From IMG/VR virus record IMGVR_UViG_3300025133_000113, positions 1 through 59,874 of that record: 59,874 nt of DNA, one strand, 5' to 3'. Source of the DNA: a virus. Below the pieces are notes generated by a model. That model was not told where the DNA came from. It was given only the letters and a program-made list of their open reading frames with translations, and did no database searches. Made by a program: the position numbers and the translations under genes. Positions 1 to 59,874 of the stretch are shown here, in pieces. Each line of letters opens with the position of its first letter. Position 1 is the first letter of the stretch.

Positions 1-168
1 GCTGTAATAGATAAGCATCAGGTTCAAGAGCTTTCTTATTATTGGCAGTTGGTTGATATGCTTCCTTGTGGTGAGGAAACTCTAACGTATTCCCAGAGGG
101 GTGCGGCTGAAGAGAAGAGGGTTAAGAAGGTAACGGAGTGGTTATTAATTTTTCAATACCAATCATGA
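1..168 (+). CDS. 3' end of an unidentified gene (partial)
   Basis: An open frame enters from the left edge in frame 1 and stops with TGA at 166-168. Only the last 55 residues are present. They are charged and basic near the end (EEKRVKKV) and I do not recognise them. The next gene starts inside the stop (ATGA), so the two are translationally coupled. The frame continuity and the coupling support a real gene; the product is unknown. Confidence 0.55.
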   Translation, partial: AVIDKHQVQELSYYWQLVDMLPCGEETLTYSQRGAAEEKRVKKVTEWLLIFQYQS

Positions 169-650
169 TAGACGGAGACGAAAATAAAGTAATACCTTAT
201 GAGATAGCTAAACTAGCCAAGGAAGCTGGTTTTGATGAAGGTGTCAGAGGCTCTTACATCGACCATCATGATGGTGCTGAGAATAACCGTGGGGAATCCA
301 TTGCTGGAACCGTTGGGTTGAATCTGTATGATTACATCATTAACTGTAAGATAGATTACTCCAATGAGTATTACACTTACTATGCTGCTCCGACCAGAGA
401 GATATTGAATAACTGGTTAATTGAAAAGCATCAGATATTTGTGGATGTGGTTACTGACCGCACTACTGCGCCTAAGTTTGCAACTGACGTAAATCGCTTT
501 GTGGGCAACCCTAAAGACTTATCTGAGAGAGAGTGGTACTGGGAGACCATAGAGCATGAGAGGTTTCTGTTCAGGAATCGTCTAGAGGCATGGGACAACG
601 GATTATATAGTGCCTTGACTAGTTTGATACCAGAAGAGAAGGAAGTATGA
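165..650 (+). CDS. Conserved phage protein of unknown function
   Basis: 161 residues when started at ATG 165, which overlaps the upstream stop as ATGA; a GTG at 138 would add nine residues but lacks this coupling. The middle holds YYAAPTREILNNWL followed by IFVDVV, a pattern I associate with small conserved proteins of Bacteroidetes phages (APTxxxLxxWLxE...hxhxh). No catalytic motif is evident. It is soluble and acidic, with no signal peptide. The next gene again overlaps by ATGA. Function unknown; homology from memory only. Confidence 0.75.
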   Translation: MIDGDENKVIPYEIAKLAKEAGFDEGVRGSYIDHHDGAENNRGESIAGTVGLNLYDYIINCKIDYSNEYYTYYAAPTREILNNWLIEKHQIFVDVVTDRTTAPKFATDVNRFVGNPKDLSEREWYWETIEHERFLFRNRLEAWDNGLYSALTSLIPEEKEV

Positions 651-862
651 TTAAGTTCATAATCGGCATATACAATGACGCAAAGGATTTGTCACCATTA
701 CTGGTGGTAATCTGTTGTGTGGGTTCTTTTATTTTGGGTACCCATTCGTCACCAGAGGGAATTCCTTTGAGTGCTGGTATGATAGGTTTCACTATTGTAT
801 TCACAGGTTTTGCGGCAGTAGTATTGATAGTGAGTAACATAATAGATAATTGGAAAGAATGA
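647..862 (+). CDS. Small two-helix membrane protein
   Basis: 71 residues with two hydrophobic segments, roughly residues 14-33 and 43-64, and short charged ends. The start overlaps the previous stop (ATGA) and its own stop overlaps the next start in the same way, placing it inside a chain of coupled small genes. No family recognised. It could be an inner-membrane accessory protein of the early region. Confidence 0.6.
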   Translation: MIKFIIGIYNDAKDLSPLLVVICCVGSFILGTHSSPEGIPLSAGMIGFTIVFTGFAAVVLIVSNIIDNWKE

Positions 863-1107
863 GAGTATTATTGATTGTATTAATGGGGTTATTAACTGGT
901 TGTGTCGCTGAAGACTATTACGACTACGGACATATAACCGAAGTTAATCAGTATCTATCCAATAGATGCCTTTGCAAAATAACGGTTAGAACACATTACA
1001 CGATGAATACGGTCACCAAGATATGGATTGAGTGTCCATGTGAAAGTGTCGTGGGGCAGACATTAATGACTTACCCGATGGGTGAGGAACCAAAAGAGAG
1101 TTTATAG
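859..1107 (+). CDS. Small lipoprotein
   Basis: 82 residues starting at ATG 859, which overlaps the upstream TGA; an upstream in-frame ATG at 850 is less likely. The first 17 residues form a lipoprotein signal (MRVLLIVLMGLLTGC) with lipobox LTGC, so Cys15 would be lipidated. The mature part has four further cysteines (CLCK, CPCE), suggesting disulfides in the periplasm. No family recognised. Confidence 0.65.
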   Translation: MRVLLIVLMGLLTGCVAEDYYDYGHITEVNQYLSNRCLCKITVRTHYTMNTVTKIWIECPCESVVGQTLMTYPMGEEPKESL

Positions 1108-1172
1108 TGAGTATATCAACATGGATTGTAATACTTCTATTTATTTACCTAATATTTAGAGACGATGACTAA
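1107..1172 (+). CDS. Possible 21-residue membrane peptide
   Basis: A GTG codon overlapping the previous TAG (TAGTG) opens a 21-codon frame ending at TAA 1170-1172, eight bases inside the next gene. The product is one hydrophobic helix (STWIVILLFIYLIF) followed by RDDD. Coupling on both sides and the clean amphipathic design suggest a real gene, but its length makes chance possible. Confidence 0.4.
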   Translation: MSISTWIVILLFIYLIFRDDD

Positions 1173-1392
1173 TATAAGACCGACAAGAGAAATGTTCGTT
1201 GGAGAGGAAGCAATCTTCGAAGGATTCGTGGTTGAGGAAGGAACTGGGCACATTGTGAATCCAGAGTTGGGTTTGACCGCATTTATTGCAGGTTCTCAGA
1301 CGGAAGGGTACTATAAGTGTATGTGGACGAGCGTTGAGAGTGTTGAGCGCAGCATTGCGTACCAGAAAGAGAGAAAGGGATTATCAGGATGA
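1165..1392 (+). CDS. Hypothetical protein
   Basis: 75 residues, soluble, with a beta-like N-terminal half (FVGEEAIFEGFVVEEG) and a charged C-terminus. Its stop overlaps the next start (ATGA). Not recognised. Supported mainly by coupling within the chain of small genes. Confidence 0.55.
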   Translation: MTNIRPTREMFVGEEAIFEGFVVEEGTGHIVNPELGLTAFIAGSQTEGYYKCMWTSVESVERSIAYQKERKGLSG

Positions 1393-1601
1393 ATACGGTA
1401 GTCGGCATAGGGATGATATTATCCATCTGTGTGGTAATAGCCAACTTTGTTGGTTTACGCCCAGATTGGGAAGCGCATCAGATGCAGAAGCCAGCACCAT
1501 GGGTAGAATGGTTATTATTTTTTTATTTAGGTGTTATGGGTTGTGGTTGGATATCTATAATTGGGATAACCATTAAGGTATTATTCTATACGACCTTTTA
1601 G
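1389..1601 (+). CDS. Small two-helix membrane protein
   Basis: 70 residues with hydrophobic segments near residues 3-22 and 41-66. The start is coupled to the previous stop by ATGA. A polar loop with PDWEAHQMQKPAPW separates the helices. No family recognised. Confidence 0.6.
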   Translation: MNTVVGIGMILSICVVIANFVGLRPDWEAHQMQKPAPWVEWLLFFYLGVMGCGWISIIGITIKVLFYTTF

Positions 1602-1627
1602 ACGACTTAGACAACAATTTAGACAAG

Positions 1628-1849
1628 ATGATGAATCCGTATAAGTTCATAGCAGCAATATTATTGGGAGTTTCTGCGATAGTAATCGTTGGATTTTTCG
1701 GTTGGCTATTAATATGGTTAGCTAAGGCGATATTATTTACAGCAACGGCTGTCATAATATTAGGGGTAATCATGTTACTTGCTGGTATGCTTGCTGCGGT
1801 TATAATGTCACCGTTCATATTATTTTACTGGTGGTTAACTGACGATTAA
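1628..1849 (+). CDS. Small hydrophobic membrane protein
   Basis: 73 residues (72 if the second Met at 1631 is used), almost wholly hydrophobic after residue 6, with two to three membrane segments. It follows the previous gene after 26 bases with an A-rich leader. Belongs to the run of tiny membrane genes; function unknown. Confidence 0.6.
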   Translation: MMNPYKFIAAILLGVSAIVIVGFFGWLLIWLAKAILFTATAVIILGVIMLLAGMLAAVIMSPFILFYWWLTDD

Positions 1850-1868
1850 TATAAAAACAAGATAGATT

Positions 1869-2237
1869 ATGGATTTAATGAGTAGAGGTGACTTTCTGAG
1901 ACGAAAGGGGGTGGACATTGCAACGGCAGTGGAGTATGACCAGTTTATGGATTGGGTACCAACGTTGGGTATGTTTGTTCAATGCAAGAATGAAAATGAA
2001 CCTTTAATTAAGGGTTTATGTACGGAAGAGGAATGGGAGACAGCCAGTCAACTATTGGTGTTCAAGGATTTCGATTTGGATGATTATGGTGATGGTTTCG
2101 CAGCCGTCACCAACGGCAGTTGTTATTTAATATTCCAAGGAATCAATATCACAGATGAGAGTGATGGTATGAGTTTGAATGTGCGTTGGATTGAGGATTT
2201 GGTCGAGCATGAATTGGGATTAACACATCCTTGGTGA
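1869..2237 (+). CDS. Hypothetical soluble protein
   Basis: 122 residues, acidic, without signal peptide or membrane segment. It opens MDLMSRGDFLRRKGVD and later has an aromatic-acidic stretch. It is preceded by an A-rich leader (AAAAACAAGATAG) and is the last gene before a promoter at 2245. Not recognised. Confidence 0.65.
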   Translation: MDLMSRGDFLRRKGVDIATAVEYDQFMDWVPTLGMFVQCKNENEPLIKGLCTEEEWETASQLLVFKDFDLDDYGDGFAAVTNGSCYLIFQGINITDESDGMSLNVRWIEDLVEHELGLTHPW

Positions 2238-2244
2238 AATAAAT

Positions 2245-2275
2245 TTGGTATTGTAAATAATAATTAGTATATTTG
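2245..2275 (+). promoter_or_regulatory. Bacteroidetes-type promoter, leaderless
   Basis: TTG at 2245-2247, exactly 20 bases, then TATATTTG at 2268-2275. Only four bases (TAAA) separate it from the ATG at 2280. This matches the Bacteroidetes primary-sigma consensus TTG / TAnnTTTG; a start site about 4-6 nt downstream would coincide with the start codon, so the mRNA would be leaderless. Confidence 0.75.
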
Positions 2276-2279
2276 TAAA

Positions 2280-2492
2280 ATGGATATAGGAAAAGGGGTA
2301 GCAGACGCATTTAAAGTTTTATTTGTAGGGACTATAATCGGTATACTTTGCACGTTAGGGTTTGGTGGGTTAGCACTGTTTGATTACTTCACTGACGATG
2401 TATATGAGGTGAAGGGGTTGGTGGTTCCAGATATACACGTAACAACAGTTAATGGTGTTTCGGATACGACATATGTATATACTTTTGAATAA
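2280..2492 (+). CDS. Small membrane protein
   Basis: 70 residues with one strong membrane segment around residues 12-37, then a beta-like tail rich in Val and Thr. It is the first gene after a promoter that abuts its start. Its TAA overlaps the next ATG (TAATG). Function unknown. Confidence 0.65.
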   Translation: MDIGKGVADAFKVLFVGTIIGILCTLGFGGLALFDYFTDDVYEVKGLVVPDIHVTTVNGVSDTTYVYTFE

Positions 2493-2689
2493 TGTTTAAC
2501 GTAGCACTTTATTTCGCAGACATGGTAGCAGATTTTTTTAGAGCCGCATTTAAGTATATTATACTTACGTTATGTGGGGTAGCTTTGATGATATTTCTTC
2601 TTGTAATGTTCACAGATGGTAAATGCACTGAGTGCGAAGAACGAGAAGCAATAGAGAAGATTGATGAACAAACTAACCTTATACATTGA
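2492..2689 (+). CDS. Small membrane protein
   Basis: 65 residues; a hydrophobic helix spans about residues 20-42 and is followed by a CTECEE pair of cysteines and an acidic tail. Coupled to the upstream gene by TAATG. Not recognised. Confidence 0.6.
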   Translation: MFNVALYFADMVADFFRAAFKYIILTLCGVALMIFLLVMFTDGKCTECEEREAIEKIDEQTNLIH

Positions 2690-2873
2690 CAGAGTGCATA
2701 AAACCGTTATTGGATTAGGAGCATTGGGTATGGTCATGGGTTTCATTGGGTATTACAATGAATTACCTTTGGACAGTGCATGGTTTGGTTTAACCAAATT
2801 GGTAGTGTTCACATCTGGGGTATTAGTTTTAGTATTATTAGTATTAATGGGTATTCAAGCATATAAGAAATGA
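2664..2873 (+). CDS. Small two-helix membrane protein
   Basis: 69 residues from ATG 2664; a TTG at 2661 is in frame but less likely. Two hydrophobic segments lie near residues 14-30 and 43-65. It overlaps the previous gene by 26 bases and its stop forms ATGA with the next start. Function unknown. Confidence 0.6.
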   Translation: MNKLTLYIDRVHKTVIGLGALGMVMGFIGYYNELPLDSAWFGLTKLVVFTSGVLVLVLLVLMGIQAYKK

Positions 2874-3175
2874 ATAAAATAGACGAAGTAAGAGCAGACA
2901 TTGAAAAAAAGAAAGCAGAGTTGGCACGATTGGAAGCCATGGCTAAGGATGGTGATAGAGATGAAGCCATAAAGCACCTACATGAATTCTCTGTAACGGA
3001 GAAGGTAGAGTTCTTCAATAACACATATCTGGAAGCTTTAAACACCCTATTAGCAATGGAGAAAGGTGTTTACCATGAGGATAATGACAATGCCACTTAT
3101 ATGTGGGAGACCGTCTTTGATTTGTTGGCTAAGGATAAGCGTAAGTTTGATAAATACATAAACTCTCTGGACTGA
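2870..3175 (+). CDS. Hypothetical coiled-coil protein
   Basis: 101 residues, highly charged; residues 1-30 (repeating Lys, Glu, Leu) look like a coiled coil. ATGA overlap upstream and TGATG overlap downstream. No domain recognised. Confidence 0.65.
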   Translation: MNKIDEVRADIEKKKAELARLEAMAKDGDRDEAIKHLHEFSVTEKVEFFNNTYLEALNTLLAMEKGVYHEDNDNATYMWETVFDLLAKDKRKFDKYINSLD

Positions 3176-3360
3176 TGAAAAAATACAGATTAAGAATTTT
3201 ATACATGGGTGGTACAATTTCGTACTACAACCACAACGTTCTCGCTAAGGAATTTGATATTAGTGATGGAGCTTACGTATTCTATGATGAGGTAAATGAA
3301 TTAGTATTTGCTTCTCCCGTAAAGGTAACAGTAATTGAGAATATTAAGAAATTAGATTGA
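3175..3360 (+). CDS. Hypothetical protein
   Basis: 61 residues, beta-rich and basic at the N-terminus (MKKYRLRILYMGGT). It starts inside the previous stop codon. Not recognised. Confidence 0.6.
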   Translation: MKKYRLRILYMGGTISYYNHNVLAKEFDISDGAYVFYDEVNELVFASPVKVTVIENIKKLD

Positions 3361-3644
3361 ACGATAAGATATCTAAAATAGAGCTTATTGAGTTTGTAAA
3401 GCAGTTCGCCAAGAAATATGGGTTTGATGCGTCTGTATTCGCCAATGAATTAGAAGATTGGCAGAGTACCCCTAAACATTTCATCAAGATTAAACGTATG
3501 GGGTTAACGGTTGGTACCATTGACATCAAAGGTGCTGAGGCACCCAATCAGCGTGAGGCAACTATGCTTGTTTACAAAACATTTCCAGAGTTTGATGATA
3601 GGATTGATACGTTTGAATACTATACTCATTCACAAGACATTTGA
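3357..3644 (+). CDS. Hypothetical protein with TTG start
   Basis: 95 residues. The start is a TTG overlapping the upstream TGA (TTGA), the same coupling geometry as the ATGA pairs nearby, which favours it over later ATGs. The N-terminal third is helical and lysine-rich; the rest is mixed alpha/beta. Not recognised. Confidence 0.6.
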   Translation: MNDKISKIELIEFVKQFAKKYGFDASVFANELEDWQSTPKHFIKIKRMGLTVGTIDIKGAEAPNQREATMLVYKTFPEFDDRIDTFEYYTHSQDI

Positions 3645-3662
3645 ATTAATAACAGGTTAATT

Positions 3663-3827
3663 ATGTGGGGATACACAATAGAAAGATGGGTTACGGATGC
3701 TGATGGTAACATTATAGGGGTTGATATGACCTGTGATAATGGAGATAGGCAGTATTTGACAATGGAAGAATATGTTAAATTTACAAACAGTAGAGATGAG
3801 CGAAAAGAGTGTAAAAAGGAAGGTTAA
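3663..3827 (+). CDS. Small hypothetical protein (54 residues)
   Basis: An ATG-started frame of 54 codons (MWGYTIERWVTDADGN...) ending at TAA 3825-3827. It overlaps the next gene by 56 bases if that gene starts at 3772, or 32 if it starts at 3796. The protein looks like a beta-hairpin with a charged tail. Position and composition support it, homology unknown. Confidence 0.5.
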   Translation: MWGYTIERWVTDADGNIIGVDMTCDNGDRQYLTMEEYVKFTNSRDERKECKKEG

Positions 3828-5100
3828 GTATACCAAATTAGGTTCACATAATTCAGTTGAATTAGATGAGCTACTAAAGGATTACAAAGAAAGCCCACAG
3901 AAAGCTAGAATCAAGCTTCTGATGAGGCAAACCACCAACAAGGCAGAGTCCACACGTATTGTGGTATTCCACAAGAACAAGAAGGATTGGTCTATTGTTT
4001 CCTACATCAAAAGGTGGGGTGTAAGTAAGACCAACAAATTATACTCGCATGAGAGGCTTAATTGTCGATTAACCTTCAACAGCAAGGGTCTATGGTTGGT
4101 GCGACCCAAGGGTAAGGTTAAATCCTTTGCCATGAATGATTTATACCAATTCAATGAGGGGTTATATGATGGTGCTAATCTGGTTCAGGACGAGTTAATT
4201 AAACGTCTTCCGTTCATGGAGTTATTCACAAACCCATATTATCGTTACATTCTATTCTCAACCATACGGAACAAGAAGTTATACAACCTGAAACGGGTTG
4301 TGAGGCATGTATATTGCATATCATATACTACTTTGAAGCGAATTCAGGAAGATTTGCCAGATAGGATTAATGGTATACAGGACCCACTGGATTGGCTTAA
4401 ACCTAACATTCAATTCTTAAAGAACGTTGATAACATCAAGAGTGAGTGGGTGGATAAGAAAAAGGAGTTGCAGACGTTCAATGATGCGATGCGACTTGCC
4501 AAGGTATTGAACAAGCAGATTAATTGTTCTTGGAGTACCAGACGATTGAATGATGAGCACGTAAGGTGGTCTAATGAGATTGCTGAAGTTCTATACAAGG
4601 GTGACCAAACACCATTGAAAATAAATGAGATTTATACTCAGTTTGCTAAGGCGTCTGGTTATGAGATTGCTACGACAAGTGACCAATTATTCGTATTGGG
4701 TATGGTGCAACGTCATTGTGTTGCCACATACACACCACAAGTTAATAATGGTACATGTGCCATTTATAATATCGATGGTGCTTGTTTGGAATTGGGTAAG
4801 GAGTATAAAAAGATTAATAAGGATAGCGTACTTCAGCTTACATTGCGACAATACAGAGGATACAAGAATGGACTGGTTAGTCCTGAAGCTAACGATAAGG
4901 TGGTAGCCGCAATAACAGCCTTTAACGAGAGTATTATACCCAATGGTAAGGGTTTAAGCTCATATCAGAAGTTCTTAGCTAAGGTATTTGGTAGTAAGGA
5001 TAAGGTTATCCTTGATATTAAGAAGGGGATTGGTAAGGCTAGTTCACTTAGTCCATCATTGATTGTGGAAGACTTACCAGAGGACGACTTACCGTTTTAA
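3772..5100 (+). CDS. PcfJ-like protein
   Basis: 442 residues (434 if started at the in-frame ATG at 3796). The C-terminal part carries the PcfJ-domain signature: RHCVATYTPQVNNGTCAIY near residues 313-331, then LTLRQYRGYKNG, as in phage and plasmid PcfJ-like proteins (HCVgsY...G...I...QxRGxxN). PcfJ was named from conjugative plasmid pCF10; its biochemical role in phages is not settled. The N-terminal 250 residues are basic and helical. Family assignment is from motif memory, fairly confident; function is not assigned. Confidence 0.75.
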   Translation: MLNLQTVEMSEKSVKRKVKYTKLGSHNSVELDELLKDYKESPQKARIKLLMRQTTNKAESTRIVVFHKNKKDWSIVSYIKRWGVSKTNKLYSHERLNCRLTFNSKGLWLVRPKGKVKSFAMNDLYQFNEGLYDGANLVQDELIKRLPFMELFTNPYYRYILFSTIRNKKLYNLKRVVRHVYCISYTTLKRIQEDLPDRINGIQDPLDWLKPNIQFLKNVDNIKSEWVDKKKELQTFNDAMRLAKVLNKQINCSWSTRRLNDEHVRWSNEIAEVLYKGDQTPLKINEIYTQFAKASGYEIATTSDQLFVLGMVQRHCVATYTPQVNNGTCAIYNIDGACLELGKEYKKINKDSVLQLTLRQYRGYKNGLVSPEANDKVVAAITAFNESIIPNGKGLSSYQKFLAKVFGSKDKVILDIKKGIGKASSLSPSLIVEDLPEDDLPF

Positions 5101-5495
5101 TCTATTAATTCCTCAGCGTGTTCATCAGCCGCATTAACCACAACAACTGTTGGTGGTGGGGTTGCTTGAACGGTTGCTGGTCTATTCGTTGTGTTAATAG
5201 CTTGTCTTGATTTTGTTCGTTCGTACAGCACTTCAATTTTAGTATCCTGAGAATAGTTCTTAGTCGTATTAGGTTTAACCTCTTCCTTCTTAAGTTCGTT
5301 CAGTTTACTCATTATTTCGACTTTATCTGACTTACGATTAGCTTCAGTCTTAGTGAATAGACCATATGAGGTACCAAGTATTGATGAGATACCGAAAATC
5401 AATAATCCAATGATATACTTACCCAGTTTCATACTTAGGTTGATATTCCCTTTATCGCTGACGATATTCTCAGCTACGTTTACGTTCTTGTCCAT
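5097..5495 (-). CDS. Membrane-anchored periplasmic protein
   Basis: 132 residues; a polar N-terminus, one membrane helix at about residues 27-46 (YIIGLLIFGISSILG), then a lysine/glutamate-rich and Pro/Thr-rich tail with TPPPTVVVV. The shape resembles a bitopic tether or spanin-like linker, but no spanin motif is visible. Convergent with the PcfJ-like gene (4-base overlap of ends) and directly downstream of a secreted-protein gene on the same strand. Confidence 0.65.
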   Translation of the reverse strand: MDKNVNVAENIVSDKGNINLSMKLGKYIIGLLIFGISSILGTSYGLFTKTEANRKSDKVEIMSKLNELKKEEVKPNTTKNYSQDTKIEVLYERTKSRQAINTTNRPATVQATPPPTVVVVNAADEHAEELID

Positions 5496-5497
5496 AA

Positions 5498-5956
5498 TTA
5501 ATATCTTGAATAATCAAATGGGCTACAAGCCTCAAATGTTAATTGAAAGTTATTCTGTCGGCTATGCGACCAGAAGTGGGCAACGGGTCTCCCCAAGGCA
5601 TAATCAGCCGTTGCGACTGCCACTGGTACTTGTACCGTATTATATATTCTACCGTCTCTACCATCAACTTCATGCATAACCACAAGAAGGTTTCTGATAT
5701 AGGTTATCGCTTTATCGTTATGAACACCGTCACGTTTGGTCTGGAAATATGAATTGGAATACAGATATACTTGATAGATATACATCTTACCATTCCATTG
5801 TTGTGTTACCGACCAGTAGAAGGACCCCCATTCATTTGGGTTCTCTATTTTCCAGTCAATATAATTTCTGCTTCGTTGCTGGTTTTGATAGGATTGTCCT
5901 GTCACAGTACCAATACCCAATAACAAGAACCCCAATAGTAGAATAAAACGCTTCAT
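5498..5956 (-). CDS. Secreted protein, unknown function
   Basis: 152 residues with a clear signal peptide (MKRFILLLGFLLLGIGTVTG, cleavage after about residue 20 before QSYQ). The mature domain is aromatic and beta-rich with many Tyr and Trp, and one Cys near the end. It lies two bases upstream of the membrane-anchored gene on the same strand, so the pair may act together in the periplasm. Not recognised. Confidence 0.7.
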   Translation of the reverse strand: MKRFILLLGFLLLGIGTVTGQSYQNQQRSRNYIDWKIENPNEWGSFYWSVTQQWNGKMYIYQVYLYSNSYFQTKRDGVHNDKAITYIRNLLVVMHEVDGRDGRIYNTVQVPVAVATADYALGRPVAHFWSHSRQNNFQLTFEACSPFDYSRY

Positions 5957-5970
5957 GATGTCATCTTTTT

Positions 5971-5982
5971 CTATAAATATTT
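5971..5982 (-). promoter_or_regulatory. Candidate phage late promoter
   Basis: Read on the minus strand this is AAATATTTATAG, a variant of the recurring [T/C/G]ATATTTATA motif, about 15 bases upstream of the secreted-protein gene. It overlaps the TTG box of the divergent promoter for the gene at 6016. Confidence 0.4.
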
Positions 5983-6011
5983 GGTAGTCTGAATAAAATT
6001 ACTTATATTTG
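5981..6011 (+). promoter_or_regulatory. Bacteroidetes-type promoter, leaderless
   Basis: TTG 5981-5983, 20-base spacer, TATATTTG 6004-6011, then TCAG and the ATG at 6016. Same geometry as the promoters at 2245 and 8842. Confidence 0.75.
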
Positions 6012-6015
6012 TCAG

Positions 6016-6240
6016 ATGATAGTAAAATTGCAAGTAATTAGTTCACCACATATCGCTAGTGGTCAAATGGCTGAGGATTTCGAAAAAGTCGGCAAACTTA
6101 TACACATAGGTAAGGTTGGTTCACGAAGTATGGGTATTGTGATGGAAAATTTCAGTACCACACCAATCGTTAAGCGGGAAGGTAATGTGTTTACCACAGG
6201 TACGGGTAGTGTTTATAGATTAACGAAAATAGAAGAATAA
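6016..6240 (+). CDS. Hypothetical protein
   Basis: 74 residues, beta-rich and basic, no signal peptide. The promoter abutting the ATG fixes the start. The next gene begins one base after its stop. Not recognised. Confidence 0.65.
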   Translation: MIVKLQVISSPHIASGQMAEDFEKVGKLIHIGKVGSRSMGIVMENFSTTPIVKREGNVFTTGTGSVYRLTKIEE

Positions 6241-6241
6241 G

Positions 6242-6631
6242 ATGGCAACAGCATTAAGCAAAGACGTTACAAGAGAGTCAACCGTTGAACATGATGGTAG
6301 GCTTATCAACATTACCATAACGGCAGACCAGAAGGTCAGAATGAAGCCGAAGGGTATGAAAACAACTGGCGAAGTTGAGATTGGAATCTTAGAACTTTAC
6401 CACCAATTATGTGGGTGTGAAGGTGAGACTACATCTGAGGAAACTAAACCAAGTGGGGCAGTATCTTACTCCCGAAAGGAACCGAGTAAGTACCAACAAC
6501 CTCCTAATCACATGATAGAATCTGTACTTCATGACATCAGAAGTCAGAGTGCGATTGCGGGGTTGGACATGCCAACTATGGCTAAGTTCGACCAGATTAT
6601 AGTCAACTTAATATCGGCATATAAATCATGA
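6242..6631 (+). CDS. Hypothetical protein
   Basis: 129 residues. N-terminal half is beta-like; the middle (residues 60-85) is polar and probably disordered; the end is helical. It ends directly before a strong terminator hairpin. Not recognised. Confidence 0.65.
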   Translation: MATALSKDVTRESTVEHDGRLINITITADQKVRMKPKGMKTTGEVEIGILELYHQLCGCEGETTSEETKPSGAVSYSRKEPSKYQQPPNHMIESVLHDIRSQSAIAGLDMPTMAKFDQIIVNLISAYKS

Positions 6632-6663
6632 AAAAAGGTGAGCCTATAGGCTCACCTTTTTAA
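6631..6663 (+). terminator. Bidirectional intrinsic terminator
   Basis: AAAAAAGGTGAGCC / GGCTCACCTTTTT: a near-perfect hairpin with A tract before and T tract after, between convergent genes (6242-6631 + and 6682-7431 -). It can serve both strands. Confidence 0.85.
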
Positions 6664-6681
6664 CTTGATATTTGGGTTAAC

Positions 6682-7431
6682 TTACGCTGTATCACCAGAC
6701 ATTGCTGGGTCTGAAACGCACATACATGGTTCCATCATACATACAGGACAAGCGTTACTAACGTATTCCGATTTATCATCTTCTGATAATGAATTATCAG
6801 ATGCTTCCATTGCTGGGTCATTGTAGTCTATTTGAGTTTGTGCAGGGTCAACATACTCTTCTTCAGTTGCCGCTACTGCTTCTGCCCTTTCTTCTGCTTC
6901 TGCCATTTCTTCAGCCTCTGTCATTTCTTCAACTTCGGTTGCGGCTACAGCTTCTGCTCTTTCTTGTATCTCAGCCATTTCCTCATTGTGGTATTCTTGT
7001 CCACCGCACATACAAGGGTCTTGACCACAGTTTCCACATTTCCATTCACCTTCTGGTTGACACATACAAGGGTTATTACCGCATGACGGGCATGACCATT
7101 GTTCTTGGTTATTATTGCACATACAAGGGTCTTGACCACAGTTTCCACATCCATAATGATTTTCTTCGTGGTGGTATTCTTCCTTATAACTTGGTTTAGG
7201 GTTAATGCTGAACAGGTTACCCAAGCTAATACTTGGTAGGTTAAGGTTGATTTCAAATCCGCCACCCATTTGCTCCTGAATCATTTCATAAGCCTTAATT
7301 TCAGCGATAAGCATGAGGGCATCCCCAAACACATCTTTTTGGTCTTCGGGCATGTTTTCGAAGAAACCACCAGGTCCCAATAAAATCTTACCGTACTCGT
7401 CTAATTGTCGTTTTTTTTGTTCTATATCCAT
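6682..7431 (-). CDS. Cys-rich repeat protein (CxxCxxxPCMC motifs)
   Basis: 249 residues. Residues 1-75 are a helical domain (MDIEQKKRQLDEYGKILL). Then come three close copies of a CxxCGxxPCMC motif (CGNCGQDPCMC, CPSCGNNPCMC, CGNCGQDPCMC) and a fourth diverged copy at the C-terminus (CPVCMMEPCMC). Between them is an acidic Glu/Ala repeat (AEERAEAVAATE twice). Each motif offers four cysteines in zinc-knuckle-like spacing, so metal binding is likely but inferred. The gene follows a late-type promoter motif at 7451 and ends in a terminator. The role is unknown. Confidence 0.75.
   Translation of the reverse strand: MDIEQKKRQLDEYGKILLGPGGFFENMPEDQKDVFGDALMLIAEIKAYEMIQEQMGGGFEINLNLPSISLGNLFSINPKPSYKEEYHHEENHYGCGNCGQDPCMCNNNQEQWSCPSCGNNPCMCQPEGEWKCGNCGQDPCMCGGQEYHNEEMAEIQERAEAVAATEVEEMTEAEEMAEAEERAEAVAATEEEYVDPAQTQIDYNDPAMEASDNSLSEDDKSEYVSNACPVCMMEPCMCVSDPAMSGDTA
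7006..7150. repeat. 34-bp direct repeat, two exact copies
   Basis: Bases 7006-7039 and 7117-7150 are identical over 34 bp and encode the duplicated CGNCGQDPCMC motif in the minus-strand gene. The exact identity implies a recent duplication or gene conversion, since synonymous drift is absent. Confidence 0.85.
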
Positions 7432-7450
7432 AGTTTTTTTAGGTTTGATA

Positions 7451-7459
7451 ATAAATATC
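7451..7459 (-). promoter_or_regulatory. Candidate phage late promoter
   Basis: Minus-strand GATATTTAT about 20 bases before the start of the Cys-rich repeat gene; matches the recurring late motif. Confidence 0.4.
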
Positions 7460-7919
7460 AGTCTACGGTGCGAACTATGAATTTATCTTGAAACTTTTTA
7501 CGTGGAATCAGGTACCCTTTGGTGTTACTTCCTTGGTCTCCAGAGTGTTCCGAGATAAAGAACTCATTTTGGGTTATCAAATATTTTAGGTGTTCGGTTT
7601 TAATGTACCAGATTTCCTTAAGATATTTGTAGTGCATAACGAACCAATCGGCTTCTGTGACGGTAATTCCAGAGGGTTTACCTCTTGAGAAGAATTCTAT
7701 GAACATATTACCAGTATCGTTATTATACAATCTGGTACAGAATACGTCCGTTTTAATCTCGTAGGTAACTTGTTTACCATCTTTCTCCATAATAACATCG
7801 TACCTAAAGTCTTTATTATCTGAAATGAATTTGATGCCAAACTTTTTAAGGTCTTCCACCACTACTTGTTCACCTTGTTCACCAATATGAATATCCTCAT
7901 TGAAATTATAGTTTGCCAT
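7458..7919 (-). CDS. PD-(D/E)XK nuclease-like protein
   Basis: 153 residues. It shows GEQGEQVVVEDL (helix with conserved Glu), then FRYDVIM and VTYEIKTD, the D...ExK core of the PD-(D/E)XK fold, near residues 41-57. A later PSGITVTEADWFVM motif is typical of phage restriction-endonuclease-like or resolvase-like members. Expected to be a metal-dependent DNA nuclease or an inactive relative; the substrate is unknown. A promoter with TATACTTG four bases before the ATG supports this start. Confidence 0.7.
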   Translation of the reverse strand: MANYNFNEDIHIGEQGEQVVVEDLKKFGIKFISDNKDFRYDVIMEKDGKQVTYEIKTDVFCTRLYNNDTGNMFIEFFSRGKPSGITVTEADWFVMHYKYLKEIWYIKTEHLKYLITQNEFFISEHSGDQGSNTKGYLIPRKKFQDKFIVRTVD

Positions 7920-7923
7920 ACTA

Positions 7924-7954
7924 CAAGTATACGTATAATCTTTTAGAATGTCCA
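7924..7954 (-). promoter_or_regulatory. Bacteroidetes-type promoter, leaderless (weak -33)
   Basis: On the minus strand: TGG (instead of TTG) at 7954-7952, 20 bases, TATACTTG at 7931-7924, then four bases (TAGT) to the ATG at 7919. Confidence 0.55.
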
Positions 7955-7958
7955 GTAA

Positions 7959-8372
7959 TTATTTGGATTCGAAAATGTTTGGATTATCCTTGCCGTAATC
8001 TCTCATTATGATACCAGCAAGAGCATTAGCTTCGTTTTCGATATCTGAACCAGTGGCACCTTCGGCATTACTATCTGTTAGTTTACCGTTTTGTTGTTGT
8101 TGGTGATGAACCAATTCATGCGCCAGACTTCTCATTATATCCCCCAAACTACGATTTTTCACATAGACGAGAATTTCATCATTTACCATATCGTGATGAG
8201 CGTAGGTATCTGTTTTAGTTTTATCGTTGGTTAGTTGTATTTTAGGTACCTTAGATAACTTTAAGTACTCTTGGCACCATTTAACAAAGGTCTTTATGGA
8301 ATTGATTCTAGAGTCAGATGCTTCTTCATTCAATTTTCCTCTCAAATTATGTTTAATTCGATTTACGCTCAT
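7959..8372 (-). CDS. HExxH zinc metallopeptidase-like protein
   Basis: 137 residues. LAHELVHHQQQQ (about residues 88-99) gives HExxH with a third ligand candidate in ENEANALAG some 18 residues later, the zincin arrangement. The N-terminal stretch is basic and contains KLNEE, compatible with a (L/I)xE prohead-protease site. A late-type promoter motif lies four bases upstream of the start. Possible roles are peptidoglycan or protein cleavage on entry or assembly; substrate unknown. Confidence 0.75.
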   Translation of the reverse strand: MSVNRIKHNLRGKLNEEASDSRINSIKTFVKWCQEYLKLSKVPKIQLTNDKTKTDTYAHHDMVNDEILVYVKNRSLGDIMRSLAHELVHHQQQQNGKLTDSNAEGATGSDIENEANALAGIIMRDYGKDNPNIFESK

Positions 8373-8375
8373 AAT

Positions 8376-8386
8376 TATAAATATAG
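8376..8386 (-). promoter_or_regulatory. Candidate phage late promoter
   Basis: Minus-strand CTATATTTATA, three bases before the ATG of the metallopeptidase gene. One of the best matches to the late consensus. Confidence 0.55.
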
Positions 8387-8394
8387 ATACAACT

Positions 8395-8838
8395 ATGAAG
8401 AAGAGAGTTATAATGACCGAGGGTCAAGTTAGCTGGTTACGATTACTAGCCGAGAGTTCTAACGCATTAGAACCTATAGAGTGGAAGATGAGTGAACTCA
8501 ACCGAAAGATTAAGAGTATATGGGATAAGGTGAGTTTTATCAGTGTAGCTGATTTACCTAAAGAAGTTAAAGAATTGAAGCGGTACTACGAAATATTAGA
8601 TAAATATGAAAAGGAATATTATGTTATTGGGGATGAGATTGAGGTCATATTAAAACAAGTTGAAGCTGCTAAGGGTTATGATGCTATGTCCGATTTGGAC
8701 AGTTACCTTGACGATAAGATGTGGGTGATAAATGAAAAGAGAGAGAAAGTGGCTGATGTGGTTCAGTCATTAATAAGTGCCGCTAAAATAAATCCAGCCA
8801 CTTCATTTCCAAAGGATACCCCAAAAGAGATAGGTTAA
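8395..8838 (+). CDS. Hypothetical helical protein
   Basis: 147 residues from ATG 8395; the longer frame upstream would run through the divergent gene and its promoter. It opens KKRVIMTEGQVSWLRLLAES, an N-terminal pattern also seen in the gene at 10445 (KKIVINETQLDRLVNRLNE). The rest is a charged coiled coil. The LAE at 18-20 could be a prohead protease site. Function unknown. Confidence 0.65.
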   Translation: MKKRVIMTEGQVSWLRLLAESSNALEPIEWKMSELNRKIKSIWDKVSFISVADLPKEVKELKRYYEILDKYEKEYYVIGDEIEVILKQVEAAKGYDAMSDLDSYLDDKMWVINEKREKVADVVQSLISAAKINPATSFPKDTPKEIG

Positions 8839-8841
8839 AGT

Positions 8842-8872
8842 TTGCAATTCTCGATTAAATTCGCTATCTTTG
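8842..8872 (+). promoter_or_regulatory. Bacteroidetes-type promoter, leaderless
   Basis: TTG 8842-8844, 20 bases, TATCTTTG 8865-8872, then TCTAT and ATG 8878. It decides the start of the lipoprotein gene. Confidence 0.75.
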
Positions 8873-8877
8873 TCTAT

Positions 8878-9411
8878 ATGAGAAAGTTTATACTAGCATT
8901 TTTAGTCATATTTTCCTTATCTTCCTGTAATTGGATTGGTGTTGATGACACTAATAGTCAAAGGTTTGAGATTTCGGGAACTTGGTTATTGGTTCGTGGT
9001 AATTTCTATGTTGAGCGACATTACACTCACGAAGTAGAGGTCACAGACCATTTCGCTAATGGTTCCACCAGTAGTTTGAATGTTGATGGTAGTGATTTCG
9101 CAATTGAGGTCTTGGTGAAGGATTCAACTGAGTGGACATTTTACCCACAAAATACGGTTATAGATGAATTCTGGCTTAATCATGACGCCACACATCCATA
9201 TGCACTCAATCAGTTCACTGAGTACCAGTTTACGGTCTTCGAGTATCCTGTTGGTAACCAGCAGATTGGTGGAAGTGCAAGACCCCTTACTATTTTACAA
9301 ACAACTAATGAATATATGAAGATTAGGGTACAGGAAACCATTGGTTCAATTGATGGTTGGAATGTTACTTATTGGTCAATCTTGGAGTTTGAGAAGGTCG
9401 CCTCTTGGTAG
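8878..9411 (+). CDS. Lipoprotein
   Basis: 177 residues from ATG 8878, chosen because the promoter lies immediately upstream and the signal peptide begins here (MRKFILAFLVIFSLSSC). Lipobox LSSC places the lipidated Cys at residue 17. The mature part is beta-rich, resembling small lipocalin-like or immunoglobulin-like lipoproteins of Bacteroidetes, though no family is certain. A surface role such as superinfection exclusion is conceivable but unsupported. Its 3' end overlaps the convergent gene by 47 bases. Confidence 0.75.
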   Translation: MRKFILAFLVIFSLSSCNWIGVDDTNSQRFEISGTWLLVRGNFYVERHYTHEVEVTDHFANGSTSSLNVDGSDFAIEVLVKDSTEWTFYPQNTVIDEFWLNHDATHPYALNQFTEYQFTVFEYPVGNQQIGGSARPLTILQTTNEYMKIRVQETIGSIDGWNVTYWSILEFEKVASW

Positions 9412-9673
9412 TGCGTTTCTTAGGTTTGCTAGGTGTCAAGTACCCACCCATCGCTTTTTTGATTATTTCATCATCAACATTGAATATGTCCTTTAAACTT
9501 TCGAATACGTTCCTTTTGATTCGGTCACGACCATTCTCAGATAGGTATATCACTTTATTGACATCTATTATGACACCTCTGGTGAATTTTTTATTCTTAC
9601 GGTCTTTGACCTTATCAATATTGAATGACTTGTATAAAAACTCTCTTATGTATAGAATTAACTGTGAATCCAT
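9365..9673 (-). CDS. Hypothetical basic protein
   Basis: 102 residues with a very basic C-terminal tail (KPKKRTTKRRPSQ) suggesting nucleic-acid contact. N-terminal part is helical. A late-type motif lies just upstream. It overlaps the end of the lipoprotein gene on the other strand. Not recognised. Confidence 0.6.
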   Translation of the reverse strand: MDSQLILYIREFLYKSFNIDKVKDRKNKKFTRGVIIDVNKVIYLSENGRDRIKRNVFESLKDIFNVDDEIIKKAMGGYLTPSKPKKRTTKRRPSQTPRLTNK

Positions 9674-9677
9674 ACAA

Positions 9678-9686
9678 ATAAATATC
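9678..9686 (-). promoter_or_regulatory. Candidate phage late promoter
   Basis: Minus-strand GATATTTAT, four bases before the start at 9673. Confidence 0.4.
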
Positions 9687-9687
9687 G

Positions 9688-10122
9688 ATGAGGTTTGATG
9701 AAAATATACATTTTCACTTCATGTCCATCATGAGTGAGATGGTGGTGATGTATTATGACCATTACCATGGTGTTACGGTTGCCGCTAGTCTTCAAAGCAC
9801 TAGGCAAGAAACCCCATCCACGATATTGGTGAGAAGTGGCACTAAAGGGGCTTTTGAGGCATTCTGCGGCACTATTAGGCGTTATGTGGTAAATCCTACC
9901 ACTAAAGACTTTTACGTAACGGAGAGGCGAGAAGAGGTACTTATCACTTGGTTGATGATGGAGCTTGAGGGTGAGTTCGGATTGGATGAGGCAATGGCGG
10001 CAGAGATGATATCAGATTTTTTTGCCGATTACTATTACCGTGATATTTATACAATACAGAAGACAATTAATGATTATTTCTTCCCTAACGGGTATTACAA
10101 CAAATTAAAAGGTAACTTATGA
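9688..10122 (+). CDS. Hypothetical protein
   Basis: 144 residues, aromatic-rich (YYDHYHGV near residue 20; FFADYYYRDIY near 110). Soluble. Its stop overlaps the thioredoxin start by ATGA, so the two are co-translated. Not recognised. Confidence 0.65.
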   Translation: MRFDENIHFHFMSIMSEMVVMYYDHYHGVTVAASLQSTRQETPSTILVRSGTKGAFEAFCGTIRRYVVNPTTKDFYVTERREEVLITWLMMELEGEFGLDEAMAAEMISDFFADYYYRDIYTIQKTINDYFFPNGYYNKLKGNL

Positions 10123-10421
10123 TAGTAACAGATGCAAATATAGATGAAACCATCAAGGATGGTATAGTATTATTAGATTTTTGGGCAGAATGGTGTGGTC
10201 CTTGTCGAATGATGACACCAATAATTGAGATGATTGAAACCGCCAACCCTTCCGTTAAGGTGGGTAAGGTTGATGTGACCACAGAATCTAGGTCAGCAGC
10301 CAAGTTCGGAGTGCGTGGCATCCCTAAATTGGTATTCATGAAGAATGGAGAAATCGTTCATGAATCTACTGGTGTAATGGGTCAAGGCGCAATTCAAATG
10401 AAATTAAATGAAATTGCTTAA
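10119..10421 (+). CDS. Thioredoxin
   Basis: 100 residues, the usual thioredoxin length. FWAEWCGPCRMM places the redox pair Cys26-Cys29 in WCGPC (25-29), and the cis-proline loop appears as GVRGIPKLVFMKNG. It is expected to be cytoplasmic and to reduce disulfides, for example of ribonucleotide reductase, a common use in T4-like phages. No reductase gene is in this window. Coupled to the preceding gene by ATGA. Confidence 0.95.
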   Translation: MIVTDANIDETIKDGIVLLDFWAEWCGPCRMMTPIIEMIETANPSVKVGKVDVTTESRSAAKFGVRGIPKLVFMKNGEIVHESTGVMGQGAIQMKLNEIA

Positions 10422-10429
10422 GGCTGCGT

Positions 10430-10440
10430 TATATTTATAG
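10430..10440 (+). promoter_or_regulatory. Candidate phage late promoter
   Basis: TATATTTATAG ending four bases before the ATG at 10445. There is no TTG 20 bases upstream, which separates it from the host-type promoters. Confidence 0.5.
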
Positions 10441-10444
10441 ATGA

Positions 10445-10792
10445 ATGAGTAAGAAAATCGTCATAAATGAAACTCAGTTGGATAGGCTGGTTAATCGACT
10501 TAATGAGAATAATGGTATATATTCCAAGACCGTTAATAAAATCAAGGACGATTTAGATATGAACTATGAACCACAGGTGGTTACCGAGCGTAGAGGTGGT
10601 GAATACTTCGAAAGTGCTGGATTCGCAATAAAAGCTGATGGTACGCTTACTAATGGTAAGGACTTATTCAAATATTTAAGTAATAAGTATGATGATGTTG
10701 GTGGTGACTTCCTCAAGCAACTCATACGGGATTGGGCTGATAAGAAGATAGTTAATGGTGCGTTAACTAAAAACATGTCGATGAAAAAGTGA
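10445..10792 (+). CDS. Hypothetical protein with N-terminal amphipathic motif
   Basis: 115 residues. Starts KKIVINETQLDRLVNRLNEN, similar to the start of the protein at 8395. LNE at 19-21 could be a prohead-protease site. The C-terminal part has NGKDLFKYLSNKYDD and is basic. An upstream ATG at 10441 is out of frame and closes at once, so 10445 is used. Function unknown. Confidence 0.65.
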   Translation: MSKKIVINETQLDRLVNRLNENNGIYSKTVNKIKDDLDMNYEPQVVTERRGGEYFESAGFAIKADGTLTNGKDLFKYLSNKYDDVGGDFLKQLIRDWADKKIVNGALTKNMSMKK

Positions 10793-10793
10793 G

Positions 10794-11108
10794 ATGAAAG
10801 ACAAGATAAGAGATATACTACGGGAAGCTAACGGCAGTGTGGATACTTATCTAGAAGAAACTTTCGAAAAGAAGATTTTAGAGTCGATATCGACCAGAAA
10901 CAAGAAAAGGGCTGAAGCTTGGCTCACCTATAATCAGGTAATTCTAGAGCTAAAACACAACGTAAAGGATGGTCTAAGGGTTAAAGAACTTCAGTATCGA
11001 TTAACGAATTCCGAGAACCCCAATAAAGTATGTCTGGATGTTCTGATTGATATTAAGAAAAATAGTCCAGAACTAGAACGATTGTACTACAAAATAATGA
11101 ACTTTTAA
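10794..11108 (+). CDS. Hypothetical protein (paralogue of 11174)
   Basis: 104 residues. It shares the motif LxYRLTxxENPNxVxLDxL with the product of the gene at 11174 (here LQYRLTNSENPNKVCLDVL), so the two are tandem paralogues. N-terminus KDKIRDILREAN contains LRE-A, compatible with a prohead-protease site. Function unknown. Confidence 0.65.
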   Translation: MKDKIRDILREANGSVDTYLEETFEKKILESISTRNKKRAEAWLTYNQVILELKHNVKDGLRVKELQYRLTNSENPNKVCLDVLIDIKKNSPELERLYYKIMNF

Positions 11109-11129
11109 TGGTCGTTAGGTGTAGCTCAT

Positions 11130-11140
11130 TGCTATTTATA
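11130..11140 (+). promoter_or_regulatory. Weak candidate late promoter
   Basis: TGCTATTTATA, a shortened version of the late motif, 33 bases before the ATG at 11174. Confidence 0.3.
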
Positions 11141-11173
11141 GAAGAATAACAATTCTATTAAAAACAATGTGCC

Positions 11174-11515
11174 ATGAGCCTAAACGATTTTATAATAGAC
11201 CACGGTTACAGCGACAATAGGTACCTAAACACTGCCTACAAACGTTTCCTACAACGTGAAGTAAACACACTCATTGATGAAAGTAAAATTGAACGATGGG
11301 AAATCTACAACATGATAGCCGATGAGTTAGTAAAATTTGGTTACCTGACTGAATTCGAAGAGCTTAAGTATAGACTTACTGAGCTAGAAAACCCTAACGA
11401 TGTGATACTAGATATCTTATCTTATATCAATGAACCACCAACCATATTTATGACCCTATATCATATGATTGAGCAATATGCAGATGAGGATTTTTATTCT
11501 AAATTCGGTACGTAA
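11174..11515 (+). CDS. Hypothetical protein (paralogue of 10794)
   Basis: 113 residues; contains LKYRLTELENPNDVILDIL, the shared motif with the gene at 10794. Helical and acidic. Function unknown; the YRLTxxENPN motif recurs in phage proteins as I recall, but I cannot name a family. Confidence 0.65.
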   Translation: MSLNDFIIDHGYSDNRYLNTAYKRFLQREVNTLIDESKIERWEIYNMIADELVKFGYLTEFEELKYRLTELENPNDVILDILSYINEPPTIFMTLYHMIEQYADEDFYSKFGT

Positions 11516-11516
11516 C

Positions 11517-11547
11517 TTGTTTTAGTCGGAAAAAATCTGTATCTTTG
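11517..11547 (+). promoter_or_regulatory. Bacteroidetes-type promoter, leaderless
   Basis: TTG 11517-11519, 20 bases, TATCTTTG 11540-11547, ATTA, ATG 11552. Confidence 0.75.
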
Positions 11548-11551
11548 ATTA

Positions 11552-12976
11552 ATGGGTAAGAACACCACCGATAATCGCATCAACTACCTTATTGAACAGT
11601 TCAACGTCTTCGATATCGATGATGAAGGTGAGGTGTTGGATGAGTATGGTGAGGCTGGCTTCAGTAGTATCGTACAGGTACAAGACCCTTTGACTGATGA
11701 GGTGATTGCTTTCCATTCGGAGAAGTATCGTAACGAACGTTCCACCAAGTTAGTCAAAAAGGTTTCCGTTGAGGTAACCATTCTTGGTCGCATGATAGCG
11801 GCTGACCCCACGAATAACAAGATGTTTGTACAGTGGATGCTAAAGGTGTTCACCAATATGCTTAAATATGGTTCCGATAAGGATGCCATACGTTTTGCTT
11901 GTGAGGATTTACCCATAGCCAAGGAATATCTTGAGGTATTTGAGGCTAATAAGCGTAAACAGACCTTCGATAGGTACTGCAAAGCCAATTTCAACCTTAA
12001 ACATATACAGGATTACAGTAATATCAACCAGTATAATAATCTATCAGAACTATTTGATGCTGTAGACCCTTACATTGAGAAGGATGTCTCTGGGCTTAAA
12101 CGAGCCATGCAACGTTCTGTTGATATGAGGGAAGCTGAGATAAGTTTCAAAGACCGCCATTTCACAGTATTCATACCTAAAACCAAAGAAGCTGCCACCA
12201 TATTTCACAAGTTCACCAAATGGTGTACTGCGGTTCCAAGTCAAACCAATTATAAACAATATGTTAATGAGTTAAGACCTGATGGTAAGAAATCCAAGTT
12301 ATTTGTAATCATACCCACAGACCTATTTGAGGGTACTGGTGAAGAATTGTACCAGATTCACTTCGAGAGTGGTCAATTCATGGATAAATCAGACAGAAGT
12401 GTTGGTACCCTGAACATATTCAACGAAAGTGAATCTCTCAAGAACTATATCATGAGTGAATTGAGAAGTTTATTGGATATGGGTGGAAATGCTATGAACA
12501 ACAAGTATATGAGTTGGATATACAAGTTCGAAATGGGTTATTTACTATTCGATTTATTGGATGAGAAGTTGGATAATATGAGGGTTAAAGATAAAGCAAT
12601 AAAGAGGGTACCTAAAAGTATTTCCAGATATGGACGATTAACCAGACTAGCTTTAACAGGGTGTCAGATTGACGAGATTGATGAAAATCTTGGTTATTTA
12701 GATAGGTTGGAGTTATTGAGTTTGAATAGAAACAACATATCAAAACTTCCTGACAGTATAGGGCAGTTGAAGAAGCTAAAATATTTAACATTGGGTAATA
12801 ACCCACTATTTGAGTTACCTTATACCATTCGAGAGTTGGATACATCCAACGGTGGAAGTTTGATTTGGGTCAGCATCAGTAGCCTTTACTTAGCTGAGGA
12901 AATTAAAGAGTATTTACCTAACGTGACCATAATTATGAATACACCAAAACCATACACTTATGCTGAAAACTTATAG
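11552..12976 (+). CDS. Leucine-rich-repeat protein
   Basis: 474 residues. Residues about 340-440 hold three to four LRRs (LTRLALTGCQIDEID, LELLSLNRNNISKLP, LKYLTLGNNPLFELP) with the LxxLxLxxNxI pattern. Around residues 220-290 is a region I recall from other phage proteins: KFTKWCTAVPSQTNYKQY, then LFVIIP and a QFMDKSDRSV segment. The N-terminus is acidic. LRRs usually bind proteins, so a host-protein partner is possible. The preceding promoter abuts the ATG. Overall function unknown. Confidence 0.75.
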   Translation: MGKNTTDNRINYLIEQFNVFDIDDEGEVLDEYGEAGFSSIVQVQDPLTDEVIAFHSEKYRNERSTKLVKKVSVEVTILGRMIAADPTNNKMFVQWMLKVFTNMLKYGSDKDAIRFACEDLPIAKEYLEVFEANKRKQTFDRYCKANFNLKHIQDYSNINQYNNLSELFDAVDPYIEKDVSGLKRAMQRSVDMREAEISFKDRHFTVFIPKTKEAATIFHKFTKWCTAVPSQTNYKQYVNELRPDGKKSKLFVIIPTDLFEGTGEELYQIHFESGQFMDKSDRSVGTLNIFNESESLKNYIMSELRSLLDMGGNAMNNKYMSWIYKFEMGYLLFDLLDEKLDNMRVKDKAIKRVPKSISRYGRLTRLALTGCQIDEIDENLGYLDRLELLSLNRNNISKLPDSIGQLKKLKYLTLGNNPLFELPYTIRELDTSNGGSLIWVSISSLYLAEEIKEYLPNVTIIMNTPKPYTYAENL

Positions 12977-13112
12977 ATTAGTAACCAAGGATGGTGAGAC
13001 CATCAAGAGCATTGAATGTTATGGAAAATATGATGCCGTAGTCATCTTCGGTAAGATTAAGAATCTAAAGGTTAGAGACCTACTGGAAATTTTTTCAATA
13101 GAATGTGATTAA
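12960..13112 (+). CDS. Small hypothetical protein (50 residues)
   Basis: ATG at 12960, 50 codons, TAA 13110-13112, overlapping the LRR gene end by 17 bases. The product is basic and mixed alpha/beta (MLKTYRLVTKDGETI). It fills an otherwise empty gap after the LRR gene. Not recognised. Confidence 0.5.
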   Translation: MLKTYRLVTKDGETIKSIECYGKYDAVVIFGKIKNLKVRDLLEIFSIECD

Positions 13113-13137
13113 AATTAACACTTTCGCTATCCTGTTC

Positions 13138-13146
13138 TATATTTAT
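13138..13146 (+). promoter_or_regulatory. Candidate phage late promoter
   Basis: TATATTTAT with CACTTT 19 bases upstream, 40 bases before the ATG at 13187. Confidence 0.5.
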
Positions 13147-13186
13147 CTGTAGAAAAATAAATTTAAGCTTAAAAAATTTTCCAGAC

Positions 13187-13387
13187 ATGTCAGATAAGAA
13201 AACAAAAGTAGTAAGACTTAGCGAAGCTAAGATAGTAGATATCATTGATAAATTGGCTACTGAAGAAGTAAACAAAAGATTAGCAGAAGCTAAGAAAGCT
13301 TCAGATGCAGCTTTGATTGAAAACGAAATCAAAACACTACAAGCAAAACTAGGTAAGCTCAACGAGACTACTGAAGTAGCAAAGTAA
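13187..13387 (+). CDS. Small coiled-coil protein
   Basis: 66 residues, helical and highly charged, with a heptad-like Leu/Ile pattern (IVDIIDKLATEEVNKRL, IKTLQAKLGKLNE). It has its own late-type promoter and its own terminator, so it is a single-gene transcription unit, unusual in this window and suggestive of high expression, for instance as a virion or scaffold component. Not recognised. Confidence 0.7.
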   Translation: MSDKKTKVVRLSEAKIVDIIDKLATEEVNKRLAEAKKASDAALIENEIKTLQAKLGKLNETTEVAK

Positions 13388-13408
13388 TTAAAAGTACAAC
13401 AAAAACGT

Positions 13409-13436
13409 AAAGCCGAGGTATATGCCTTGGCTTTTC
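13409..13436 (+). terminator. Intrinsic terminator
   Basis: AAAGCCGAGG / CCTTGGCTTTT forms a hairpin with one G-T pair and a short T tract, about 20 bases after the gene ending at 13387. Confidence 0.75.
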
Positions 13437-13455
13437 GTGCTTTACCCCTACCAGG

Positions 13456-13486
13456 TTGTTTTATGAATAAATAAGGTGTATATTTG
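13456..13486 (+). promoter_or_regulatory. Bacteroidetes-type promoter
   Basis: TTG 13456-13458, 20 bases, TATATTTG 13479-13486. The ATG is 18 bases further on, after an A/C-rich leader (AACAACAACAAACAACA), so this mRNA has a short unstructured leader. Confidence 0.75.
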
Positions 13487-13504
13487 TAACAACAACAAAC
13501 AACA

Positions 13505-14302
13505 ATGACAGACGAGAGAATTATACTCCCTGTTGGTAAAGCATACCAACGGGTTATTCGTGAACGTAAGGACGAGGAAGAACGAAATTCACCAGATGAA
13601 CCTATCTGGCATGGAATCAACAGAGACATATCAAATGCGGTGGTTAAACCCATCGAACGTAGTTTAGCGAAGGAAATCGTGGAGAAGTATGAATGGTTAG
13701 GTTGTATGCCAGCAATTTGTATGTATTACTTCGGTATCTTCTATGATGATGTCTGTGCTGGTGTGACGGTATTCGGTAAAGAGTATAGTGAAAACCTTGG
13801 GCATTGGGATAAGTACCATTATACTGGTAGGATGTTATTATTGGCTAGGGGTGTCTGCGTTAATTGGGCACACGAACACTCTGGTAGTAAGCTAATTATG
13901 GAGAGTATAAAGCAATTACCACCAGAATATGATGTTATAACGGCAACGATTGACCAAGCGGCAGGGGAAGTTGGTACTATTTATCAAGCGTGTAACTTTG
14001 TTTACACTGGTAGCATGAGAGAATCTAACCCAAATATCAAGAATGTGAAACCTAAGAATAGGTTTGGCGTTAGAATAGCTTGTGATAAATTCCCAAATGG
14101 AAAAATATACGGCTCTAGGTCTATGAGAGCTAAGGTTGGTAGTCAAAAGAAAGAAGATATACTAGCAGCATACCCTGATGCCGAATTCGTACCACAATAC
14201 AATAAGCACAGATACTTCTACTATCGTGGGAGTAAATCAAATAAAAAATTCTTAAAGAAACAAGTGGCTCATATGATTAAGTCATACCCTAAGCGTTCTT
14301 AA
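13505..14302 (+). CDS. Mom-like DNA-modification acyltransferase
   Basis: 265 residues. It resembles the phage Mu Mom family, GNAT-fold enzymes that modify adenine in DNA to block restriction. Visible Mom-type features are EKYEWLGCMPA (60-70), the core strand YYFGIFYDDVCAGVTVFG (74-91), LLLARGVCV (111-119) and VGTIYQACNFVYTG (156-169), the GNAT C-terminal motif that reads GTIYQAxNFxYxG in Mom proteins. The C-terminus is basic (KKFLKKQVAHMIKSYPKRS), fitting DNA contact. It has its own host-type promoter, implying early or middle expression. The chemistry (carbamoylmethylation in Mu) is inferred, not shown here. Confidence 0.8.
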   Translation: MTDERIILPVGKAYQRVIRERKDEEERNSPDEPIWHGINRDISNAVVKPIERSLAKEIVEKYEWLGCMPAICMYYFGIFYDDVCAGVTVFGKEYSENLGHWDKYHYTGRMLLLARGVCVNWAHEHSGSKLIMESIKQLPPEYDVITATIDQAAGEVGTIYQACNFVYTGSMRESNPNIKNVKPKNRFGVRIACDKFPNGKIYGSRSMRAKVGSQKKEDILAAYPDAEFVPQYNKHRYFYYRGSKSNKKFLKKQVAHMIKSYPKRS

Positions 14303-14305
14303 CAT

Positions 14306-14336
14306 TTGCTTTTTACAGAAAAAACCTTTATATTTA
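14306..14336 (+). promoter_or_regulatory. Bacteroidetes-type promoter, leaderless
   Basis: TTG 14306-14308, 20 bases, TATATTTA 14329-14336 (last base A rather than G), CAAG, ATG 14341. Confidence 0.65.
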
Positions 14337-14340
14337 CAAG

Positions 14341-15078
14341 ATGGACAAGAAAATAATAGCTATAGCAGCGACACTAGTAGTAGTAATGGCAATCATTCTA
14401 GCACAGACGATTTCCAATCGCTATAACATATCACAACTATCCGAAACGGTTAGTTGCCATGACAGCGTATTAGCAGTTATGAACCCAATCCCACATAACT
14501 TCAATCATGTTATGAGGATATTCAGCCATTATAATCCAGAAGTGGATACCAATATTACCACTACGTTCCTAGATGTCGTTAACCATTTCGAATTGGGTAA
14601 TGACACTACGGTATTGGATTGGTTAATTGGGCAGGTTTGCCTTGAGAGTGGTGCCAGACAGTATTACCAGTCAGAACATAAAAAAGCTGGTAAGGTCATC
14701 AGAGGTACTTCAGGTGAGGTGGGTATTACTCAGATAATGCCAGTTACGGCTATAGGGTACCTTAAAAAACATGTTTTAGATGAAACTGAGTTATATGACC
14801 TTGGCGCAACTAACTTCGATTTCGTTCACGAAAAGGGTGGTCATAGGAAGGAAATCATCGAATGGTTAAGTAATCCGACCAATAATATAATATTGTGGGG
14901 ATTGATGACCAGAGATAATCTTCGAGCCAACGGTATGTTGAAGGGTCTTGTTGTGTATAACGCAGGTCAGAGAGGTATGGAGAGGTTTACTAAGCGTAGA
15001 GCGCCAGAGGAACATTCATATATCGTTCACCTCAAAGATACTTTGGGTGACATAAACGAGATGTTAGCTGATTGTTAA
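14341..15078 (+). CDS. Membrane-anchored lytic transglycosylase (SLT type)
   Basis: 245 residues. A membrane helix at residues 5-22 is followed by an SLT-like domain: VCLESGARQYY (99-109) supplies the catalytic Glu102, GEVGITQIMP (125-134) is the conserved GxxGIxQIMP motif, and VVYNAGQRG near 206 completes the set. It should cleave the MurNAc-GlcNAc bond of peptidoglycan from the periplasmic side, either for lysis or for genome entry. A leaderless host-type promoter precedes it. Convergent with the next gene (4-base overlap of ends). Confidence 0.85.
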   Translation: MDKKIIAIAATLVVVMAIILAQTISNRYNISQLSETVSCHDSVLAVMNPIPHNFNHVMRIFSHYNPEVDTNITTTFLDVVNHFELGNDTTVLDWLIGQVCLESGARQYYQSEHKKAGKVIRGTSGEVGITQIMPVTAIGYLKKHVLDETELYDLGATNFDFVHEKGGHRKEIIEWLSNPTNNIILWGLMTRDNLRANGMLKGLVVYNAGQRGMERFTKRRAPEEHSYIVHLKDTLGDINEMLADC

Positions 15079-15986
15079 TGACCTCTTTCGAATGCGTGTA
15101 GTCCGTCATTAACCCTATTCGCACCAGCACGTTCCCAGAACATTCTATTGTTCTCATTGGTAGGTACGTATAACTTATTCATTGTAGGTACTTGTCGGAA
15201 TAACATTGGTATAGCGTCACGGATAATCTTCAAAGGTTTTTCTTCCTCAGCACCACCAATATTCAAGATAGTGGCTTCATCATCGGATGGTGAACCAGAT
15301 ACATTACTGATTTCTATGCCACCTAACGGTCTATCACCATCATAGATGATATAGATAGTGGTTTTAGGGTTTTCATCGGCTATAGATATCTTAGTCGCAG
15401 CCTCATGTATACTTCTACGTATCATTGGGAACGCTTCCTCATCAATTCCAGCAGCATCCATCTTACTGTAGTAGTCAGGTTCATCTATTAGATGGTCTTT
15501 GGCTATTTCTTTAGCTTTAGCATCATCATCAGTGTGTTCCTTTTCATCTTCGGCACCAGCTTTAAGCTCGTCTTTTATTTTATCCACATCAATATCGTGA
15601 TGCTTGGCTATGTCGCCAGTTGATAGGTTGTCAGCTTTACCGCCTTTGATTTTATCTTCGTTCATCGTCTTTGGTTCTCTAATTAATGTATCTTGAAATC
15701 GATAATCTTTATTTCTACCCTTGTTCGGTACGAATCCGAAACGTTTATAGAAAGAGATTAACCTACCTTTCGAGCTACCATATGAGCTTGACGCTGTTAA
15801 CGTCACTATCATATTATTTTTATCCGCATAATCTATGATATCATCCATTATCTTAGTACCATAACCCTCTTCCTTTACACCATCTTTTAGGATTATTGAG
15901 TGTAATCTCAGGTGGTCACCCTTTTCTGAAATGAATAACTCATCCAAAACCTCATCGTACTTAGAGTTTAATATGTCCTCTATCAT
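15075..15986 (-). CDS. GNAT-DUF5661 fusion protein
   Basis: 303 residues. Residues 1-105 form a GNAT acetyltransferase-like domain (GYGTKIMDDIIDYAD acetyl-CoA loop; ISFYKRFGFVPN). Residues 120-180 match DUF5661 (GDIAKHHDIDVDKIKDEL, EEHT-type acidic stretch, IAKDHLIDEPDYYSKM). The C-terminal 120 residues look like a second GNAT half, ending VPTNENNRMFWERAGANR. Substrate unknown. A late-type promoter lies four bases before the start. Confidence 0.75.
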   Translation of the reverse strand: MIEDILNSKYDEVLDELFISEKGDHLRLHSIILKDGVKEEGYGTKIMDDIIDYADKNNMIVTLTASSSYGSSKGRLISFYKRFGFVPNKGRNKDYRFQDTLIREPKTMNEDKIKGGKADNLSTGDIAKHHDIDVDKIKDELKAGAEDEKEHTDDDAKAKEIAKDHLIDEPDYYSKMDAAGIDEEAFPMIRRSIHEAATKISIADENPKTTIYIIYDGDRPLGGIEISNVSGSPSDDEATILNIGGAEEEKPLKIIRDAIPMLFRQVPTMNKLYVPTNENNRMFWERAGANRVNDGLHAFERGH

Positions 15987-15989
15987 ATC

Positions 15990-15999
15990 TATAAATATA
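15990..15999 (-). promoter_or_regulatory. Candidate phage late promoter
   Basis: Minus-strand TATATTTATA immediately downstream of the Clp terminator and four bases upstream of the GNAT-DUF5661 start. Confidence 0.5.
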
Positions 16000-16027
16000 A
16001 AAGGGTTGAGTAAAAACTCAACCCCTT
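15996..16027 (-). terminator. Intrinsic terminator of the clp gene
   Basis: On the minus strand GGGTTGAGT-TTTT-ACTCAACCC followed by TTTTAT: a perfect 9-bp stem and T tract, 21 bases after the clp stop. The T tract merges into the next promoter motif. Confidence 0.8.
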
Positions 16028-16047
16028 CAAATCACAGTTTACTAAGC

Positions 16048-18528
16048 TTATTTTTTAACGTAAACCTTACCTTCTTTCTTATCGAAGGAAATGTTCACCG
16101 TATCACCTTCTTTGACGTTCTTCAATAGAATCTCATCAGCAATTAGGTCACCAACATGGACTTGTATCGCTCTAGCCAACGGTCTGGCACCATATTCATC
16201 ATGGTAACCTTCATCAGCTAGGAACTCAATAGCACCTTTATCTAATTTGATATCATATCCTTTGTCAATCAATCTAGCTTTCAATGCCGCCAGTTCGATA
16301 TGGATAATCTTATGTATATCAGCTACCTTCAATTGGTTGAAGATGATGCAATCGTCAATACGGTTAAGGAATTCAGGAGCAAACTTCTTCTTAAGTGCTT
16401 TCTCAATGATACCTCTATGCTTTGCATCCTTGTTCGCCAAGGTATGTGTGGTCTTAAATCCTAATCCGTCACCAAATGCGCTCAATTGCTTCACACCCAC
16501 GTTGGATGTTAGTACGATAAGACAGTTCTTGAAGTCTACTTTTCTACCCAGACCATCAGTCAACTGACCTTCATCCAGTAATTGTAGTAGGATGTTGAAT
16601 ACGTCAGGGTGCGCTTTCTCAATCTCATCGAATAAGATAACAGAGTAAGGCTTTCTACGGACTTTCTCGGTCAATTGACCACCTTGTTCGTACCCTACAT
16701 AACCTGGAGGGGCACCTACTAATCGTGATACTGTATACTTCTCCATGTACTCACTCATATCCATTCTAATCATGGCATCTGAGTCACCAAACATTTGTAT
16801 TGCGAGTTGCTTTGCCAGTTCAGTTTTACCAACACCAGTAGGACCCAAGAATATGAAGGAACCGATTGGTTTGCTCTCGTCCTTGATTCCAAGTCTGTTA
16901 CGTTTGATTGCTTTGGTCACCTTATCGATGGCATCATCTTGCCCAATAATTGCTTTCTTAAGCACTTTGTGCATACCCACCAATCGTTTGTTCTCTTGGC
17001 TTGATACTTTACTTACAGGAATACCAGTCATATTGGCTACAACCTCACATATTTCTTCCACACCGACTTTGGTTCGCTTCTCATCCAGAGATTTCTCCCA
17101 TTCTTCGCTTGCTTTGGCTAGTTCCTTCTCAATCTTAACACCTTCATCTCTCAGCTTTGCCGCTTCCTCATAACGTGATTGATTAACCACTATTTCCTTT
17201 TCACGGTCTACTTTGTTTCTAGCTTCTTCCAGACCTTTAATGCGTTCTGGTTTAACTTGGGTTAGGTTTGTGGCTGCACCAGCCTCATCCATAACGTCAA
17301 TAGCCTTATCAGGCATCGCTCGGTCACTTATATATCTGTCAGACATCTTAACACATTCTTCAATGGCTTCGTCCGTATAAAGAACCTTGTGATGTTCTTC
17401 GTATTTACCTTTAATGTTGCTTAGAATCGTGGTTGTTTCTTCCAAGGTTGGTTCTTCAACCAGTACTTGTTGGAATCTACGTGTTAATGCCCCATCTTTT
17501 TCGATATTCTCTCTGAATTCGTCAAGTGTGGTGGCACCAATAATCTGTAGTTCACCGTTAGCTAATGCAGGTTTGAAGATATTAGATGCATCCAACGCTC
17601 CTGTTGCATTACCAGCACCCACCATTGTGTGTAACTCGTCAATAAACAGGATGACATTAGGTGATAACTTCAATTCATCCATTATAGTCTTAATACGTTC
17701 TTCGAATTGACCTCTATATTTAGTTCCAGCTACTAGAGATGCAAGGTTAAGAGAATATATCTTCTTATCTTTTATTACCCTTGGGGCTTTATTCTTTTGA
17801 ATTAATAAGGCTAACCCTTCAATGATAGATGTCTTACCAACTCCTGGTTCCCCAATAAGAACTGGGTTATTTTTTTTACGTCTGGATAGAATCATGGATA
17901 CCCGTTTGATTTCCTTTTCTCTACCCACCACAGGGTCTACTTCACCCTTCTTAACCGCTTCAGATATGTCTCTACAATATTTATCTAATTCTGGTGTATG
18001 ATTTTGCCCTTTAGTTAGTGTCCCTGTTCTCTTAGGGCGCTTTGGTCTTCTGCTGCCAGTGTCTTCATAATCTTCTTCACTCTCATCATATCTGCTCATT
18101 ATTATAATAGCTTCTTTATATTCATTGTAATTAACACCAAACTTATTCATTGTTTTGGTGATATCATCTGTTCGTTTCAATATTGCTAGGAATAGGTGAG
18201 CCGTATCTATGGTGGTTTCACCTAGGTTCACTGACTCTGCTTCTAATTTTTTAAATACGCTTTGTACCGCATTGGAATACCCTATCGATTTGGTCTCATA
18301 GGGTCTTGGTGTAAGGTCATTTGTGTATACTATCTCGTATAGAGTATCATAAAGTTTGCTGGTATCGACCTTCATGTGGTCTAATACACTTATTGCTCTA
18401 TTATCTCCATCCAATAATGTACTAAGTATGATGTGACCTAATTGCACATCATACCCATTGTGTTCCTTAACACCTCTTTTAGCATCCGTAAGGATTGCCT
18501 TTAATTTAGGTTCAACCTCTCTATCCAT
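16048..18528 (-). CDS. clpC: ClpC-type AAA+ unfoldase
   Basis: 826 residues, full length for ClpC. Order: Clp N-domain (1-145), D1 AAA+ with Walker A GEPGVGKT (226-233) and Walker B ILFIDE (293-298), middle region with UVR-type motif SRYEEAAKLRDEG (451-463), D2 AAA+ with Walker A GPTGVGKT (562-569) and Walker B ILFDEIEKAH (631-640), and a C-terminal D2-small domain. GDGLGF at 686-691 sits where ClpC has its VGF loop that docks on ClpP, so it may drive host ClpP. No clpP is in this window. Expected cytoplasmic. It has its own host-type promoter and terminator. A host origin by transfer is likely. Confidence 0.93.
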   Translation of the reverse strand: MDREVEPKLKAILTDAKRGVKEHNGYDVQLGHIILSTLLDGDNRAISVLDHMKVDTSKLYDTLYEIVYTNDLTPRPYETKSIGYSNAVQSVFKKLEAESVNLGETTIDTAHLFLAILKRTDDITKTMNKFGVNYNEYKEAIIIMSRYDESEEDYEDTGSRRPKRPKRTGTLTKGQNHTPELDKYCRDISEAVKKGEVDPVVGREKEIKRVSMILSRRKKNNPVLIGEPGVGKTSIIEGLALLIQKNKAPRVIKDKKIYSLNLASLVAGTKYRGQFEERIKTIMDELKLSPNVILFIDELHTMVGAGNATGALDASNIFKPALANGELQIIGATTLDEFRENIEKDGALTRRFQQVLVEEPTLEETTTILSNIKGKYEEHHKVLYTDEAIEECVKMSDRYISDRAMPDKAIDVMDEAGAATNLTQVKPERIKGLEEARNKVDREKEIVVNQSRYEEAAKLRDEGVKIEKELAKASEEWEKSLDEKRTKVGVEEICEVVANMTGIPVSKVSSQENKRLVGMHKVLKKAIIGQDDAIDKVTKAIKRNRLGIKDESKPIGSFIFLGPTGVGKTELAKQLAIQMFGDSDAMIRMDMSEYMEKYTVSRLVGAPPGYVGYEQGGQLTEKVRRKPYSVILFDEIEKAHPDVFNILLQLLDEGQLTDGLGRKVDFKNCLIVLTSNVGVKQLSAFGDGLGFKTTHTLANKDAKHRGIIEKALKKKFAPEFLNRIDDCIIFNQLKVADIHKIIHIELAALKARLIDKGYDIKLDKGAIEFLADEGYHDEYGARPLARAIQVHVGDLIADEILLKNVKEGDTVNISFDKKEGKVYVKK

Positions 18529-18551
18529 AGTTCCTATTTTTCTAGCTGAAA

Positions 18552-18582
18552 CAAATATACTTCATAATAAATGAAAAATCAA
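18552..18582 (-). promoter_or_regulatory. Bacteroidetes-type promoter of clp
   Basis: Minus strand: TTG (18582-18580), 20 bases, TATATTTG (18559-18552), then a 23-base leader to the ATG at 18528. Its TTG box is one base away from that of the divergent promoter, as CAAcTTG. Confidence 0.75.
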
Positions 18583-18583
18583 C

Positions 18584-18614
18584 TTGTTATTCTTAAATAA
18601 ATATCGTATATTTG
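18584..18614 (+). promoter_or_regulatory. Bacteroidetes-type promoter of the KTSC gene
   Basis: TTG 18584-18586, 20 bases, TATATTTG 18607-18614, followed by a 61-base leader to ATG 18676. Back-to-back with the clp promoter. Confidence 0.75.
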
Positions 18615-18675
18615 AGTTAAACTGACTAACGATTAGGTCGGTTACATCTTAAAACAAGTAAAAACATACAAAAAT

Positions 18676-19119
18676 ATGCTATTAGAAAAGAAAGAAATTA
18701 ACGGAAAAACTAAAGCGCTTTACGAATCAAGTAACGTTTTAGCATCAACTTACTGTCCAATGTCAAATGTGTTGCAGGTTATCTTCAAGAACGGTACCAG
18801 ATACGCCTATAAGGATGTGAGAGCAACCGATTACATGAGATTTGAGACTGCTGACAGTCAAGGTAAGGTATTAAATGCCAACATTAAACCCAACTATGAA
18901 GTTGAAAAGCTGGAAGGTGTTGATGCTGCCGTAGTTATTGCGGCTGTAGATAAAGCTAAGACTGCTGGTGAGACTTCATTATTCACTGAGTGTGCTGATA
19001 GATTAGCTCTTGGTTTAGAGAAGTTTGAGGGTAAATATGACCTTAAGTTTGTACTTACGGTTAGAAAAATAGCGCAGCAAACATTAGATGCTGTTGGATA
19101 CGAAGAAGAAACCAAATGA
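18676..19119 (+). CDS. KTSC-domain protein
   Basis: 147 residues. Residues 25-78 match the KTSC domain: LQVIFKNGTRYAYKDV, then YMRFETADSQGKVLNANIK (the domain's GxxYxYxxVp ... f..A.S.Gk.fn..Ik pattern). KTSC domains are thought to bind nucleic acids or occur beside RNA- and DNA-processing proteins; here the function is not known. The C-terminal half is helical. Its stop overlaps the next start (ATGA). Confidence 0.75.
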   Translation: MLLEKKEINGKTKALYESSNVLASTYCPMSNVLQVIFKNGTRYAYKDVRATDYMRFETADSQGKVLNANIKPNYEVEKLEGVDAAVVIAAVDKAKTAGETSLFTECADRLALGLEKFEGKYDLKFVLTVRKIAQQTLDAVGYEEETK

Positions 19120-19493
19120 GCAACGAGAAAATAGAGTTAGACGAGTTTATTAAACTCGCAATAAAGAATTGGGGTGAGGATACTCCGACACTAGACGAAC
19201 GCTTTGATAGTCGTTGGCGGTTAAGATTCGTGATGGATTTATGTGAAATAGATTTTGATGAAGAGTTCGGTGAGGATTTCCCTTACGAATTTGTTGATGA
19301 TAAAGAAGTCATTGGACATAAGAATAGTTACATCAACTTCACCGTTATTAAGCGTAAGAGTGATGGTAAATATTTTCAGATTCATACTAGAAGTGGTAGT
19401 TATGGGACTGATATGAGCGATGATTCGTTTACTGAAACTAAAAAGGTGGTGGTGGAACCACGTTGGGAGTTTCAAGATTGGAATATGGACTAA
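19116..19493 (+). CDS. Hypothetical acidic protein
   Basis: 125 residues, acidic, coupled to the KTSC gene by ATGA and to the next gene by TAATG. No motif recognised. Confidence 0.65.
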   Translation: MSNEKIELDEFIKLAIKNWGEDTPTLDERFDSRWRLRFVMDLCEIDFDEEFGEDFPYEFVDDKEVIGHKNSYINFTVIKRKSDGKYFQIHTRSGSYGTDMSDDSFTETKKVVVEPRWEFQDWNMD

Positions 19494-20014
19494 TGTTCAA
19501 TGAAGGTTACTTAAATAAACGAGAGAGTGGTTGGACAGTTAAATGGTCTGACCTACACTCTTTTGCTCAGGGGAGACATTGGAACGAAACACCTTTACAT
19601 CCAGAGCAACAACCAGATTGGGTATTCCCAGAGACCATCCCACTTGACGACACTTTGGTAGTGGAGTTTGAACACGTAACTGATGGGTACGATGCTGATA
19701 ACTTCACACCTTGGAAGTACGCTAGAATTAAAACACCAACAACAGAAATGGAGAAAATATACAACCAAATTAAGAGTGAATGTGAATTACCAGTAGCGGT
19801 ATTCACATATTCTCACAGAGATTTTGAGGGGGCGATTCATCCGTTCAATAGTATTCATGTAAACCTTAGAGGTGAAGATGATGAGAATAATATTGACCAA
19901 ATGATGACTATTAAGAAGAAGTATGGAGAGTTCTTCATGTTCTTCAATGCTAGTGATGAAGGTAAGAAGTTCTGGGCGAATAACCCAATAACGATTAACC
20001 CAACAACAGAATGA
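19493..20014 (+). CDS. Hypothetical protein
   Basis: 173 residues from ATG 19493, which overlaps the upstream TAA (TAATG); a start at 19463 would overlap the upstream gene by 31 bases. Aromatic and acidic, no signal peptide. Stop overlaps the next start (ATGA). Not recognised. Confidence 0.65.
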   Translation: MFNEGYLNKRESGWTVKWSDLHSFAQGRHWNETPLHPEQQPDWVFPETIPLDDTLVVEFEHVTDGYDADNFTPWKYARIKTPTTEMEKIYNQIKSECELPVAVFTYSHRDFEGAIHPFNSIHVNLRGEDDENNIDQMMTIKKKYGEFFMFFNASDEGKKFWANNPITINPTTE

Positions 20015-20427
20015 TAGAAAATTACTTTGATAAACAGTTTAAGACCTTACTGGGGGCTAAGATAGCGGTGTTCCTTAAGAGGATATACGATTGGCATATG
20101 TACACCAGAGAGGGTTGTAAGATTTTAGTCATGCGGTATCACATTTACAAATGGTTGGAGAATCCTGACCGATATGTGATACACGGTAGGGTTCATTGTG
20201 ATGTTCCCAGATTCCCATACATACCACCAACCCTAAACCTAGAAACGGGGCAAATAGACCTTAGATTCAACCAATTGGCTAATGACCAAGATTTCTATTT
20301 TGGTATACCAGACAATTCACATCTAACTGATGGTCAGAGAGAAGCTGACTGCAACGGTGCGCTCAAGGAAATACAAGATAGGTACTACCCCGTTACAGCT
20401 AACATTACTTGGAATGAAGTCGAGTAA
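20011..20427 (+). CDS. Small protein carrying a portal-derived segment
   Basis: 138 residues. Residues 78-95 (ETGQIDLRFNQLANDQDF) are nearly identical to the portal segment NTGQVDLRYNQLANDQDF encoded near 31093-31143. The DNA also matches closely (46 of 53 bases across 20242-20294 by hand alignment), so this is homology, not convergence. The rest (N-terminal helical part, C-terminal tail) does not clearly match the portal. Coupled by ATGA to the gene before and overlapping the next by 14 bases. It may be a remnant or a repurposed portal piece. Confidence 0.65.
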   Translation: MIENYFDKQFKTLLGAKIAVFLKRIYDWHMYTREGCKILVMRYHIYKWLENPDRYVIHGRVHCDVPRFPYIPPTLNLETGQIDLRFNQLANDQDFYFGIPDNSHLTDGQREADCNGALKEIQDRYYPVTANITWNEVE

Positions 20428-20575
20428 AAAGGTTGAACTAATAGATTTAAGTAAGGTTCCAACCTTTAGAGAAATGTATATATTCTGGGATACACCAGAG
20501 GAAATGCACCAATGGGCTAGGAAAAAACTAATGGTACCAAGAAAATATTTAGGATATGACGAAAAGAAAAGATAG
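20414..20575 (+). CDS. 53-residue protein with a second portal-like segment
   Basis: Start ATG 20414, 53 codons. Its end, LMVPRKYLGYDE (39-50), resembles the portal's LRVPKSFLGFEE (372-383), and the preceding helix resembles the portal's IEYLQRKLFTA. In the portal these two segments lie about 45 residues apart and in the same order as in these two neighbouring genes. It overlaps both neighbours. Likely linked in origin to the gene at 20011. Confidence 0.55.
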   Translation: MKSSKKVELIDLSKVPTFREMYIFWDTPEEMHQWARKKLMVPRKYLGYDEKKR

Positions 20576-20837
20576 AGAGTGGGAAAAGACCTTTGAAGAA
20601 TACTGTAAGGAATTTGGATATGAGGAAAAATTAACATTAGTGCCGACCACAAGGTCATTCGCTGAGTTGATATACCACCATTCCGTATACGTTAACAGCC
20701 AAAAGAACCTTAGTTGGAGAAGAGGAATACTGCGAATTGAGAAGATATTGGATAAGTACGCTGAACTTAAACGGACTGAGATGTTGGATAAGTACGCTGA
20801 AGTTATGCAATTGGAACAGAAACGAAATAATAAGTAA
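20556..20837 (+). CDS. Hypothetical helical protein
   Basis: 93 residues, very charged. The C-terminus repeats LDKYAEL / LDKYAEV, encoded by a short duplicated stretch near 20750 and 20785. No family recognised. Overlaps the previous gene by 20 bases. Confidence 0.55.
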   Translation: MTKRKDREWEKTFEEYCKEFGYEEKLTLVPTTRSFAELIYHHSVYVNSQKNLSWRRGILRIEKILDKYAELKRTEMLDKYAEVMQLEQKRNNK

Positions 20838-20850
20838 AAACCAATAGAAA

Positions 20851-21213
20851 ATGGAAGAATTAAACGGTAGAGCAGAAATGGAAATGCGTGAGGCTAGTCG
20901 AAAGATGGTAGCTGATATGAAAGTTAAACGAGAAGCTGAAGAAGCTAAAGAAGCTGAAGAAGCTGATAAGGTTTTGGTTAGTTTAGATGGTAATCCTCAT
21001 GATACCCTTAGATTTGGTATCGCAACGTATCGAGGTGAAGGTGACCCAGTATTAGCGATTGATATGGCTTTGGCTAAGTATAATGCGGCTAGTATACGTA
21101 ATGATGAAGGACCAATTACTGAATTCATAGATACCAGCATGGATAACCCATGGGTGCGTGTATTCACTGTTGGTGACCTAACTCAAGTTCACGCAAACTA
21201 TCATGAGTCATAA
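20851..21213 (+). CDS. Hypothetical protein with N-terminal coiled coil
   Basis: 120 residues. Residues 1-40 form a Glu/Ala/Lys coiled coil (EEAKEAEEADK); residues 45-115 are a mixed globular part. A-rich leader before the ATG. Not recognised. Confidence 0.65.
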   Translation: MEELNGRAEMEMREASRKMVADMKVKREAEEAKEAEEADKVLVSLDGNPHDTLRFGIATYRGEGDPVLAIDMALAKYNAASIRNDEGPITEFIDTSMDNPWVRVFTVGDLTQVHANYHES

Positions 21214-21234
21214 TTATTAAACAAACAAAATAAA

Positions 21235-21516
21235 ATGACTAAATTAAGTACTGAGGAAGGAGAGAATGGTAAGGAGCGAGTATTCGTTAGTCCTCGTGTT
21301 TACACGGTTGACCCGCCTGAGTTCTACGTAGACCGTAGGTTGCATGCCATATGGTTTGCATTAACAGCGTGGGACGATACGGTAACCTACTATGATTTGT
21401 ATCGAGATGAACCAAACGATAGGAGTTTGGTGGTGGGTATGAAATATGCTGAATTAGAAAGATTATACGACAGCCTATACAATTACGATGGGTCAACAAA
21501 AAAGAAAGATACCTAA
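21235..21516 (+). CDS. Hypothetical protein
   Basis: 93 residues, soluble, with aromatic residues in the middle (WFALTAWDDTVTYYDLY). Its TAA overlaps the thymidylate synthase ATG (TAATG). Not recognised. Confidence 0.6.
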   Translation: MTKLSTEEGENGKERVFVSPRVYTVDPPEFYVDRRLHAIWFALTAWDDTVTYYDLYRDEPNDRSLVVGMKYAELERLYDSLYNYDGSTKKKDT

Positions 21517-22664
21517 TGAACAACCTAGATAAACAATATCAAGCCTTACTCCAAGACATCTTGGATAATGGGCACGACAAAGGGGATAGAACTGGTACTG
21601 GTACCAAGTCAGTATTCCCACGAATGATTACACATAACATGGCTGAGGGTTTCCCTCTGCTGACCACCAAGAAGATGTACCATAAGGGTATCTTCACTGA
21701 GCTATTATGGCTCCTACGTGGTGATACCAATATCCAATGGTTATGTCAGAATGATTGTAATATATGGGTTGGTGATGCTTATAAGAGTTACCTATCTAAA
21801 ACAATGTTTAGTTCGGATAATGGTGCTCTTGAGGAATTAGACGGAATGGATTTGGGGACTGGTGAGTTAAAGAAGGTGTATAAACAACACACAAAAGAAG
21901 GTTTCATTGAACGTATTAAAACCGATGACGAGTTTGCTGAAGAATGGGGAGACCTAGGTCCTATCTACGGAAAGCAATGGAGAAATTGGGAGCCACCCGC
22001 TTGGAATATCAAGAATGGTGGGATTGACCAAATAGCAAATGCGCTTAACGACTTAACCAATAATCCTGATAGTAGGAGAATCATGGTTAATGCGTGGAAC
22101 GTGGGAGAAGTATCACATATGACATTACCTCCATGCCACTTCGGGTTCCAATTGTGGACAAGAGAGTTGAGTTCATTTGAACGAGAGGAACACTTTGCTT
22201 ACAAAATGAATAATATGACCCACCAAGAACGATGTGAATTGCATCCAAATCACCGTGAGGAAGATGTACATGAGAAGATGGATGAGGAAGGTGTACCTAG
22301 ACGAGCAATATCGTTAACATGGCAACAACGAAGTGTTGATACCTTCCTTGGTTTACCGTTTAACATTGCGTCTTACGGAGCTTTGTTGATGATATTTGGT
22401 GAACTGGTCAATATGGTACCAGAAACGCTTACAGGTGTTCTAGGAGATACCCACCTATACAACAATCACTTAGAACAAGCCAAAGAACAGATTGGTAATG
22501 AACCTTTCGACTTACCTAACCTTAGAATCAGTACAGAATTCTGGAACCCAGAGAATGTGCTTGGTACTAACTGGGATGAAATAATCAAAGGTATTGAGTT
22601 GGAAGACTTCCAATTGGAAGATTACGTGTCTCACGAGACGATTAAAGCACCATTAAGTAATTAA
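21516..22664 (+). CDS. thyA: Thymidylate synthase (ThyA)
   Basis: 382 residues, longer than the 264-residue E. coli enzyme. DRTGTGT (24-30) is the phosphate loop, ELLWLLRGDTNI (62-73) and DLGPIYGKQWR (146-156) are family motifs, Cys207 in LPPCHFGFQ is the catalytic nucleophile, and SVDTFLGLPFNIASY (273-287) carries Asn283, the residue that selects dUMP over dCMP. Extra length comes from insertions at about 95-145 and 218-262. It makes dTMP from dUMP and methylene-tetrahydrofolate in the cytoplasm. Asn283 argues against a dCMP hydroxymethylase. Coupled to its neighbour by TAATG. Confidence 0.95.
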   Translation: MNNLDKQYQALLQDILDNGHDKGDRTGTGTKSVFPRMITHNMAEGFPLLTTKKMYHKGIFTELLWLLRGDTNIQWLCQNDCNIWVGDAYKSYLSKTMFSSDNGALEELDGMDLGTGELKKVYKQHTKEGFIERIKTDDEFAEEWGDLGPIYGKQWRNWEPPAWNIKNGGIDQIANALNDLTNNPDSRRIMVNAWNVGEVSHMTLPPCHFGFQLWTRELSSFEREEHFAYKMNNMTHQERCELHPNHREEDVHEKMDEEGVPRRAISLTWQQRSVDTFLGLPFNIASYGALLMIFGELVNMVPETLTGVLGDTHLYNNHLEQAKEQIGNEPFDLPNLRISTEFWNPENVLGTNWDEIIKGIELEDFQLEDYVSHETIKAPLSN

Positions 22665-22667
22665 CAT

Positions 22668-22949
22668 ATGAACTATACAAGACCAAACGACCCAGATTAC
22701 GAAGATAACGCCAATGATTGGCTTAACTCAGCACTAATATTCGCTAGCGCCCTAGGGCACATATTACGTGAAGAAGAAGGTGTGATAGTGGATATCAAGA
22801 ATGATATGATAGATACCCTACCAGAAGAATTCGAAGGTTATGAAAAACTTATAGTGTTCAGGGCTGCTGGACAAATCCATATCCAAGGGTTTGATGAGGA
22901 TGCACCAGAAGGTACTATGGTGATGATGTGGCAAGATAATCCAAACTAA
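22668..22949 (+). CDS. Hypothetical protein
   Basis: 93 residues, acidic, starts three bases after thyA. No motif recognised. Confidence 0.6.
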   Translation: MNYTRPNDPDYEDNANDWLNSALIFASALGHILREEEGVIVDIKNDMIDTLPEEFEGYEKLIVFRAAGQIHIQGFDEDAPEGTMVMMWQDNPN

Positions 22950-22977
22950 TATGTCTTTACAAATAATGCTTCTAACC

Positions 22978-22988
22978 TATATTTATAG
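22978..22988 (+). promoter_or_regulatory. Candidate phage late promoter
   Basis: TATATTTATAG, 14 bases before the tail-tube ATG. Good match to the late motif. Confidence 0.55.
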
Positions 22989-23002
22989 GAAAGAGTTTTA
23001 TT

Positions 23003-23467
23003 ATGGAAAAAGATTATATGACACCGCACCTAAAAGGTGAGTTCGCAAGAAAGAACAGGTTTATAATTACTTACCCAGAAGCATTGGGTTTGGATGAGTG
23101 GGTGACATTCAGTTCATCACCACTAGAATTACAACTACCCGAAAAGGGGTTACTAGATGGTATCAGTGACCCACTTGCACCAGAAGCGGTGGTTTATTCG
23201 GATTTGGTGATTGATATTTATGACCCCATCACCCCTTCAAGCGCCCAGAAAGTGATGAAGTTCATGGCAGATGAATTCAACTGTACTACCCCAAGACATC
23301 TACCTTACATCTACAAGAAACTTGACCCTACAGGTAAGCCTAGTGAGACTTGGGAAGTTTGGGCATTCATTAAGGCAGTTGATTTTGGTGAGTTAAATTA
23401 TGATGATGATGAATTAGTCAAAATAAGGTTAACTTTAGGGGTTGACCATGTAACCTTACTTCATTAA
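23003..23467 (+). CDS. Tail tube protein (gp19-like)
   Basis: 154 residues, close to T4 gp19 (163). It shows the tube-protein layout: FARKNRFIITYPEALGL at the start, a central SDLVIDIYDPI strand, and a WEVWAFIKAVDFGELNYDDDELVKIRLTLG C-terminus, of which WEVWAFIKAVDFG and VKIRLTLGVDH are typical. It would form the inner tail tube. Late-type promoter upstream, weak terminator downstream; it opens the structural block. Assignment is by pattern and position. Confidence 0.75.
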   Translation: MEKDYMTPHLKGEFARKNRFIITYPEALGLDEWVTFSSSPLELQLPEKGLLDGISDPLAPEAVVYSDLVIDIYDPITPSSAQKVMKFMADEFNCTTPRHLPYIYKKLDPTGKPSETWEVWAFIKAVDFGELNYDDDELVKIRLTLGVDHVTLLH

Positions 23468-23487
23468 GCTAATTTTCAGCTTTTTTG
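23464..23487 (+). terminator. Weak intrinsic terminator
   Basis: AAGCT-AATTTTC-AGCTTTTTT just after the tail-tube stop: a 5-bp stem and T6 tract. Confidence 0.5.
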
Positions 23488-23496
23488 AGTTATAGT

Positions 23497-23506
23497 CTAT
23501 ATTTAT
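23497..23506 (+). promoter_or_regulatory. Candidate phage late promoter
   Basis: TATATTTATA with GCTTTT 19 bases upstream, 23 bases before the ATG at 23530. Confidence 0.55.
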
Positions 23507-23529
23507 AAGGGAGAAAAGACTATTAATTA

Positions 23530-23811
23530 ATGGGATTACACGGAAATACACCATCAATCATTCATTCGGCTAGTACGGTAGATGCCGCTAGACTTACTGC
23601 GTTTACGTATTACAACGTATACGCTGGTGCAGGTGGGGGTACAGCAACAATAAATGGTACTCTGATGAATTTAGGTGAAGGAAGTGATGTATCTATGATT
23701 GTTAGAACGATAAATAACCTTACTGTTACAGGTAATGTTTACCTATTAGGAGATAAAAAGAACGTATTCGATGGTAGCCCAATAATTGGAGGTTCATTTA
23801 CAACGCAATAA
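23530..23811 (+). CDS. Small beta-rich virion-type protein
   Basis: 93 residues rich in Gly, Thr, Asn and Val (GAGGGTATINGTLMNLGEGSD region), consistent with a small beta-sandwich such as a capsid decoration or tail component. It has its own late-type promoter within the structural block. No family recognised. Confidence 0.65.
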   Translation: MGLHGNTPSIIHSASTVDAARLTAFTYYNVYAGAGGGTATINGTLMNLGEGSDVSMIVRTINNLTVTGNVYLLGDKKNVFDGSPIIGGSFTTQ

Positions 23812-23820
23812 ACTAAAACG

Positions 23821-24684
23821 ATGACAAAGAAGAGCAACATAATCAATCCAAACCAACCGAAAGGTCGTGAAATCAATGAAAGAATCATTGAATTGATGGG
23901 TCAAACATTAATCAAAGAGAACGTTGACCGTTCCGTAATTGAATTAACGAAGACAGGTCCTGATGGAAAAGTCTACGGTATTGTACGTGAGAACCACGAA
24001 TGGTACATTAAGACTGCTGAAGCTTCTGACACTCTTACTAGAAATAGTTTTGAGTATATGGGAGGTTTACAGAACAAGAAGTCTCACGCTTACCCATCAT
24101 ACGCTAAAGCTATCAAGCATCTTAACCAAAAGTTCCAGTCATTGAACGAATCGTTAGGTGTTAAGAGTGGCATCAACGTATTCCGTAATGACCATCTATT
24201 GGCAGAGGAAAAGTCTGAAGCTAAGGTTAATGCGCAAGAATTCGTACAAGATAAGAAAGGTGAGGAATTGGATAGTGAAGGTACACCTATTGATAAAGAA
24301 AATAGTGGTTCTAACACTGTTGGTACCAATGGTAAGAAGCAAGTTAAGAATGATAAGACTGACGTGAAAGCTTCGGATATGGTGGATATGTCTGAAAACG
24401 AACTTAAGATTGACGCAATGATTGCTGGTGAAGAAGAAGGTGACGTTGTTGAGGAATCTCAATTAGGTGCCGCATCATTCTTCCAAGGTGACGATATAAT
24501 CCTTAACATGAACGACACACTAAGTATTAGTCGTGGTGTTGAGGTATTGGATGACGCAATTGATAACGCAACTGGTGAGAAGAAGATTACCGAAATGCAA
24601 GCGGCTGAAGATATCCTTAAAGGATTGAGTAAAGACGAAGTAATTTCCATTCTGGAAAAAGTTACTGGTAAAAAAAAAAGTTAA
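23821..24684 (+). CDS. Conserved structural-block protein, ends at an A10 slip site
   Basis: 287 residues. The N-terminal part (SVIELTKTGPDGKVYGIVRENHEWYIK) is a pattern I recall from structural genes of marine T4-like phages. The C-terminal part holds ITEMQAAEDILKGLSKDEVISILEKVTG. The last codons read GGT AAA AAA AAA AGT TAA, so a run of ten A lies just before the stop. A -1 shift there would continue into the frame that becomes the gene at 24822, giving one protein of about 700 residues. Confidence 0.7.
   Translation: MTKKSNIINPNQPKGREINERIIELMGQTLIKENVDRSVIELTKTGPDGKVYGIVRENHEWYIKTAEASDTLTRNSFEYMGGLQNKKSHAYPSYAKAIKHLNQKFQSLNESLGVKSGINVFRNDHLLAEEKSEAKVNAQEFVQDKKGEELDSEGTPIDKENSGSNTVGTNGKKQVKNDKTDVKASDMVDMSENELKIDAMIAGEEEGDVVEESQLGAASFFQGDDIILNMNDTLSISRGVEVLDDAIDNATGEKKITEMQAAEDILKGLSKDEVISILEKVTGKKKS
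24667..24684 (+). other. Possible -1 frameshift (slippage) site
   Basis: Ten consecutive A (24670-24679) precede a zero-frame TAA at 24682-24684. In the -1 frame reading is open from 24672 through to 25913 with no ATG until 24822. This could be programmed ribosomal or transcriptional slippage, or a sequencing error in the homopolymer. Confidence 0.5.
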
Positions 24685-24752
24685 AGGAAACTAAATACAA
24701 GTTAAAACTTGATAACCCTAACCCTGCACCAGCACCTGAATTAGGCGCTGAT

Positions 24753-24812
24753 GATGGTGGTTTCGGTGGTGACGATGGTGGTTTCGGTGGTGACGATGGT
24801 GGTTTCGGTGAC
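24753..24812 (+). repeat. Tandem repeat, 21-bp unit, about three copies
   Basis: Unit GATGGTGGTTTCGGTGGTGAC at 24753-24773 and 24774-24794, then an 18-base copy to 24812. It encodes DGGFGGD repeats in the frame of the gene at 24822, partly upstream of its first ATG. Confidence 0.8.
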
Positions 24813-24821
24813 GAGCCTGAA

Positions 24822-25913
24822 ATGGGTGGTGACGATAAACCATATGATGAAGAACCATTCGATGCTGACGTTGAAGCTGACGAAGCGTCAGACCCAAAGA
24901 AGTATATCCAACAATTGTCTGGAAAGCTGGGTCAATCCCTAAGAAAGTATGAAAAGGAAATGGGACAACCCGACCTAGAGTTGGAGAAGTTCGCAATTAA
25001 CTCCGTTGTATCTGCATCTAATACCGCAGAGATGGACGAGGAAGACCAAAAGGATATTATCGATAAGATTAAGTCTAGTGGGCTTGAGAATGATATCGCT
25101 GAACCAGACGCTGAAGACGCTGAAGTGGATGCTGATGCTGTTGGTGCAGAGTTACCTGAACCAGAAGGTGAAGAGTTTGGTGATGAGCCTGAGTTGGGTG
25201 AAGTTGCTATAATGGAATTAGGTGGAGGACCACCAGAAGATAGGGAATATGATGCGATGCAGACATATCATGACAGACAAGCTAATGCTGGTACAAAAAG
25301 TAACTACCACGTTAGTGTAGACAAAAAAGGGAACTTCAAAGTGGGGGAACCTGAAAAGAGATTCCCAAGTGGTAAAATTGTTAATGGTGAGAGGGTTTCA
25401 GATGATAAGTGGGGTAAAACCGAGCAAGTGTCAGAAGAAATTAGTATATTCGAGCAAAGACTTAGAAGTAAGTTGAATGAGAACCTTAAGTACCCTACCA
25501 GAGAGGTAAGAAGTGAACGTGGTTATTTAGGTGTTACAGTATGGGGTGATAGTGGAAGCGTATCGTTGGATATTTACTCCAAGCAGAATAACCCATATGG
25601 TGGTTCACCATGGAGTAAGATTCAATCTGGTGGTGGAGTTAGACCTGAAGAATTAACTAAAGAGTACATAATGCGTGAAGTAGGTGCAAGATATAAGAAC
25701 CCTGAGAGTTTTGTGGGGGAAATTGATGAGGTGTTGAGTAAATTGAATGATGGTTACGAACAAATGATGCAAGATATGAATCCAGAAATAGCAGAACCAG
25801 AAGTAAAACCTAAGAGAAAAGAGGAACAAGCACCTAAGAGAGTTAGGGAAACCGACCTACCATATAGGAAACCTGTGAGGGAAACTAAGACTAAACCAAA
25901 AGCGACAATATGA
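24822..25913 (+). CDS. Acidic structural-block protein (possible frameshift extension)
   Basis: 363 residues from the first ATG; the frame is open back to 24672. Residues 25-85 (PKKYIQQLSGKLGQSLRKYE, then DLELEKFAINSVVSA and EEDQKDIIDKIK) resemble a domain I recall from virion proteins of marine T4-like phages. Residues 90-130 are very acidic, a central part is mixed, and the C-terminus is basic and Pro-rich (KPKRKEEQAPKRVRE). The DGGFGGD repeats lie upstream of the ATG in the same open frame, which supports translation from further upstream. Stop overlaps the next start (ATGA). Confidence 0.65.
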   Translation: MGGDDKPYDEEPFDADVEADEASDPKKYIQQLSGKLGQSLRKYEKEMGQPDLELEKFAINSVVSASNTAEMDEEDQKDIIDKIKSSGLENDIAEPDAEDAEVDADAVGAELPEPEGEEFGDEPELGEVAIMELGGGPPEDREYDAMQTYHDRQANAGTKSNYHVSVDKKGNFKVGEPEKRFPSGKIVNGERVSDDKWGKTEQVSEEISIFEQRLRSKLNENLKYPTREVRSERGYLGVTVWGDSGSVSLDIYSKQNNPYGGSPWSKIQSGGGVRPEELTKEYIMREVGARYKNPESFVGEIDEVLSKLNDGYEQMMQDMNPEIAEPEVKPKRKEEQAPKRVRETDLPYRKPVRETKTKPKATI

Positions 25914-26320
25914 AGTTAATATTCATACGTAATGTTGGTGAGGTATGGGATGGAAAATATATCTACGAATTCATATTCTCTGAGAATATAGAAGGGGTCG
26001 ATGGTGAAGGTTGGGATGCTTACCCTGCGAGTGGTAATCCTGAACCACCAGAGAAAGGATATATTAACAAGGTTGGTAGATTTGAGACTGATGAGTTCAA
26101 CCTTATCTGTATTCAGAATAGCGACACATTTGCTGTTTGGGATGCTGTGGATGGTGTGGTAGCATTCGCTTGGGAAGATATAACTGAATATGATACCTAC
26201 CCAGAGGATAGGCTTAAATTCTTTTATGGTGATGAATTAGAGAAGGTTACTGACTTATTGTACAGTAGAGATATAATTATAGAATGGAAATACGATAATA
26301 AAAATGAGCTACAAGGATAA
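25910..26320 (+). CDS. Conserved hypothetical protein of the structural block
   Basis: 136 residues. The pattern YEFIFSENIEGVDGEGWDAYPA ... IQNSDTFAVWDAVDGVVAFAWE, of which EGWDAYPASG and FAVWDAVDGV are the clearest parts, recurs as I recall in other large marine phages, but I know no function. Coupled by ATGA to the gene before and overlapping the next by 17 bases. Confidence 0.7.
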   Translation: MKLIFIRNVGEVWDGKYIYEFIFSENIEGVDGEGWDAYPASGNPEPPEKGYINKVGRFETDEFNLICIQNSDTFAVWDAVDGVVAFAWEDITEYDTYPEDRLKFFYGDELEKVTDLLYSRDIIIEWKYDNKNELQG

Positions 26321-26741
26321 AATAAAAAAAGCGCTTCATGAAGGTGAGAGTGCAATAGGGGTAACAGCAGATGAAGATAATTTTGATGACGTTGTTAGAG
26401 ACGTTAGTAAACTTAAAAGACAAGACTCAGGTTTGAATGTGACGGTTGATTACAAAAGTGATTCTGATAAGACCAACGAATCTGAAAAGGAAGAAGAGAT
26501 AGTCGAGAATGACGAGTCACAGGATGTTGAAGTTAATGCTGATAATTATTTCGAGAAGAAAAAACTTGGTGATGAGGCTGCTGAAGCAGATGCTAAAGAG
26601 AAAGAAAGCAAAGGGGTTGTTGAGGTTGTTGGTAGAATGAGCAAGGGTAAGTTGGAGAAGTTGGTTGAGCAGAACAAGAAGATTGGTAAAGCATACAAAA
26701 AGATAATCAAAGTTTCCGAAATACGAACTAAGAATGGCTAA
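26304..26741 (+). CDS. Hypothetical acidic protein
   Basis: 145 residues, acidic and likely disordered in the middle, with a lysine-rich C-terminal helix. N-terminus SYKDKIKKALHEGES: basic amphipathic helix then LHE-G, compatible with a packaged protein processed by the prohead protease. Not recognised. Confidence 0.65.
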   Translation: MSYKDKIKKALHEGESAIGVTADEDNFDDVVRDVSKLKRQDSGLNVTVDYKSDSDKTNESEKEEEIVENDESQDVEVNADNYFEKKKLGDEAAEADAKEKESKGVVEVVGRMSKGKLEKLVEQNKKIGKAYKKIIKVSEIRTKNG

Positions 26742-27999
26742 TACAGACAAATTACGTAAGAAAGCTCAAATGTTATCTTTAAGGAAAACCATCCTTCACG
26801 AAGGTATGGGTTACCCATCAGGAATGATGGAGCGAATGGATAGTTCCATTGAAGAACGCATTATGAACAGGGAAACAGCCATTGGTGACCACCCTGCGCT
26901 ACCTAAAGGTGGCGTAAGAGGGTTTGACCAAAAACTACTATTAGATAGGTTCCTAGAGGTTGTAAACAAGTATAAAGATGCTTACGATGTAAGTGAGATT
27001 GATACAGGTCAAGTTCTCCTTGAGGTACCTGAACTATTATTGGGTGTTGTCGAGGCTGAGAAGCCTCATAGAAAGGCTCTTGAGGATTTAGCTGTGGAGA
27101 TGATTAGAGAAGATTTTGATTTGAGTGAGGATACCATGATATTCGATGCTAAGTTGGTGGATAAGGTAGAGTTAGGACAGAAGTTAACCAACAGTGGTCC
27201 TGACGAAGAATATCAAATGGAATTCGAGAAGTACGAAGACATTGACAATGCTGAAGCTGAGGTTATGAACAGACGGTTCATTAACTGTATGATTCAAGGT
27301 GCGGCTATGAGATGTAATCACATGTTCAACCTTAAGAATGAAGAGATACAGAAATTCGACCCAACGTTACCTGCCAAGTATAAAAAATTGATGTCTGCGG
27401 CTGAATACATGTATTTTGTAATCCCTGAAGGTGTTAGTAATAAGGTCGTTAATGTACCTTCCAGTATTGGTGGTATGGTTGACGTTGATTATGATGAGAA
27501 TGAGGTGCCTGTGATTACCGTAGAAGCCCTAACGTTACCAGTAATGATACATGAATTGGTTAAGGGTGTTATGGAGGTTGTGGCACAACATGGTTTCACC
27601 GAAGATGATGCACTGAATGAGTATATTGTAAGTCAAGCTGACTTCTTAACGGCAGAAGCATCTGATATGAGAATGGGTCCTGCACTATGGGGTAAGTTTA
27701 TGGAAGCAATTGAACCTAGAGATAGTAATTTAAAGCAACACGTATTCTATAACCTGATTAAGAAGCCTACGTCTGAGTTCAACGACTGCATGAGGGAGAT
27801 TCTAGCAGGTACCAAGGAAGGTAAACGTCTGGTAGCTGAAATCATCGAAGGAGTTAAATCTAGGATGGAAGTGGATGACTCATTGTTGGATGAAACAATC
27901 GAAAAGGAGCAAGATTATGGTTCACATATCGATAGGAGTATAGATGAATTGGAACGTTTGAAAAAAGACCCCGATTTGGATGCCCTCTTAGGCATCTAA
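26734..27999 (+). CDS. Conserved phage structural protein next to terminase
   Basis: 421 residues. N-terminus is basic and contains TILHEG (LHE-G at 21-24). The middle holds VMIHELVKGVMEVVAQHG and EASDMRMGPALWGKFMEAI, motifs I recall from a widespread protein beside the terminase in marine phages. HELVKG is not an HExxH peptidase motif. Function is unknown; a neck or head-completion role is a guess from position. Confidence 0.7.
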   Translation: MANTDKLRKKAQMLSLRKTILHEGMGYPSGMMERMDSSIEERIMNRETAIGDHPALPKGGVRGFDQKLLLDRFLEVVNKYKDAYDVSEIDTGQVLLEVPELLLGVVEAEKPHRKALEDLAVEMIREDFDLSEDTMIFDAKLVDKVELGQKLTNSGPDEEYQMEFEKYEDIDNAEAEVMNRRFINCMIQGAAMRCNHMFNLKNEEIQKFDPTLPAKYKKLMSAAEYMYFVIPEGVSNKVVNVPSSIGGMVDVDYDENEVPVITVEALTLPVMIHELVKGVMEVVAQHGFTEDDALNEYIVSQADFLTAEASDMRMGPALWGKFMEAIEPRDSNLKQHVFYNLIKKPTSEFNDCMREILAGTKEGKRLVAEIIEGVKSRMEVDDSLLDETIEKEQDYGSHIDRSIDELERLKKDPDLDALLGI

Positions 28000-28031
28000 T
28001 ACGCTTAAATATAACATTTCACGCTTGTTAG

Positions 28032-28040
28032 CATATTTAT
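28032..28040 (+). promoter_or_regulatory. Candidate phage late promoter
   Basis: CATATTTAT with AACATTT 19 bases upstream, 12 bases before the terminase start. Confidence 0.5.
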
Positions 28041-28052
28041 CTATGATAAAAC

Positions 28053-29876
28053 ATGTTAACAGCAGCCGAAATATTAGAAGAATACACGCAGTGTCTATTA
28101 GACCCGAAGTATGTCATTTCAACATACTTCAAAACTTTTGATAAGACACAAGAAGGGTTTGTACCGTTCGACCTATTCCCCAAACAAAGAGATATCGTTG
28201 ATGACTATAGAAAGCATCGATTCAATCTAGTAGCCAAGCCTAGACAGGCTGGTATATCCACTACAACACAAGCATATGCAGCCACCCTTGTCGGGTTTGC
28301 TGACGATAAGAATCCAGAGTGTATCGTGGTTGTCGCTAACAAACTGAAGTTAGCTAAGAAATTCACTAAAGGTATAAAGAACTTTGTTAATCAACTTCCA
28401 AGATGGGTGTGGGGTGACGAATATTACGGCACAAAAGAGAAGGAAGAAAAAGACATCTTCGTAACGGAGAATCAAGAAGAGATGGAACTGGTCAATGGTT
28501 GTTTAATCGTGGCTGTTGCGACATCTGAGGATGCTTTGCGTGGTTACACGCCTACACTACTTATCATGGATGAGGCTGCGTTCATCGAAAGGGGTGATGA
28601 ACTATTTGCTGCTGCCCTTACCTCACTTGGTACTGGTGGAAAGGCAACTCTTATTTCAACACCTAAAGGACAAGACCCACTATACTACGAGACTTACGAC
28701 CAAGCTAAGAAAGGTGAGAACGACTTCAATGTAATTGAGATGCGTTGGTATGAGGATTTGCGATATAATAAAGACCTCAGATGGTACAAATACTTAGATG
28801 ATGAAGAACTTGAAAAAGAGTGGTTAGAAGAATACGAATTCACCTTCGAATCATACGATAAAAAACTAAGGGCTGGCTATAAACCTACATCTTCATGGTA
28901 TGAGGAAATGTGTAGAGCGATGAATAACGATAAGCGTAGGATAGCTCAAGAGCTTGATGTATCATTCCTTGGTTCAGGTGGTAACGTAATTGATGATAAA
29001 TACATTAATCACCACGAATTGCACAACGTGTGTGAACCTAAGTGGAAAGCTGGTAAAGGTAACGAGATTTGGATATGGGAGAAACCCGTTGAGGGTCACG
29101 AATATATTCTAGCTTCAGACGTATCCAGAGGTGATGGGGAAGACTCATCTACATTCACCATCATAGATGTTACAACCATGGAGCAAGTGGTTGAATACAT
29201 AGGTAAACTACCACCAGATAAGTTAGCCGACATCCTATGGGAATATGGTATATTATATAACGCATTATTAGTAGTGGATATTACAGGTGGTATGGGTGTC
29301 ACGACAACTTTGAAGTTGAAGGAGATGAAATACCCTCACTTATATTACGAGCGAAGAGGTGATAAACTATTGAAACCTAGGAAGGAAGATAATAAGTATA
29401 AACCTAAGATTGAAACTCCTGGTTATCAGGTAGGTTCAGACAGGGTTGCTTTGGTTAGTAATCTTGAGAGGATGGTACGATTGAATTGTGATGAAGGTAT
29501 CAATAAAGGTATCAAGGTTCGGTCAAGCAGAACGATTAGCGAATTCCACACATTCATATACAAGAACGGACGTGCTGACCACCAAGAGGGTAAGCATGAT
29601 GACCTTATAATGGCATTGGGTATGGCGTTATTCATATTGGAGTTCTCCTTCAGTAAGTTAAAGTCATTGAAGACAAAGACAAAGACAATGCTTAATAGTT
29701 GGATAGTCAATAGTAGTGATACGATAGAACCACACTTAGAAAGTGGTAGTGGGTTTGTTGATAAAGCCAACAGGCGTAAGAAGGCTCAACCTAAACCTAA
29801 ATTTGATGCTACGACAGCTAGAAATATGCAAGACCCTTCGGGTCAATATTTATGGTTGTTCAGTGGCACTAAGTAA
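28053..29876 (+). CDS. Terminase large subunit (gp17-like)
   Basis: 607 residues, close to T4 gp17 (610). ATPase domain: Walker A variant KPRQAGIST (62-70), Walker B LLIMDEAAF (169-177) and coupling motif LISTPKG (200-206). Nuclease domain: first Asp in ASDVSRGDGED (about 350-360), second in LVVDITGG, and HDDLIMALGMALF near 520. It would translocate DNA into the prohead through the portal and cut the concatemer. It lies upstream of the portal gene, and late-type promoter upstream. Confidence 0.95.
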   Translation: MLTAAEILEEYTQCLLDPKYVISTYFKTFDKTQEGFVPFDLFPKQRDIVDDYRKHRFNLVAKPRQAGISTTTQAYAATLVGFADDKNPECIVVVANKLKLAKKFTKGIKNFVNQLPRWVWGDEYYGTKEKEEKDIFVTENQEEMELVNGCLIVAVATSEDALRGYTPTLLIMDEAAFIERGDELFAAALTSLGTGGKATLISTPKGQDPLYYETYDQAKKGENDFNVIEMRWYEDLRYNKDLRWYKYLDDEELEKEWLEEYEFTFESYDKKLRAGYKPTSSWYEEMCRAMNNDKRRIAQELDVSFLGSGGNVIDDKYINHHELHNVCEPKWKAGKGNEIWIWEKPVEGHEYILASDVSRGDGEDSSTFTIIDVTTMEQVVEYIGKLPPDKLADILWEYGILYNALLVVDITGGMGVTTTLKLKEMKYPHLYYERRGDKLLKPRKEDNKYKPKIETPGYQVGSDRVALVSNLERMVRLNCDEGINKGIKVRSSRTISEFHTFIYKNGRADHQEGKHDDLIMALGMALFILEFSFSKLKSLKTKTKTMLNSWIVNSSDTIEPHLESGSGFVDKANRRKKAQPKPKFDATTARNMQDPSGQYLWLFSGTK

Positions 29877-29901
29877 TATTTAATATAAAACAAGATACAT
29901 A

Positions 29902-30099
29902 ATGGGACAAGAAAAAACGTTTACTAGAAAGAATTTCGGAACGCTGTACAAGTGGTCTGTCAGAACAGGACCCCAAGGTAAGAGTAAAACTAAACCTACT
30001 CCCATAACTGGTTGTAAGGTTGGGTATGTCTATAATAGAGTTATTGTTAATGGGCAAGCGGAGAACCAACCATACGTTGAGTGTGGGTATGTCCAATAA
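29902..30099 (+). CDS. Small hypothetical protein
   Basis: 65 residues, basic, beta-like (TLYKWSVRTGPQGKSK, YVYNRVIVNG). It sits between terminase and portal. Not recognised. Confidence 0.55.
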   Translation: MGQEKTFTRKNFGTLYKWSVRTGPQGKSKTKPTPITGCKVGYVYNRVIVNGQAENQPYVECGYVQ

Positions 30100-30147
30100 G
30101 ACTTTATTTTTTAAGTAAAGGTATTATAATTATAGAAAAATAGGCAG

Positions 30148-32265
30148 ATGGCTGACAAGAAAAAAGATTTAACAATATTTCAAAAGTTGAATAGGATTTT
30201 AACTCCTGATGGAATTAATCCCAACTTAGAACTGAGTAATAAGTATTCACTAGGGAGCGATGTCCTATTGAAGACTGACAATAAGCAAGAATACGAGCAG
30301 CAAAAGCTACAAGCGAAGCAAAGTAAGTATTTAAGTAACATGTGGGGTAAGGTTGAGGACAACCTATTCCAACAAGCCATACAGTATGAGATGACCAGAA
30401 TCGGGGCTTACTCCGATTTTGAGAACATGGAATTCTACCCAGAACTTGCAGCCACCCTTGATATCATGATGGAGGAATCTACCACCGTAAATGATAAAGG
30501 TAGGGTACTTAATATCTATTCAGATAGTCCACGTATTAGAGGTATTCTGGAAGACCTATTTTTCAATAGATTGGATATACATACCGTATTACCTATGTGG
30601 GTGCGTAACACTTGCAAGTATGGTGATAACTTCGTATATCTTAATACAAGTGACAAATATGGTATCACTGGTGCCAAGCAAATGCCTAACTTCGAAATGG
30701 AGAGGCGTGAGGGTGGTGTATACGACACTATTACAGCTAAATTGAATAGTACATCTGAAAATGGTAAAGATAGGTCAGGTGAGAGCAAAGAAGAACGTGT
30801 ACGTTTCTTTTGGAGAGGTCGAGACTTAGAGTTTGAGTCATGGCAAGTAGCCCACTTCAGATTACTTGGTGATGACAGGCGATTACCTTATGGTACGAGC
30901 GTGTTAGAGAAGTCTAGAAGGATTTGGAAACAACTATTGTTATCTGAGGATGCAATGCTTGTATATCGTGTTACACGAGCGCCAGAGCGTAGAGTGTTCA
31001 AGATTTATGTTGGTAACATAGATGATGAGGATGTACAACCATACGTAAACGAGATTGCCAATCGATTTAAGAGAGCTAACGTAATTGACCCTAACACTGG
31101 GCAAGTAGACCTTAGATACAACCAATTGGCGAATGACCAAGACTTTTTCATCCCAGTAAGAGATGAAAATGCTCCTACCCCAATCGACACACTTCAGGGT
31201 GCTAGTAACCTAGACCAGATTGCGGATATCGAGTATCTACAACGTAAGTTATTTACTGCATTGAGGGTACCTAAGTCTTTCTTAGGATTTGAAGAGTCTC
31301 AGGGTGAGGGTAAGAACTTAGCATTGATGGATGTAAGGTTTGCTAGAACAATTAATAGAATACAACAAGCACTATTACAAGAGCTTAATAAGATTGCCAT
31401 AATACACTTGGTGTTACTAGGTTTTGAGGATGACTTGAACAGCTTCACCATTACAATGAATAACCCATCTACACAAGCAGAGATGCTTAGGATAGAGCAC
31501 TTACAGGCTAAGTTTACAGCTATACAAGCTGCTGTTGCCGATGCTGGTAATGGGTTTGGAATTATGTCAATGACAAAAGCCAAGAGAGATATACTTGGAT
31601 GGAGTGATGCTGAGATTAAGCAAGACCTTCTTGAACAACGTATGGAGAAAGCGGCTGCTGCTGAATTGGAGAATACTTCCAATGTCATTAAGAACACAGG
31701 CTTCTTCGATAAGGTTGATAAACTATACGGTGACATTGAAGTCGCCAGAGGTGGTGGTGCGGCTGAAGAAGGTGGTGAAGATGGAGGTCCTACTGGTGGT
31801 GGAGGTGGTGGCTTCGGTGGTGGTGGTATCGGTGGTGACGATATAGACTTTGGAGACGAAGAAGGTGGAGACGAAGAAGGTGGAGACTTCGGAGATGATG
31901 CTGGTGGAGAAGGATTTGGTGATGATGCTGATGCTGGTGGAGATGACTTAGGTGGTGATGATGCTGGTGGTGATGATGCCGCAGCAGAACCTGCTGGCGA
32001 ATTAGGTGAGATGCTTAAGATTGGTCAAAGAATCTTATCTGAGGAAAAACTGATATTGGTAGACAAGTTAACCAAGAGAAAGATGCGTCACAAGGAAATC
32101 CACATGAACAGGTTAATGGAGAGTATCACCAAAAGTGATATGGACGATGCTGTTAATGAAAACAGGATTAGTCTAACTGACAAAGGTATGCGTATAAACC
32201 AAAATGTTGATGATATGTTGAAAGATATTAACGACAGAATTGAGGAAGCGGATAGTGACGAATAA
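30148..32265 (+). CDS. Portal vertex protein (gp20-like)
   Basis: 705 residues; T4 gp20 has about 520. Core features: MEFYPELAATLDIMMEES (early), WVRNTCKYGDNFVYL, NTGQVDLRYNQLANDQDFFIPV (315-337, the counterpart of T4's MTMLEDYWLP region), DTLQGASNL, and LRVPKSFLGFEESQGEGKN (372-390). After residue about 530 comes a very acidic Gly/Asp-rich stretch of some 80 residues, then a helical tail. It would form the dodecameric portal. It ends in a terminator. Confidence 0.92.
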   Translation: MADKKKDLTIFQKLNRILTPDGINPNLELSNKYSLGSDVLLKTDNKQEYEQQKLQAKQSKYLSNMWGKVEDNLFQQAIQYEMTRIGAYSDFENMEFYPELAATLDIMMEESTTVNDKGRVLNIYSDSPRIRGILEDLFFNRLDIHTVLPMWVRNTCKYGDNFVYLNTSDKYGITGAKQMPNFEMERREGGVYDTITAKLNSTSENGKDRSGESKEERVRFFWRGRDLEFESWQVAHFRLLGDDRRLPYGTSVLEKSRRIWKQLLLSEDAMLVYRVTRAPERRVFKIYVGNIDDEDVQPYVNEIANRFKRANVIDPNTGQVDLRYNQLANDQDFFIPVRDENAPTPIDTLQGASNLDQIADIEYLQRKLFTALRVPKSFLGFEESQGEGKNLALMDVRFARTINRIQQALLQELNKIAIIHLVLLGFEDDLNSFTITMNNPSTQAEMLRIEHLQAKFTAIQAAVADAGNGFGIMSMTKAKRDILGWSDAEIKQDLLEQRMEKAAAAELENTSNVIKNTGFFDKVDKLYGDIEVARGGGAAEEGGEDGGPTGGGGGGFGGGGIGGDDIDFGDEEGGDEEGGDFGDDAGGEGFGDDADAGGDDLGGDDAGGDDAAAEPAGELGEMLKIGQRILSEEKLILVDKLTKRKMRHKEIHMNRLMESITKSDMDDAVNENRISLTDKGMRINQNVDDMLKDINDRIEEADSDE

Positions 32266-32269
32266 CATA

Positions 32270-32293
32270 AATGGGGTTTTTACCCATTTTTCA
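32270..32293 (+). terminator. Intrinsic terminator after portal
   Basis: AAATGGG-GTTTTTA-CCCATTTTT: 7-bp stem with T tract, just after the portal stop. Confidence 0.7.
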
Positions 32294-32317
32294 CATATTT
32301 AATTTTAAAGGGTTATC

Positions 32318-33088
32318 ATGCAGAAAAATTTCGGAGAACTTAAATACATTTTAAAAGAATTTGTCGCTGACGGTATAGCGGAAAAAAAAGCCGCTAACAA
32401 GAAATTGTTAAAGGACTTTGTAACGTTACTTAAGGAGAACGAGATATTGAAAAGGGAGTTCACCATTTACAATAATATCGAAACTAAGGTCTCCCAATCA
32501 GAGACTTTCATATCCGAATACATCAAGGAGAATATCAAATTGGTAGAGGCTTATACGAAGAAGCAAATTGATGAAGCAAATGGTTTACTATCAGAAATGG
32601 TATCTACCATAAATGTAGAATATCCAGATAACCCACTATCACAATTACATGAATCTATTCACACATTAATGGTGGAGAAGAATTCCATTGGTAATATTGA
32701 TGATAGGGTTACAGCTAAAACTGTGGTTACTGAACACATTAAGACTAATGTGGATAAGAAGCCAGTGAGTGATAGATTACTACCTAATAGTTTCGTGGCT
32801 ACCCTTCTAGCTGAGAAGTTTAATAGGAAGTATGAGAATCTTGATACTGAGACGAAAATGGTATTAAAGACTATCGTAAATTCAGACCCAGAAACTCGTG
32901 AAGGTGTTTTCGTAGGGTTGGTACGAGAATGTGTGGAGTTGGTTGACACTAACCTTAAAGAATCAGAAGTCGAACTTAAAGAAAAGCTTTTATCCACTAA
33001 GGATAAATTACTTAGACTTCAATACCATAGTGATACATACATTAATGAGGTCGGAAAACTACTTGACCTTAAGAGTACACTAAGTTAA
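32318..33088 (+). CDS. Coiled-coil protein, possible prohead core component
   Basis: 256 residues, helical throughout, with lysine/glutamate heptads. It lies between portal and prohead protease, where T4 has its small prohead core genes 67 and 68, so a core or internal scaffold role is likely by position only. No sequence motif confirms it. Confidence 0.65.
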   Translation: MQKNFGELKYILKEFVADGIAEKKAANKKLLKDFVTLLKENEILKREFTIYNNIETKVSQSETFISEYIKENIKLVEAYTKKQIDEANGLLSEMVSTINVEYPDNPLSQLHESIHTLMVEKNSIGNIDDRVTAKTVVTEHIKTNVDKKPVSDRLLPNSFVATLLAEKFNRKYENLDTETKMVLKTIVNSDPETREGVFVGLVRECVELVDTNLKESEVELKEKLLSTKDKLLRLQYHSDTYINEVGKLLDLKSTLS

Positions 33089-33092
33089 CCTC

Positions 33093-33500
33093 ATGGCACC
33101 AAGTTTTAACAACCCAAATTACAATACCATGGTCGAACCAATTAAGTTGACCAGTAGAGACCTTATAAGTGAGACGACTTATGACGGTTGGAACTCATTA
33201 TCACATAATCTGTGTGACGGTGTAACATGTAAACGAATTAAGACCCCTGACACATATGAGGGATTCCTATTGAGGTATGACGTTGGTTGTCAAACCGCAC
33301 CACATATCAATACTGATGAATATGAGGTTCTTAATGTTAGAAGTGGTTCAATTGTAAACCTAATAACCAACGAAACCTGTAATGAAGGTGACACCATGTT
33401 TATAAACAAGAACGAAGTTCATGAAATTTACTGCACCGAAGAGGCGTATGTTTATGTCATAACTACCAAGAGAAAGAGTGAGTTAGCCTCTATCACCTAA
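33093..33500 (+). CDS. Cupin-fold protein
   Basis: 135 residues. TAPHINTDEYEVLNV (about 69-83) and GDTMFINKNEVHEIYC match the two cupin motifs, with His, Glu and a second His as possible metal ligands. A single-domain cupin within the head gene block is unusual; enzymatic or structural role unknown. Confidence 0.7.
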   Translation: MAPSFNNPNYNTMVEPIKLTSRDLISETTYDGWNSLSHNLCDGVTCKRIKTPDTYEGFLLRYDVGCQTAPHINTDEYEVLNVRSGSIVNLITNETCNEGDTMFINKNEVHEIYCTEEAYVYVITTKRKSELASIT

Positions 33501-33505
33501 AGTAT

Positions 33506-33536
33506 TTGACTAAGTGGATTCTTTTCCGTATATTGG
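33506..33536 (+). promoter_or_regulatory. Bacteroidetes-type promoter, leaderless
   Basis: TTG 33506-33508, 20 bases, TATATTGG 33529-33536, TACGT, ATG 33542. The -7 box deviates by one base. Confidence 0.6.
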
Positions 33537-33541
33537 TACGT

Positions 33542-33967
33542 ATGAAGAAGAAAGGGAAGAAAATTGTCGATAACGACAGCGAACAATTCACCATATCCTA
33601 CGGCACAGTAGATTATACCGACAATACATCCGTATACATTGACATATCATCATGGGTGGAACCATTAGTAATAGATAACACCAAAGCAATGATTAGTTTA
33701 ATGAGGAAATCCATACGCACAGCCGTATTCGGAAACCTACCTAATACTGAGTTCAATAACCACCAGTATATAACTGATTTGGATTTAAGAGAATCAGGAA
33801 TTCAATTGGGGAAACGTAGTTATATGTCTTGTAACATAACACTGTATACAACAAGGGATTTCCCAGATACCATAGAAGATATCAAATCAATGGTAGATGT
33901 TGTCGTAGAAGACCTTAATAGTAGGTTTACAGAGGTTCTGGTATTCAATAAACGCAAGAAAGAATAA
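33542..33967 (+). CDS. Conserved hypothetical protein
   Basis: 141 residues from ATG 33542, chosen because a promoter covers the alternative start at 33506. Contains YGTVDYTDNTSVYIDISSWV and ITDLDLRESGIQLGKRSYMS, patterns I recall from other marine phages without known function. Basic tail. Confidence 0.65.
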   Translation: MKKKGKKIVDNDSEQFTISYGTVDYTDNTSVYIDISSWVEPLVIDNTKAMISLMRKSIRTAVFGNLPNTEFNNHQYITDLDLRESGIQLGKRSYMSCNITLYTTRDFPDTIEDIKSMVDVVVEDLNSRFTEVLVFNKRKKE

Positions 33968-33983
33968 CTTTACTTTCCTTTCG

Positions 33984-33992
33984 CATATTTAT
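33984..33992 (+). promoter_or_regulatory. Candidate phage late promoter
   Basis: CATATTTAT with AACTTT about 19 bases upstream, 13 bases before the protease start. Confidence 0.5.
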
Positions 33993-34005
33993 CTAAAAAG
34001 TAAGT

Positions 34006-34704
34006 ATGCTGGAAATTAAGACATTACGGGCTGGGGAAACTGGCACAGGTTACCTAATTGAGCAAGATGCTGGTTATATCTCACCTACGGATGAGAGGAA
34101 CCAATCATTCATCAATGAGGTTAAGAAGTTAGGTGGTGGTGGTGTTTCTATACTTGAACCATTAAAGGTAGTTGCAGTATTACAGAAATACGGTGTTGAA
34201 AATCGTAACGGTAGAATCTACCCAGAACATATCCTTAGAGCACAAGCCGAGGAATATGATAAATTAGTACAAGACAATCGCGCACTTGGGGAACTAGACC
34301 ACCCAGAATCATCAATTATTTCAGGAAAAGAAGTATCTCACAATATCACTAAGATATGGTGGGAAGGAGCCACCCTTATGGGAGAGCTTGACATTATAAT
34401 GAGTCCAGGTTATGTAAACTTAGGTATCATTTCATGTGAAGGTGATAAGGTTGCTAATTTCTTAAGACGTGGAATTAAAATCGGTGTATCTTCAAGAGGT
34501 GTAGGTTCAGTTGAGGACGTAAATGGTGTTCAATTAGTACAAGATGATTTCGAATTAATATGCTGGGATGTGGTCACAAACCCATCAACTCCAGGTTCTT
34601 GGATATTCCAAAACAATAAGGAAGCAGGCGCCTTTAAAGAGAGCGTTGAAGAGAAGAAGCCTACTGGTTTAAGCTCAGGTTTAGATTCATTCCTATTGGG
34701 ATAA
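34006..34704 (+). CDS. Prohead protease (gp21-like)
   Basis: 232 residues; T4 gp21 has 212. Typical motifs: VENRNGRIYPEHIL (64-77), ALGELDHPES with catalytic-type His99, VSHNITKIWWEG (110-121), KIGVSSRGVGSV with Ser162/Ser163, and DDFELICWDVVTNPSTPGSW. It would cleave scaffold, capsid and internal proteins at (L/I)xE sites during head maturation. Lies directly upstream of scaffold and capsid genes, with its own late-type promoter. Confidence 0.9.
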   Translation: MLEIKTLRAGETGTGYLIEQDAGYISPTDERNQSFINEVKKLGGGGVSILEPLKVVAVLQKYGVENRNGRIYPEHILRAQAEEYDKLVQDNRALGELDHPESSIISGKEVSHNITKIWWEGATLMGELDIIMSPGYVNLGIISCEGDKVANFLRRGIKIGVSSRGVGSVEDVNGVQLVQDDFELICWDVVTNPSTPGSWIFQNNKEAGAFKESVEEKKPTGLSSGLDSFLLG

Positions 34705-34746
34705 TTGGTTAATTATGCATAAAATTTAACTTTCGAGAAACGCTAA

Positions 34747-34756
34747 CATATTTATA
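34747..34756 (+). promoter_or_regulatory. Candidate phage late promoter (upstream of scaffold)
   Basis: CATATTTATA with AACTTT 19 bases before it. First of two late motifs ahead of the scaffold gene. Confidence 0.5.
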
Positions 34757-34801
34757 AACAGGTGAATATACCAACCTTTTTGAACTTTTGGTTCCACTGG
34801 C

Positions 34802-34810
34802 TATATTTAT
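34802..34810 (+). promoter_or_regulatory. Candidate phage late promoter (second, scaffold)
   Basis: TATATTTAT with AACTTT 19 bases upstream and 41 bases before the scaffold ATG. Two tandem late motifs fit the high demand for scaffold and capsid. Confidence 0.55.
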
Positions 34811-34851
34811 TAAGTAGAAAATAAGAAATTCGAGAAAATCCAGAATACAAA

Positions 34852-36528
34852 ATGGAAGGAAAAGATAAAGAAAAAGAAACTATGAGTGAAGCGGTTACTG
34901 ATATTGATATAATCAAAAACGCTTTAAGTGAAAACTCCAAAGAAATATTTCGACACGTTGCTGTCGAAGAAATTGAGGGAGTGGTTAAGGAATCTATTAA
35001 TGAAGATTTCGAAGAAGAAGACATCGATTTAGATGACGACTCTGATGATGTTGAGGACATGCCAGTTGATGGCGATGGTGACCTTGGCGCTGATGATGAC
35101 TCAATTGGGGTTGATGTTGACGCTGACTCAGATGGTGGGGACGACATTGCAATAGATGCTGAACCTGCGAGTATAGATGGTGTGGATGCAATGGCATCAG
35201 ACATGGACAGCGAAGTAGATTTAACATCTGCATCTGATAACGAAGTTCTAGCTGTATACAAGGAATTGTCAATGAGTGATGAAATTGAAGTTGTCGGAGA
35301 TGAAGTACACATGAACATTACCGAACCAGGTAAGTACATTATTAAGCCAGAAGGTGGAGCACCAGATATGGGCGCTGATTTAGGTGGACTAGGAGAACCA
35401 GATTTGGGAGGACTAGACGCAGAGATGGGTGCAGAACCAGAGATGGGAGCAGAACCTGATTTGGGACTAGAACCAGAAATGGGTGCTGAACCAGAAATGG
35501 GAGCAGAACCTGAACTGGAAGTACCAATGGGTGGTGAAGAAGAAGAAGAAGAAATTGGAATCGAAGACGGTTGCAAGAAAGAAGATGACGTTGTGTACGA
35601 AGTCGAAATTAACGAGAGCGAAGGTGCTCATCATGACCACATGAAGGAAACTACGCCACCTAATTCAGGTGATATAGACTCACAGACTTCTAAAGAATTG
35701 CCAGCAGACCTAACGGGGGATAACCTTGAAGGTGGATTTGGAGAACAAGAAGCTAAGAATGGTTCAGGTGATGCTCACGCAGAACACGTTATGGGAGCAG
35801 ACGGAAAGACTGACCCAACAGCAAAAACTAATGCTACAGCAAATCCAGGCGAAGAAAAAATCGAAGGAAATGGTGGTAGTTCAGAAGCAGCACACGGTGA
35901 CCATGTAATGGAAGGCGAAGATGAGGTTGTTGAAGGAGAGATTGCTGAAGAAGAAGTCGTAGAAGGTGAAGAGGCGTTAGACGAGCAAATTCCAGTAGGT
36001 AAAAGACAAAGTGTCGTTTACAAAGGTGGTGAAGACCGTACAAGCATCAAAGGTGCTGGTGGTGTAGCCAACAACAAAAAAGATGGAAATGTAACAGTAT
36101 CTAACAATACAAATGAATCTACAGAATACCAAAATTTAGTCAGTGAAGCAAACAAACTGAAAGAACAAAACGCAGCATTCAATAAGAAGCTGGTTGAGTA
36201 CAAGAAGATGTTGGCTGAGACAGTGGTGTTCAACTCAAACTTAACACATGTTGTTAAACTCTTTATGGAGAATATTACCACTAAAGATGAAAAGAAAAAC
36301 ATTATCACAAGATTTGATAATGAAGTTAAGTCATTGAAAGAATCTAAGCAGCTTTATAATAAGCTTGCTTCTGACCTAACAAGTAGAACTCCTTTATTTG
36401 AAGGTGTAAACCTTGACAGGACGGTATCGACAGGTTCCTCATCACTTAATGAGCAAACAACTTATGTTGACAAAGAGACTGCACGTATCAACGAATTGAT
36501 GGGACGAGTAGAAAAAATCGGAAAATAA
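34852..36528 (+). CDS. Prohead scaffold protein (gp22-like)
   Basis: 558 residues, much longer than T4 gp22 (269). Residues 1-60 are charged; residues 60-370 are extremely acidic with repeats such as MGAEPE and three HxxHVM-like stretches (AHHDHM, AHAEHVM, AHGDHVM). Residues about 425-550 are a helical domain (NKLKEQNAAFNKKLVEYKK, TVVFNSNLTHVVKLFMEN, VKSLKESKQLYNKLA) that matches the gp22-type scaffolds of marine phages as I recall. It fills the prohead and is removed by the protease. Located between protease and capsid genes as in T4. Confidence 0.85.
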   Translation: MEGKDKEKETMSEAVTDIDIIKNALSENSKEIFRHVAVEEIEGVVKESINEDFEEEDIDLDDDSDDVEDMPVDGDGDLGADDDSIGVDVDADSDGGDDIAIDAEPASIDGVDAMASDMDSEVDLTSASDNEVLAVYKELSMSDEIEVVGDEVHMNITEPGKYIIKPEGGAPDMGADLGGLGEPDLGGLDAEMGAEPEMGAEPDLGLEPEMGAEPEMGAEPELEVPMGGEEEEEEIGIEDGCKKEDDVVYEVEINESEGAHHDHMKETTPPNSGDIDSQTSKELPADLTGDNLEGGFGEQEAKNGSGDAHAEHVMGADGKTDPTAKTNATANPGEEKIEGNGGSSEAAHGDHVMEGEDEVVEGEIAEEEVVEGEEALDEQIPVGKRQSVVYKGGEDRTSIKGAGGVANNKKDGNVTVSNNTNESTEYQNLVSEANKLKEQNAAFNKKLVEYKKMLAETVVFNSNLTHVVKLFMENITTKDEKKNIITRFDNEVKSLKESKQLYNKLASDLTSRTPLFEGVNLDRTVSTGSSSLNEQTTYVDKETARINELMGRVEKIGK

Positions 36529-36564
36529 ATTAAAAAATAACTAGACAAACTAAAACTTAAAAAT

Positions 36565-38370
36565 ATGTCACACTTATTAAATACAGGTACAGTCGGAAAC
36601 ATCGGACTAAACCACATGAAAGACGTGAGAAAGAAAGTACAAGATAAATGGGATTCCACTGGTTTCCTTGCTGGATTGGAAGGACACATTAAGGAGAATA
36701 TGGCTCAGTTGTACGAGAACCAAGCTGGTAGCTTGATTACCGAATCAACTAATGCAACATCTTCAGGTTCTTTTGAGACTGTAGTTTTCCCTATCGTAAG
36801 AAGGGTATTCTCAAAATTGCTAGCGAATGATATCGTTAGTGTACAAGCGATGAACTTACCAATTGGTAAATTGTTCTTCTTTATACCACAAACATCTAGC
36901 CGTGTTGACGCTGCTAACCAGCCTGGTAGTAACTATAATGGTGAAGCAATTGTTCCAGGAAGCCAATTCTCTGCACATACATCTATGGCAGTAGACGGAT
37001 TACCTGATTGTGTAAATGCTGTTGCAGGTTGTGCTGTTACACCAATGATGGGTAAAAACCTATATGACCTTTTCTACAACGATGGTCTTTTTGATAACTC
37101 AAAAGGTACGTTGACTATTAGAGTAGGTACATTGTCTGCCGTTTTGCTTGATGCAAACGGAGATTTCTCTAATACTGTTGGTGCATTGCCAGCAGCTACT
37201 GACGGAACTGTAAGAGAAGCGATTATTCGTGTATCTGGTTTCGCGGCAAACCCAGACCTAGATAAAGGTCGATTGACTGGTCCTGATGGACACCCAATGG
37301 ACACTGAGTCATTCTTGGCGTCACTTACTGTTATTAACAATGGTGTTGCAATTCTTGACCCAGATGCTGACCCAATTATTGCAAACGGTGGTTCTGTACC
37401 TTTCCGAGTGGTAACACAAAGATATGGTAGTGGTATCGTAGGATATGATAACATTTGTGATGCAAATGGTGATATCTTCTTGGGATGTGATTTAACTCAC
37501 CCTGTAACTGCTGCTGGTACATCAACATTTGATGGATACGTAGGGGCTTCAGGTTTCACAGGATTATCTGCTGCAACTTTCAACGTTGCATGGGCTGAAT
37601 ACGCAAGTCTTGAGTTCGAAACTGAAATGGGAGAAGTAAGCTTCACACTTGATGAGGTTGTTGTTTCTGTTGAAGAAAGAAAATTAAGAGCTACTTGGTC
37701 TCCAGAGCTTGCGCAAGATGTTAGTGCATTCCACAACATTGACGCTGAAGCGGAATTGACTGCGTTACTTTCTGAGCAAATTGCTTCTGAAATTGACCGT
37801 GAAATTCTTAGAGACCTAAGAAAAGTAGGCGCATGGCAATCACGTTGGGATTACACGGGATGGAGAAAGTCAAGTCAAGCATCTAATGCTTACACACAAA
37901 AAGACTGGAACCAAACGTTAATTACTAAGGTTAACCAAATCTCTGCTCAAATTCACAAGTCAACTCTACGTGGTGGTGCAAACTTCATCGTAGTATCGTC
38001 TGAAATTTCAGCAATCTTTGATGACCTAGAGTACTTCCACGTTTCTGACGCAAGTCCAGAGCAAGACCAATATAACATGGGTATCGAGAGAATCGGTTCA
38101 CTAGGAGGACGTTACCAAGTGTATCGTGACCCTTATGCTCCATCTTGGTCAATGATTATCGGTCACAAAGGTAAGTCACTGTTGGATACAGGTTACATCT
38201 ACGCACCATACGTGCCAATGCAACTTACTCCTACAATGTACAACCCGTTCAACTTCGCACCAGTGAAGGGTATCATGACGAGATACGCTAAGAAGTCTGT
38301 TAATAACAGGTTCTACGGTGGAGTTCGTGTGGACGGAGTGCCAACATTCAACATCAACGAATTGAGATAA
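36565..38370 (+). CDS. Major capsid protein (gp23-like)
   Basis: 601 residues, T4 gp23-like. Residues 46-60 (NMAQLYENQAGSLITE) resemble the T4 region FENQ...SFLTEA, and LITE-S at 57-61 is a probable maturation cut after Glu60, compared with Glu65 in T4. Further matches: VFPIVRRVFSKLLANDIVSVQAM (75-97, as in T4's VRRAIPNLIAFDICGVQPM), LTALLSEQIASEIDREIL, and the C-terminal DPYAPSW and YAPYVPM motifs. It forms the capsid shell. Ends in a strong terminator. Confidence 0.95.
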   Translation: MSHLLNTGTVGNIGLNHMKDVRKKVQDKWDSTGFLAGLEGHIKENMAQLYENQAGSLITESTNATSSGSFETVVFPIVRRVFSKLLANDIVSVQAMNLPIGKLFFFIPQTSSRVDAANQPGSNYNGEAIVPGSQFSAHTSMAVDGLPDCVNAVAGCAVTPMMGKNLYDLFYNDGLFDNSKGTLTIRVGTLSAVLLDANGDFSNTVGALPAATDGTVREAIIRVSGFAANPDLDKGRLTGPDGHPMDTESFLASLTVINNGVAILDPDADPIIANGGSVPFRVVTQRYGSGIVGYDNICDANGDIFLGCDLTHPVTAAGTSTFDGYVGASGFTGLSAATFNVAWAEYASLEFETEMGEVSFTLDEVVVSVEERKLRATWSPELAQDVSAFHNIDAEAELTALLSEQIASEIDREILRDLRKVGAWQSRWDYTGWRKSSQASNAYTQKDWNQTLITKVNQISAQIHKSTLRGGANFIVVSSEISAIFDDLEYFHVSDASPEQDQYNMGIERIGSLGGRYQVYRDPYAPSWSMIIGHKGKSLLDTGYIYAPYVPMQLTPTMYNPFNFAPVKGIMTRYAKKSVNNRFYGGVRVDGVPTFNINELR

Positions 38371-38393
38371 TCTCTCATTCAGATAATGATAAT

Positions 38394-38427
38394 AAGAAAA
38401 GGCTACCATATGGTAGCCTTTTCTTTT
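38394..38427 (+). terminator. Intrinsic terminator after capsid gene
   Basis: AGAAAAGGCTACC-ATAT-GGTAGCCTTTTCTTTT: perfect stem of about 11 bp with T tract. Confidence 0.9.
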
Positions 38428-38439
38428 GTCTTATAGTTT

Positions 38440-38449
38440 CATATTTATA
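38440..38449 (+). promoter_or_regulatory. Candidate phage late promoter
   Basis: CATATTTATA, three bases before the ATG at 38453 and just after the capsid terminator, so the next gene is a separate late unit. Confidence 0.5.
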
Positions 38450-38452
38450 TAC

Positions 38453-38980
38453 ATGAAAAGCGATATTAAAATCTCACTTAGGGAAGCATTAGCCCTACAT
38501 GAAGTATCTGATGATGTATATGAATTGATTAAGCGTGATTACCCTAACGCTAGGATTACCATGTCACCTAAACGTGGTGATGGCACTCTTACTTATGCCC
38601 CAACACAACAATCAGATAAGGCGTTTGCAAAACCAACAGGCTTATGGTACGCCATAGGTACCGAATGGATAGACTGGGTTAGAAGTGAGATGCCCGATTG
38701 GGAAGGTGAAAACGCTTTCGCCTTAAGTATAGATGAGTCGAAAATCTTAAAACTCTCTAATCTCCAAGACCTGCAACAATTTGAGAACTTATATGGTGAT
38801 GGTGAGAGGTTTACTCAAATACGTTGGGATATGGTGGCAGCAAAATATGGCGGTATTGAAATAAGCCCTTATATTTATGAGGCTAGAATGAATATGATGT
38901 GGTATTACGGTTGGGATGTTGCCTCTGGTTGTTTGTGGGGTGATAATGTTGTCACCGATATCAACCCTATTGGTGGGTAA
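38453..38980 (+). CDS. Conserved phage protein, possible ADP-ribosyltransferase-like fold
   Basis: 175 residues from ATG 38453; an earlier in-frame ATG at 38426 falls in the terminator. N-terminus KSDIKISLREALALHEVS is amphipathic with two (L)xE sites (LRE-A, LHE-V). The body has KPTGLWYAIGTEWIDWV, ALSIDESKILKL, KYGGIEISPYIYEAR and YYGWDVASGCLWG, a conserved phage set that I tentatively associate with ADP-ribosyltransferase-like proteins (GLWxS-type strand and downstream Glu). If so it parallels T4 Alt, a packaged and injected enzyme. The fold call is an inference with low certainty. Confidence 0.6.
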   Translation: MKSDIKISLREALALHEVSDDVYELIKRDYPNARITMSPKRGDGTLTYAPTQQSDKAFAKPTGLWYAIGTEWIDWVRSEMPDWEGENAFALSIDESKILKLSNLQDLQQFENLYGDGERFTQIRWDMVAAKYGGIEISPYIYEARMNMMWYYGWDVASGCLWGDNVVTDINPIGG

Positions 38981-38992
38981 CCTTTTTTGGTC

Positions 38993-39178
38993 TTAGCTTC
39001 TTACGTGGAATATCTCACTTACCTCACCAGTAGTACCATCATCATATTTGACTTTCATGACGAACACATACCCATTGAAATAGATATCAGTGATAGTAAT
39101 GTATCGTATTTCTTCGTCTACTGGTTCGTATTCGTATCTACCACCTATAACAATATCTACATCTGTTATTCTACTCAC
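38993..39178 (-). CDS. Small hypothetical protein
   Basis: 61 residues, beta-rich and acidic, possibly a small OB- or SH3-like barrel (GGRYEYEPVDEEIRYI). Start overlaps the upstream stop (ATGA). Convergent with the gene at 38453. Confidence 0.55.
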   Translation of the reverse strand: MSRITDVDIVIGGRYEYEPVDEEIRYITITDIYFNGYVFVMKVKYDDGTTGEVSEIFHVRS

Positions 39179-39429
39179 ACTTTCTCGGTTATTGGTTCAT
39201 ATCGTTGTTGTATCTCTGAACATATGGTACACATATTTACATGCCACATATCGAGACGTGGGTCAAAATTCAGAGGTACAGGAATTATTGAACTTTCGCC
39301 ATTCTCGTCAACGTGTTCACATTCATCTTGTAAGGTTTTAATCAAAGTATCAACCTTTTCTAGTTGCTCTGTTAAGCGTTCTTTGGTGAGAAGCGCCAAC
39401 TCAACCTTTTCTTTGTGGAATTCACACAT
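39175..39429 (-). CDS. Small coiled-coil protein with Cys/His pairs
   Basis: 84 residues. An N-terminal coiled coil (EKVELALLTKERLTEQLEKV) is followed by CEHV and HVNMCTIC, four Cys/His positions that could bind zinc. Starts two bases after the upstream stop. Not recognised. Confidence 0.55.
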   Translation of the reverse strand: MCEFHKEKVELALLTKERLTEQLEKVDTLIKTLQDECEHVDENGESSIIPVPLNFDPRLDMWHVNMCTICSEIQQRYEPITEKV

Positions 39430-39431
39430 AG

Positions 39432-39680
39432 TTAGTATGCTACTTCAATATCTCTAAACCTAAGTTGTTTGTCTGGAAAATCATCTAGTTCAATCCATCG
39501 TCCAACACCAGATGTGTCCCAGTATTGGTAACCACTCTTTCCAGCATATTGTTTATGGTATACATCTTTCTTGATGGTTATACGTTTGCGCATCTTATAA
39601 ACACGCTTGGTATTTATTTCAACTATCTCGTAACCATTCGGTGTGATATCACCCACTTCCGCTTCTTCTAAACTAGTCAT
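39432..39680 (-). CDS. Small hypothetical protein
   Basis: 82 residues, beta-rich N-terminus (VGDITPNGYEIVEINTKRVYKM) and aromatic centre. Overlaps the upstream gene by 8 bases. Not recognised. Confidence 0.55.
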   Translation of the reverse strand: MTSLEEAEVGDITPNGYEIVEINTKRVYKMRKRITIKKDVYHKQYAGKSGYQYWDTSGVGRWIELDDFPDKQLRFRDIEVAY

Positions 39681-39864
39681 CTTTTTCAGGTTTCTTATCG
39701 AATTCGTTTCCTTGTGGTCTGTGAGCGAAACTGTGGTCTTTTTCAGCCACCAGTTTACGTATCCTACGACCTAGGTCTGTATCATTTGGGAACCTCTCAA
39801 TCAGGTCTCTAATATTTATCATAAGACCACTATTGTGTAAAATACTACTTGGTACGTTAATCAT
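39673..39864 (-). CDS. Small protein with PNDxDLGxxIRK motif
   Basis: 63 residues. Contains FPNDTDLGRRIRKLVAE, shared with the product of the gene at 39939 (TPNDGDLGATIRKFIEV). Tail is charged. The shared motif recurs in phage proteins by my recollection, function unknown. Confidence 0.6.
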   Translation of the reverse strand: MINVPSSILHNSGLMINIRDLIERFPNDTDLGRRIRKLVAEKDHSFAHRPQGNEFDKKPEKDD

Positions 39865-39938
39865 TATCTATATAGATTATGTACAACAAATGAGATGTTA
39901 TTGGGTAGGTTGCATAGAATAACATCCCACTTGTGTAC

Positions 39939-40301
39939 TTACGTTGATATCCACTTTTCGTTTTCGTAATCATATTTGGCAATCATCATCATATCACCAC
40001 CATGTAGGAAGGTGAAAGAAGTCTCCTTTAATTCAAGACTCCTAACTGAATCACCTCTGGCGATTACTTCATATTCAGGTGCCCCTTCTAAGTAGTTGTG
40101 CGTTACCATAACTCTTTCACCTTTCAGTATCAAAGGTACGCTTAAACCGAATTGAACTTCGATGAATTTTCTAATGGTGGCACCTAAGTCTCCATCGTTT
40201 GGTGTGGTGTATACCATTCGTCTGACTTCCGTTAAACAGTCGTCATCACTGGCAGATGCACCAATCCACATCTTCATTATCTCTTCGTTAGTCAATTCCA
40301 T
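39939..40301 (-). CDS. Protein with PNDxDLGxxIRK motif
   Basis: 120 residues; N-terminal half carries TPNDGDLGATIRKFIEV, C-terminal half is beta-like. Starts inside the upstream gene (14-base overlap). Partial paralogue of the gene at 39673. Confidence 0.6.
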   Translation of the reverse strand: MELTNEEIMKMWIGASASDDDCLTEVRRMVYTTPNDGDLGATIRKFIEVQFGLSVPLILKGERVMVTHNYLEGAPEYEVIARGDSVRSLELKETSFTFLHGGDMMMIAKYDYENEKWIST

Positions 40302-40479
40302 CTAGTTTAGCTTTTAGCAAGTCTCGCGCCTCTATTCTTGTTTTGGCGGTAACATAATCACCCTTCTCACCATTAAAATAAGATGCAACTGACGATATGG
40401 TCATAGCGGCAACCTTTCTTGATGGTGTGGTACATTCGGTGTTAAAATGGTATATGAAATCATAATCTTCGTTTCTCAT
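40288..40479 (-). CDS. Small hypothetical protein
   Basis: 63 residues, first gene of a minus-strand operon. A perfect host-type promoter sits four bases before its ATG. Not recognised. Confidence 0.6.
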   Translation of the reverse strand: MRNEDYDFIYHFNTECTTPSRKVAAMTISSVASYFNGEKGDYVTAKTRIEARDLLKAKLDGID

Positions 40480-40483
40480 GGTA

Positions 40484-40514
40484 CAAATATACCAAAAAAA
40501 AGCCAGTAAAACAA
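40484..40514 (-). promoter_or_regulatory. Bacteroidetes-type promoter, leaderless
   Basis: Minus strand: TTG (40514-40512), 20 bases, TATATTTG (40491-40484), TACC, ATG 40479. Its spacer contains the descending arm and T tract of the upstream terminator, so termination and initiation signals overlap. Confidence 0.75.
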
Positions 40515-40531
40515 GTTACTGGCAATTTTTT
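40494..40531 (-). terminator. Intrinsic terminator
   Basis: Minus strand: GCCAGTAA-CTTGTT-TTACTGGC followed by T8. Eight-bp stem, 10 bases after the stop of the gene at 40542. Confidence 0.8.
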
Positions 40532-40541
40532 GTTATAATAC

Positions 40542-41507
40542 TTACGCTTTACTACCGCAATTAGGGCAGAATTTGTAGTTGGTCTTGGACTTACTACCAC
40601 AGTTGTGACAGTATCGTCTCTTGTTCAACTCACTCGTTGTTATAGCCTTGGTAGACTCTGGCAACAAGTTAAATTCATACGTCTGGAAAGGGATTTCAAT
40701 GAACGTCTTGGTTATCTGAGTGAACTTCTGTGAAGAATGTGAACCCTCTTCAACCCGACCAGTTTCAACCTTCTTAGACTTCTTAACACTCAACCTTCTT
40801 AGAGGATTACTCGCATTGGTATCCACGAATGAACGTTTAAGGTCTTGACCCATTGATGCGCTCAGATTCATTTCACCTAGACTATCCATAGATGCCATAC
40901 CAAGGGTATTGGTAATAGAACCACAGTAACCAGCACTATTCGTACCAGCAGAACCAACTGTACCTGAATTTAAAAAGTCAGAACCACGTAAGTTGGATGT
41001 TGATGCACCTACACTCGTTGCACCAAAAAAGGTGTACGGATTAGGGTCAGTACTTGGAGAAGTCCATGGTTGGTTTCTCTTGTAATAATCCCAATCATTT
41101 AGTAATGGTAGGTCGTAATTAAAATGGTTATAATTAGGCTCCACATATTCCTTATGGAATGTAACCTTCAGGTCACCATTACTTTCGATAGCCTTACGCA
41201 CTTCAGATGTATTATTCACCTCATAGGTTTCAAATCTGAACTTCTTAGGAATATCGATGTATCGGTCTAAGAACACTCGTTCTCCTGGTCGTAATACTAA
41301 ACCACCTTGCCCTATACGCTTACCGTTCAGGGAGATACGAGCAGATATCATTTCAGATGTTGGGTTAAATACCTCAATCTGGAATTCTGTTCCGTTCTTT
41401 AAATAAAAGGTTGGTTTACCGTCTTTTGAGTACGACTTTAGTCTACTCTTGTTGATAGCTACATTGACAGTGGGTATAGCTTCCCCACGTGAGTTTGTGT
41501 GTGACAT
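40542..41507 (-). CDS. Virion-type protein with C-terminal zinc ribbon
   Basis: 321 residues. The N-terminal half has YLKNGTEFQIEVFNPTSEMI, ISLNGKRIGQGGLVLRPGERVFLDRYID and RFETYEVNNTSEVRKAI, a beta domain I recall from virion-associated proteins of large viruses. The middle is low-complexity Ser/Gly/Asn. The end is a zinc ribbon, CHNCGSKSKTNYKFCPNCG (two CxxC pairs). Own late-type promoter and 110-base leader, own terminator. Role likely structural, unproven. Confidence 0.7.
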   Translation of the reverse strand: MSHTNSRGEAIPTVNVAINKSRLKSYSKDGKPTFYLKNGTEFQIEVFNPTSEMISARISLNGKRIGQGGLVLRPGERVFLDRYIDIPKKFRFETYEVNNTSEVRKAIESNGDLKVTFHKEYVEPNYNHFNYDLPLLNDWDYYKRNQPWTSPSTDPNPYTFFGATSVGASTSNLRGSDFLNSGTVGSAGTNSAGYCGSITNTLGMASMDSLGEMNLSASMGQDLKRSFVDTNASNPLRRLSVKKSKKVETGRVEEGSHSSQKFTQITKTFIEIPFQTYEFNLLPESTKAITTSELNKRRYCHNCGSKSKTNYKFCPNCGSKA

Positions 41508-41617
41508 TTTGTTTAAGTTTTAATACGTCTTGTTATTAGCTCCCAATCAAATCATTACCACCTAGGATAATTCTTACGCCATATAGACGTTAGACTGAGA
41601 TATTGCTTAACTCTGTT

Positions 41618-41628
41618 TATAAATATAG
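41618..41628 (-). promoter_or_regulatory. Candidate phage late promoter
   Basis: Minus-strand CTATATTTATA 110 bases before the zinc-ribbon gene; the strongest late motif on this strand. Confidence 0.55.
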
Positions 41629-41645
41629 TGAAAACTAAGAAAAAG

Positions 41646-41936
41646 TCAAGTTTTTGGTAAAACTAATCCAGTTTTTCTATAATTCTTAGCTAATTTGATG
41701 GCGTCTGGTTCACCTTTTAGATGGTTGAATATTATAGCCTCAAAGGTATCATCAGGGAGTTTTTTCATGAGCATGAAACGTATCCTGTGAGCGTCATATA
41801 ACGCCTGTAACTCGTGTATACCTAATTGGGTGACTATAGAAGCTAACTTCTTACCACCAATGACATCAGATAATGCTTGATTGTTACTTTGTGTATCTAA
41901 TTCATACCGCAAACTATTTGCTATCCTATCACTCAT
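41646..41936 (-). CDS. Small hypothetical protein of the tail block
   Basis: 96 residues, helical. Coupled to the larger upstream gene by ATGA. Not recognised. Confidence 0.6.
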   Translation of the reverse strand: MSDRIANSLRYELDTQSNNQALSDVIGGKKLASIVTQLGIHELQALYDAHRIRFMLMKKLPDDTFEAIIFNHLKGEPDAIKLAKNYRKTGLVLPKT

Positions 41937-43351
41937 TGGCTATCTCTGAGTTCACTTTGAGAAACAATGCTGAAGTATAATACTTCCTTTAACGTGTTGA
42001 CTTCCAGATTGGTAGTCGCCTTTATATCAACAAAATATTCAGATGGTATTAGACTGGCTGTATCAATCAAGAAATAGTTATGATTGTTAGCCATTTCCAA
42101 TGGTTGGAAGTCGATAATTGTAAGTTCATTTATACCTTCCTTCGCATATAGACGGTATTGAACATCGTCCATTTTTTGCTCTTGGTTTACGGTATAAGGA
42201 ATCTTTGTTTGTACCGTTACTTTTCTAACGTCACCTCTCTTAATCTTCTCACCTCTGTTGATACCAGCAGCTACGATACCAGTCTTTTTAGGTAGCCCAG
42301 CAGCATCACCTATGTTGTACCAGTCATCAGCAGTTTTAAGGGCGAAATCAAGCGTTATATTAGGTCTACTGATACCGTTAATGGTAACTCCTGACCAAAC
42401 GTCATTAAACATCACACAATCCACCGCAGTACTTGTTGTGGGTACATTTATATCGATGCTGTAAACACCCTTTGTAACGTGCGTAACGGCACTTGAGGTA
42501 TAAGCTGAATATAATCCACCATCTTGGTCTAAGACTTGGACTGTCGGTAGAGCATCAAGATTAGTAGGTGTACCACCAAGGTTAACGTATAAGTATAGTT
42601 TATTATCTTTATCAAGGTAAAAATCGTGTCTATCATCAGTAATGTGGTCGGAATAAATGGTTTCAACATATGGTTCGTATATGCTCTGAGTGTGGTTAGT
42701 GAAGAACCCCACATATTGGTAGTTGTAGGTTACTAATTCTTCATATTCTTTTTGAAACGCCAGAGCTAAACCATTATTGGTTGCACCAGTTATTAGACCA
42801 TTAACAAATGAAGTGATATCCATATCAATATTTTCATTTCCTAGTGGGAAATTTTGAGTTTGAATGGTGATACCGCTTGTGGCTCCCGTAACAACCCCAG
42901 ATTCAGCCCATTGTCCTAACGTAGTAGCTGAGTACCAGTTAGATGGAACTGCATTGTATGCTGGTTGTCCAGCAGTAAACGTACAGTCTGAATAATCATA
43001 TCCGTTACCTTCAACCCAGTCTTGAGTTATAGGGAATAGGATAAGGTCGAATGAAGCTGCTCGGTCTTTACCATCACAGTTCTTTTCACCCAACATTGAT
43101 TTATCCAAACAACCAGTATTAATCATACGTAACGTATGTGTCATCTTGGTTAAGTCTGGGTATGTGCCACCACTGTAGGCGGTCTGTAATCTTGAAACAT
43201 CAAAATGGAATAGGAATCTAGTGTATTGTTGTGTATGGGTACTTCCAGTACCACCACCATAGTACAATTCCGTTACAGGATTTAACCCCGTATTGGTATA
43301 GCTATCTAGAATGATTGTATTGTTTCTATCGAAATAAGTTCTTAGTACCAT
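41933..43351 (-). CDS. DNRLRE-like structural (fibre or baseplate) protein
   Basis: 472 residues. The N-terminal 220 residues (YTRFLFHFDVSRL, LILFPITQDWVEGNGYDYSD, NIDMDITSFVNGLI, NGLALAFQKE) match the jelly-roll DNRLRE-type domain: a beta strand with FxFD, a DWxEGxGxD loop and a late hydrophobic strand. The C-terminal half is further beta domains. Likely an exposed tail or fibre component. Late-type promoter just upstream. Confidence 0.65.
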   Translation of the reverse strand: MVLRTYFDRNNTIILDSYTNTGLNPVTELYYGGGTGSTHTQQYTRFLFHFDVSRLQTAYSGGTYPDLTKMTHTLRMINTGCLDKSMLGEKNCDGKDRAASFDLILFPITQDWVEGNGYDYSDCTFTAGQPAYNAVPSNWYSATTLGQWAESGVVTGATSGITIQTQNFPLGNENIDMDITSFVNGLITGATNNGLALAFQKEYEELVTYNYQYVGFFTNHTQSIYEPYVETIYSDHITDDRHDFYLDKDNKLYLYVNLGGTPTNLDALPTVQVLDQDGGLYSAYTSSAVTHVTKGVYSIDINVPTTSTAVDCVMFNDVWSGVTINGISRPNITLDFALKTADDWYNIGDAAGLPKKTGIVAAGINRGEKIKRGDVRKVTVQTKIPYTVNQEQKMDDVQYRLYAKEGINELTIIDFQPLEMANNHNYFLIDTASLIPSEYFVDIKATTNLEVNTLKEVLYFSIVSQSELRDSQ

Positions 43352-43363
43352 TTTGCTTTATAA

Positions 43364-43373
43364 GTAAATATAG
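43364..43373 (-). promoter_or_regulatory. Candidate phage late promoter
   Basis: Minus-strand CTATATTTAC preceded by AACTTTACG, 12 bases before the DNRLRE-like gene. Confidence 0.4.
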
Positions 43374-43384
43374 CGTAAAGTTGA

Positions 43385-44368
43385 TTAATTCACCTTAACA
43401 TTCTTGGATAATATAGTCTCCGTAGGGTACTCCAAGTATTCGACTATGAAGTTCTCACCATCAATAGCGCTAGGTTTAAGACCTGGAAATCTATGTATAT
43501 GATTCATGAGTGCCATTTCCAACTTTTTCATGTATTCTAATAAGGTGTCACCAAACACCAATGGGTGAGCCTCATCCAATATTTTCAATAACTCTTCTTC
43601 AGAAATATAATCATCTTGGTTTGTTAACGTGAACCTAGGTGCACCATCCTTATGTGTAAGTAGATTAATCTTATTGGCTACCACGTTGGCAACGCTACCG
43701 AATTCTGGCTTACTACTTCTGTTCTCACTCTCCTTCAACTTAGCATCGAACTTAAGTTGAATGTATGCTGGATTAGTCTTATTGAATATCTTATTATTAT
43801 CTAATACGTGTTGACCAGCACGTAAGAATACTTCATTCTCCTTTAGAATGAGGTCAGCATTATCTCTACCCTGTAATGCGATATCGTCATAATCAGGAAA
43901 GACCCCTTTAGCGTCCACCAATGTATCTATGTTCACATTAGGGGTTACAGGGGAAACACTTAAACTAGCCAAACCAGTTGTTTCAATAGTATCCTCTTTC
44001 AACCTCAATGGGCTGGAAATAATGGGACCTATGTAGAACCTATCAGCATACTTGGTACCATCATTGAAGGTGAATATGAATACCACCTCATTAACTTTTG
44101 GTACCACATTCAAGTGACTTGGCATTAGTGGAAAACAATTGGTCAGGTCACCATCGGCTATATTGGTATCCCAATTAGCTCCAGGTATACTGCAACGAAT
44201 TATTGTTGGGTCAGCGTTGAACCTTGCATCAGATTTGCGTTTTACCTCATCACTGGTATTGGGTGCCACTTGACCAACAACTTTAACGATACCGAGTTGA
44301 ATACCCATATCGTTGAATTGCTTATTGAATTCACTTGGTTGTCCGAATGTATATTTTGGATTAGACAT
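43385..44368 (-). CDS. Baseplate hub protein, gp5-like OB-fold
   Basis: 327 residues. The N-terminal part reads like an OB-fold of tail-spike/hub proteins (VIRCSIPGANWDT region, then VPKVNEVVFIFTFND and DRFYIGPIISSPLRL). No lysozyme domain follows; the C-terminal half is helical and ends around NHIHRFPGLKP. It probably sits at the baseplate hub like T4 gp5 without the lysozyme. Function by motif and neighbours. Confidence 0.6.
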   Translation of the reverse strand: MSNPKYTFGQPSEFNKQFNDMGIQLGIVKVVGQVAPNTSDEVKRKSDARFNADPTIIRCSIPGANWDTNIADGDLTNCFPLMPSHLNVVPKVNEVVFIFTFNDGTKYADRFYIGPIISSPLRLKEDTIETTGLASLSVSPVTPNVNIDTLVDAKGVFPDYDDIALQGRDNADLILKENEVFLRAGQHVLDNNKIFNKTNPAYIQLKFDAKLKESENRSSKPEFGSVANVVANKINLLTHKDGAPRFTLTNQDDYISEEELLKILDEAHPLVFGDTLLEYMKKLEMALMNHIHRFPGLKPSAIDGENFIVEYLEYPTETILSKNVKVN

Positions 44369-44531
44369 TTCTACTATTCAATATTCTAGTCGCTTTACCG
44401 TAACGTGCTGCCAGTTCATCTAGCTTATCACAATCCTTTAGCATTTTATTCTTAAGGGTCTCGTATTCGTTCATCAGAGATTTTTTAGCCATCTCCAAAT
44501 CACTATTTGATTTGTCTTCTAATTTTTCCAT
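44361..44531 (-). CDS. Small coiled-coil protein (56 residues)
   Basis: ATG at 44531 overlaps the upstream stop (TAATG) and the stop at 44361 overlaps the next gene by 8 bases. The product is a charged coiled coil (MEKLEDKSNSDLEMAKKSL). Both couplings support a real gene. Confidence 0.6.
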   Translation of the reverse strand: MEKLEDKSNSDLEMAKKSLMNEYETLKNKMLKDCDKLDELAARYGKATRILNSRNV

Positions 44532-44980
44532 TACTGTGCTACTCCATTACTACTTACAATACTTGGGTTTGTACCCACGCTGGTAACTGGGAATCCAGCA
44601 TACCCAACACCGTTGGTTTGAACCAGAATACTACCTGGGTCTATAGCGCTGGAAATCTTCATTTCCGTCTGTATTGCATTAACTACTTCTTCCATTCTGA
44701 TAACCTCTAAAGCGGTCATCACATTATTACCTTCTTTGAATATTTCTCCACCGACTGCATCGGATTCAGAAAATCTTGATATCACTCTGGCAGATATATC
44801 TCGTGCTGAAAGTCCAGGTCGCATCTTACTACCAATCATAACTAATGGTGGTGGTAATGACGTTGCTGGCGGCTTCATCATTGAAAATGCTGCTAATATT
44901 ATCTTAAGGATATTAGACATCGAACTTTTGCTATCTTTAGCTACGCCTACCTTCTGTGTACTTCTACATGTTTCTGCCAT
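44531..44980 (-). CDS. Conserved tail/baseplate-block protein
   Basis: 149 residues. LPPPLVMIGSKMRPGLSARDI and ISRFSESDAVGG resemble small baseplate-region proteins of marine T4-like phages as I recall. Ends TAATG into the small coiled-coil gene. Function unknown. Confidence 0.6.
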   Translation of the reverse strand: MAETCRSTQKVGVAKDSKSSMSNILKIILAAFSMMKPPATSLPPPLVMIGSKMRPGLSARDISARVISRFSESDAVGGEIFKEGNNVMTALEVIRMEEVVNAIQTEMKISSAIDPGSILVQTNGVGYAGFPVTSVGTNPSIVSSNGVAQ

Positions 44981-44982
44981 GA

Positions 44983-46437
44983 TTATATTTGTATTGGGCT
45001 GTTTTCTCTCATCATTCTAATAACGTCTTGGGGAATTCCCGTAAGACTAAGTAATACCGCTAATTGAGCGTTAGCTTGTTCTTTACCCATTGCGACCACA
45101 TTAGCTGCAACCAGTTTCATTATGAAACTTAATACTTTATCCAATAGGGCGTTTATAAGTAGGTCTCTGATACGTTTCACCATATTCTCCAATAATGTCT
45201 TATTCTGCTTCAAGAAATCCACAGGGTCAATGTATGAGTTACCGTTACCGTACACAATCATGTAATTGATTAAGAATACAGTTATCACTTTAGGACTTAG
45301 TATCATACTCACAATCGACTTAATCAATGTCTCGAACATTAATCCAATGAAACTTAATTCTACTGAGTATACATCTACTGGGTCATCAGCACCTTGGTCG
45401 GCAGTTTCACGTGCCATATCGTCTATGCTGGCTGATACGATATCTTTTTGTTCAACCAATTGGGATTGTGTTAGACCAGACATTTTAGTTTTAAGGTCTA
45501 TTAGGTGTTCTATCGGCATCGATACGTCTACATCCCCACAGGTCTTAAGTTGTCTTACACCATTCTTTCGATTGATGGCTTTTTCCTTTATGTTTTGGAT
45601 TTGTACGTTGGAGAATTCAAAAAAGCTATTATCCACCACACTATCCTCATCAGCATTGATGATACAATTTACTATGGTCTCTATTTGCCCTTCCATCTCC
45701 AATTCAGCTTCAGACTTATTCACATCTCCCTGTACCGCAATCGTACCAAATAAGGTATCAATGATGTTGATTATCAGGTCTTCTGAAGCGAATAATTGAA
45801 TGCTATCCACGAACTTATTATTAAGGTCAGTTAGGTTGGTTATATTAGGTGCCGCCCTGAATACTACTGAGTTTGGTTCAGACAATGTGTTTTGACCAAA
45901 CGCTGATTCTAATATGTCTTCACCCGTATTAGGGTCTGACCACATTATCGGGGTGTTTATATCATCCTCTTGGATTGTATAATACAGGTATGTGTTGTAA
46001 TCGGTTGAAGTTAGTTGGTCACCAACATCATCAAATAATAATCCACCTGCTGGTGTTATTGGGTTAATCTTCATAATGCTGAGGAAATCCAACTTCTTGA
46101 CTTGTATTTCAAGACCAGCACCATTGTTTTGGAACCAATCTGGTAAGCTTGGGTCTATACCACAAGCCACAAGACCCTTTAATTCCACTTTTAAGGCGTC
46201 CTTAACGACTATCTCCGCTTCTGAGGTTGCGTAGACTAGAACATCAACTAAAGTATCTCTAAGCTCTTCGAATCCCACTAGCGACTTAATTAGGTCAACG
46301 AGGAAATCTAGCGCACTTCCACCATTATCAATTGATGGGAATGAGTTATTTAGTTTTAATGTGGGGAAATCATCGGTAAGGGTACGTAAAGCACCAATCT
46401 TCCCGAAGACTTTCTCTTTTTGGTCTACTATCGCCAT
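44983..46437 (-). CDS. Large virion structural protein (baseplate block)
   Basis: 484 residues. The C-terminal third is hydrophobic helical (LSFIGLMFETLIKSIVSMIL, SPKVITVFLINYMIVYG, VKRIRDLLINALLDKVLSFI), a pattern I recall from a conserved virion protein of T4-like marine phages. N-terminal part is soluble. It could be a baseplate wedge or hub part. Coupled by TAATG to the gene at 46437. Confidence 0.6.
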   Translation of the reverse strand: MAIVDQKEKVFGKIGALRTLTDDFPTLKLNNSFPSIDNGGSALDFLVDLIKSLVGFEELRDTLVDVLVYATSEAEIVVKDALKVELKGLVACGIDPSLPDWFQNNGAGLEIQVKKLDFLSIMKINPITPAGGLLFDDVGDQLTSTDYNTYLYYTIQEDDINTPIMWSDPNTGEDILESAFGQNTLSEPNSVVFRAAPNITNLTDLNNKFVDSIQLFASEDLIINIIDTLFGTIAVQGDVNKSEAELEMEGQIETIVNCIINADEDSVVDNSFFEFSNVQIQNIKEKAINRKNGVRQLKTCGDVDVSMPIEHLIDLKTKMSGLTQSQLVEQKDIVSASIDDMARETADQGADDPVDVYSVELSFIGLMFETLIKSIVSMILSPKVITVFLINYMIVYGNGNSYIDPVDFLKQNKTLLENMVKRIRDLLINALLDKVLSFIMKLVAANVVAMGKEQANAQLAVLLSLTGIPQDVIRMMRENSPIQI

Positions 46438-46820
46438 TAGTCTTCAATATCTTCGTCATCTTTACTATTCTCAATCATTTCACGTATATTCTTGAAATGT
46501 TCTTTGGTGACAGCTACATCGGCACCAGAATGTAGTTCTGGTTTTAGGTCACCAGCATGTTTAAGACTATCGTTCTGTAATTTACTTACTTCCAGTTTAA
46601 TCTTAACGTTATCCGTTTTGGTTTTTAGGAAATCTGTTTTAGCTTTGGCTATCTTTGCGTGGTCGTCCACGTCAGTTGGTTCAGCCACAAGGGTTATCTC
46701 ATTGATTCCACTCTGTGCTGACTTAATGTTATTACAGGCTTCATTATAAACTTCCTGTAGTACACCTTCTAGGCTTAGTAGGTTATTAACCTTAACTACT
46801 TGTTTCTTTCTTCTTGGCAT
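46437..46820 (-). CDS. Coiled-coil protein, function uncertain
   Basis: 127 residues: basic start (MPRRKKQVVKV), a long helix pair, acidic end (ENSKDDEDIED). Size and shape could fit a small terminase subunit, but the position next to baseplate genes fits a structural chaperone or tail protein equally. A late-type motif lies 31 bases upstream. Confidence 0.55.
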   Translation of the reverse strand: MPRRKKQVVKVNNLLSLEGVLQEVYNEACNNIKSAQSGINEITLVAEPTDVDDHAKIAKAKTDFLKTKTDNVKIKLEVSKLQNDSLKHAGDLKPELHSGADVAVTKEHFKNIREMIENSKDDEDIED

Positions 46821-46850
46821 AATTCACGTTTTTAGTTTAGTGTTATACTA

Positions 46851-46859
46851 ATAAATATC
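46851..46859 (-). promoter_or_regulatory. Candidate phage late promoter
   Basis: Minus-strand GATATTTAT between the late sigma gene and the gene at 46437, able to start the baseplate operon. Confidence 0.4.
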
Positions 46860-46875
46860 AAAGAAATTACAATTT

Positions 46876-47619
46876 TCAGTATATACCTTCGTCTAACCCC
46901 TTTATTTTCAATATGTCATATAACCCTTTAAAGCGTCTCATTGCCAGTCTGATATCCTTGGTGGTTAGACCAGTATGGTTTCTCATGGTCTCAAGTATCG
47001 CTATTTTATTATACTTACTTCCTGTGTTTACATGAGCTAAGATGGTCTCCCAATCATTCAGGATATCAATCAGAGCGTATCCCACCAGACGTTCATTCTC
47101 ACTGAGTTTCTTTTTACCAGTATCCTCACCCTCATCTAACTCAACCTTAATCTCTTGGATGAGTTTCGCCATGAACTTGTCAACGGTGAAATCATCATGA
47201 TTCTTAATCTCGTACTGGTAATCATCCTGTGTTTCCAAGAACGAACTCACATCATCGAACGATGAATACTTTTTCATATTCTTATCTTCGTTCTGGACTT
47301 GCCCCAGCACGTACCTCTTAATAATCGTTCCGTAATAAGAATAAGCTTTCTTGCCTCTCCCACCATCAAATTTATCCGCTTTCATCATAACATCACCCAA
47401 CGCATCCATGTGTTGTTGTTCGAATGTTAGACCTTTTCTGTAAAGCTTGTACGTCTTAATGATGTATTCCACCATTTTATAAAGTGGTTCTCTGAGATGT
47501 TCGTTGTAGATGCGTGTCCGTTCCATTTGGTCGTCACACTCTATGTATCGCAATACTGCTTCTTCTTGGTCAGGACCGAAATAATGCTCATTTTTCCTTT
47601 TTCGTCCTCTCTTAGCCAT
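46876..47619 (-). CDS. Late transcription sigma factor (gp55-like)
   Basis: 247 residues; T4 gp55 has 185. The segment IYNEHLREPLYKMVEYIIKTYKL, then DALGDVMMKADKFDGGRGKKAYSYYGTIIKRYVLGQ (about 38-112) resembles region 2 of gp55-type sigmas (hMxKhxKFD...G.AYSYhxxhxKxYL). It would direct host RNA polymerase to phage late promoters; the recurring ATATTTAT motif is the obvious candidate target. Coupled to the glycosyltransferase gene upstream (TAATG). Confidence 0.75.
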   Translation of the reverse strand: MAKRGRKRKNEHYFGPDQEEAVLRYIECDDQMERTRIYNEHLREPLYKMVEYIIKTYKLYRKGLTFEQQHMDALGDVMMKADKFDGGRGKKAYSYYGTIIKRYVLGQVQNEDKNMKKYSSFDDVSSFLETQDDYQYEIKNHDDFTVDKFMAKLIQEIKVELDEGEDTGKKKLSENERLVGYALIDILNDWETILAHVNTGSKYNKIAILETMRNHTGLTTKDIRLAMRRFKGLYDILKIKGLDEGIY

Positions 47620-48431
47620 TAGTCAGTTTCTGCCTTTTCGTATATTATTTTACGGTCTTCATTCCAGAAATACTCTTTCTTGGCTTTGTTCATCCACCAT
47701 CTGGATTCCACATCGTCCATTTCCTCTCTGTAGGTGTGGAATAACGAACCTTCTCTTAGGTTTACGTGTTTGTATCCAATCTTCGGGATAACCATGGTCT
47801 TAATACCACTATGTGTCATCCTCAATAGGAACTCGTAAATGAAGGTCAGCTTGATTGAAGGTTTGAAGCCACCGAAATCATCAATAACCTCTTTCTTCAT
47901 AACAACCCCATCGGTATTGAAATTCTGATATCTCAACAACGCATCAGTATCAAGTAATCCCATCTCATCTGAGAATTGATTAGCCCATACCGCTTCGTTG
48001 GTTCCACCCATGTATTGACCTTCCTCATTGACATCCACAATCATTGGCATAAAGATGCCAACATCTGGGTACGCTTTCACGTATGTCGCTACGTTCTTAA
48101 ACCAAATCTTAGAGTACTCGTCATCATATTCTAGGATGGAGAACCATTCGGTTTCAGTAGCCTCAATTCCGAAGTTGACCTGAGAACAGAAATCCGTCTC
48201 ACCATCATTTTCCAATACGGTATATTTGAGCATACTCTTTGGTACCATACCTTTAACCGTCTTAACGATTTCGCTACCTTTAGGTACTACTATGAATACT
48301 GCTTCGGGTGCGACCTCTTGTAGTCCAACACTCGCAATAGCTTGCTTCAACAATGTTGTAGTTGTTTCGTTCAATTCATGTACTGGTAAAATAACCGTTA
48401 CATCAAATGTCTCTTTTTTCTTGTTTGCCAT
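47619..48431 (-). CDS. Glycosyltransferase family 2-like
   Basis: 270 residues with a GT-A fold pattern: VTVILPVHELNE at 11-22, NFGIEATETEWFSILEYDDEYS (the EYDD stands at the usual DxD metal site), and a late FNTDGVVMKKEVIDDFGGF acceptor region. Would transfer a sugar from a nucleotide-sugar; donor unknown. Co-transcribed with the sugar genes upstream. Confidence 0.8.
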   Translation of the reverse strand: MANKKKETFDVTVILPVHELNETTTTLLKQAIASVGLQEVAPEAVFIVVPKGSEIVKTVKGMVPKSMLKYTVLENDGETDFCSQVNFGIEATETEWFSILEYDDEYSKIWFKNVATYVKAYPDVGIFMPMIVDVNEEGQYMGGTNEAVWANQFSDEMGLLDTDALLRYQNFNTDGVVMKKEVIDDFGGFKPSIKLTFIYEFLLRMTHSGIKTMVIPKIGYKHVNLREGSLFHTYREEMDDVESRWWMNKAKKEYFWNEDRKIIYEKAETD

Positions 48432-48442
48432 TATCTTTCTTT

Positions 48443-49597
48443 TTAATTTGTTTTAGCAGCTTCTTCAGCAGCTTTCTTATTATCATTCTGTAGGGTTTCG
48501 ATTTCCTCAATCCTATTAGATACCAGTTTGCCATAAACCTCTTCGATTTTGACCCTCTGGGCATCTGGCGTATAAGCACCTTTACTTTCTTCCATATTTT
48601 CCAATATCTCAGAAGGTACGTTATCCTCCAACCACAACTTCATATATGTTGCAATCATTTCTGGTATCGCATGTTGAGTGTTAGTCCACACCCCGTTATT
48701 CTTAATCGTTGGTTGGTTGTCGGCATCCGTTGTTTCCATCCATTCTGGAATGAACTCTGGCATCTTACCTACTACTGGCACATCACATTCGAATGCTTCC
48801 AGTGGGAAGGTACCGAATCCAGCAGTATCATCAATCCATACCGCTAAACATGCTGTTGATAATTCATCAGCAAATGCTTTACGGGATAAACCTCTCATCT
48901 CCCTGAAGGTCACCCACTTGTATACTGGGTACTGCAAGTAAAACGCTTTAGCGATTTTAGCCGCTTGACCGTTGTCTCTACATAGAATAGTTACGGTAGG
49001 CTTCTTAGGCTTATCACTTGGTTTGAAATACTCTGGGATACTCACTGGTACCACCATCGTATTAAGTGATGGGAATAGTGACCTAAGATATTGTGCTTGT
49101 CTTTCGCTAGTTGTGATAGCATCATGGAAACCATAATCAGTGTTCCATCTCTTACCAAGACCCAATAGCTCCAATAAGTAGGATGGGCTTTGACTGAATA
49201 CCACTTTCTTACATGGGAATTCCTTCACTTGTTCCATGATATTTGAGAATATCTCTGGAATGATAATGAAATCACATGGTTTAACTTGTAACTTCTGGCT
49301 TTGAATTGAGATGTGAGATAACTCAGCATACTCTTCACCTAACCAATCAGCTAGACCCATGGAACCATCTTCCCCACGCCTTAATTTATAATCATCATGT
49401 TCATGAATGATGTGGGTCTTATATCCCAATTCACCTAGCACCTTTACGTGTTCGTAGATGTTAGCAATACCAGCAGTTGGGTTACCTTTGGTGTCTAAAC
49501 AGAAGAAGTAAAAATTACTCTCCTTGTTTTTTAGGTCCGCCACAATCGTTTCCAGTGATTGACCTTTCTTTTCTTCTTGTTGTTCTTGATTTTCCAT
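48443..49597 (-). CDS. GT-B glycosyltransferase
   Basis: 384 residues with two Rossmann-like halves. The second shows TVTILCRDNGQAAKI and FGTFPLEAFECDVPVVGKMPEFIP, the E-x7-E-like donor-site motif of GT4-type enzymes. The C-terminus is a charged helix. Donor and acceptor unknown; likely works with the sugar-nucleotide genes of this operon. Confidence 0.75.
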   Translation of the reverse strand: MENQEQQEEKKGQSLETIVADLKNKESNFYFFCLDTKGNPTAGIANIYEHVKVLGELGYKTHIIHEHDDYKLRRGEDGSMGLADWLGEEYAELSHISIQSQKLQVKPCDFIIIPEIFSNIMEQVKEFPCKKVVFSQSPSYLLELLGLGKRWNTDYGFHDAITTSERQAQYLRSLFPSLNTMVVPVSIPEYFKPSDKPKKPTVTILCRDNGQAAKIAKAFYLQYPVYKWVTFREMRGLSRKAFADELSTACLAVWIDDTAGFGTFPLEAFECDVPVVGKMPEFIPEWMETTDADNQPTIKNNGVWTNTQHAIPEMIATYMKLWLEDNVPSEILENMEESKGAYTPDAQRVKIEEVYGKLVSNRIEEIETLQNDNKKAAEEAAKTN

Positions 49598-49600
49598 ATT

Positions 49601-49921
49601 TTAATCTTCGTCTTCTATGTATTTTATTATTTCTAAATCTTCTAGCGTCTCAAAAGCTAACCTATACCCAAAGTATGATTCGGTTAACATCTGTTCCAGA
49701 CCTTCTTTGGTGTTAGCCTCAGTCAGTAATAGTATGTCCAATAATTTATTAATCATCTCATACTTGGTACCATCCAATGTCTCAACCCGTTCGTACTCTC
49801 TGTGTGTTATTGTTTTACTACCGACACTATCCGTCACAATATCTTTTTCAACCAATTTACCAGTTTTGGCTGGTATCGTTACCAGTTGATTTATCTTATT
49901 AAAATCTATTACGTATCTCAT
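49601..49921 (-). CDS. Hypothetical protein
   Basis: 106 residues, charged, helical C-terminal half. ATGA coupling to the upstream gene. Not recognised. Confidence 0.6.
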   Translation of the reverse strand: MRYVIDFNKINQLVTIPAKTGKLVEKDIVTDSVGSKTITHREYERVETLDGTKYEMINKLLDILLLTEANTKEGLEQMLTESYFGYRLAFETLEDLEIIKYIEDED

Positions 49922-50511
49922 ATCTCTACACTGTTAAAAATTGTTTCGTGAACGTCCGTAGCATCAATGAATTCCATCAACGTTGGGTAAGCGAAATCTG
50001 CGTCAGTATTATGGTTATAGGAGGCGTCAATCTTGACCGTAACCTTACCATCTGGTTTTGAATCCATAGCTATTGGATTGGCGGTTACCAATACGTCCAC
50101 GTGGTTCCACATATCCTCATATTCATTTACGAATTTGATTTCTGGAATTTCACATTCCAGCTTGGATAAAAAGAAGTAAGTGGCTGGTATTGCTCTACCC
50201 ACAGCCCTACTGATTATCATTACTTCAATACCTTCTTCCTCATCTACCATATCCATATTGAATATGTTCAAAGTGCTCATGATATTGTCGTGTAAATGGT
50301 CAGGATGACCAAATAGTTCCAGAGATGATTCTTCATAGAACATCTCATACATTTCTTTCTTAGAGTCAAACTCAAAATACTTCACCAAGTCGAACTCGGT
50401 TACCGTACTGAATGATATGTCATGGGTCTTCCCACGGTACTTATCCAACGTGTATGTCAGGTGACCCAAGAAGTCTCTTATGACCTCATCTAATGTTATT
50501 CCTATCTTCAT
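49918..50511 (-). CDS. HAD-like protein with altered nucleophile motif
   Basis: 197 residues. It begins MKIGITLDEVIRDFLGHL, the position of HAD motif I (DxDxV/T), but the first Asp is Thr (TLDEV), so phosphatase activity is doubtful. Later MIISRAVGRAIPAT resembles motif II and DVLVTANP a motif III region. Probably derived from 5'(3')-nucleotidase-like phage proteins. A weak promoter (TATTCTTG, 4 nt before the ATG) may precede it. Confidence 0.6.
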   Translation of the reverse strand: MKIGITLDEVIRDFLGHLTYTLDKYRGKTHDISFSTVTEFDLVKYFEFDSKKEMYEMFYEESSLELFGHPDHLHDNIMSTLNIFNMDMVDEEEGIEVMIISRAVGRAIPATYFFLSKLECEIPEIKFVNEYEDMWNHVDVLVTANPIAMDSKPDGKVTVKIDASYNHNTDADFAYPTLMEFIDATDVHETIFNSVEI

Positions 50512-50547
50512 ACAACAAGAATAGGAACGAGAAGGGCTAAAGTAAAG

Positions 50548-51441
50548 TTACCAAGTAAATTTTTCTGAAAAAACTTTATTTAGACGTTGAAATATGCTTT
50601 CCTCAGCCATATATTCAGGTTCTAATACTGGTCGAGTTTTTATAACTTTCTCAGGGTCAACCTTTGGTAATGTGATTCCAGATGGTTTAGGTTTAATATC
50701 GGATAGGTCTGGAATCTCTTGCTTAGGGTAGTTATTCAATAACTTACCGATAAGTGGGTTTCGCACAATATCCGAATGTTTGAACTCGTAGAATCCAACC
50801 TCAGATACTTTCCTATGTCTGGCGAATAGGTCGAACAGACCGCTTTGTCGCACATCATTATACCTATCCGATTGGTCAAGGTCACCAGAGATAATCATCT
50901 TACTACCGTAACCAATTCGACTTAAAAGGGTTTGACATTGTTTTGGTGAAAGGTTCTGAGCCTCTTCTATGATAATGATTGAGTTATCCAAGGTCTTACC
51001 TCTGATGAATCCCAATGCTTGTATCAATAGGTAATCGTTCTCTTCTAACTTCTTCCTGTTAGCCTTACCCATTATCTTATCCACGATATCCAGAGAGGAA
51101 GCCAAATATGGCTCCAATTTCTCACGTACAGTTCCAGGTGTAAATCCTAATTTCTCATCAGCTTCTACTGCTGGTTTGGATATGATAATCTTCTTATATG
51201 AATTGGTTGAGTTCTGTAGTAACTCAATCGCTCTGGCGATAGACACGTAGGACTTTCCAGTTCCAGCAGGACCTGCTGCAATTATAATTTCTTTCTCTGT
51301 AATTAATCTTGAAAACTCCTTCTGAGCCACATTCTTACACTTAAGTCTAAATCTTGAAGGTAGGAGTTTGTTTACTATCGACCCGAAGTCACTCTCTTTG
51401 TATTCTGCGTTTTTAGCGCTTTTCCCGTTCACTTTTGCCAT
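50548..51441 (-). CDS. phoH: PhoH-like ATPase
   Basis: 297 residues. Walker A AAGPAGTGKSYVSIA (56-70), Walker B IIIIEEAQNLSPKQ (about 155-168) with the PhoH signature EEAQN, then SRIGYGSKMIISGDLDQSDR. PhoH proteins are NTPases common in marine phages; in bacteria they are linked to phosphate stress or RNA metabolism. Late-type promoter just upstream. Confidence 0.9.
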   Translation of the reverse strand: MAKVNGKSAKNAEYKESDFGSIVNKLLPSRFRLKCKNVAQKEFSRLITEKEIIIAAGPAGTGKSYVSIARAIELLQNSTNSYKKIIISKPAVEADEKLGFTPGTVREKLEPYLASSLDIVDKIMGKANRKKLEENDYLLIQALGFIRGKTLDNSIIIIEEAQNLSPKQCQTLLSRIGYGSKMIISGDLDQSDRYNDVRQSGLFDLFARHRKVSEVGFYEFKHSDIVRNPLIGKLLNNYPKQEIPDLSDIKPKPSGITLPKVDPEKVIKTRPVLEPEYMAEESIFQRLNKVFSEKFTW

Positions 51442-51457
51442 GCATTGTAACTTTCTA

Positions 51458-51467
51458 ATAAATATTC
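51458..51467 (-). promoter_or_regulatory. Candidate phage late promoter
   Basis: Minus-strand GAATATTTAT between the GDP-mannose dehydratase gene and phoH, 16 bases before the phoH start. Confidence 0.4.
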
Positions 51468-51468
51468 A

Positions 51469-52452
51469 TTAAAGCTGAGAAGTGTATAAATTCACCCAAT
51501 ATTCAATCATCTCATCCAACATGGATTCGAAGTCATATTCGTGTTCCCACCCTAATTTCTCTTTAGCTTTGATACTATCACCTTTAAGGTCTCTCAATTC
51601 CTCTGGTCTTAAAAACTTAGAATCACACTGTACATAATCTTCCCAATCCAACCCTAACGATTCAAATACGTACACTACTAGGTCTTTCACCGAATGTGAT
51701 ATTCCTGTGGCGCATACGAAGTCGTCTGGTTCATCTTGTTGGAGAATCAACCACATAGCTTTAACGTAGTCCTTAGCGTGTCCCCAATCCCTTGTGGCAT
51801 CTAAGTTACCCAACACTAATTCATCGGTCATACCCATGCTTATTTCAACTGCAATCTTAACCACCTTATTGGTTACAAAGTTAATGCCACGTCTTGGTGA
51901 TTCATGGTTGAATAAGATACCATTGGCTACAAACATACCATATGAGTTTCTGTAGTTTCTACAGATATTATACCCGTACACCTTCGCACACCCGTAAGGG
52001 CTTACTGGGTTCAATGGCGTTGTTTCCCTCTGGAAACCGTCAGGGTCTATGTTATTACCGAACATCTCACTTGATGAGGCTTGGTACATCTTTGCGTCAG
52101 GGCAAGCGATTCTAATAGCCTCTAAGAGGTTCAGAACACCCAATCCTGTGGCGTTAGCCGTATACATCGGTTGGTCGAAGCTAATCCTTACATGCGACTG
52201 CGCTGCTAAGTTATAAATCTCAGTTGGCTTGGCTTTATCCAAGACTTTAATCAGTGACGCCATATCGGTCATATCAGCATACTCTAATTTGAGTTTATCC
52301 ATGATATGGTCTATTCTGGCTGTCTGATTCTCAGATACGGAATTTCGTTTAACTATTCCCCAAACCTCATATCCTTTCTCCAATAAGAACTCGGCAAGAT
52401 ATGAACCATCCTGACCGTTAATTCCCGTTATTAGTGCTACGTTTCTTTCCAT
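51469..52452 (-). CDS. gmd: GDP-mannose 4,6-dehydratase
   Basis: 327 residues, near the family's usual 340-370. Extended SDR: NAD(P) loop ALITGINGQDGSYLAEFLL (6-24), LAAQSHVRISFDQP, catalytic set SSSEMFG and YGCAKVYGYN, and NHESPRRGINFVT. It converts GDP-D-mannose to GDP-4-keto-6-deoxymannose, the shared precursor of fucose, rhamnose, perosamine and colitose. Overlaps the ColD-like gene by 35 bases. Its product is the substrate expected for both neighbouring enzymes. Confidence 0.93.
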   Translation of the reverse strand: MERNVALITGINGQDGSYLAEFLLEKGYEVWGIVKRNSVSENQTARIDHIMDKLKLEYADMTDMASLIKVLDKAKPTEIYNLAAQSHVRISFDQPMYTANATGLGVLNLLEAIRIACPDAKMYQASSSEMFGNNIDPDGFQRETTPLNPVSPYGCAKVYGYNICRNYRNSYGMFVANGILFNHESPRRGINFVTNKVVKIAVEISMGMTDELVLGNLDATRDWGHAKDYVKAMWLILQQDEPDDFVCATGISHSVKDLVVYVFESLGLDWEDYVQCDSKFLRPEELRDLKGDSIKAKEKLGWEHEYDFESMLDEMIEYWVNLYTSQL

Positions 52453-53599
52453 ATGAATTTACGATATTACAAACTTTCTTTATTTCCTCAGTAGTCAAAT
52501 CCTGATGATTTGGTAGGTAGAATCCGAACTCATCGATTCTCTCGCATAGCGGTAATGAAGGTGTTTCATACTTCACCTTCCAGAATGGCTTATTTGCCAT
52601 GTTACCAGCTATCAGTGGTCTACACTCAATGTTAGCCTCACGTAGTTCGTCTACAATGTTATTCCTGTGTTCATTGATGACTGGGTACGCAAAGTTGGAA
52701 GTATAATCCCAATCCTCTTGGACTATATTCAACTCATTACACTGAATCATTGAATTATACAAGGTGAAGTTTTTGAATCTGGCTTCAGCGTATTCATCCA
52801 ATTTATCAATGGCTCTGATACCCAAGAATGCCTGTAGGTCAGTTGACCTCACATTCATCCCAGCCATATAGAACGTATATAGACCTTGGAACTCATCGAC
52901 ACCAAAGTCAGCCCTTAATTCCTGTTGCCTACTCTTAGGTAGGTCTCTATCCCACCCATGGCTACGCATCATAAGTAACCCATGATACAATGAAGTATCG
53001 TTAGTGTTAATGAACCCACCTTCAATGGTTGATAGGTGATGACCGTAATACATCGAGAATACCGAAGCTAACCCAAAGGTACCTAAGTATTCATCACCTG
53101 TTTTAGAACCCATGGATTCACAGTTATCCTCTAAATAGATAACATCATATTTATCACACAGAGTTTTAATACTATTCACATCAGGCACCAACCCTAATAC
53201 GGATACACCCATAAATGCGGCTGGACTGTCAGTCTTGAATATATCTTCCAACATATCCAAATCCACTGATAGGTCTTCATCGTTGGAGTCGCATAGTATT
53301 GGTGTCATACCCAATAACATCGGGGAGGAAACATCGGTTAACCAACTCAATGCTGGTACCACAATCTTATCGTTCTTCAGTTTCTTAAGCTCCTTCAAGG
53401 TAGCCAATAACAATAGGATTGCTGATGACCCAGAGTTCACGAAAACGCTATGCTTGGTTCCAATCTTATTCGCCCATTTATGTTCCAACTCAACGGTTAA
53501 CTCACCTTTGGTAAGTCTCGGTGTCGGGTCTTGTTGTAACCACTCACATAGAGCATCAATATCGGCTCTATTTATTGTGTCGCTTGCTAATTTAATCAT
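52418..53599 (-). CDS. ColD-like GDP-4-keto-6-deoxymannose 3-dehydratase
   Basis: 393 residues, DegT/DnrJ/EryC1 fold, near E. coli ColD length (388). The usual PLP lysine is replaced by histidine: FSMYYGHHLSTIEGG has His187-His188, as in ColD (SHHIATMEGG). Other ColD-like stretches are YLEDNCESMGS, MRSHGWDRDLPK and NIECRPLIAGNM. ColD removes the C3 hydroxyl of GDP-4-keto-6-deoxymannose using PLP and glutamate, a step in 3,6-dideoxyhexose synthesis. The loss of the lysine argues against a sugar aminotransferase. Gene order with gmd and an SDR supports a dideoxysugar pathway. Confidence 0.85.
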   Translation of the reverse strand: MIKLASDTINRADIDALCEWLQQDPTPRLTKGELTVELEHKWANKIGTKHSVFVNSGSSAILLLLATLKELKKLKNDKIVVPALSWLTDVSSPMLLGMTPILCDSNDEDLSVDLDMLEDIFKTDSPAAFMGVSVLGLVPDVNSIKTLCDKYDVIYLEDNCESMGSKTGDEYLGTFGLASVFSMYYGHHLSTIEGGFINTNDTSLYHGLLMMRSHGWDRDLPKSRQQELRADFGVDEFQGLYTFYMAGMNVRSTDLQAFLGIRAIDKLDEYAEARFKNFTLYNSMIQCNELNIVQEDWDYTSNFAYPVINEHRNNIVDELREANIECRPLIAGNMANKPFWKVKYETPSLPLCERIDEFGFYLPNHQDLTTEEIKKVCNIVNSYGKKRSTNNGN

Positions 53600-54531
53600 A
53601 TTGGTAATTGTTCTTTAAGTATGCTCTGGAATGTCTTTGATAGTCCAGCATATAAGTTGGTAGCCTCAAAGTGTGGTAACACCGTTAGGAGCTTCTTAAT
53701 AGATACATCTTTCCTGTATTGACCATCTGGCTTCTTAGGGTCGAATGTGAAGTTAGTTACACTTGTCTTAGTTAACATCTTAAAAACCTCTAAAGCGATA
53801 TCAGCGATTTCAGCGATTGAATAATTTTCTTTGGTTGCTACATTAAAACTAGTTCTAATATCTCTATCGACCAACCACTTAATAACTTCAGCTAAGTCGC
53901 CAGCATACATAAATTGTCGCAATGGTTCCCCAGTTCCGAATAATTTCACTTCATGTTCACCGCTATTATGAGCCGAAATAATCTTCTTCACCAACGCAGC
54001 AACAAAGTGGCTATTCTTACCCCACTTGTCATGTTCACCGTATAGGTTACATGGTGTTAGGTATTGATACTTGGTGCCGAATTGTTCGTTACACGCATCA
54101 ATATGAACTGCCAGACATCTCTTAGCGTAACCATATGAAAAGTTGGTCTTCGTTGGTGCACCCATGTGTAGCATATCCTCAGTCATTGGGTACTTATGTA
54201 CCAAGTCGGGATAGATGCACGTTGATAACATGCCAATAAATTGGTCAACACCATGAAGTCTAGATAGGTTGACCATATTGGTATTCATTAGGATGTTATC
54301 TTCGAAATAATCACAAGGTCGATTAATATTATCAATGATGCCACCAACCCTAGCAGCTAAATGTATTACCACATCAGGCTTGTGAGTTAAGAATAACAGG
54401 TTAGTCTCTGAGTAGCTTGTTAAATCACAATCTGCGCTGTTTACATAAACGGCTTTAGGTAACATTTCCTGTAGGTGTTTACCTACCATGCCACGACCAC
54501 CTGTGACTAATATTTTACGTTGTTTCTTCAT
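53596..54531 (-). CDS. GDP-fucose synthase/ColC-like epimerase-reductase
   Basis: 311 residues from ATG 54531 (an upstream ATG at 54555 would enlarge the overlap). SDR with KILVTGGRGMVGKHL, LAARVGGI, MLSTCIYPD, YGYAKRCLAVH and NLYGEHDKWG, the layout of GDP-L-fucose synthase and of ColC. It would epimerise and reduce a GDP-4-keto-deoxyhexose. Next to a ColD-like enzyme, a ColC role (GDP-L-colitose) is more likely than plain fucose synthesis. ATGA-type overlap with the ColD-like gene. Confidence 0.85.
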   Translation of the reverse strand: MKKQRKILVTGGRGMVGKHLQEMLPKAVYVNSADCDLTSYSETNLLFLTHKPDVVIHLAARVGGIIDNINRPCDYFEDNILMNTNMVNLSRLHGVDQFIGMLSTCIYPDLVHKYPMTEDMLHMGAPTKTNFSYGYAKRCLAVHIDACNEQFGTKYQYLTPCNLYGEHDKWGKNSHFVAALVKKIISAHNSGEHEVKLFGTGEPLRQFMYAGDLAEVIKWLVDRDIRTSFNVATKENYSIAEIADIALEVFKMLTKTSVTNFTFDPKKPDGQYRKDVSIKKLLTVLPHFEATNLYAGLSKTFQSILKEQLPI

Positions 54532-55138
54532 GTAATACTCTATTATATAGTTCAATGTCTTCCTTATACATCTCCCTCACCATCTTGTTTATATCAGGAA
54601 CCGTCTGAAGGATTCTAACAATATGATTTTTCCCTTCTCCAAATATACCCATTTTTTTATTAAGATGCAATAACTTTCTATTAATACTGTAATCTTTACA
54701 CATATCATTGAATTCTTGCTCAAGGTTATCAAATAATAACATCCTATCGATTCTGAAATCGTTACCATCTTTATCAGATAGGAATGCAACTTGTGGTGCT
54801 GTGTGAACGTCTATGAACCCTTTACCTAAGAAAGTTCTAACCCTATCTATTGGGTTCTTAATCTTCTTTAGGTCTTTAAGTTCTTGTACCGTTTCATGCC
54901 TGATTAGTGTTTCTATGATACCAGCAGCAATTCTGGTTACAGGTTCTCTAATTATCGTGAATACTTTGTAATCAGATTTATCTTTTGGTAATTTAGATAT
55001 GTTGGTATGATATGGACTAATACGGAAAGTCTCCCTGATGCTGGTAGATGCAGTTTTAGGTATCCCCAAAAATACTATCTTATCTTCATCGGAAACCCAA
55101 CATAACCCTTTATGGTCTATTATCTCTTTTGAGTACAT
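54515..55138 (-). CDS. Sulfotransferase-fold protein
   Basis: 207 residues. IVFLGIPKTASTSIRETF (20-37) is the PAPS 5'-phosphosulfate loop and FTIIREPVTRIAAGIIE (59-75) the 3'-phosphate-binding segment. HTAPQVAFL (about 112-120) is shared with the next gene upstream, showing a tandem duplication. Likely transfers sulfate to a sugar hydroxyl; acceptor unknown. Confidence 0.75.
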   Translation of the reverse strand: MYSKEIIDHKGLCWVSDEDKIVFLGIPKTASTSIRETFRISPYHTNISKLPKDKSDYKVFTIIREPVTRIAAGIIETLIRHETVQELKDLKKIKNPIDRVRTFLGKGFIDVHTAPQVAFLSDKDGNDFRIDRMLLFDNLEQEFNDMCKDYSINRKLLHLNKKMGIFGEGKNHIVRILQTVPDINKMVREMYKEDIELYNRVLHEETT

Positions 55139-55775
55139 TTAATAACGTTTTTCCATATAAAACCCAATCTTCGTGATATAACATTTCAACTCGTTTTCTT
55201 ATTGCTTGGTTGGTGTTTACGATGTCTATGAGTCTATCCCGTCTGGCTTTGATAGTGCCCACATTCACATTCCTGTGACCCAACTCTACCTTTATCCCAT
55301 GTTTCTGGCAGAACAATTTAAAATCTACATCTAAATTCTCAAAAATCAATAGTTCATCTAAATCAAATAATTTACCTTCTCTATTAATTAGGAATGCAAC
55401 TTGTGGTGCCGTATGTGGCTCAAAAAAGCCTTTTTCTAGTACATTCAGAAACCCAGTCAGTAACTCTATGTCAGATTTTCTTCGTAATTCTTTAAGGTTT
55501 GATGGTGCAGTACTACCGAGACATTCTATAAGTCCACTAACAAATCTTTCGTTAGGGTTTCTAATTATAGCGAATTTTTTATACCCTCTTAAGCCATTTT
55601 TGGTGTTCAGATTTACCCTAGGGGTCTTACTTGTGGTACCAAAAGCATGTCTAATGCTGGATGAGGCATTTTTCGGTACTTGTAGAAACATAATTTTCTG
55701 TGGTTTAAATACCCAAGCTCTACCATTACGATATGCTATATTATTAATATATTTAGTCGCCTTTTTTTTCTTCAT
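55110..55775 (-). CDS. Sulfotransferase-fold protein (paralogue of 54515)
   Basis: 221 residues. IMFLQVPKNASSSIRHAF and FAIIRNPNERFVSGLIE give the same two PAPS-binding motifs, and HTAPQVAFLI is shared with its downstream neighbour. Very basic N-terminus. Overlaps both neighbours. Sulfate acceptor unknown. Confidence 0.75.
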   Translation of the reverse strand: MKKKKATKYINNIAYRNGRAWVFKPQKIMFLQVPKNASSSIRHAFGTTSKTPRVNLNTKNGLRGYKKFAIIRNPNERFVSGLIECLGSTAPSNLKELRRKSDIELLTGFLNVLEKGFFEPHTAPQVAFLINREGKLFDLDELLIFENLDVDFKLFCQKHGIKVELGHRNVNVGTIKARRDRLIDIVNTNQAIRKRVEMLYHEDWVLYGKTLLNVLKRDNRP

Positions 55776-56436
55776 ATCTAATTAGATATTTCTCAAATAA
55801 ATCACCACACTTATTCCTTAAAAATTTATCCCAAGATGACTTCAACCCCTTAGTTAATTTATTCGAATGGTGGATAACGTTTTTCCCTTTGGTTATTGAT
55901 GGTCGATATAGAGTTAATGATTTCTTTTTATGTCCATCTAATTTATTGACGAACTCGTCAATGTTATCCACCCCCTCACCTAGGAATTCAGCAATCTTCC
56001 GTAATTCACACTCAACATCTGTGATGAAATCTTCATAATAAACCAATAACTTCTCACCTTTAAAGTCATCGAAATAACGTATCACATCCACGTAATTACG
56101 AGAGGTCTTATTTGAGGAACAACTTCTTTGCAAAGTAGCCAATGTGATTTTAGTACCCTCATGGTGTCTAACAATCACCTCCTTGTAATTCCGAATAACC
56201 AGAATTAGTTTATCCACCCTTTTAGTACTAAAGGTTTCGTGTCGTTTTAATAATATGGGGTCAACTTTTAAGTCTACACCCAAAGTTGGAATATTACTAC
56301 CAATCGGGTTCTCTAATGGGGCTTTAGATTTAGTGTAGCCGTAAGTTGGTTTCTTGGTTATCGCTTCAACGCAATACCTAATCCAACTATTACCACTTCT
56401 TGGGTAACTCAATAGTATGTTCCCTTCCTTATGCAT
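55753..56436 (-). CDS. Sulfotransferase family 1-like
   Basis: 227 residues from ATG 56436 (56457 possible). NILLSYPRSGNSWIRYCVE carries the SYPRSGxxW 5'-PSB motif and LILVIRNYKEVIVRHH the 3'-PB segment; LLVYYEDFITD follows as in Sulfotransfer_1 proteins. A different subfamily from its two neighbours. Acceptor unknown. Confidence 0.75.
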   Translation of the reverse strand: MHKEGNILLSYPRSGNSWIRYCVEAITKKPTYGYTKSKAPLENPIGSNIPTLGVDLKVDPILLKRHETFSTKRVDKLILVIRNYKEVIVRHHEGTKITLATLQRSCSSNKTSRNYVDVIRYFDDFKGEKLLVYYEDFITDVECELRKIAEFLGEGVDNIDEFVNKLDGHKKKSLTLYRPSITKGKNVIHHSNKLTKGLKSSWDKFLRNKCGDLFEKYLIRYEEKKGD

Positions 56437-56731
56437 CAAAGAAATAGTCGTTATCATTTATTCCTTTATCGTCAATATAATAATCTGCGTATATCTTAAT
56501 ACCCGTCCTCAACTTATGGAACTTCAACCCCCAATCAGTTAGCTGGTCTTGGGTATGTCCGAACCAGTTAATACCTGATATGGAACCTCTGGCTGTATCG
56601 ATGATTATATGGTGACCCTCATCGTATAGTTTATTCACTACCTCAATCCGTTTCATATCGGGGACTGAACTCTCATATTCCCCATCGATTGTCTCACATA
56701 GGGTGTCGTCTAAATCAAAGCAATATATCAT
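56429..56731 (-). CDS. Small HAD-family phosphatase (capsule/sugar type)
   Basis: 100 residues. IYCFDLDDTLCET has the intact HAD motif I; IIDTARGSISG (motif II-like Thr) and YADYYIDDKG (motif IV) follow. Similar short HADs occur in capsule and polysaccharide loci. Substrate unknown, perhaps a sugar phosphate. ATGA overlap with the methyltransferase gene. Confidence 0.75.
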   Translation of the reverse strand: MIYCFDLDDTLCETIDGEYESSVPDMKRIEVVNKLYDEGHHIIIDTARGSISGINWFGHTQDQLTDWGLKFHKLRTGIKIYADYYIDDKGINDNDYFFDA

Positions 56732-57345
56732 TTCTTAATATCGTATTCTAGGTACCTATAACCATTGGTTTTATGTGCTATCTTACTCTCCATCAGGGTA
56801 TAATTCGTTAATCGTTCATTCAAGTAAGTTGCTGGTAACATACAGCCGTAATACACCTTAGAACCGTCTTTAAGGTCACCTAACATCTTAAGTGTGTCGT
56901 GGTGTCGTATCTGCAAGTATAATTCCTCACACTTGCTGTTATTCACCTTATCTAAGAACTCATCCAAATACTCCTTGGTTACGAAATGTTGGATACAGGC
57001 GAAGCAACAGAAGATATCAGCTTCAAATTGGTCGAAGGAATCTGGTACCAAATGGAATTCAGTATTATGATACTTCTCCAATCGCTTCTTAGCATTATTA
57101 AGTGAGCGTTCCGATATATCGATACCGATGTATTTAGCGTTAGCTATCTGTAGTACCATATCACCAAAATAACCACCACCAACACCATAGTCAATTATCG
57201 TCTTACCATCAACCCTTTTCCCCATTCTGGGCATCACATATTGCTCAAATCGGCTCATTAATTTATTCTCATTCTCAGTGCTGATATTGAGTTGAACCAA
57301 TCCAGTGTCACACTTCTCCCAGAAATCCTTTAATTCATCGCCCAT
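56728..57345 (-). CDS. SAM-dependent methyltransferase
   Basis: 205 residues. IIDYGVGGGYFGDMVLQ (49-65) is motif I and YIGIDISERSLNNAKKRLE motif II of class I methyltransferases; FDQFEADIFCCFACIQHF fits motif IV. It probably methylates a sugar or lipid-linked glycan of this pathway. Coupled at both ends. Confidence 0.8.
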   Translation of the reverse strand: MGDELKDFWEKCDTGLVQLNISTENENKLMSRFEQYVMPRMGKRVDGKTIIDYGVGGGYFGDMVLQIANAKYIGIDISERSLNNAKKRLEKYHNTEFHLVPDSFDQFEADIFCCFACIQHFVTKEYLDEFLDKVNNSKCEELYLQIRHHDTLKMLGDLKDGSKVYYGCMLPATYLNERLTNYTLMESKIAHKTNGYRYLEYDIKK

Positions 57346-58196
57346 TATCCTCTTAGTTTTTTCAATGCTGGTAATTCACTCTTTAATATCTCCTTATCAA
57401 AAGAACCCATAGCCGTGTGAATTTGCCTTATGTATTTAGTTATCAACTTAACCCCGTCAACTTCCAAAGAACCTTTATGGTCGGTACCCCTCATATTTCT
57501 ATCCAAGGTGAAATGTCGCTCAATTATATTGGCACCCATAACGTAAGCTGCAAGGTCTGGTGAAATACTCATATGGTGACCACTCAATCCGAACGCTTTA
57601 ATCTTACCAGCATATCGTTCTTGATATGTTTTTAGTACGTTAAGGTTGATATCCCTATCCTCACATGGATACGAACTAGTGCACTGCATCAAATATTTGT
57701 CATTATCTTTGAATATATTATTCACCGCTTCATCCACATCCCCTATGGTGCACATACCTGTGGATATAATAATTGGTTTACCTGTTTTAGCCGCAGCTTC
57801 CAATAGTGGAATGTCAGCCATCCTTTGTGAAGCAATCTTGAGGAATTTTAAATCACAATCATTAACTAAAAACTCCAAACTGGGTATATCAGTAAAACTG
57901 GAGGTGAAATCAAATCCCCTACTCTTCACATACTCTTCTAATTCGAGAAATTCATCCTTACTTAGCTCTAACGCTTTTCGATGCTCATAGTAGGTATCTC
58001 CGAACGAATTTTCATTAATATATGGCATACCCTTTTGTGTCTCACTCAAACAGGTATCAATATCTCGTTTAGCCGTCTTGATACAGGAAACACCAGTACC
58101 AACCAGAGCGTCCACCATCTTCTTGGCTATGTTAATGTCACCTTGATGGTTCTGACCAATCTCAGCTATAAAGTACGGTTCGTTAGGGTTAATCAT
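57345..58196 (-). CDS. neuB: Nonulosonic acid synthase (NeuB-like, no SAF domain)
   Basis: 283 residues from ATG 58196, which gives an 8-base overlap; an ATG at 58232 gives 44. PYFIAEIGQNHQGDINIAKK, FDFTSSFTDIPSLEFL, FLKIASQRMADIPLL, PIIISTGMCTIGDVDEAV, LMQCTSSYPC and GLSGHHMSIS follow the NeuB TIM barrel in order; ERHFTLDRNMRGTDHKGSLE closes it. The C-terminal antifreeze-like (SAF) domain found in NeuB and PseI is missing. It should condense phosphoenolpyruvate with an N-acyl aminosugar. Confidence 0.88.
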   Translation of the reverse strand: MINPNEPYFIAEIGQNHQGDINIAKKMVDALVGTGVSCIKTAKRDIDTCLSETQKGMPYINENSFGDTYYEHRKALELSKDEFLELEEYVKSRGFDFTSSFTDIPSLEFLVNDCDLKFLKIASQRMADIPLLEAAAKTGKPIIISTGMCTIGDVDEAVNNIFKDNDKYLMQCTSSYPCEDRDINLNVLKTYQERYAGKIKAFGLSGHHMSISPDLAAYVMGANIIERHFTLDRNMRGTDHKGSLEVDGVKLITKYIRQIHTAMGSFDKEILKSELPALKKLRG

Positions 58197-58776
58197 CAAA
58201 TGTGTAGTTAAAGTAGTTGATATCACGTTCATGCATTCTGGCTACCAATGCTTCGGTGGTATCATTGTAATGTTCTTGATAAGCTGAATGTTTGCTGGTG
58301 TTCAATTTAGGTAGGTCAATGGTAATCCCAAGTTCTTCTGCCACTTCAGCAATCCCCTCTTCCAGATTCTCAAACCTGATTACCTTATCTACTAGTAAAT
58401 TAACGTCATCAGATTTATGCATATACATTCTTTTTCCGTTATGCCATTGCCATCGAGGTCCTGCAATCCAATCCAATTGGTTACCCACTTGGTTAATGTG
58501 TCCATGTCTAAGATATTGACCAAACCCCATATTGATGTGTTTACCATCCTTACGTTGTTGTTGGTAATGCCATTCAGATACCATTCGTTCCCATGGGTTT
58601 CTCACCACAGCAAACTTGAAGTACTCGTTGAAATCCTTATCACTCATCATCCGTCTATAGTCGAAGATGTTACGATGAGGGTTACCATTATCGTTAGCTC
58701 CCAGCGCTTTGCTTATGCTGCTACCAGCAGTTTTAGTGATGTGTACGAATACGCATTTATTGTTTTTGTGTATCAT
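58189..58776 (-). CDS. Sulfotransferase family 2-like
   Basis: 195 residues. CVFVHITKTAGSSISKAL (8-25) and FKFAVVRNPWERMVSEWHY (52-70) are the two PAPS motifs of Sulfotransfer_2 enzymes, with RFENLEEGIAEVAEELGI near the end. Fourth sulfotransferase-fold gene in this operon. Acceptor unknown. Confidence 0.82.
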   Translation of the reverse strand: MIHKNNKCVFVHITKTAGSSISKALGANDNGNPHRNIFDYRRMMSDKDFNEYFKFAVVRNPWERMVSEWHYQQQRKDGKHINMGFGQYLRHGHINQVGNQLDWIAGPRWQWHNGKRMYMHKSDDVNLLVDKVIRFENLEEGIAEVAEELGITIDLPKLNTSKHSAYQEHYNDTTEALVARMHERDINYFNYTFDD

Positions 58777-59308
58777 TCAATTCCCATTTATAATGTATCT
58801 CTGAAGCCTCTGTTTGAATCATACCAACATACGTGGATAATTCATGCTTCGGTAATTGTAAACTATCCAATATCAGGATACCATTCTCTATCCCATCTTC
58901 ACCATAAGACCTTATTTCCCCAGCCTCACTACGCACTATCAATTCAAGACCTTTATCTATATCAGATGACTTATGTCCTATACTATTAGCCATAATATTC
59001 ACTATGATATCATATGGTCTATCCAATGACTTATATGCAAACTTTATTACGTCAAATATTGGCTCGTCTGGTGTGGTTGCGTTGATGGTTCTGTGTACCA
59101 CAATCAACCCCATATCGTTAGCATACTTAGCTATATCCTCATCATCGGTGGCTATAACCACAGAATCGATATGGTCACAACCCATCATGGCATCTAGCGC
59201 ATGTCTATACATGGGCTTACCATCCACTGGGTGAACATTCTTACGTGGGAACCTGTTCGAATTCCTCTTCGCTACTATTATCCCTACTACTGTTTGTTCG
59301 TGTATCAT
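58757..59308 (-). CDS. neuA: CMP-nonulosonic acid cytidylyltransferase (NeuA-like)
   Basis: 183 residues, short of the usual 220-230. VVGIIVAKRNSNRFPRKNV (7-25) is the CTP-binding loop (AxRxxSxRhPxKN form), then KPMYRHALDAMM, SVVIATDDEDIAKYA and a DEPIFDVI segment. It activates the NeuB product as the CMP-sugar. It overlaps the upstream gene by 68 bases, the largest overlap in the operon. The C-terminus may be truncated relative to the family. Confidence 0.85.
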   Translation of the reverse strand: MIHEQTVVGIIVAKRNSNRFPRKNVHPVDGKPMYRHALDAMMGCDHIDSVVIATDDEDIAKYANDMGLIVVHRTINATTPDEPIFDVIKFAYKSLDRPYDIIVNIMANSIGHKSSDIDKGLELIVRSEAGEIRSYGEDGIENGILILDSLQLPKHELSTYVGMIQTEASEIHYKWELNDTQKQ

Positions 59309-59874
59309 TTAAAACTGTATCTAAAGGTAAATAAGTGGCACCTGCCCCAATCAACCTACTTTTTTCTGCGGTTGAGATTATCTCAACTCCGTTATTTTTC
59401 ATTTGCTTGAACATTCGTTTCAACGTTGGTATCGTATTAGGAGTAAAAAAGGCTGTCTTCCTCAATTCTTTCACTGGTAACATATGCTTAAGAAACATAT
59501 TCCAATCCTTGTTAATGTTATCGAACCTATGTTTACCACGATACTTACTTCGCAATTTGACTATGTTATCCCTCAATTCTTGTTTCATCCCCTCATCAAC
59601 ATCGTAGAAATGTAACCTATTCATTTGGTTGAATCCAATATAAACCACTCGTTTGGCTCCCATCATATAAGCCAAATTTGTTACACTTAAACCTATATTG
59701 GCAGCACCGCATAGATAGTTACCATTACCTTCACCCACACGCCTTAACATCTTCATCTTAGGGTTATCGTGTATTCTATTCACTTTCACCCTGATTAACT
59801 TCTTCAAATTATATGGTTCGAAGAATTCCCTATCCGCTTGGAAGAACATAGCTTTAATGTTATCCATATTGGCG
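59241..59874 (-). CDS. DUF115/Maf-like glycosyltransferase candidate (partial)
   Basis: At least 208 residues; the frame runs off the right edge, so the ATG at 59867 is probably internal. NYLCGAANIGLSVTNLAYMMGAKRVVYIGFNQ matches the Rossmann core of DUF115 (gsGNxgxxAlxLAxxLGAkxIxLhGfD). DUF115 is found in Maf proteins, which put nonulosonic acids on flagellin in Campylobacter and relatives. Adjacent neuA and neuB make a nonulosonic acid transferase plausible. Confidence 0.6.
   Translation of the reverse strand, partial: ANMDNIKAMFFQADREFFEPYNLKKLIRVKVNRIHDNPKMKMLRRVGEGNGNYLCGAANIGLSVTNLAYMMGAKRVVYIGFNQMNRLHFYDVDEGMKQELRDNIVKLRSKYRGKHRFDNINKDWNMFLKHMLPVKELRKTAFFTPNTIPTLKRMFKQMKNNGVEIISTAEKSRLIGAGATYLPLDTVLNDTRTNSSRDNSSEEEFEQVPT

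Follow-up and report, generated by a model that had tools for sequence, protein, structure and literature searches.

A short piece of portal gene within an orphan gene of a T4-like phage

Why does a small gene upstream of a phage portal gene encode a segment of the portal protein? The question arises in a viral sequence of 59,874 nt (IMG/VR record IMGVR_UViG_3300025133_000113, positions 1 to 59,874), referred to here in its entirety as the window. A first-pass annotation proposed that two adjacent small genes, p1 and p2, each carry a stretch matching the portal, and offered as explanations a decayed portal duplicate, a recombination scar or a portal-mimicking protein. The answer differs between the two genes, as chance resemblance is refuted for p1 and accepted for p2. 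We consider it probable that a short piece of portal gene was captured by illegitimate recombination into an accessory ORFan, that the resulting peptide is likely a passenger, and that the match in p2 is fortuitous. The features are collected in Table 1. Elsewhere, the window has a minus-strand family of three related genes (54518-58776, up to 36% identical) and two sets of close direct repeats (7006-7039/7117-7150, 34 bp identical; 6861-6913/6933-6985, 81% identical).

Table 1. Features of the p1 locus and the portal region (positions in the window)
Feature	Position	Strand	Basis or remark
KTSC-domain gene, conserved left anchor	18676-19119	+	PF13619, E 9.6e-15; synteny
g125, small gene, left border of variable block	19116-19493	+	shared with relatives: L151/L152 71%, L153 39% (over part)
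p0, 173 aa, ATGA-coupled to p1	19493-20014	+	aa 4-79 homologous to ThyA insert of relatives
p1, 138-aa ORFan bearing portal fragment	20011-20427	+	
Portal-gene fragment in p1, probably captured, encodes LETGQIDLRFNQLANDQDFY	20237-20298, core 20245-20294	+	blastn and abrupt ends
p2, 53-aa small gene, start ATG 20414	20414-20575	+	ortholog L153:617-766; null tests
p3, 93-aa ORFan overlapping p2	20556-20837	+	
g120 (20851-21213) and g93 (21235-21516), small genes	20851-21516	+	
thyA, conserved right anchor	21516-22664	+	homing elements or inserts break up the gene in relatives
Putative terminase-like gene	28053-29876		reading of sequence
T4-type portal gene, intact, 705 aa	30148-32265	+	Portal_T4, E 1.3e-74, 252 bits; phrog_213 portal
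Portal segment matching p1 (aa ~314-334; gp20 clip domain by alignment)	31088-31149	+	blastn; phmmer to T4 gp20

A portal segment inside p1

The peptide ETGQIDLRFNQLANDQDF is encoded within p1. The core of the corresponding DNA aligns without gaps to the portal gene of the window at 45 of 50 bases (31096-31145 against 20245-20294; blastn, E 1e-13), in good agreement with the 46 of 53 bases counted by hand in the first-pass annotation. The portal gene of the nearest relative, the L016 phage, whose portal is 83-86% identical to that of the window, matches the fragment at 51 of 58 bases (blastn). A simple binomial estimate puts the chance expectation of the match between p1 and portal at ~3e-13, and no other dispersed DNA repeat of the window is as strong. 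At the protein level, the core at residues 78-96 of p1 scores 43 bits against a portal profile, showing homology to portals at the level of a segment. Identity is ~90% inside ~55 bp and falls to background outside, so that the ends are abrupt. The DNA flanks of the fragment have no similarity to the portal gene, and the remainder of p1 on either side of it gives no signal against the portal profile (p ~0.08), bearing out the earlier remark that the flanking sequence does not match.

The peptide is specific to portals. A degenerate pattern for it, scanned across 2.9 million viral contigs, gave 56 matches, all of them in portals except for a copy of p1 in a contig of the same virus that is 99.97% identical. 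In 27 related contigs the only match to p1 is the portal itself, and a search of 18 contigs with the whole portal detected a further copy, separate from the portal gene, in the window alone. That p1 acquired its peptide by chance or convergence, as a common unrelated motif, is thus hardly credible given the DNA match (E 1e-13) and the occurrence of the peptide elsewhere only in portals, and the first-pass suggestion that relatives might show the segments as such a motif fails for p1.

Other than this stretch, p1 has little in common with known proteins. A match to the whole-protein portal profile (PF07230) was not found, nor was any other Pfam hit, a portal PHROG hit or a defence family in PADLOC, and searches of named phages and bacterial genomes gave no homologues. 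The parts of p1 that are not shared with the portal have relatives only in the 99.97% identical contig. Structured RNA was not found in an Rfam scan of 18500-23000. The frames are intact and coupled to their neighbours as first described: the stop of p0 and the start of p1 share ATGA, and p1 overlaps p2 by 14 nt and p2 overlaps p3 by 20 nt. The codon usage of p1 is the best among its six frames, and together with the tight coupling to p0 and p2 this indicates that p1 is probably translated. At 0.083, its codon score falls short of 0.20, the lowest value among 138-codon stretches of the established genes used for training; codon usage this weak resembles that of a young or foreign gene.

The location of the peptide within the portal raises the possibility of a function. 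In T4, the clip domain of gp20 (residues 279-358) is the site of attachment of the terminase gp17, the packaging ATPase, and the neck protein gp13 (PMC4493910), and phmmer aligns the p1 peptide to gp20 ~317-335, i.e. inside this domain. The peptide could therefore bind to terminase, to neck proteins or to subunits of the portal, thereby blocking packaging by competing phages or satellites or tuning portal assembly. We regard this as improbable, even though the peptide contains only residues found in natural portals and p1 is coupled to its neighbours. By alignment, the T4 terminase contacts N291, M292, R295 and K296 and the inner clip loop residues R338 and K342 all fall outside the copied stretch. 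Moreover, p1 is present in one virus only. The structure prediction called for in the first-pass annotation produced a single-sequence model of p1 of low confidence (pLDDT 50), which is uninformative. The in-frame reading was forced, since the other two forward frames across the fragment contain stops; with the portal frame as the sole open frame on the plus strand, reading of the portal peptide in p1 is no sign of function. Finally, the second claimed portal motif is a chance match (see below). The proposal of a portal-mimicking protein thus found no positive support, and its specific form, in which p1 would be a phage-encoded decoy built on the clip-domain peptide and keep the terminase or neck of related competitors or of satellites from docking properly, is decidedly improbable. 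Compared with the T4 gp20 portal (PDB 3JA7), the resemblance of p1 is confined to the clip domain, where the copied peptide aligns; p1 has no other portal sequence, and stem, wing and crown are absent.

Alternatively, the repeat might act at the level of DNA. The two copies have the same orientation and, at a distance of 10.85 kb, enclose thyA and the putative terminase-like gene, such that a 50-bp direct repeat flanking a terminase gene could promote unequal crossing-over and gene amplification. This may be likened to the short-homology amplifications in T4 Hp17 mutants that are reported in the title of a work cited in PMC9958956. However, the longest exact runs are just 12 bp, no relative has such a repeat and there is no population evidence, and we consider a role of this kind very unlikely.

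The second stretch, in p2

The second stretch, LMVPRKYLGYDE in p2, does not hold up as a portal piece. It is identical to the portal DNA at 22 of 36 bases, and it scores 1.8-2.7 bits against a profile built from 90 distinct portal cores, where unrelated ORFs of the window reach 2.2, 2.1 and 2.0 bits and its score is equalled by 35 of 5000 shuffles. Upstream of g120, in the position corresponding to that of p2, the nearest relative encodes a p2 ortholog, MNKVEPISLELSDHMKQIIAMWGTEEERYRWMLEQCRVPRKYLGSNKNK. The ortholog retains VPRKYLG and not the remainder of the portal-like stretch; the counterpart of LMVPRKYLGYDE reads CRVPRKYLGSNKNK and has a lower profile score (0.4 bits). Since the two proteins are 39% identical along their length, p2 appears to constitute a small family of its own with a chance resemblance to the portal. 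Members of this family were not found in viral contigs other than that of the nearest relative, and p2 has neither a Pfam hit nor homology to a portal segment. We judge that the VPRKYLG stretch probably resembles the portal by chance and that p2 is an independent small gene. Of the profile check recommended for both proteins, the portal signal stands for the p1 core and fails for p2. As a pair, p1 and p2 do not recur in related phages, p2 having an ortholog only in the nearest relative and p1 a counterpart only in the near-identical contig.

This has consequences for the proposal of a decayed duplicate, according to which a larger copy of the portal gene degenerated and left p1 and p2 as its remains. 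The two stretches do stand in portal order, but the spacing between them is unlike that in the portal, the ~90% identity is confined to ~55 bp with background beyond, the flanks lack profile signal and the p2 ortholog is non-portal. Similarity that extends collinearly beyond one short stretch, as in a portal pseudogene, was not found in p1 and p2, and the portal gene of the window is itself intact. The negative flank profiles and the p2 ortholog largely rule out a duplicate spanning both genes, and we rate decay of a larger copy as most unlikely.

A variable interval between the KTSC gene and thyA

In relatives, the number of small genes between the KTSC gene and thyA varies from zero to several. 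The two anchors adjoin directly in L148 and L163. In L151 and L152 they are separated by a small gene and g125, with thyA following 15 nt on. The L016 phage has g125 and p2 counterparts separated by 3 nt; p0 and p1 are absent. A single gene (L153 770-1114) replaces g120 and g93 in the nearest relative; its first 20 aa match g120 and the remainder matches most of g93, revealing a fusion within the variable interval.

Exchange also involves thyA. An in-frame insert in the ThyA of L148 (1006-2502) is homologous to residues 4-79 of p0 (37% identity, E 1e-13), and modules of the p0 type are also seen between the two ThyA halves in L143 (near 2788) and L129. One module thus appears, from sequence comparison, both as a loop inside ThyA and as the first part of a stand-alone small gene. 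The thyA of the nearest relative (L016 507-2025; L153 1256-3268) is interrupted by an ORF of 246 aa, and a GIY-YIG homing endonuclease with a zinc finger of the I-TevI type is encoded downstream of the interrupted gene in L016. A NUMOD-type protein adjoins thyA in L156, and the ThyA of L161 (188-2467, minus strand; 759 aa) contains an intein (Intein_splicing, E 1.4e-18; LAGLIDADG_3). The interval and thyA itself thus appear to have been visited by mobile elements in relatives. This is reminiscent of the exchange associated with homing endonucleases in the vicinity of essential genes of phages (Barth et al., 2023, PMC10448857), in that the thyA neighbourhood of the relatives has endonucleases, an intein and inserts. 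It differs in that an endonuclease was not identified next to p1 and that the portal inserts of relatives lie away from the copied stretch.

Large intein-like in-frame inserts are found in the portals of eight relatives (L144, L135, L111, L136, L004, L094, L131 and L005) at three positions (residues ~111, 165 and 252), two of the inserts being in L094. An intein or homing site was rejected as the source of the fragment breakpoints on the basis of these positions, which do not coincide with residues 316-334.

Origin and meaning of the fragment

The preferred reading is that ~55-60 bp of a portal gene would have been joined into the interval between the KTSC gene and thyA by illegitimate recombination, with the portal gene as the source. 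No clear case of microhomology was identified at the fragment ends. The p1 ORF now crosses the fragment in the portal frame, and p1 is an accessory orphan gene of a T4-like phage, located in a hypervariable interval of gene accretion. A p1 ancestor devoid of the fragment was not seen among the searched relatives, and insertion into an old gene and assembly of a new gene both fit. The portal peptide in p1 would most likely be a passenger that has no portal-related role. A recombination scar is thus the best of the options first proposed as far as p1 is concerned; it does not apply to p2.

The donor may have been a related co-infecting phage, or the fragment may derive from an older copy of the phage's own portal gene. 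Over 17 codons, the fragment has 6 differences to the window portal and 6 to the L016 portal; between these two portals there are only 2. The differences of the fragment comprise 4 synonymous changes, I/V and F/Y, both of the latter being natural portal states; I and F at these positions occur in other portals of the clade. Thus, the fragment branches outside the pair formed by the window and L016 portals and inside the portal clade, although it is too short for a tree. This placement implies that the donor was another member of the clade that is absent from the data, or that capture predates the pair and the fragment was lost in L016. The peptide changes are all tolerated in portals, which would fit selection as well as recent capture.

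Mosaicism of phage proteins provides a framework for the observation. In the survey of Smug et al. (2023, PMC10684548), the main text of which makes no mention of the portal, mosaic pairs are defined by a fragment of at least 50 aa and at least 30% identity that spans no more than half of either protein. The p1 case is similar in that the fragment is common to otherwise unrelated phage proteins and makes up less than half of each (22 of 138 aa in p1 and ~20 of 705 aa in the portal, 77% identity), and in that high identity points to recent exchange. It is different in that the fragment, at 17-22 aa, is shorter than the survey minimum and in that the partner is an ORFan.

In conclusion, the fragment in p1 is genuine and best read as a recombination scar, small and confined to one phage. 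It illustrates cleanly that a minute portion of a structural gene essential to the phage can be read as part of an ORFan, at a length under the limit set in one large published survey of mosaicism. It is a small curiosity of gene mosaicism with no shown consequence for phage biology, and it suggests how scraps gathered at insertion hot spots may give rise to some phage ORFans.
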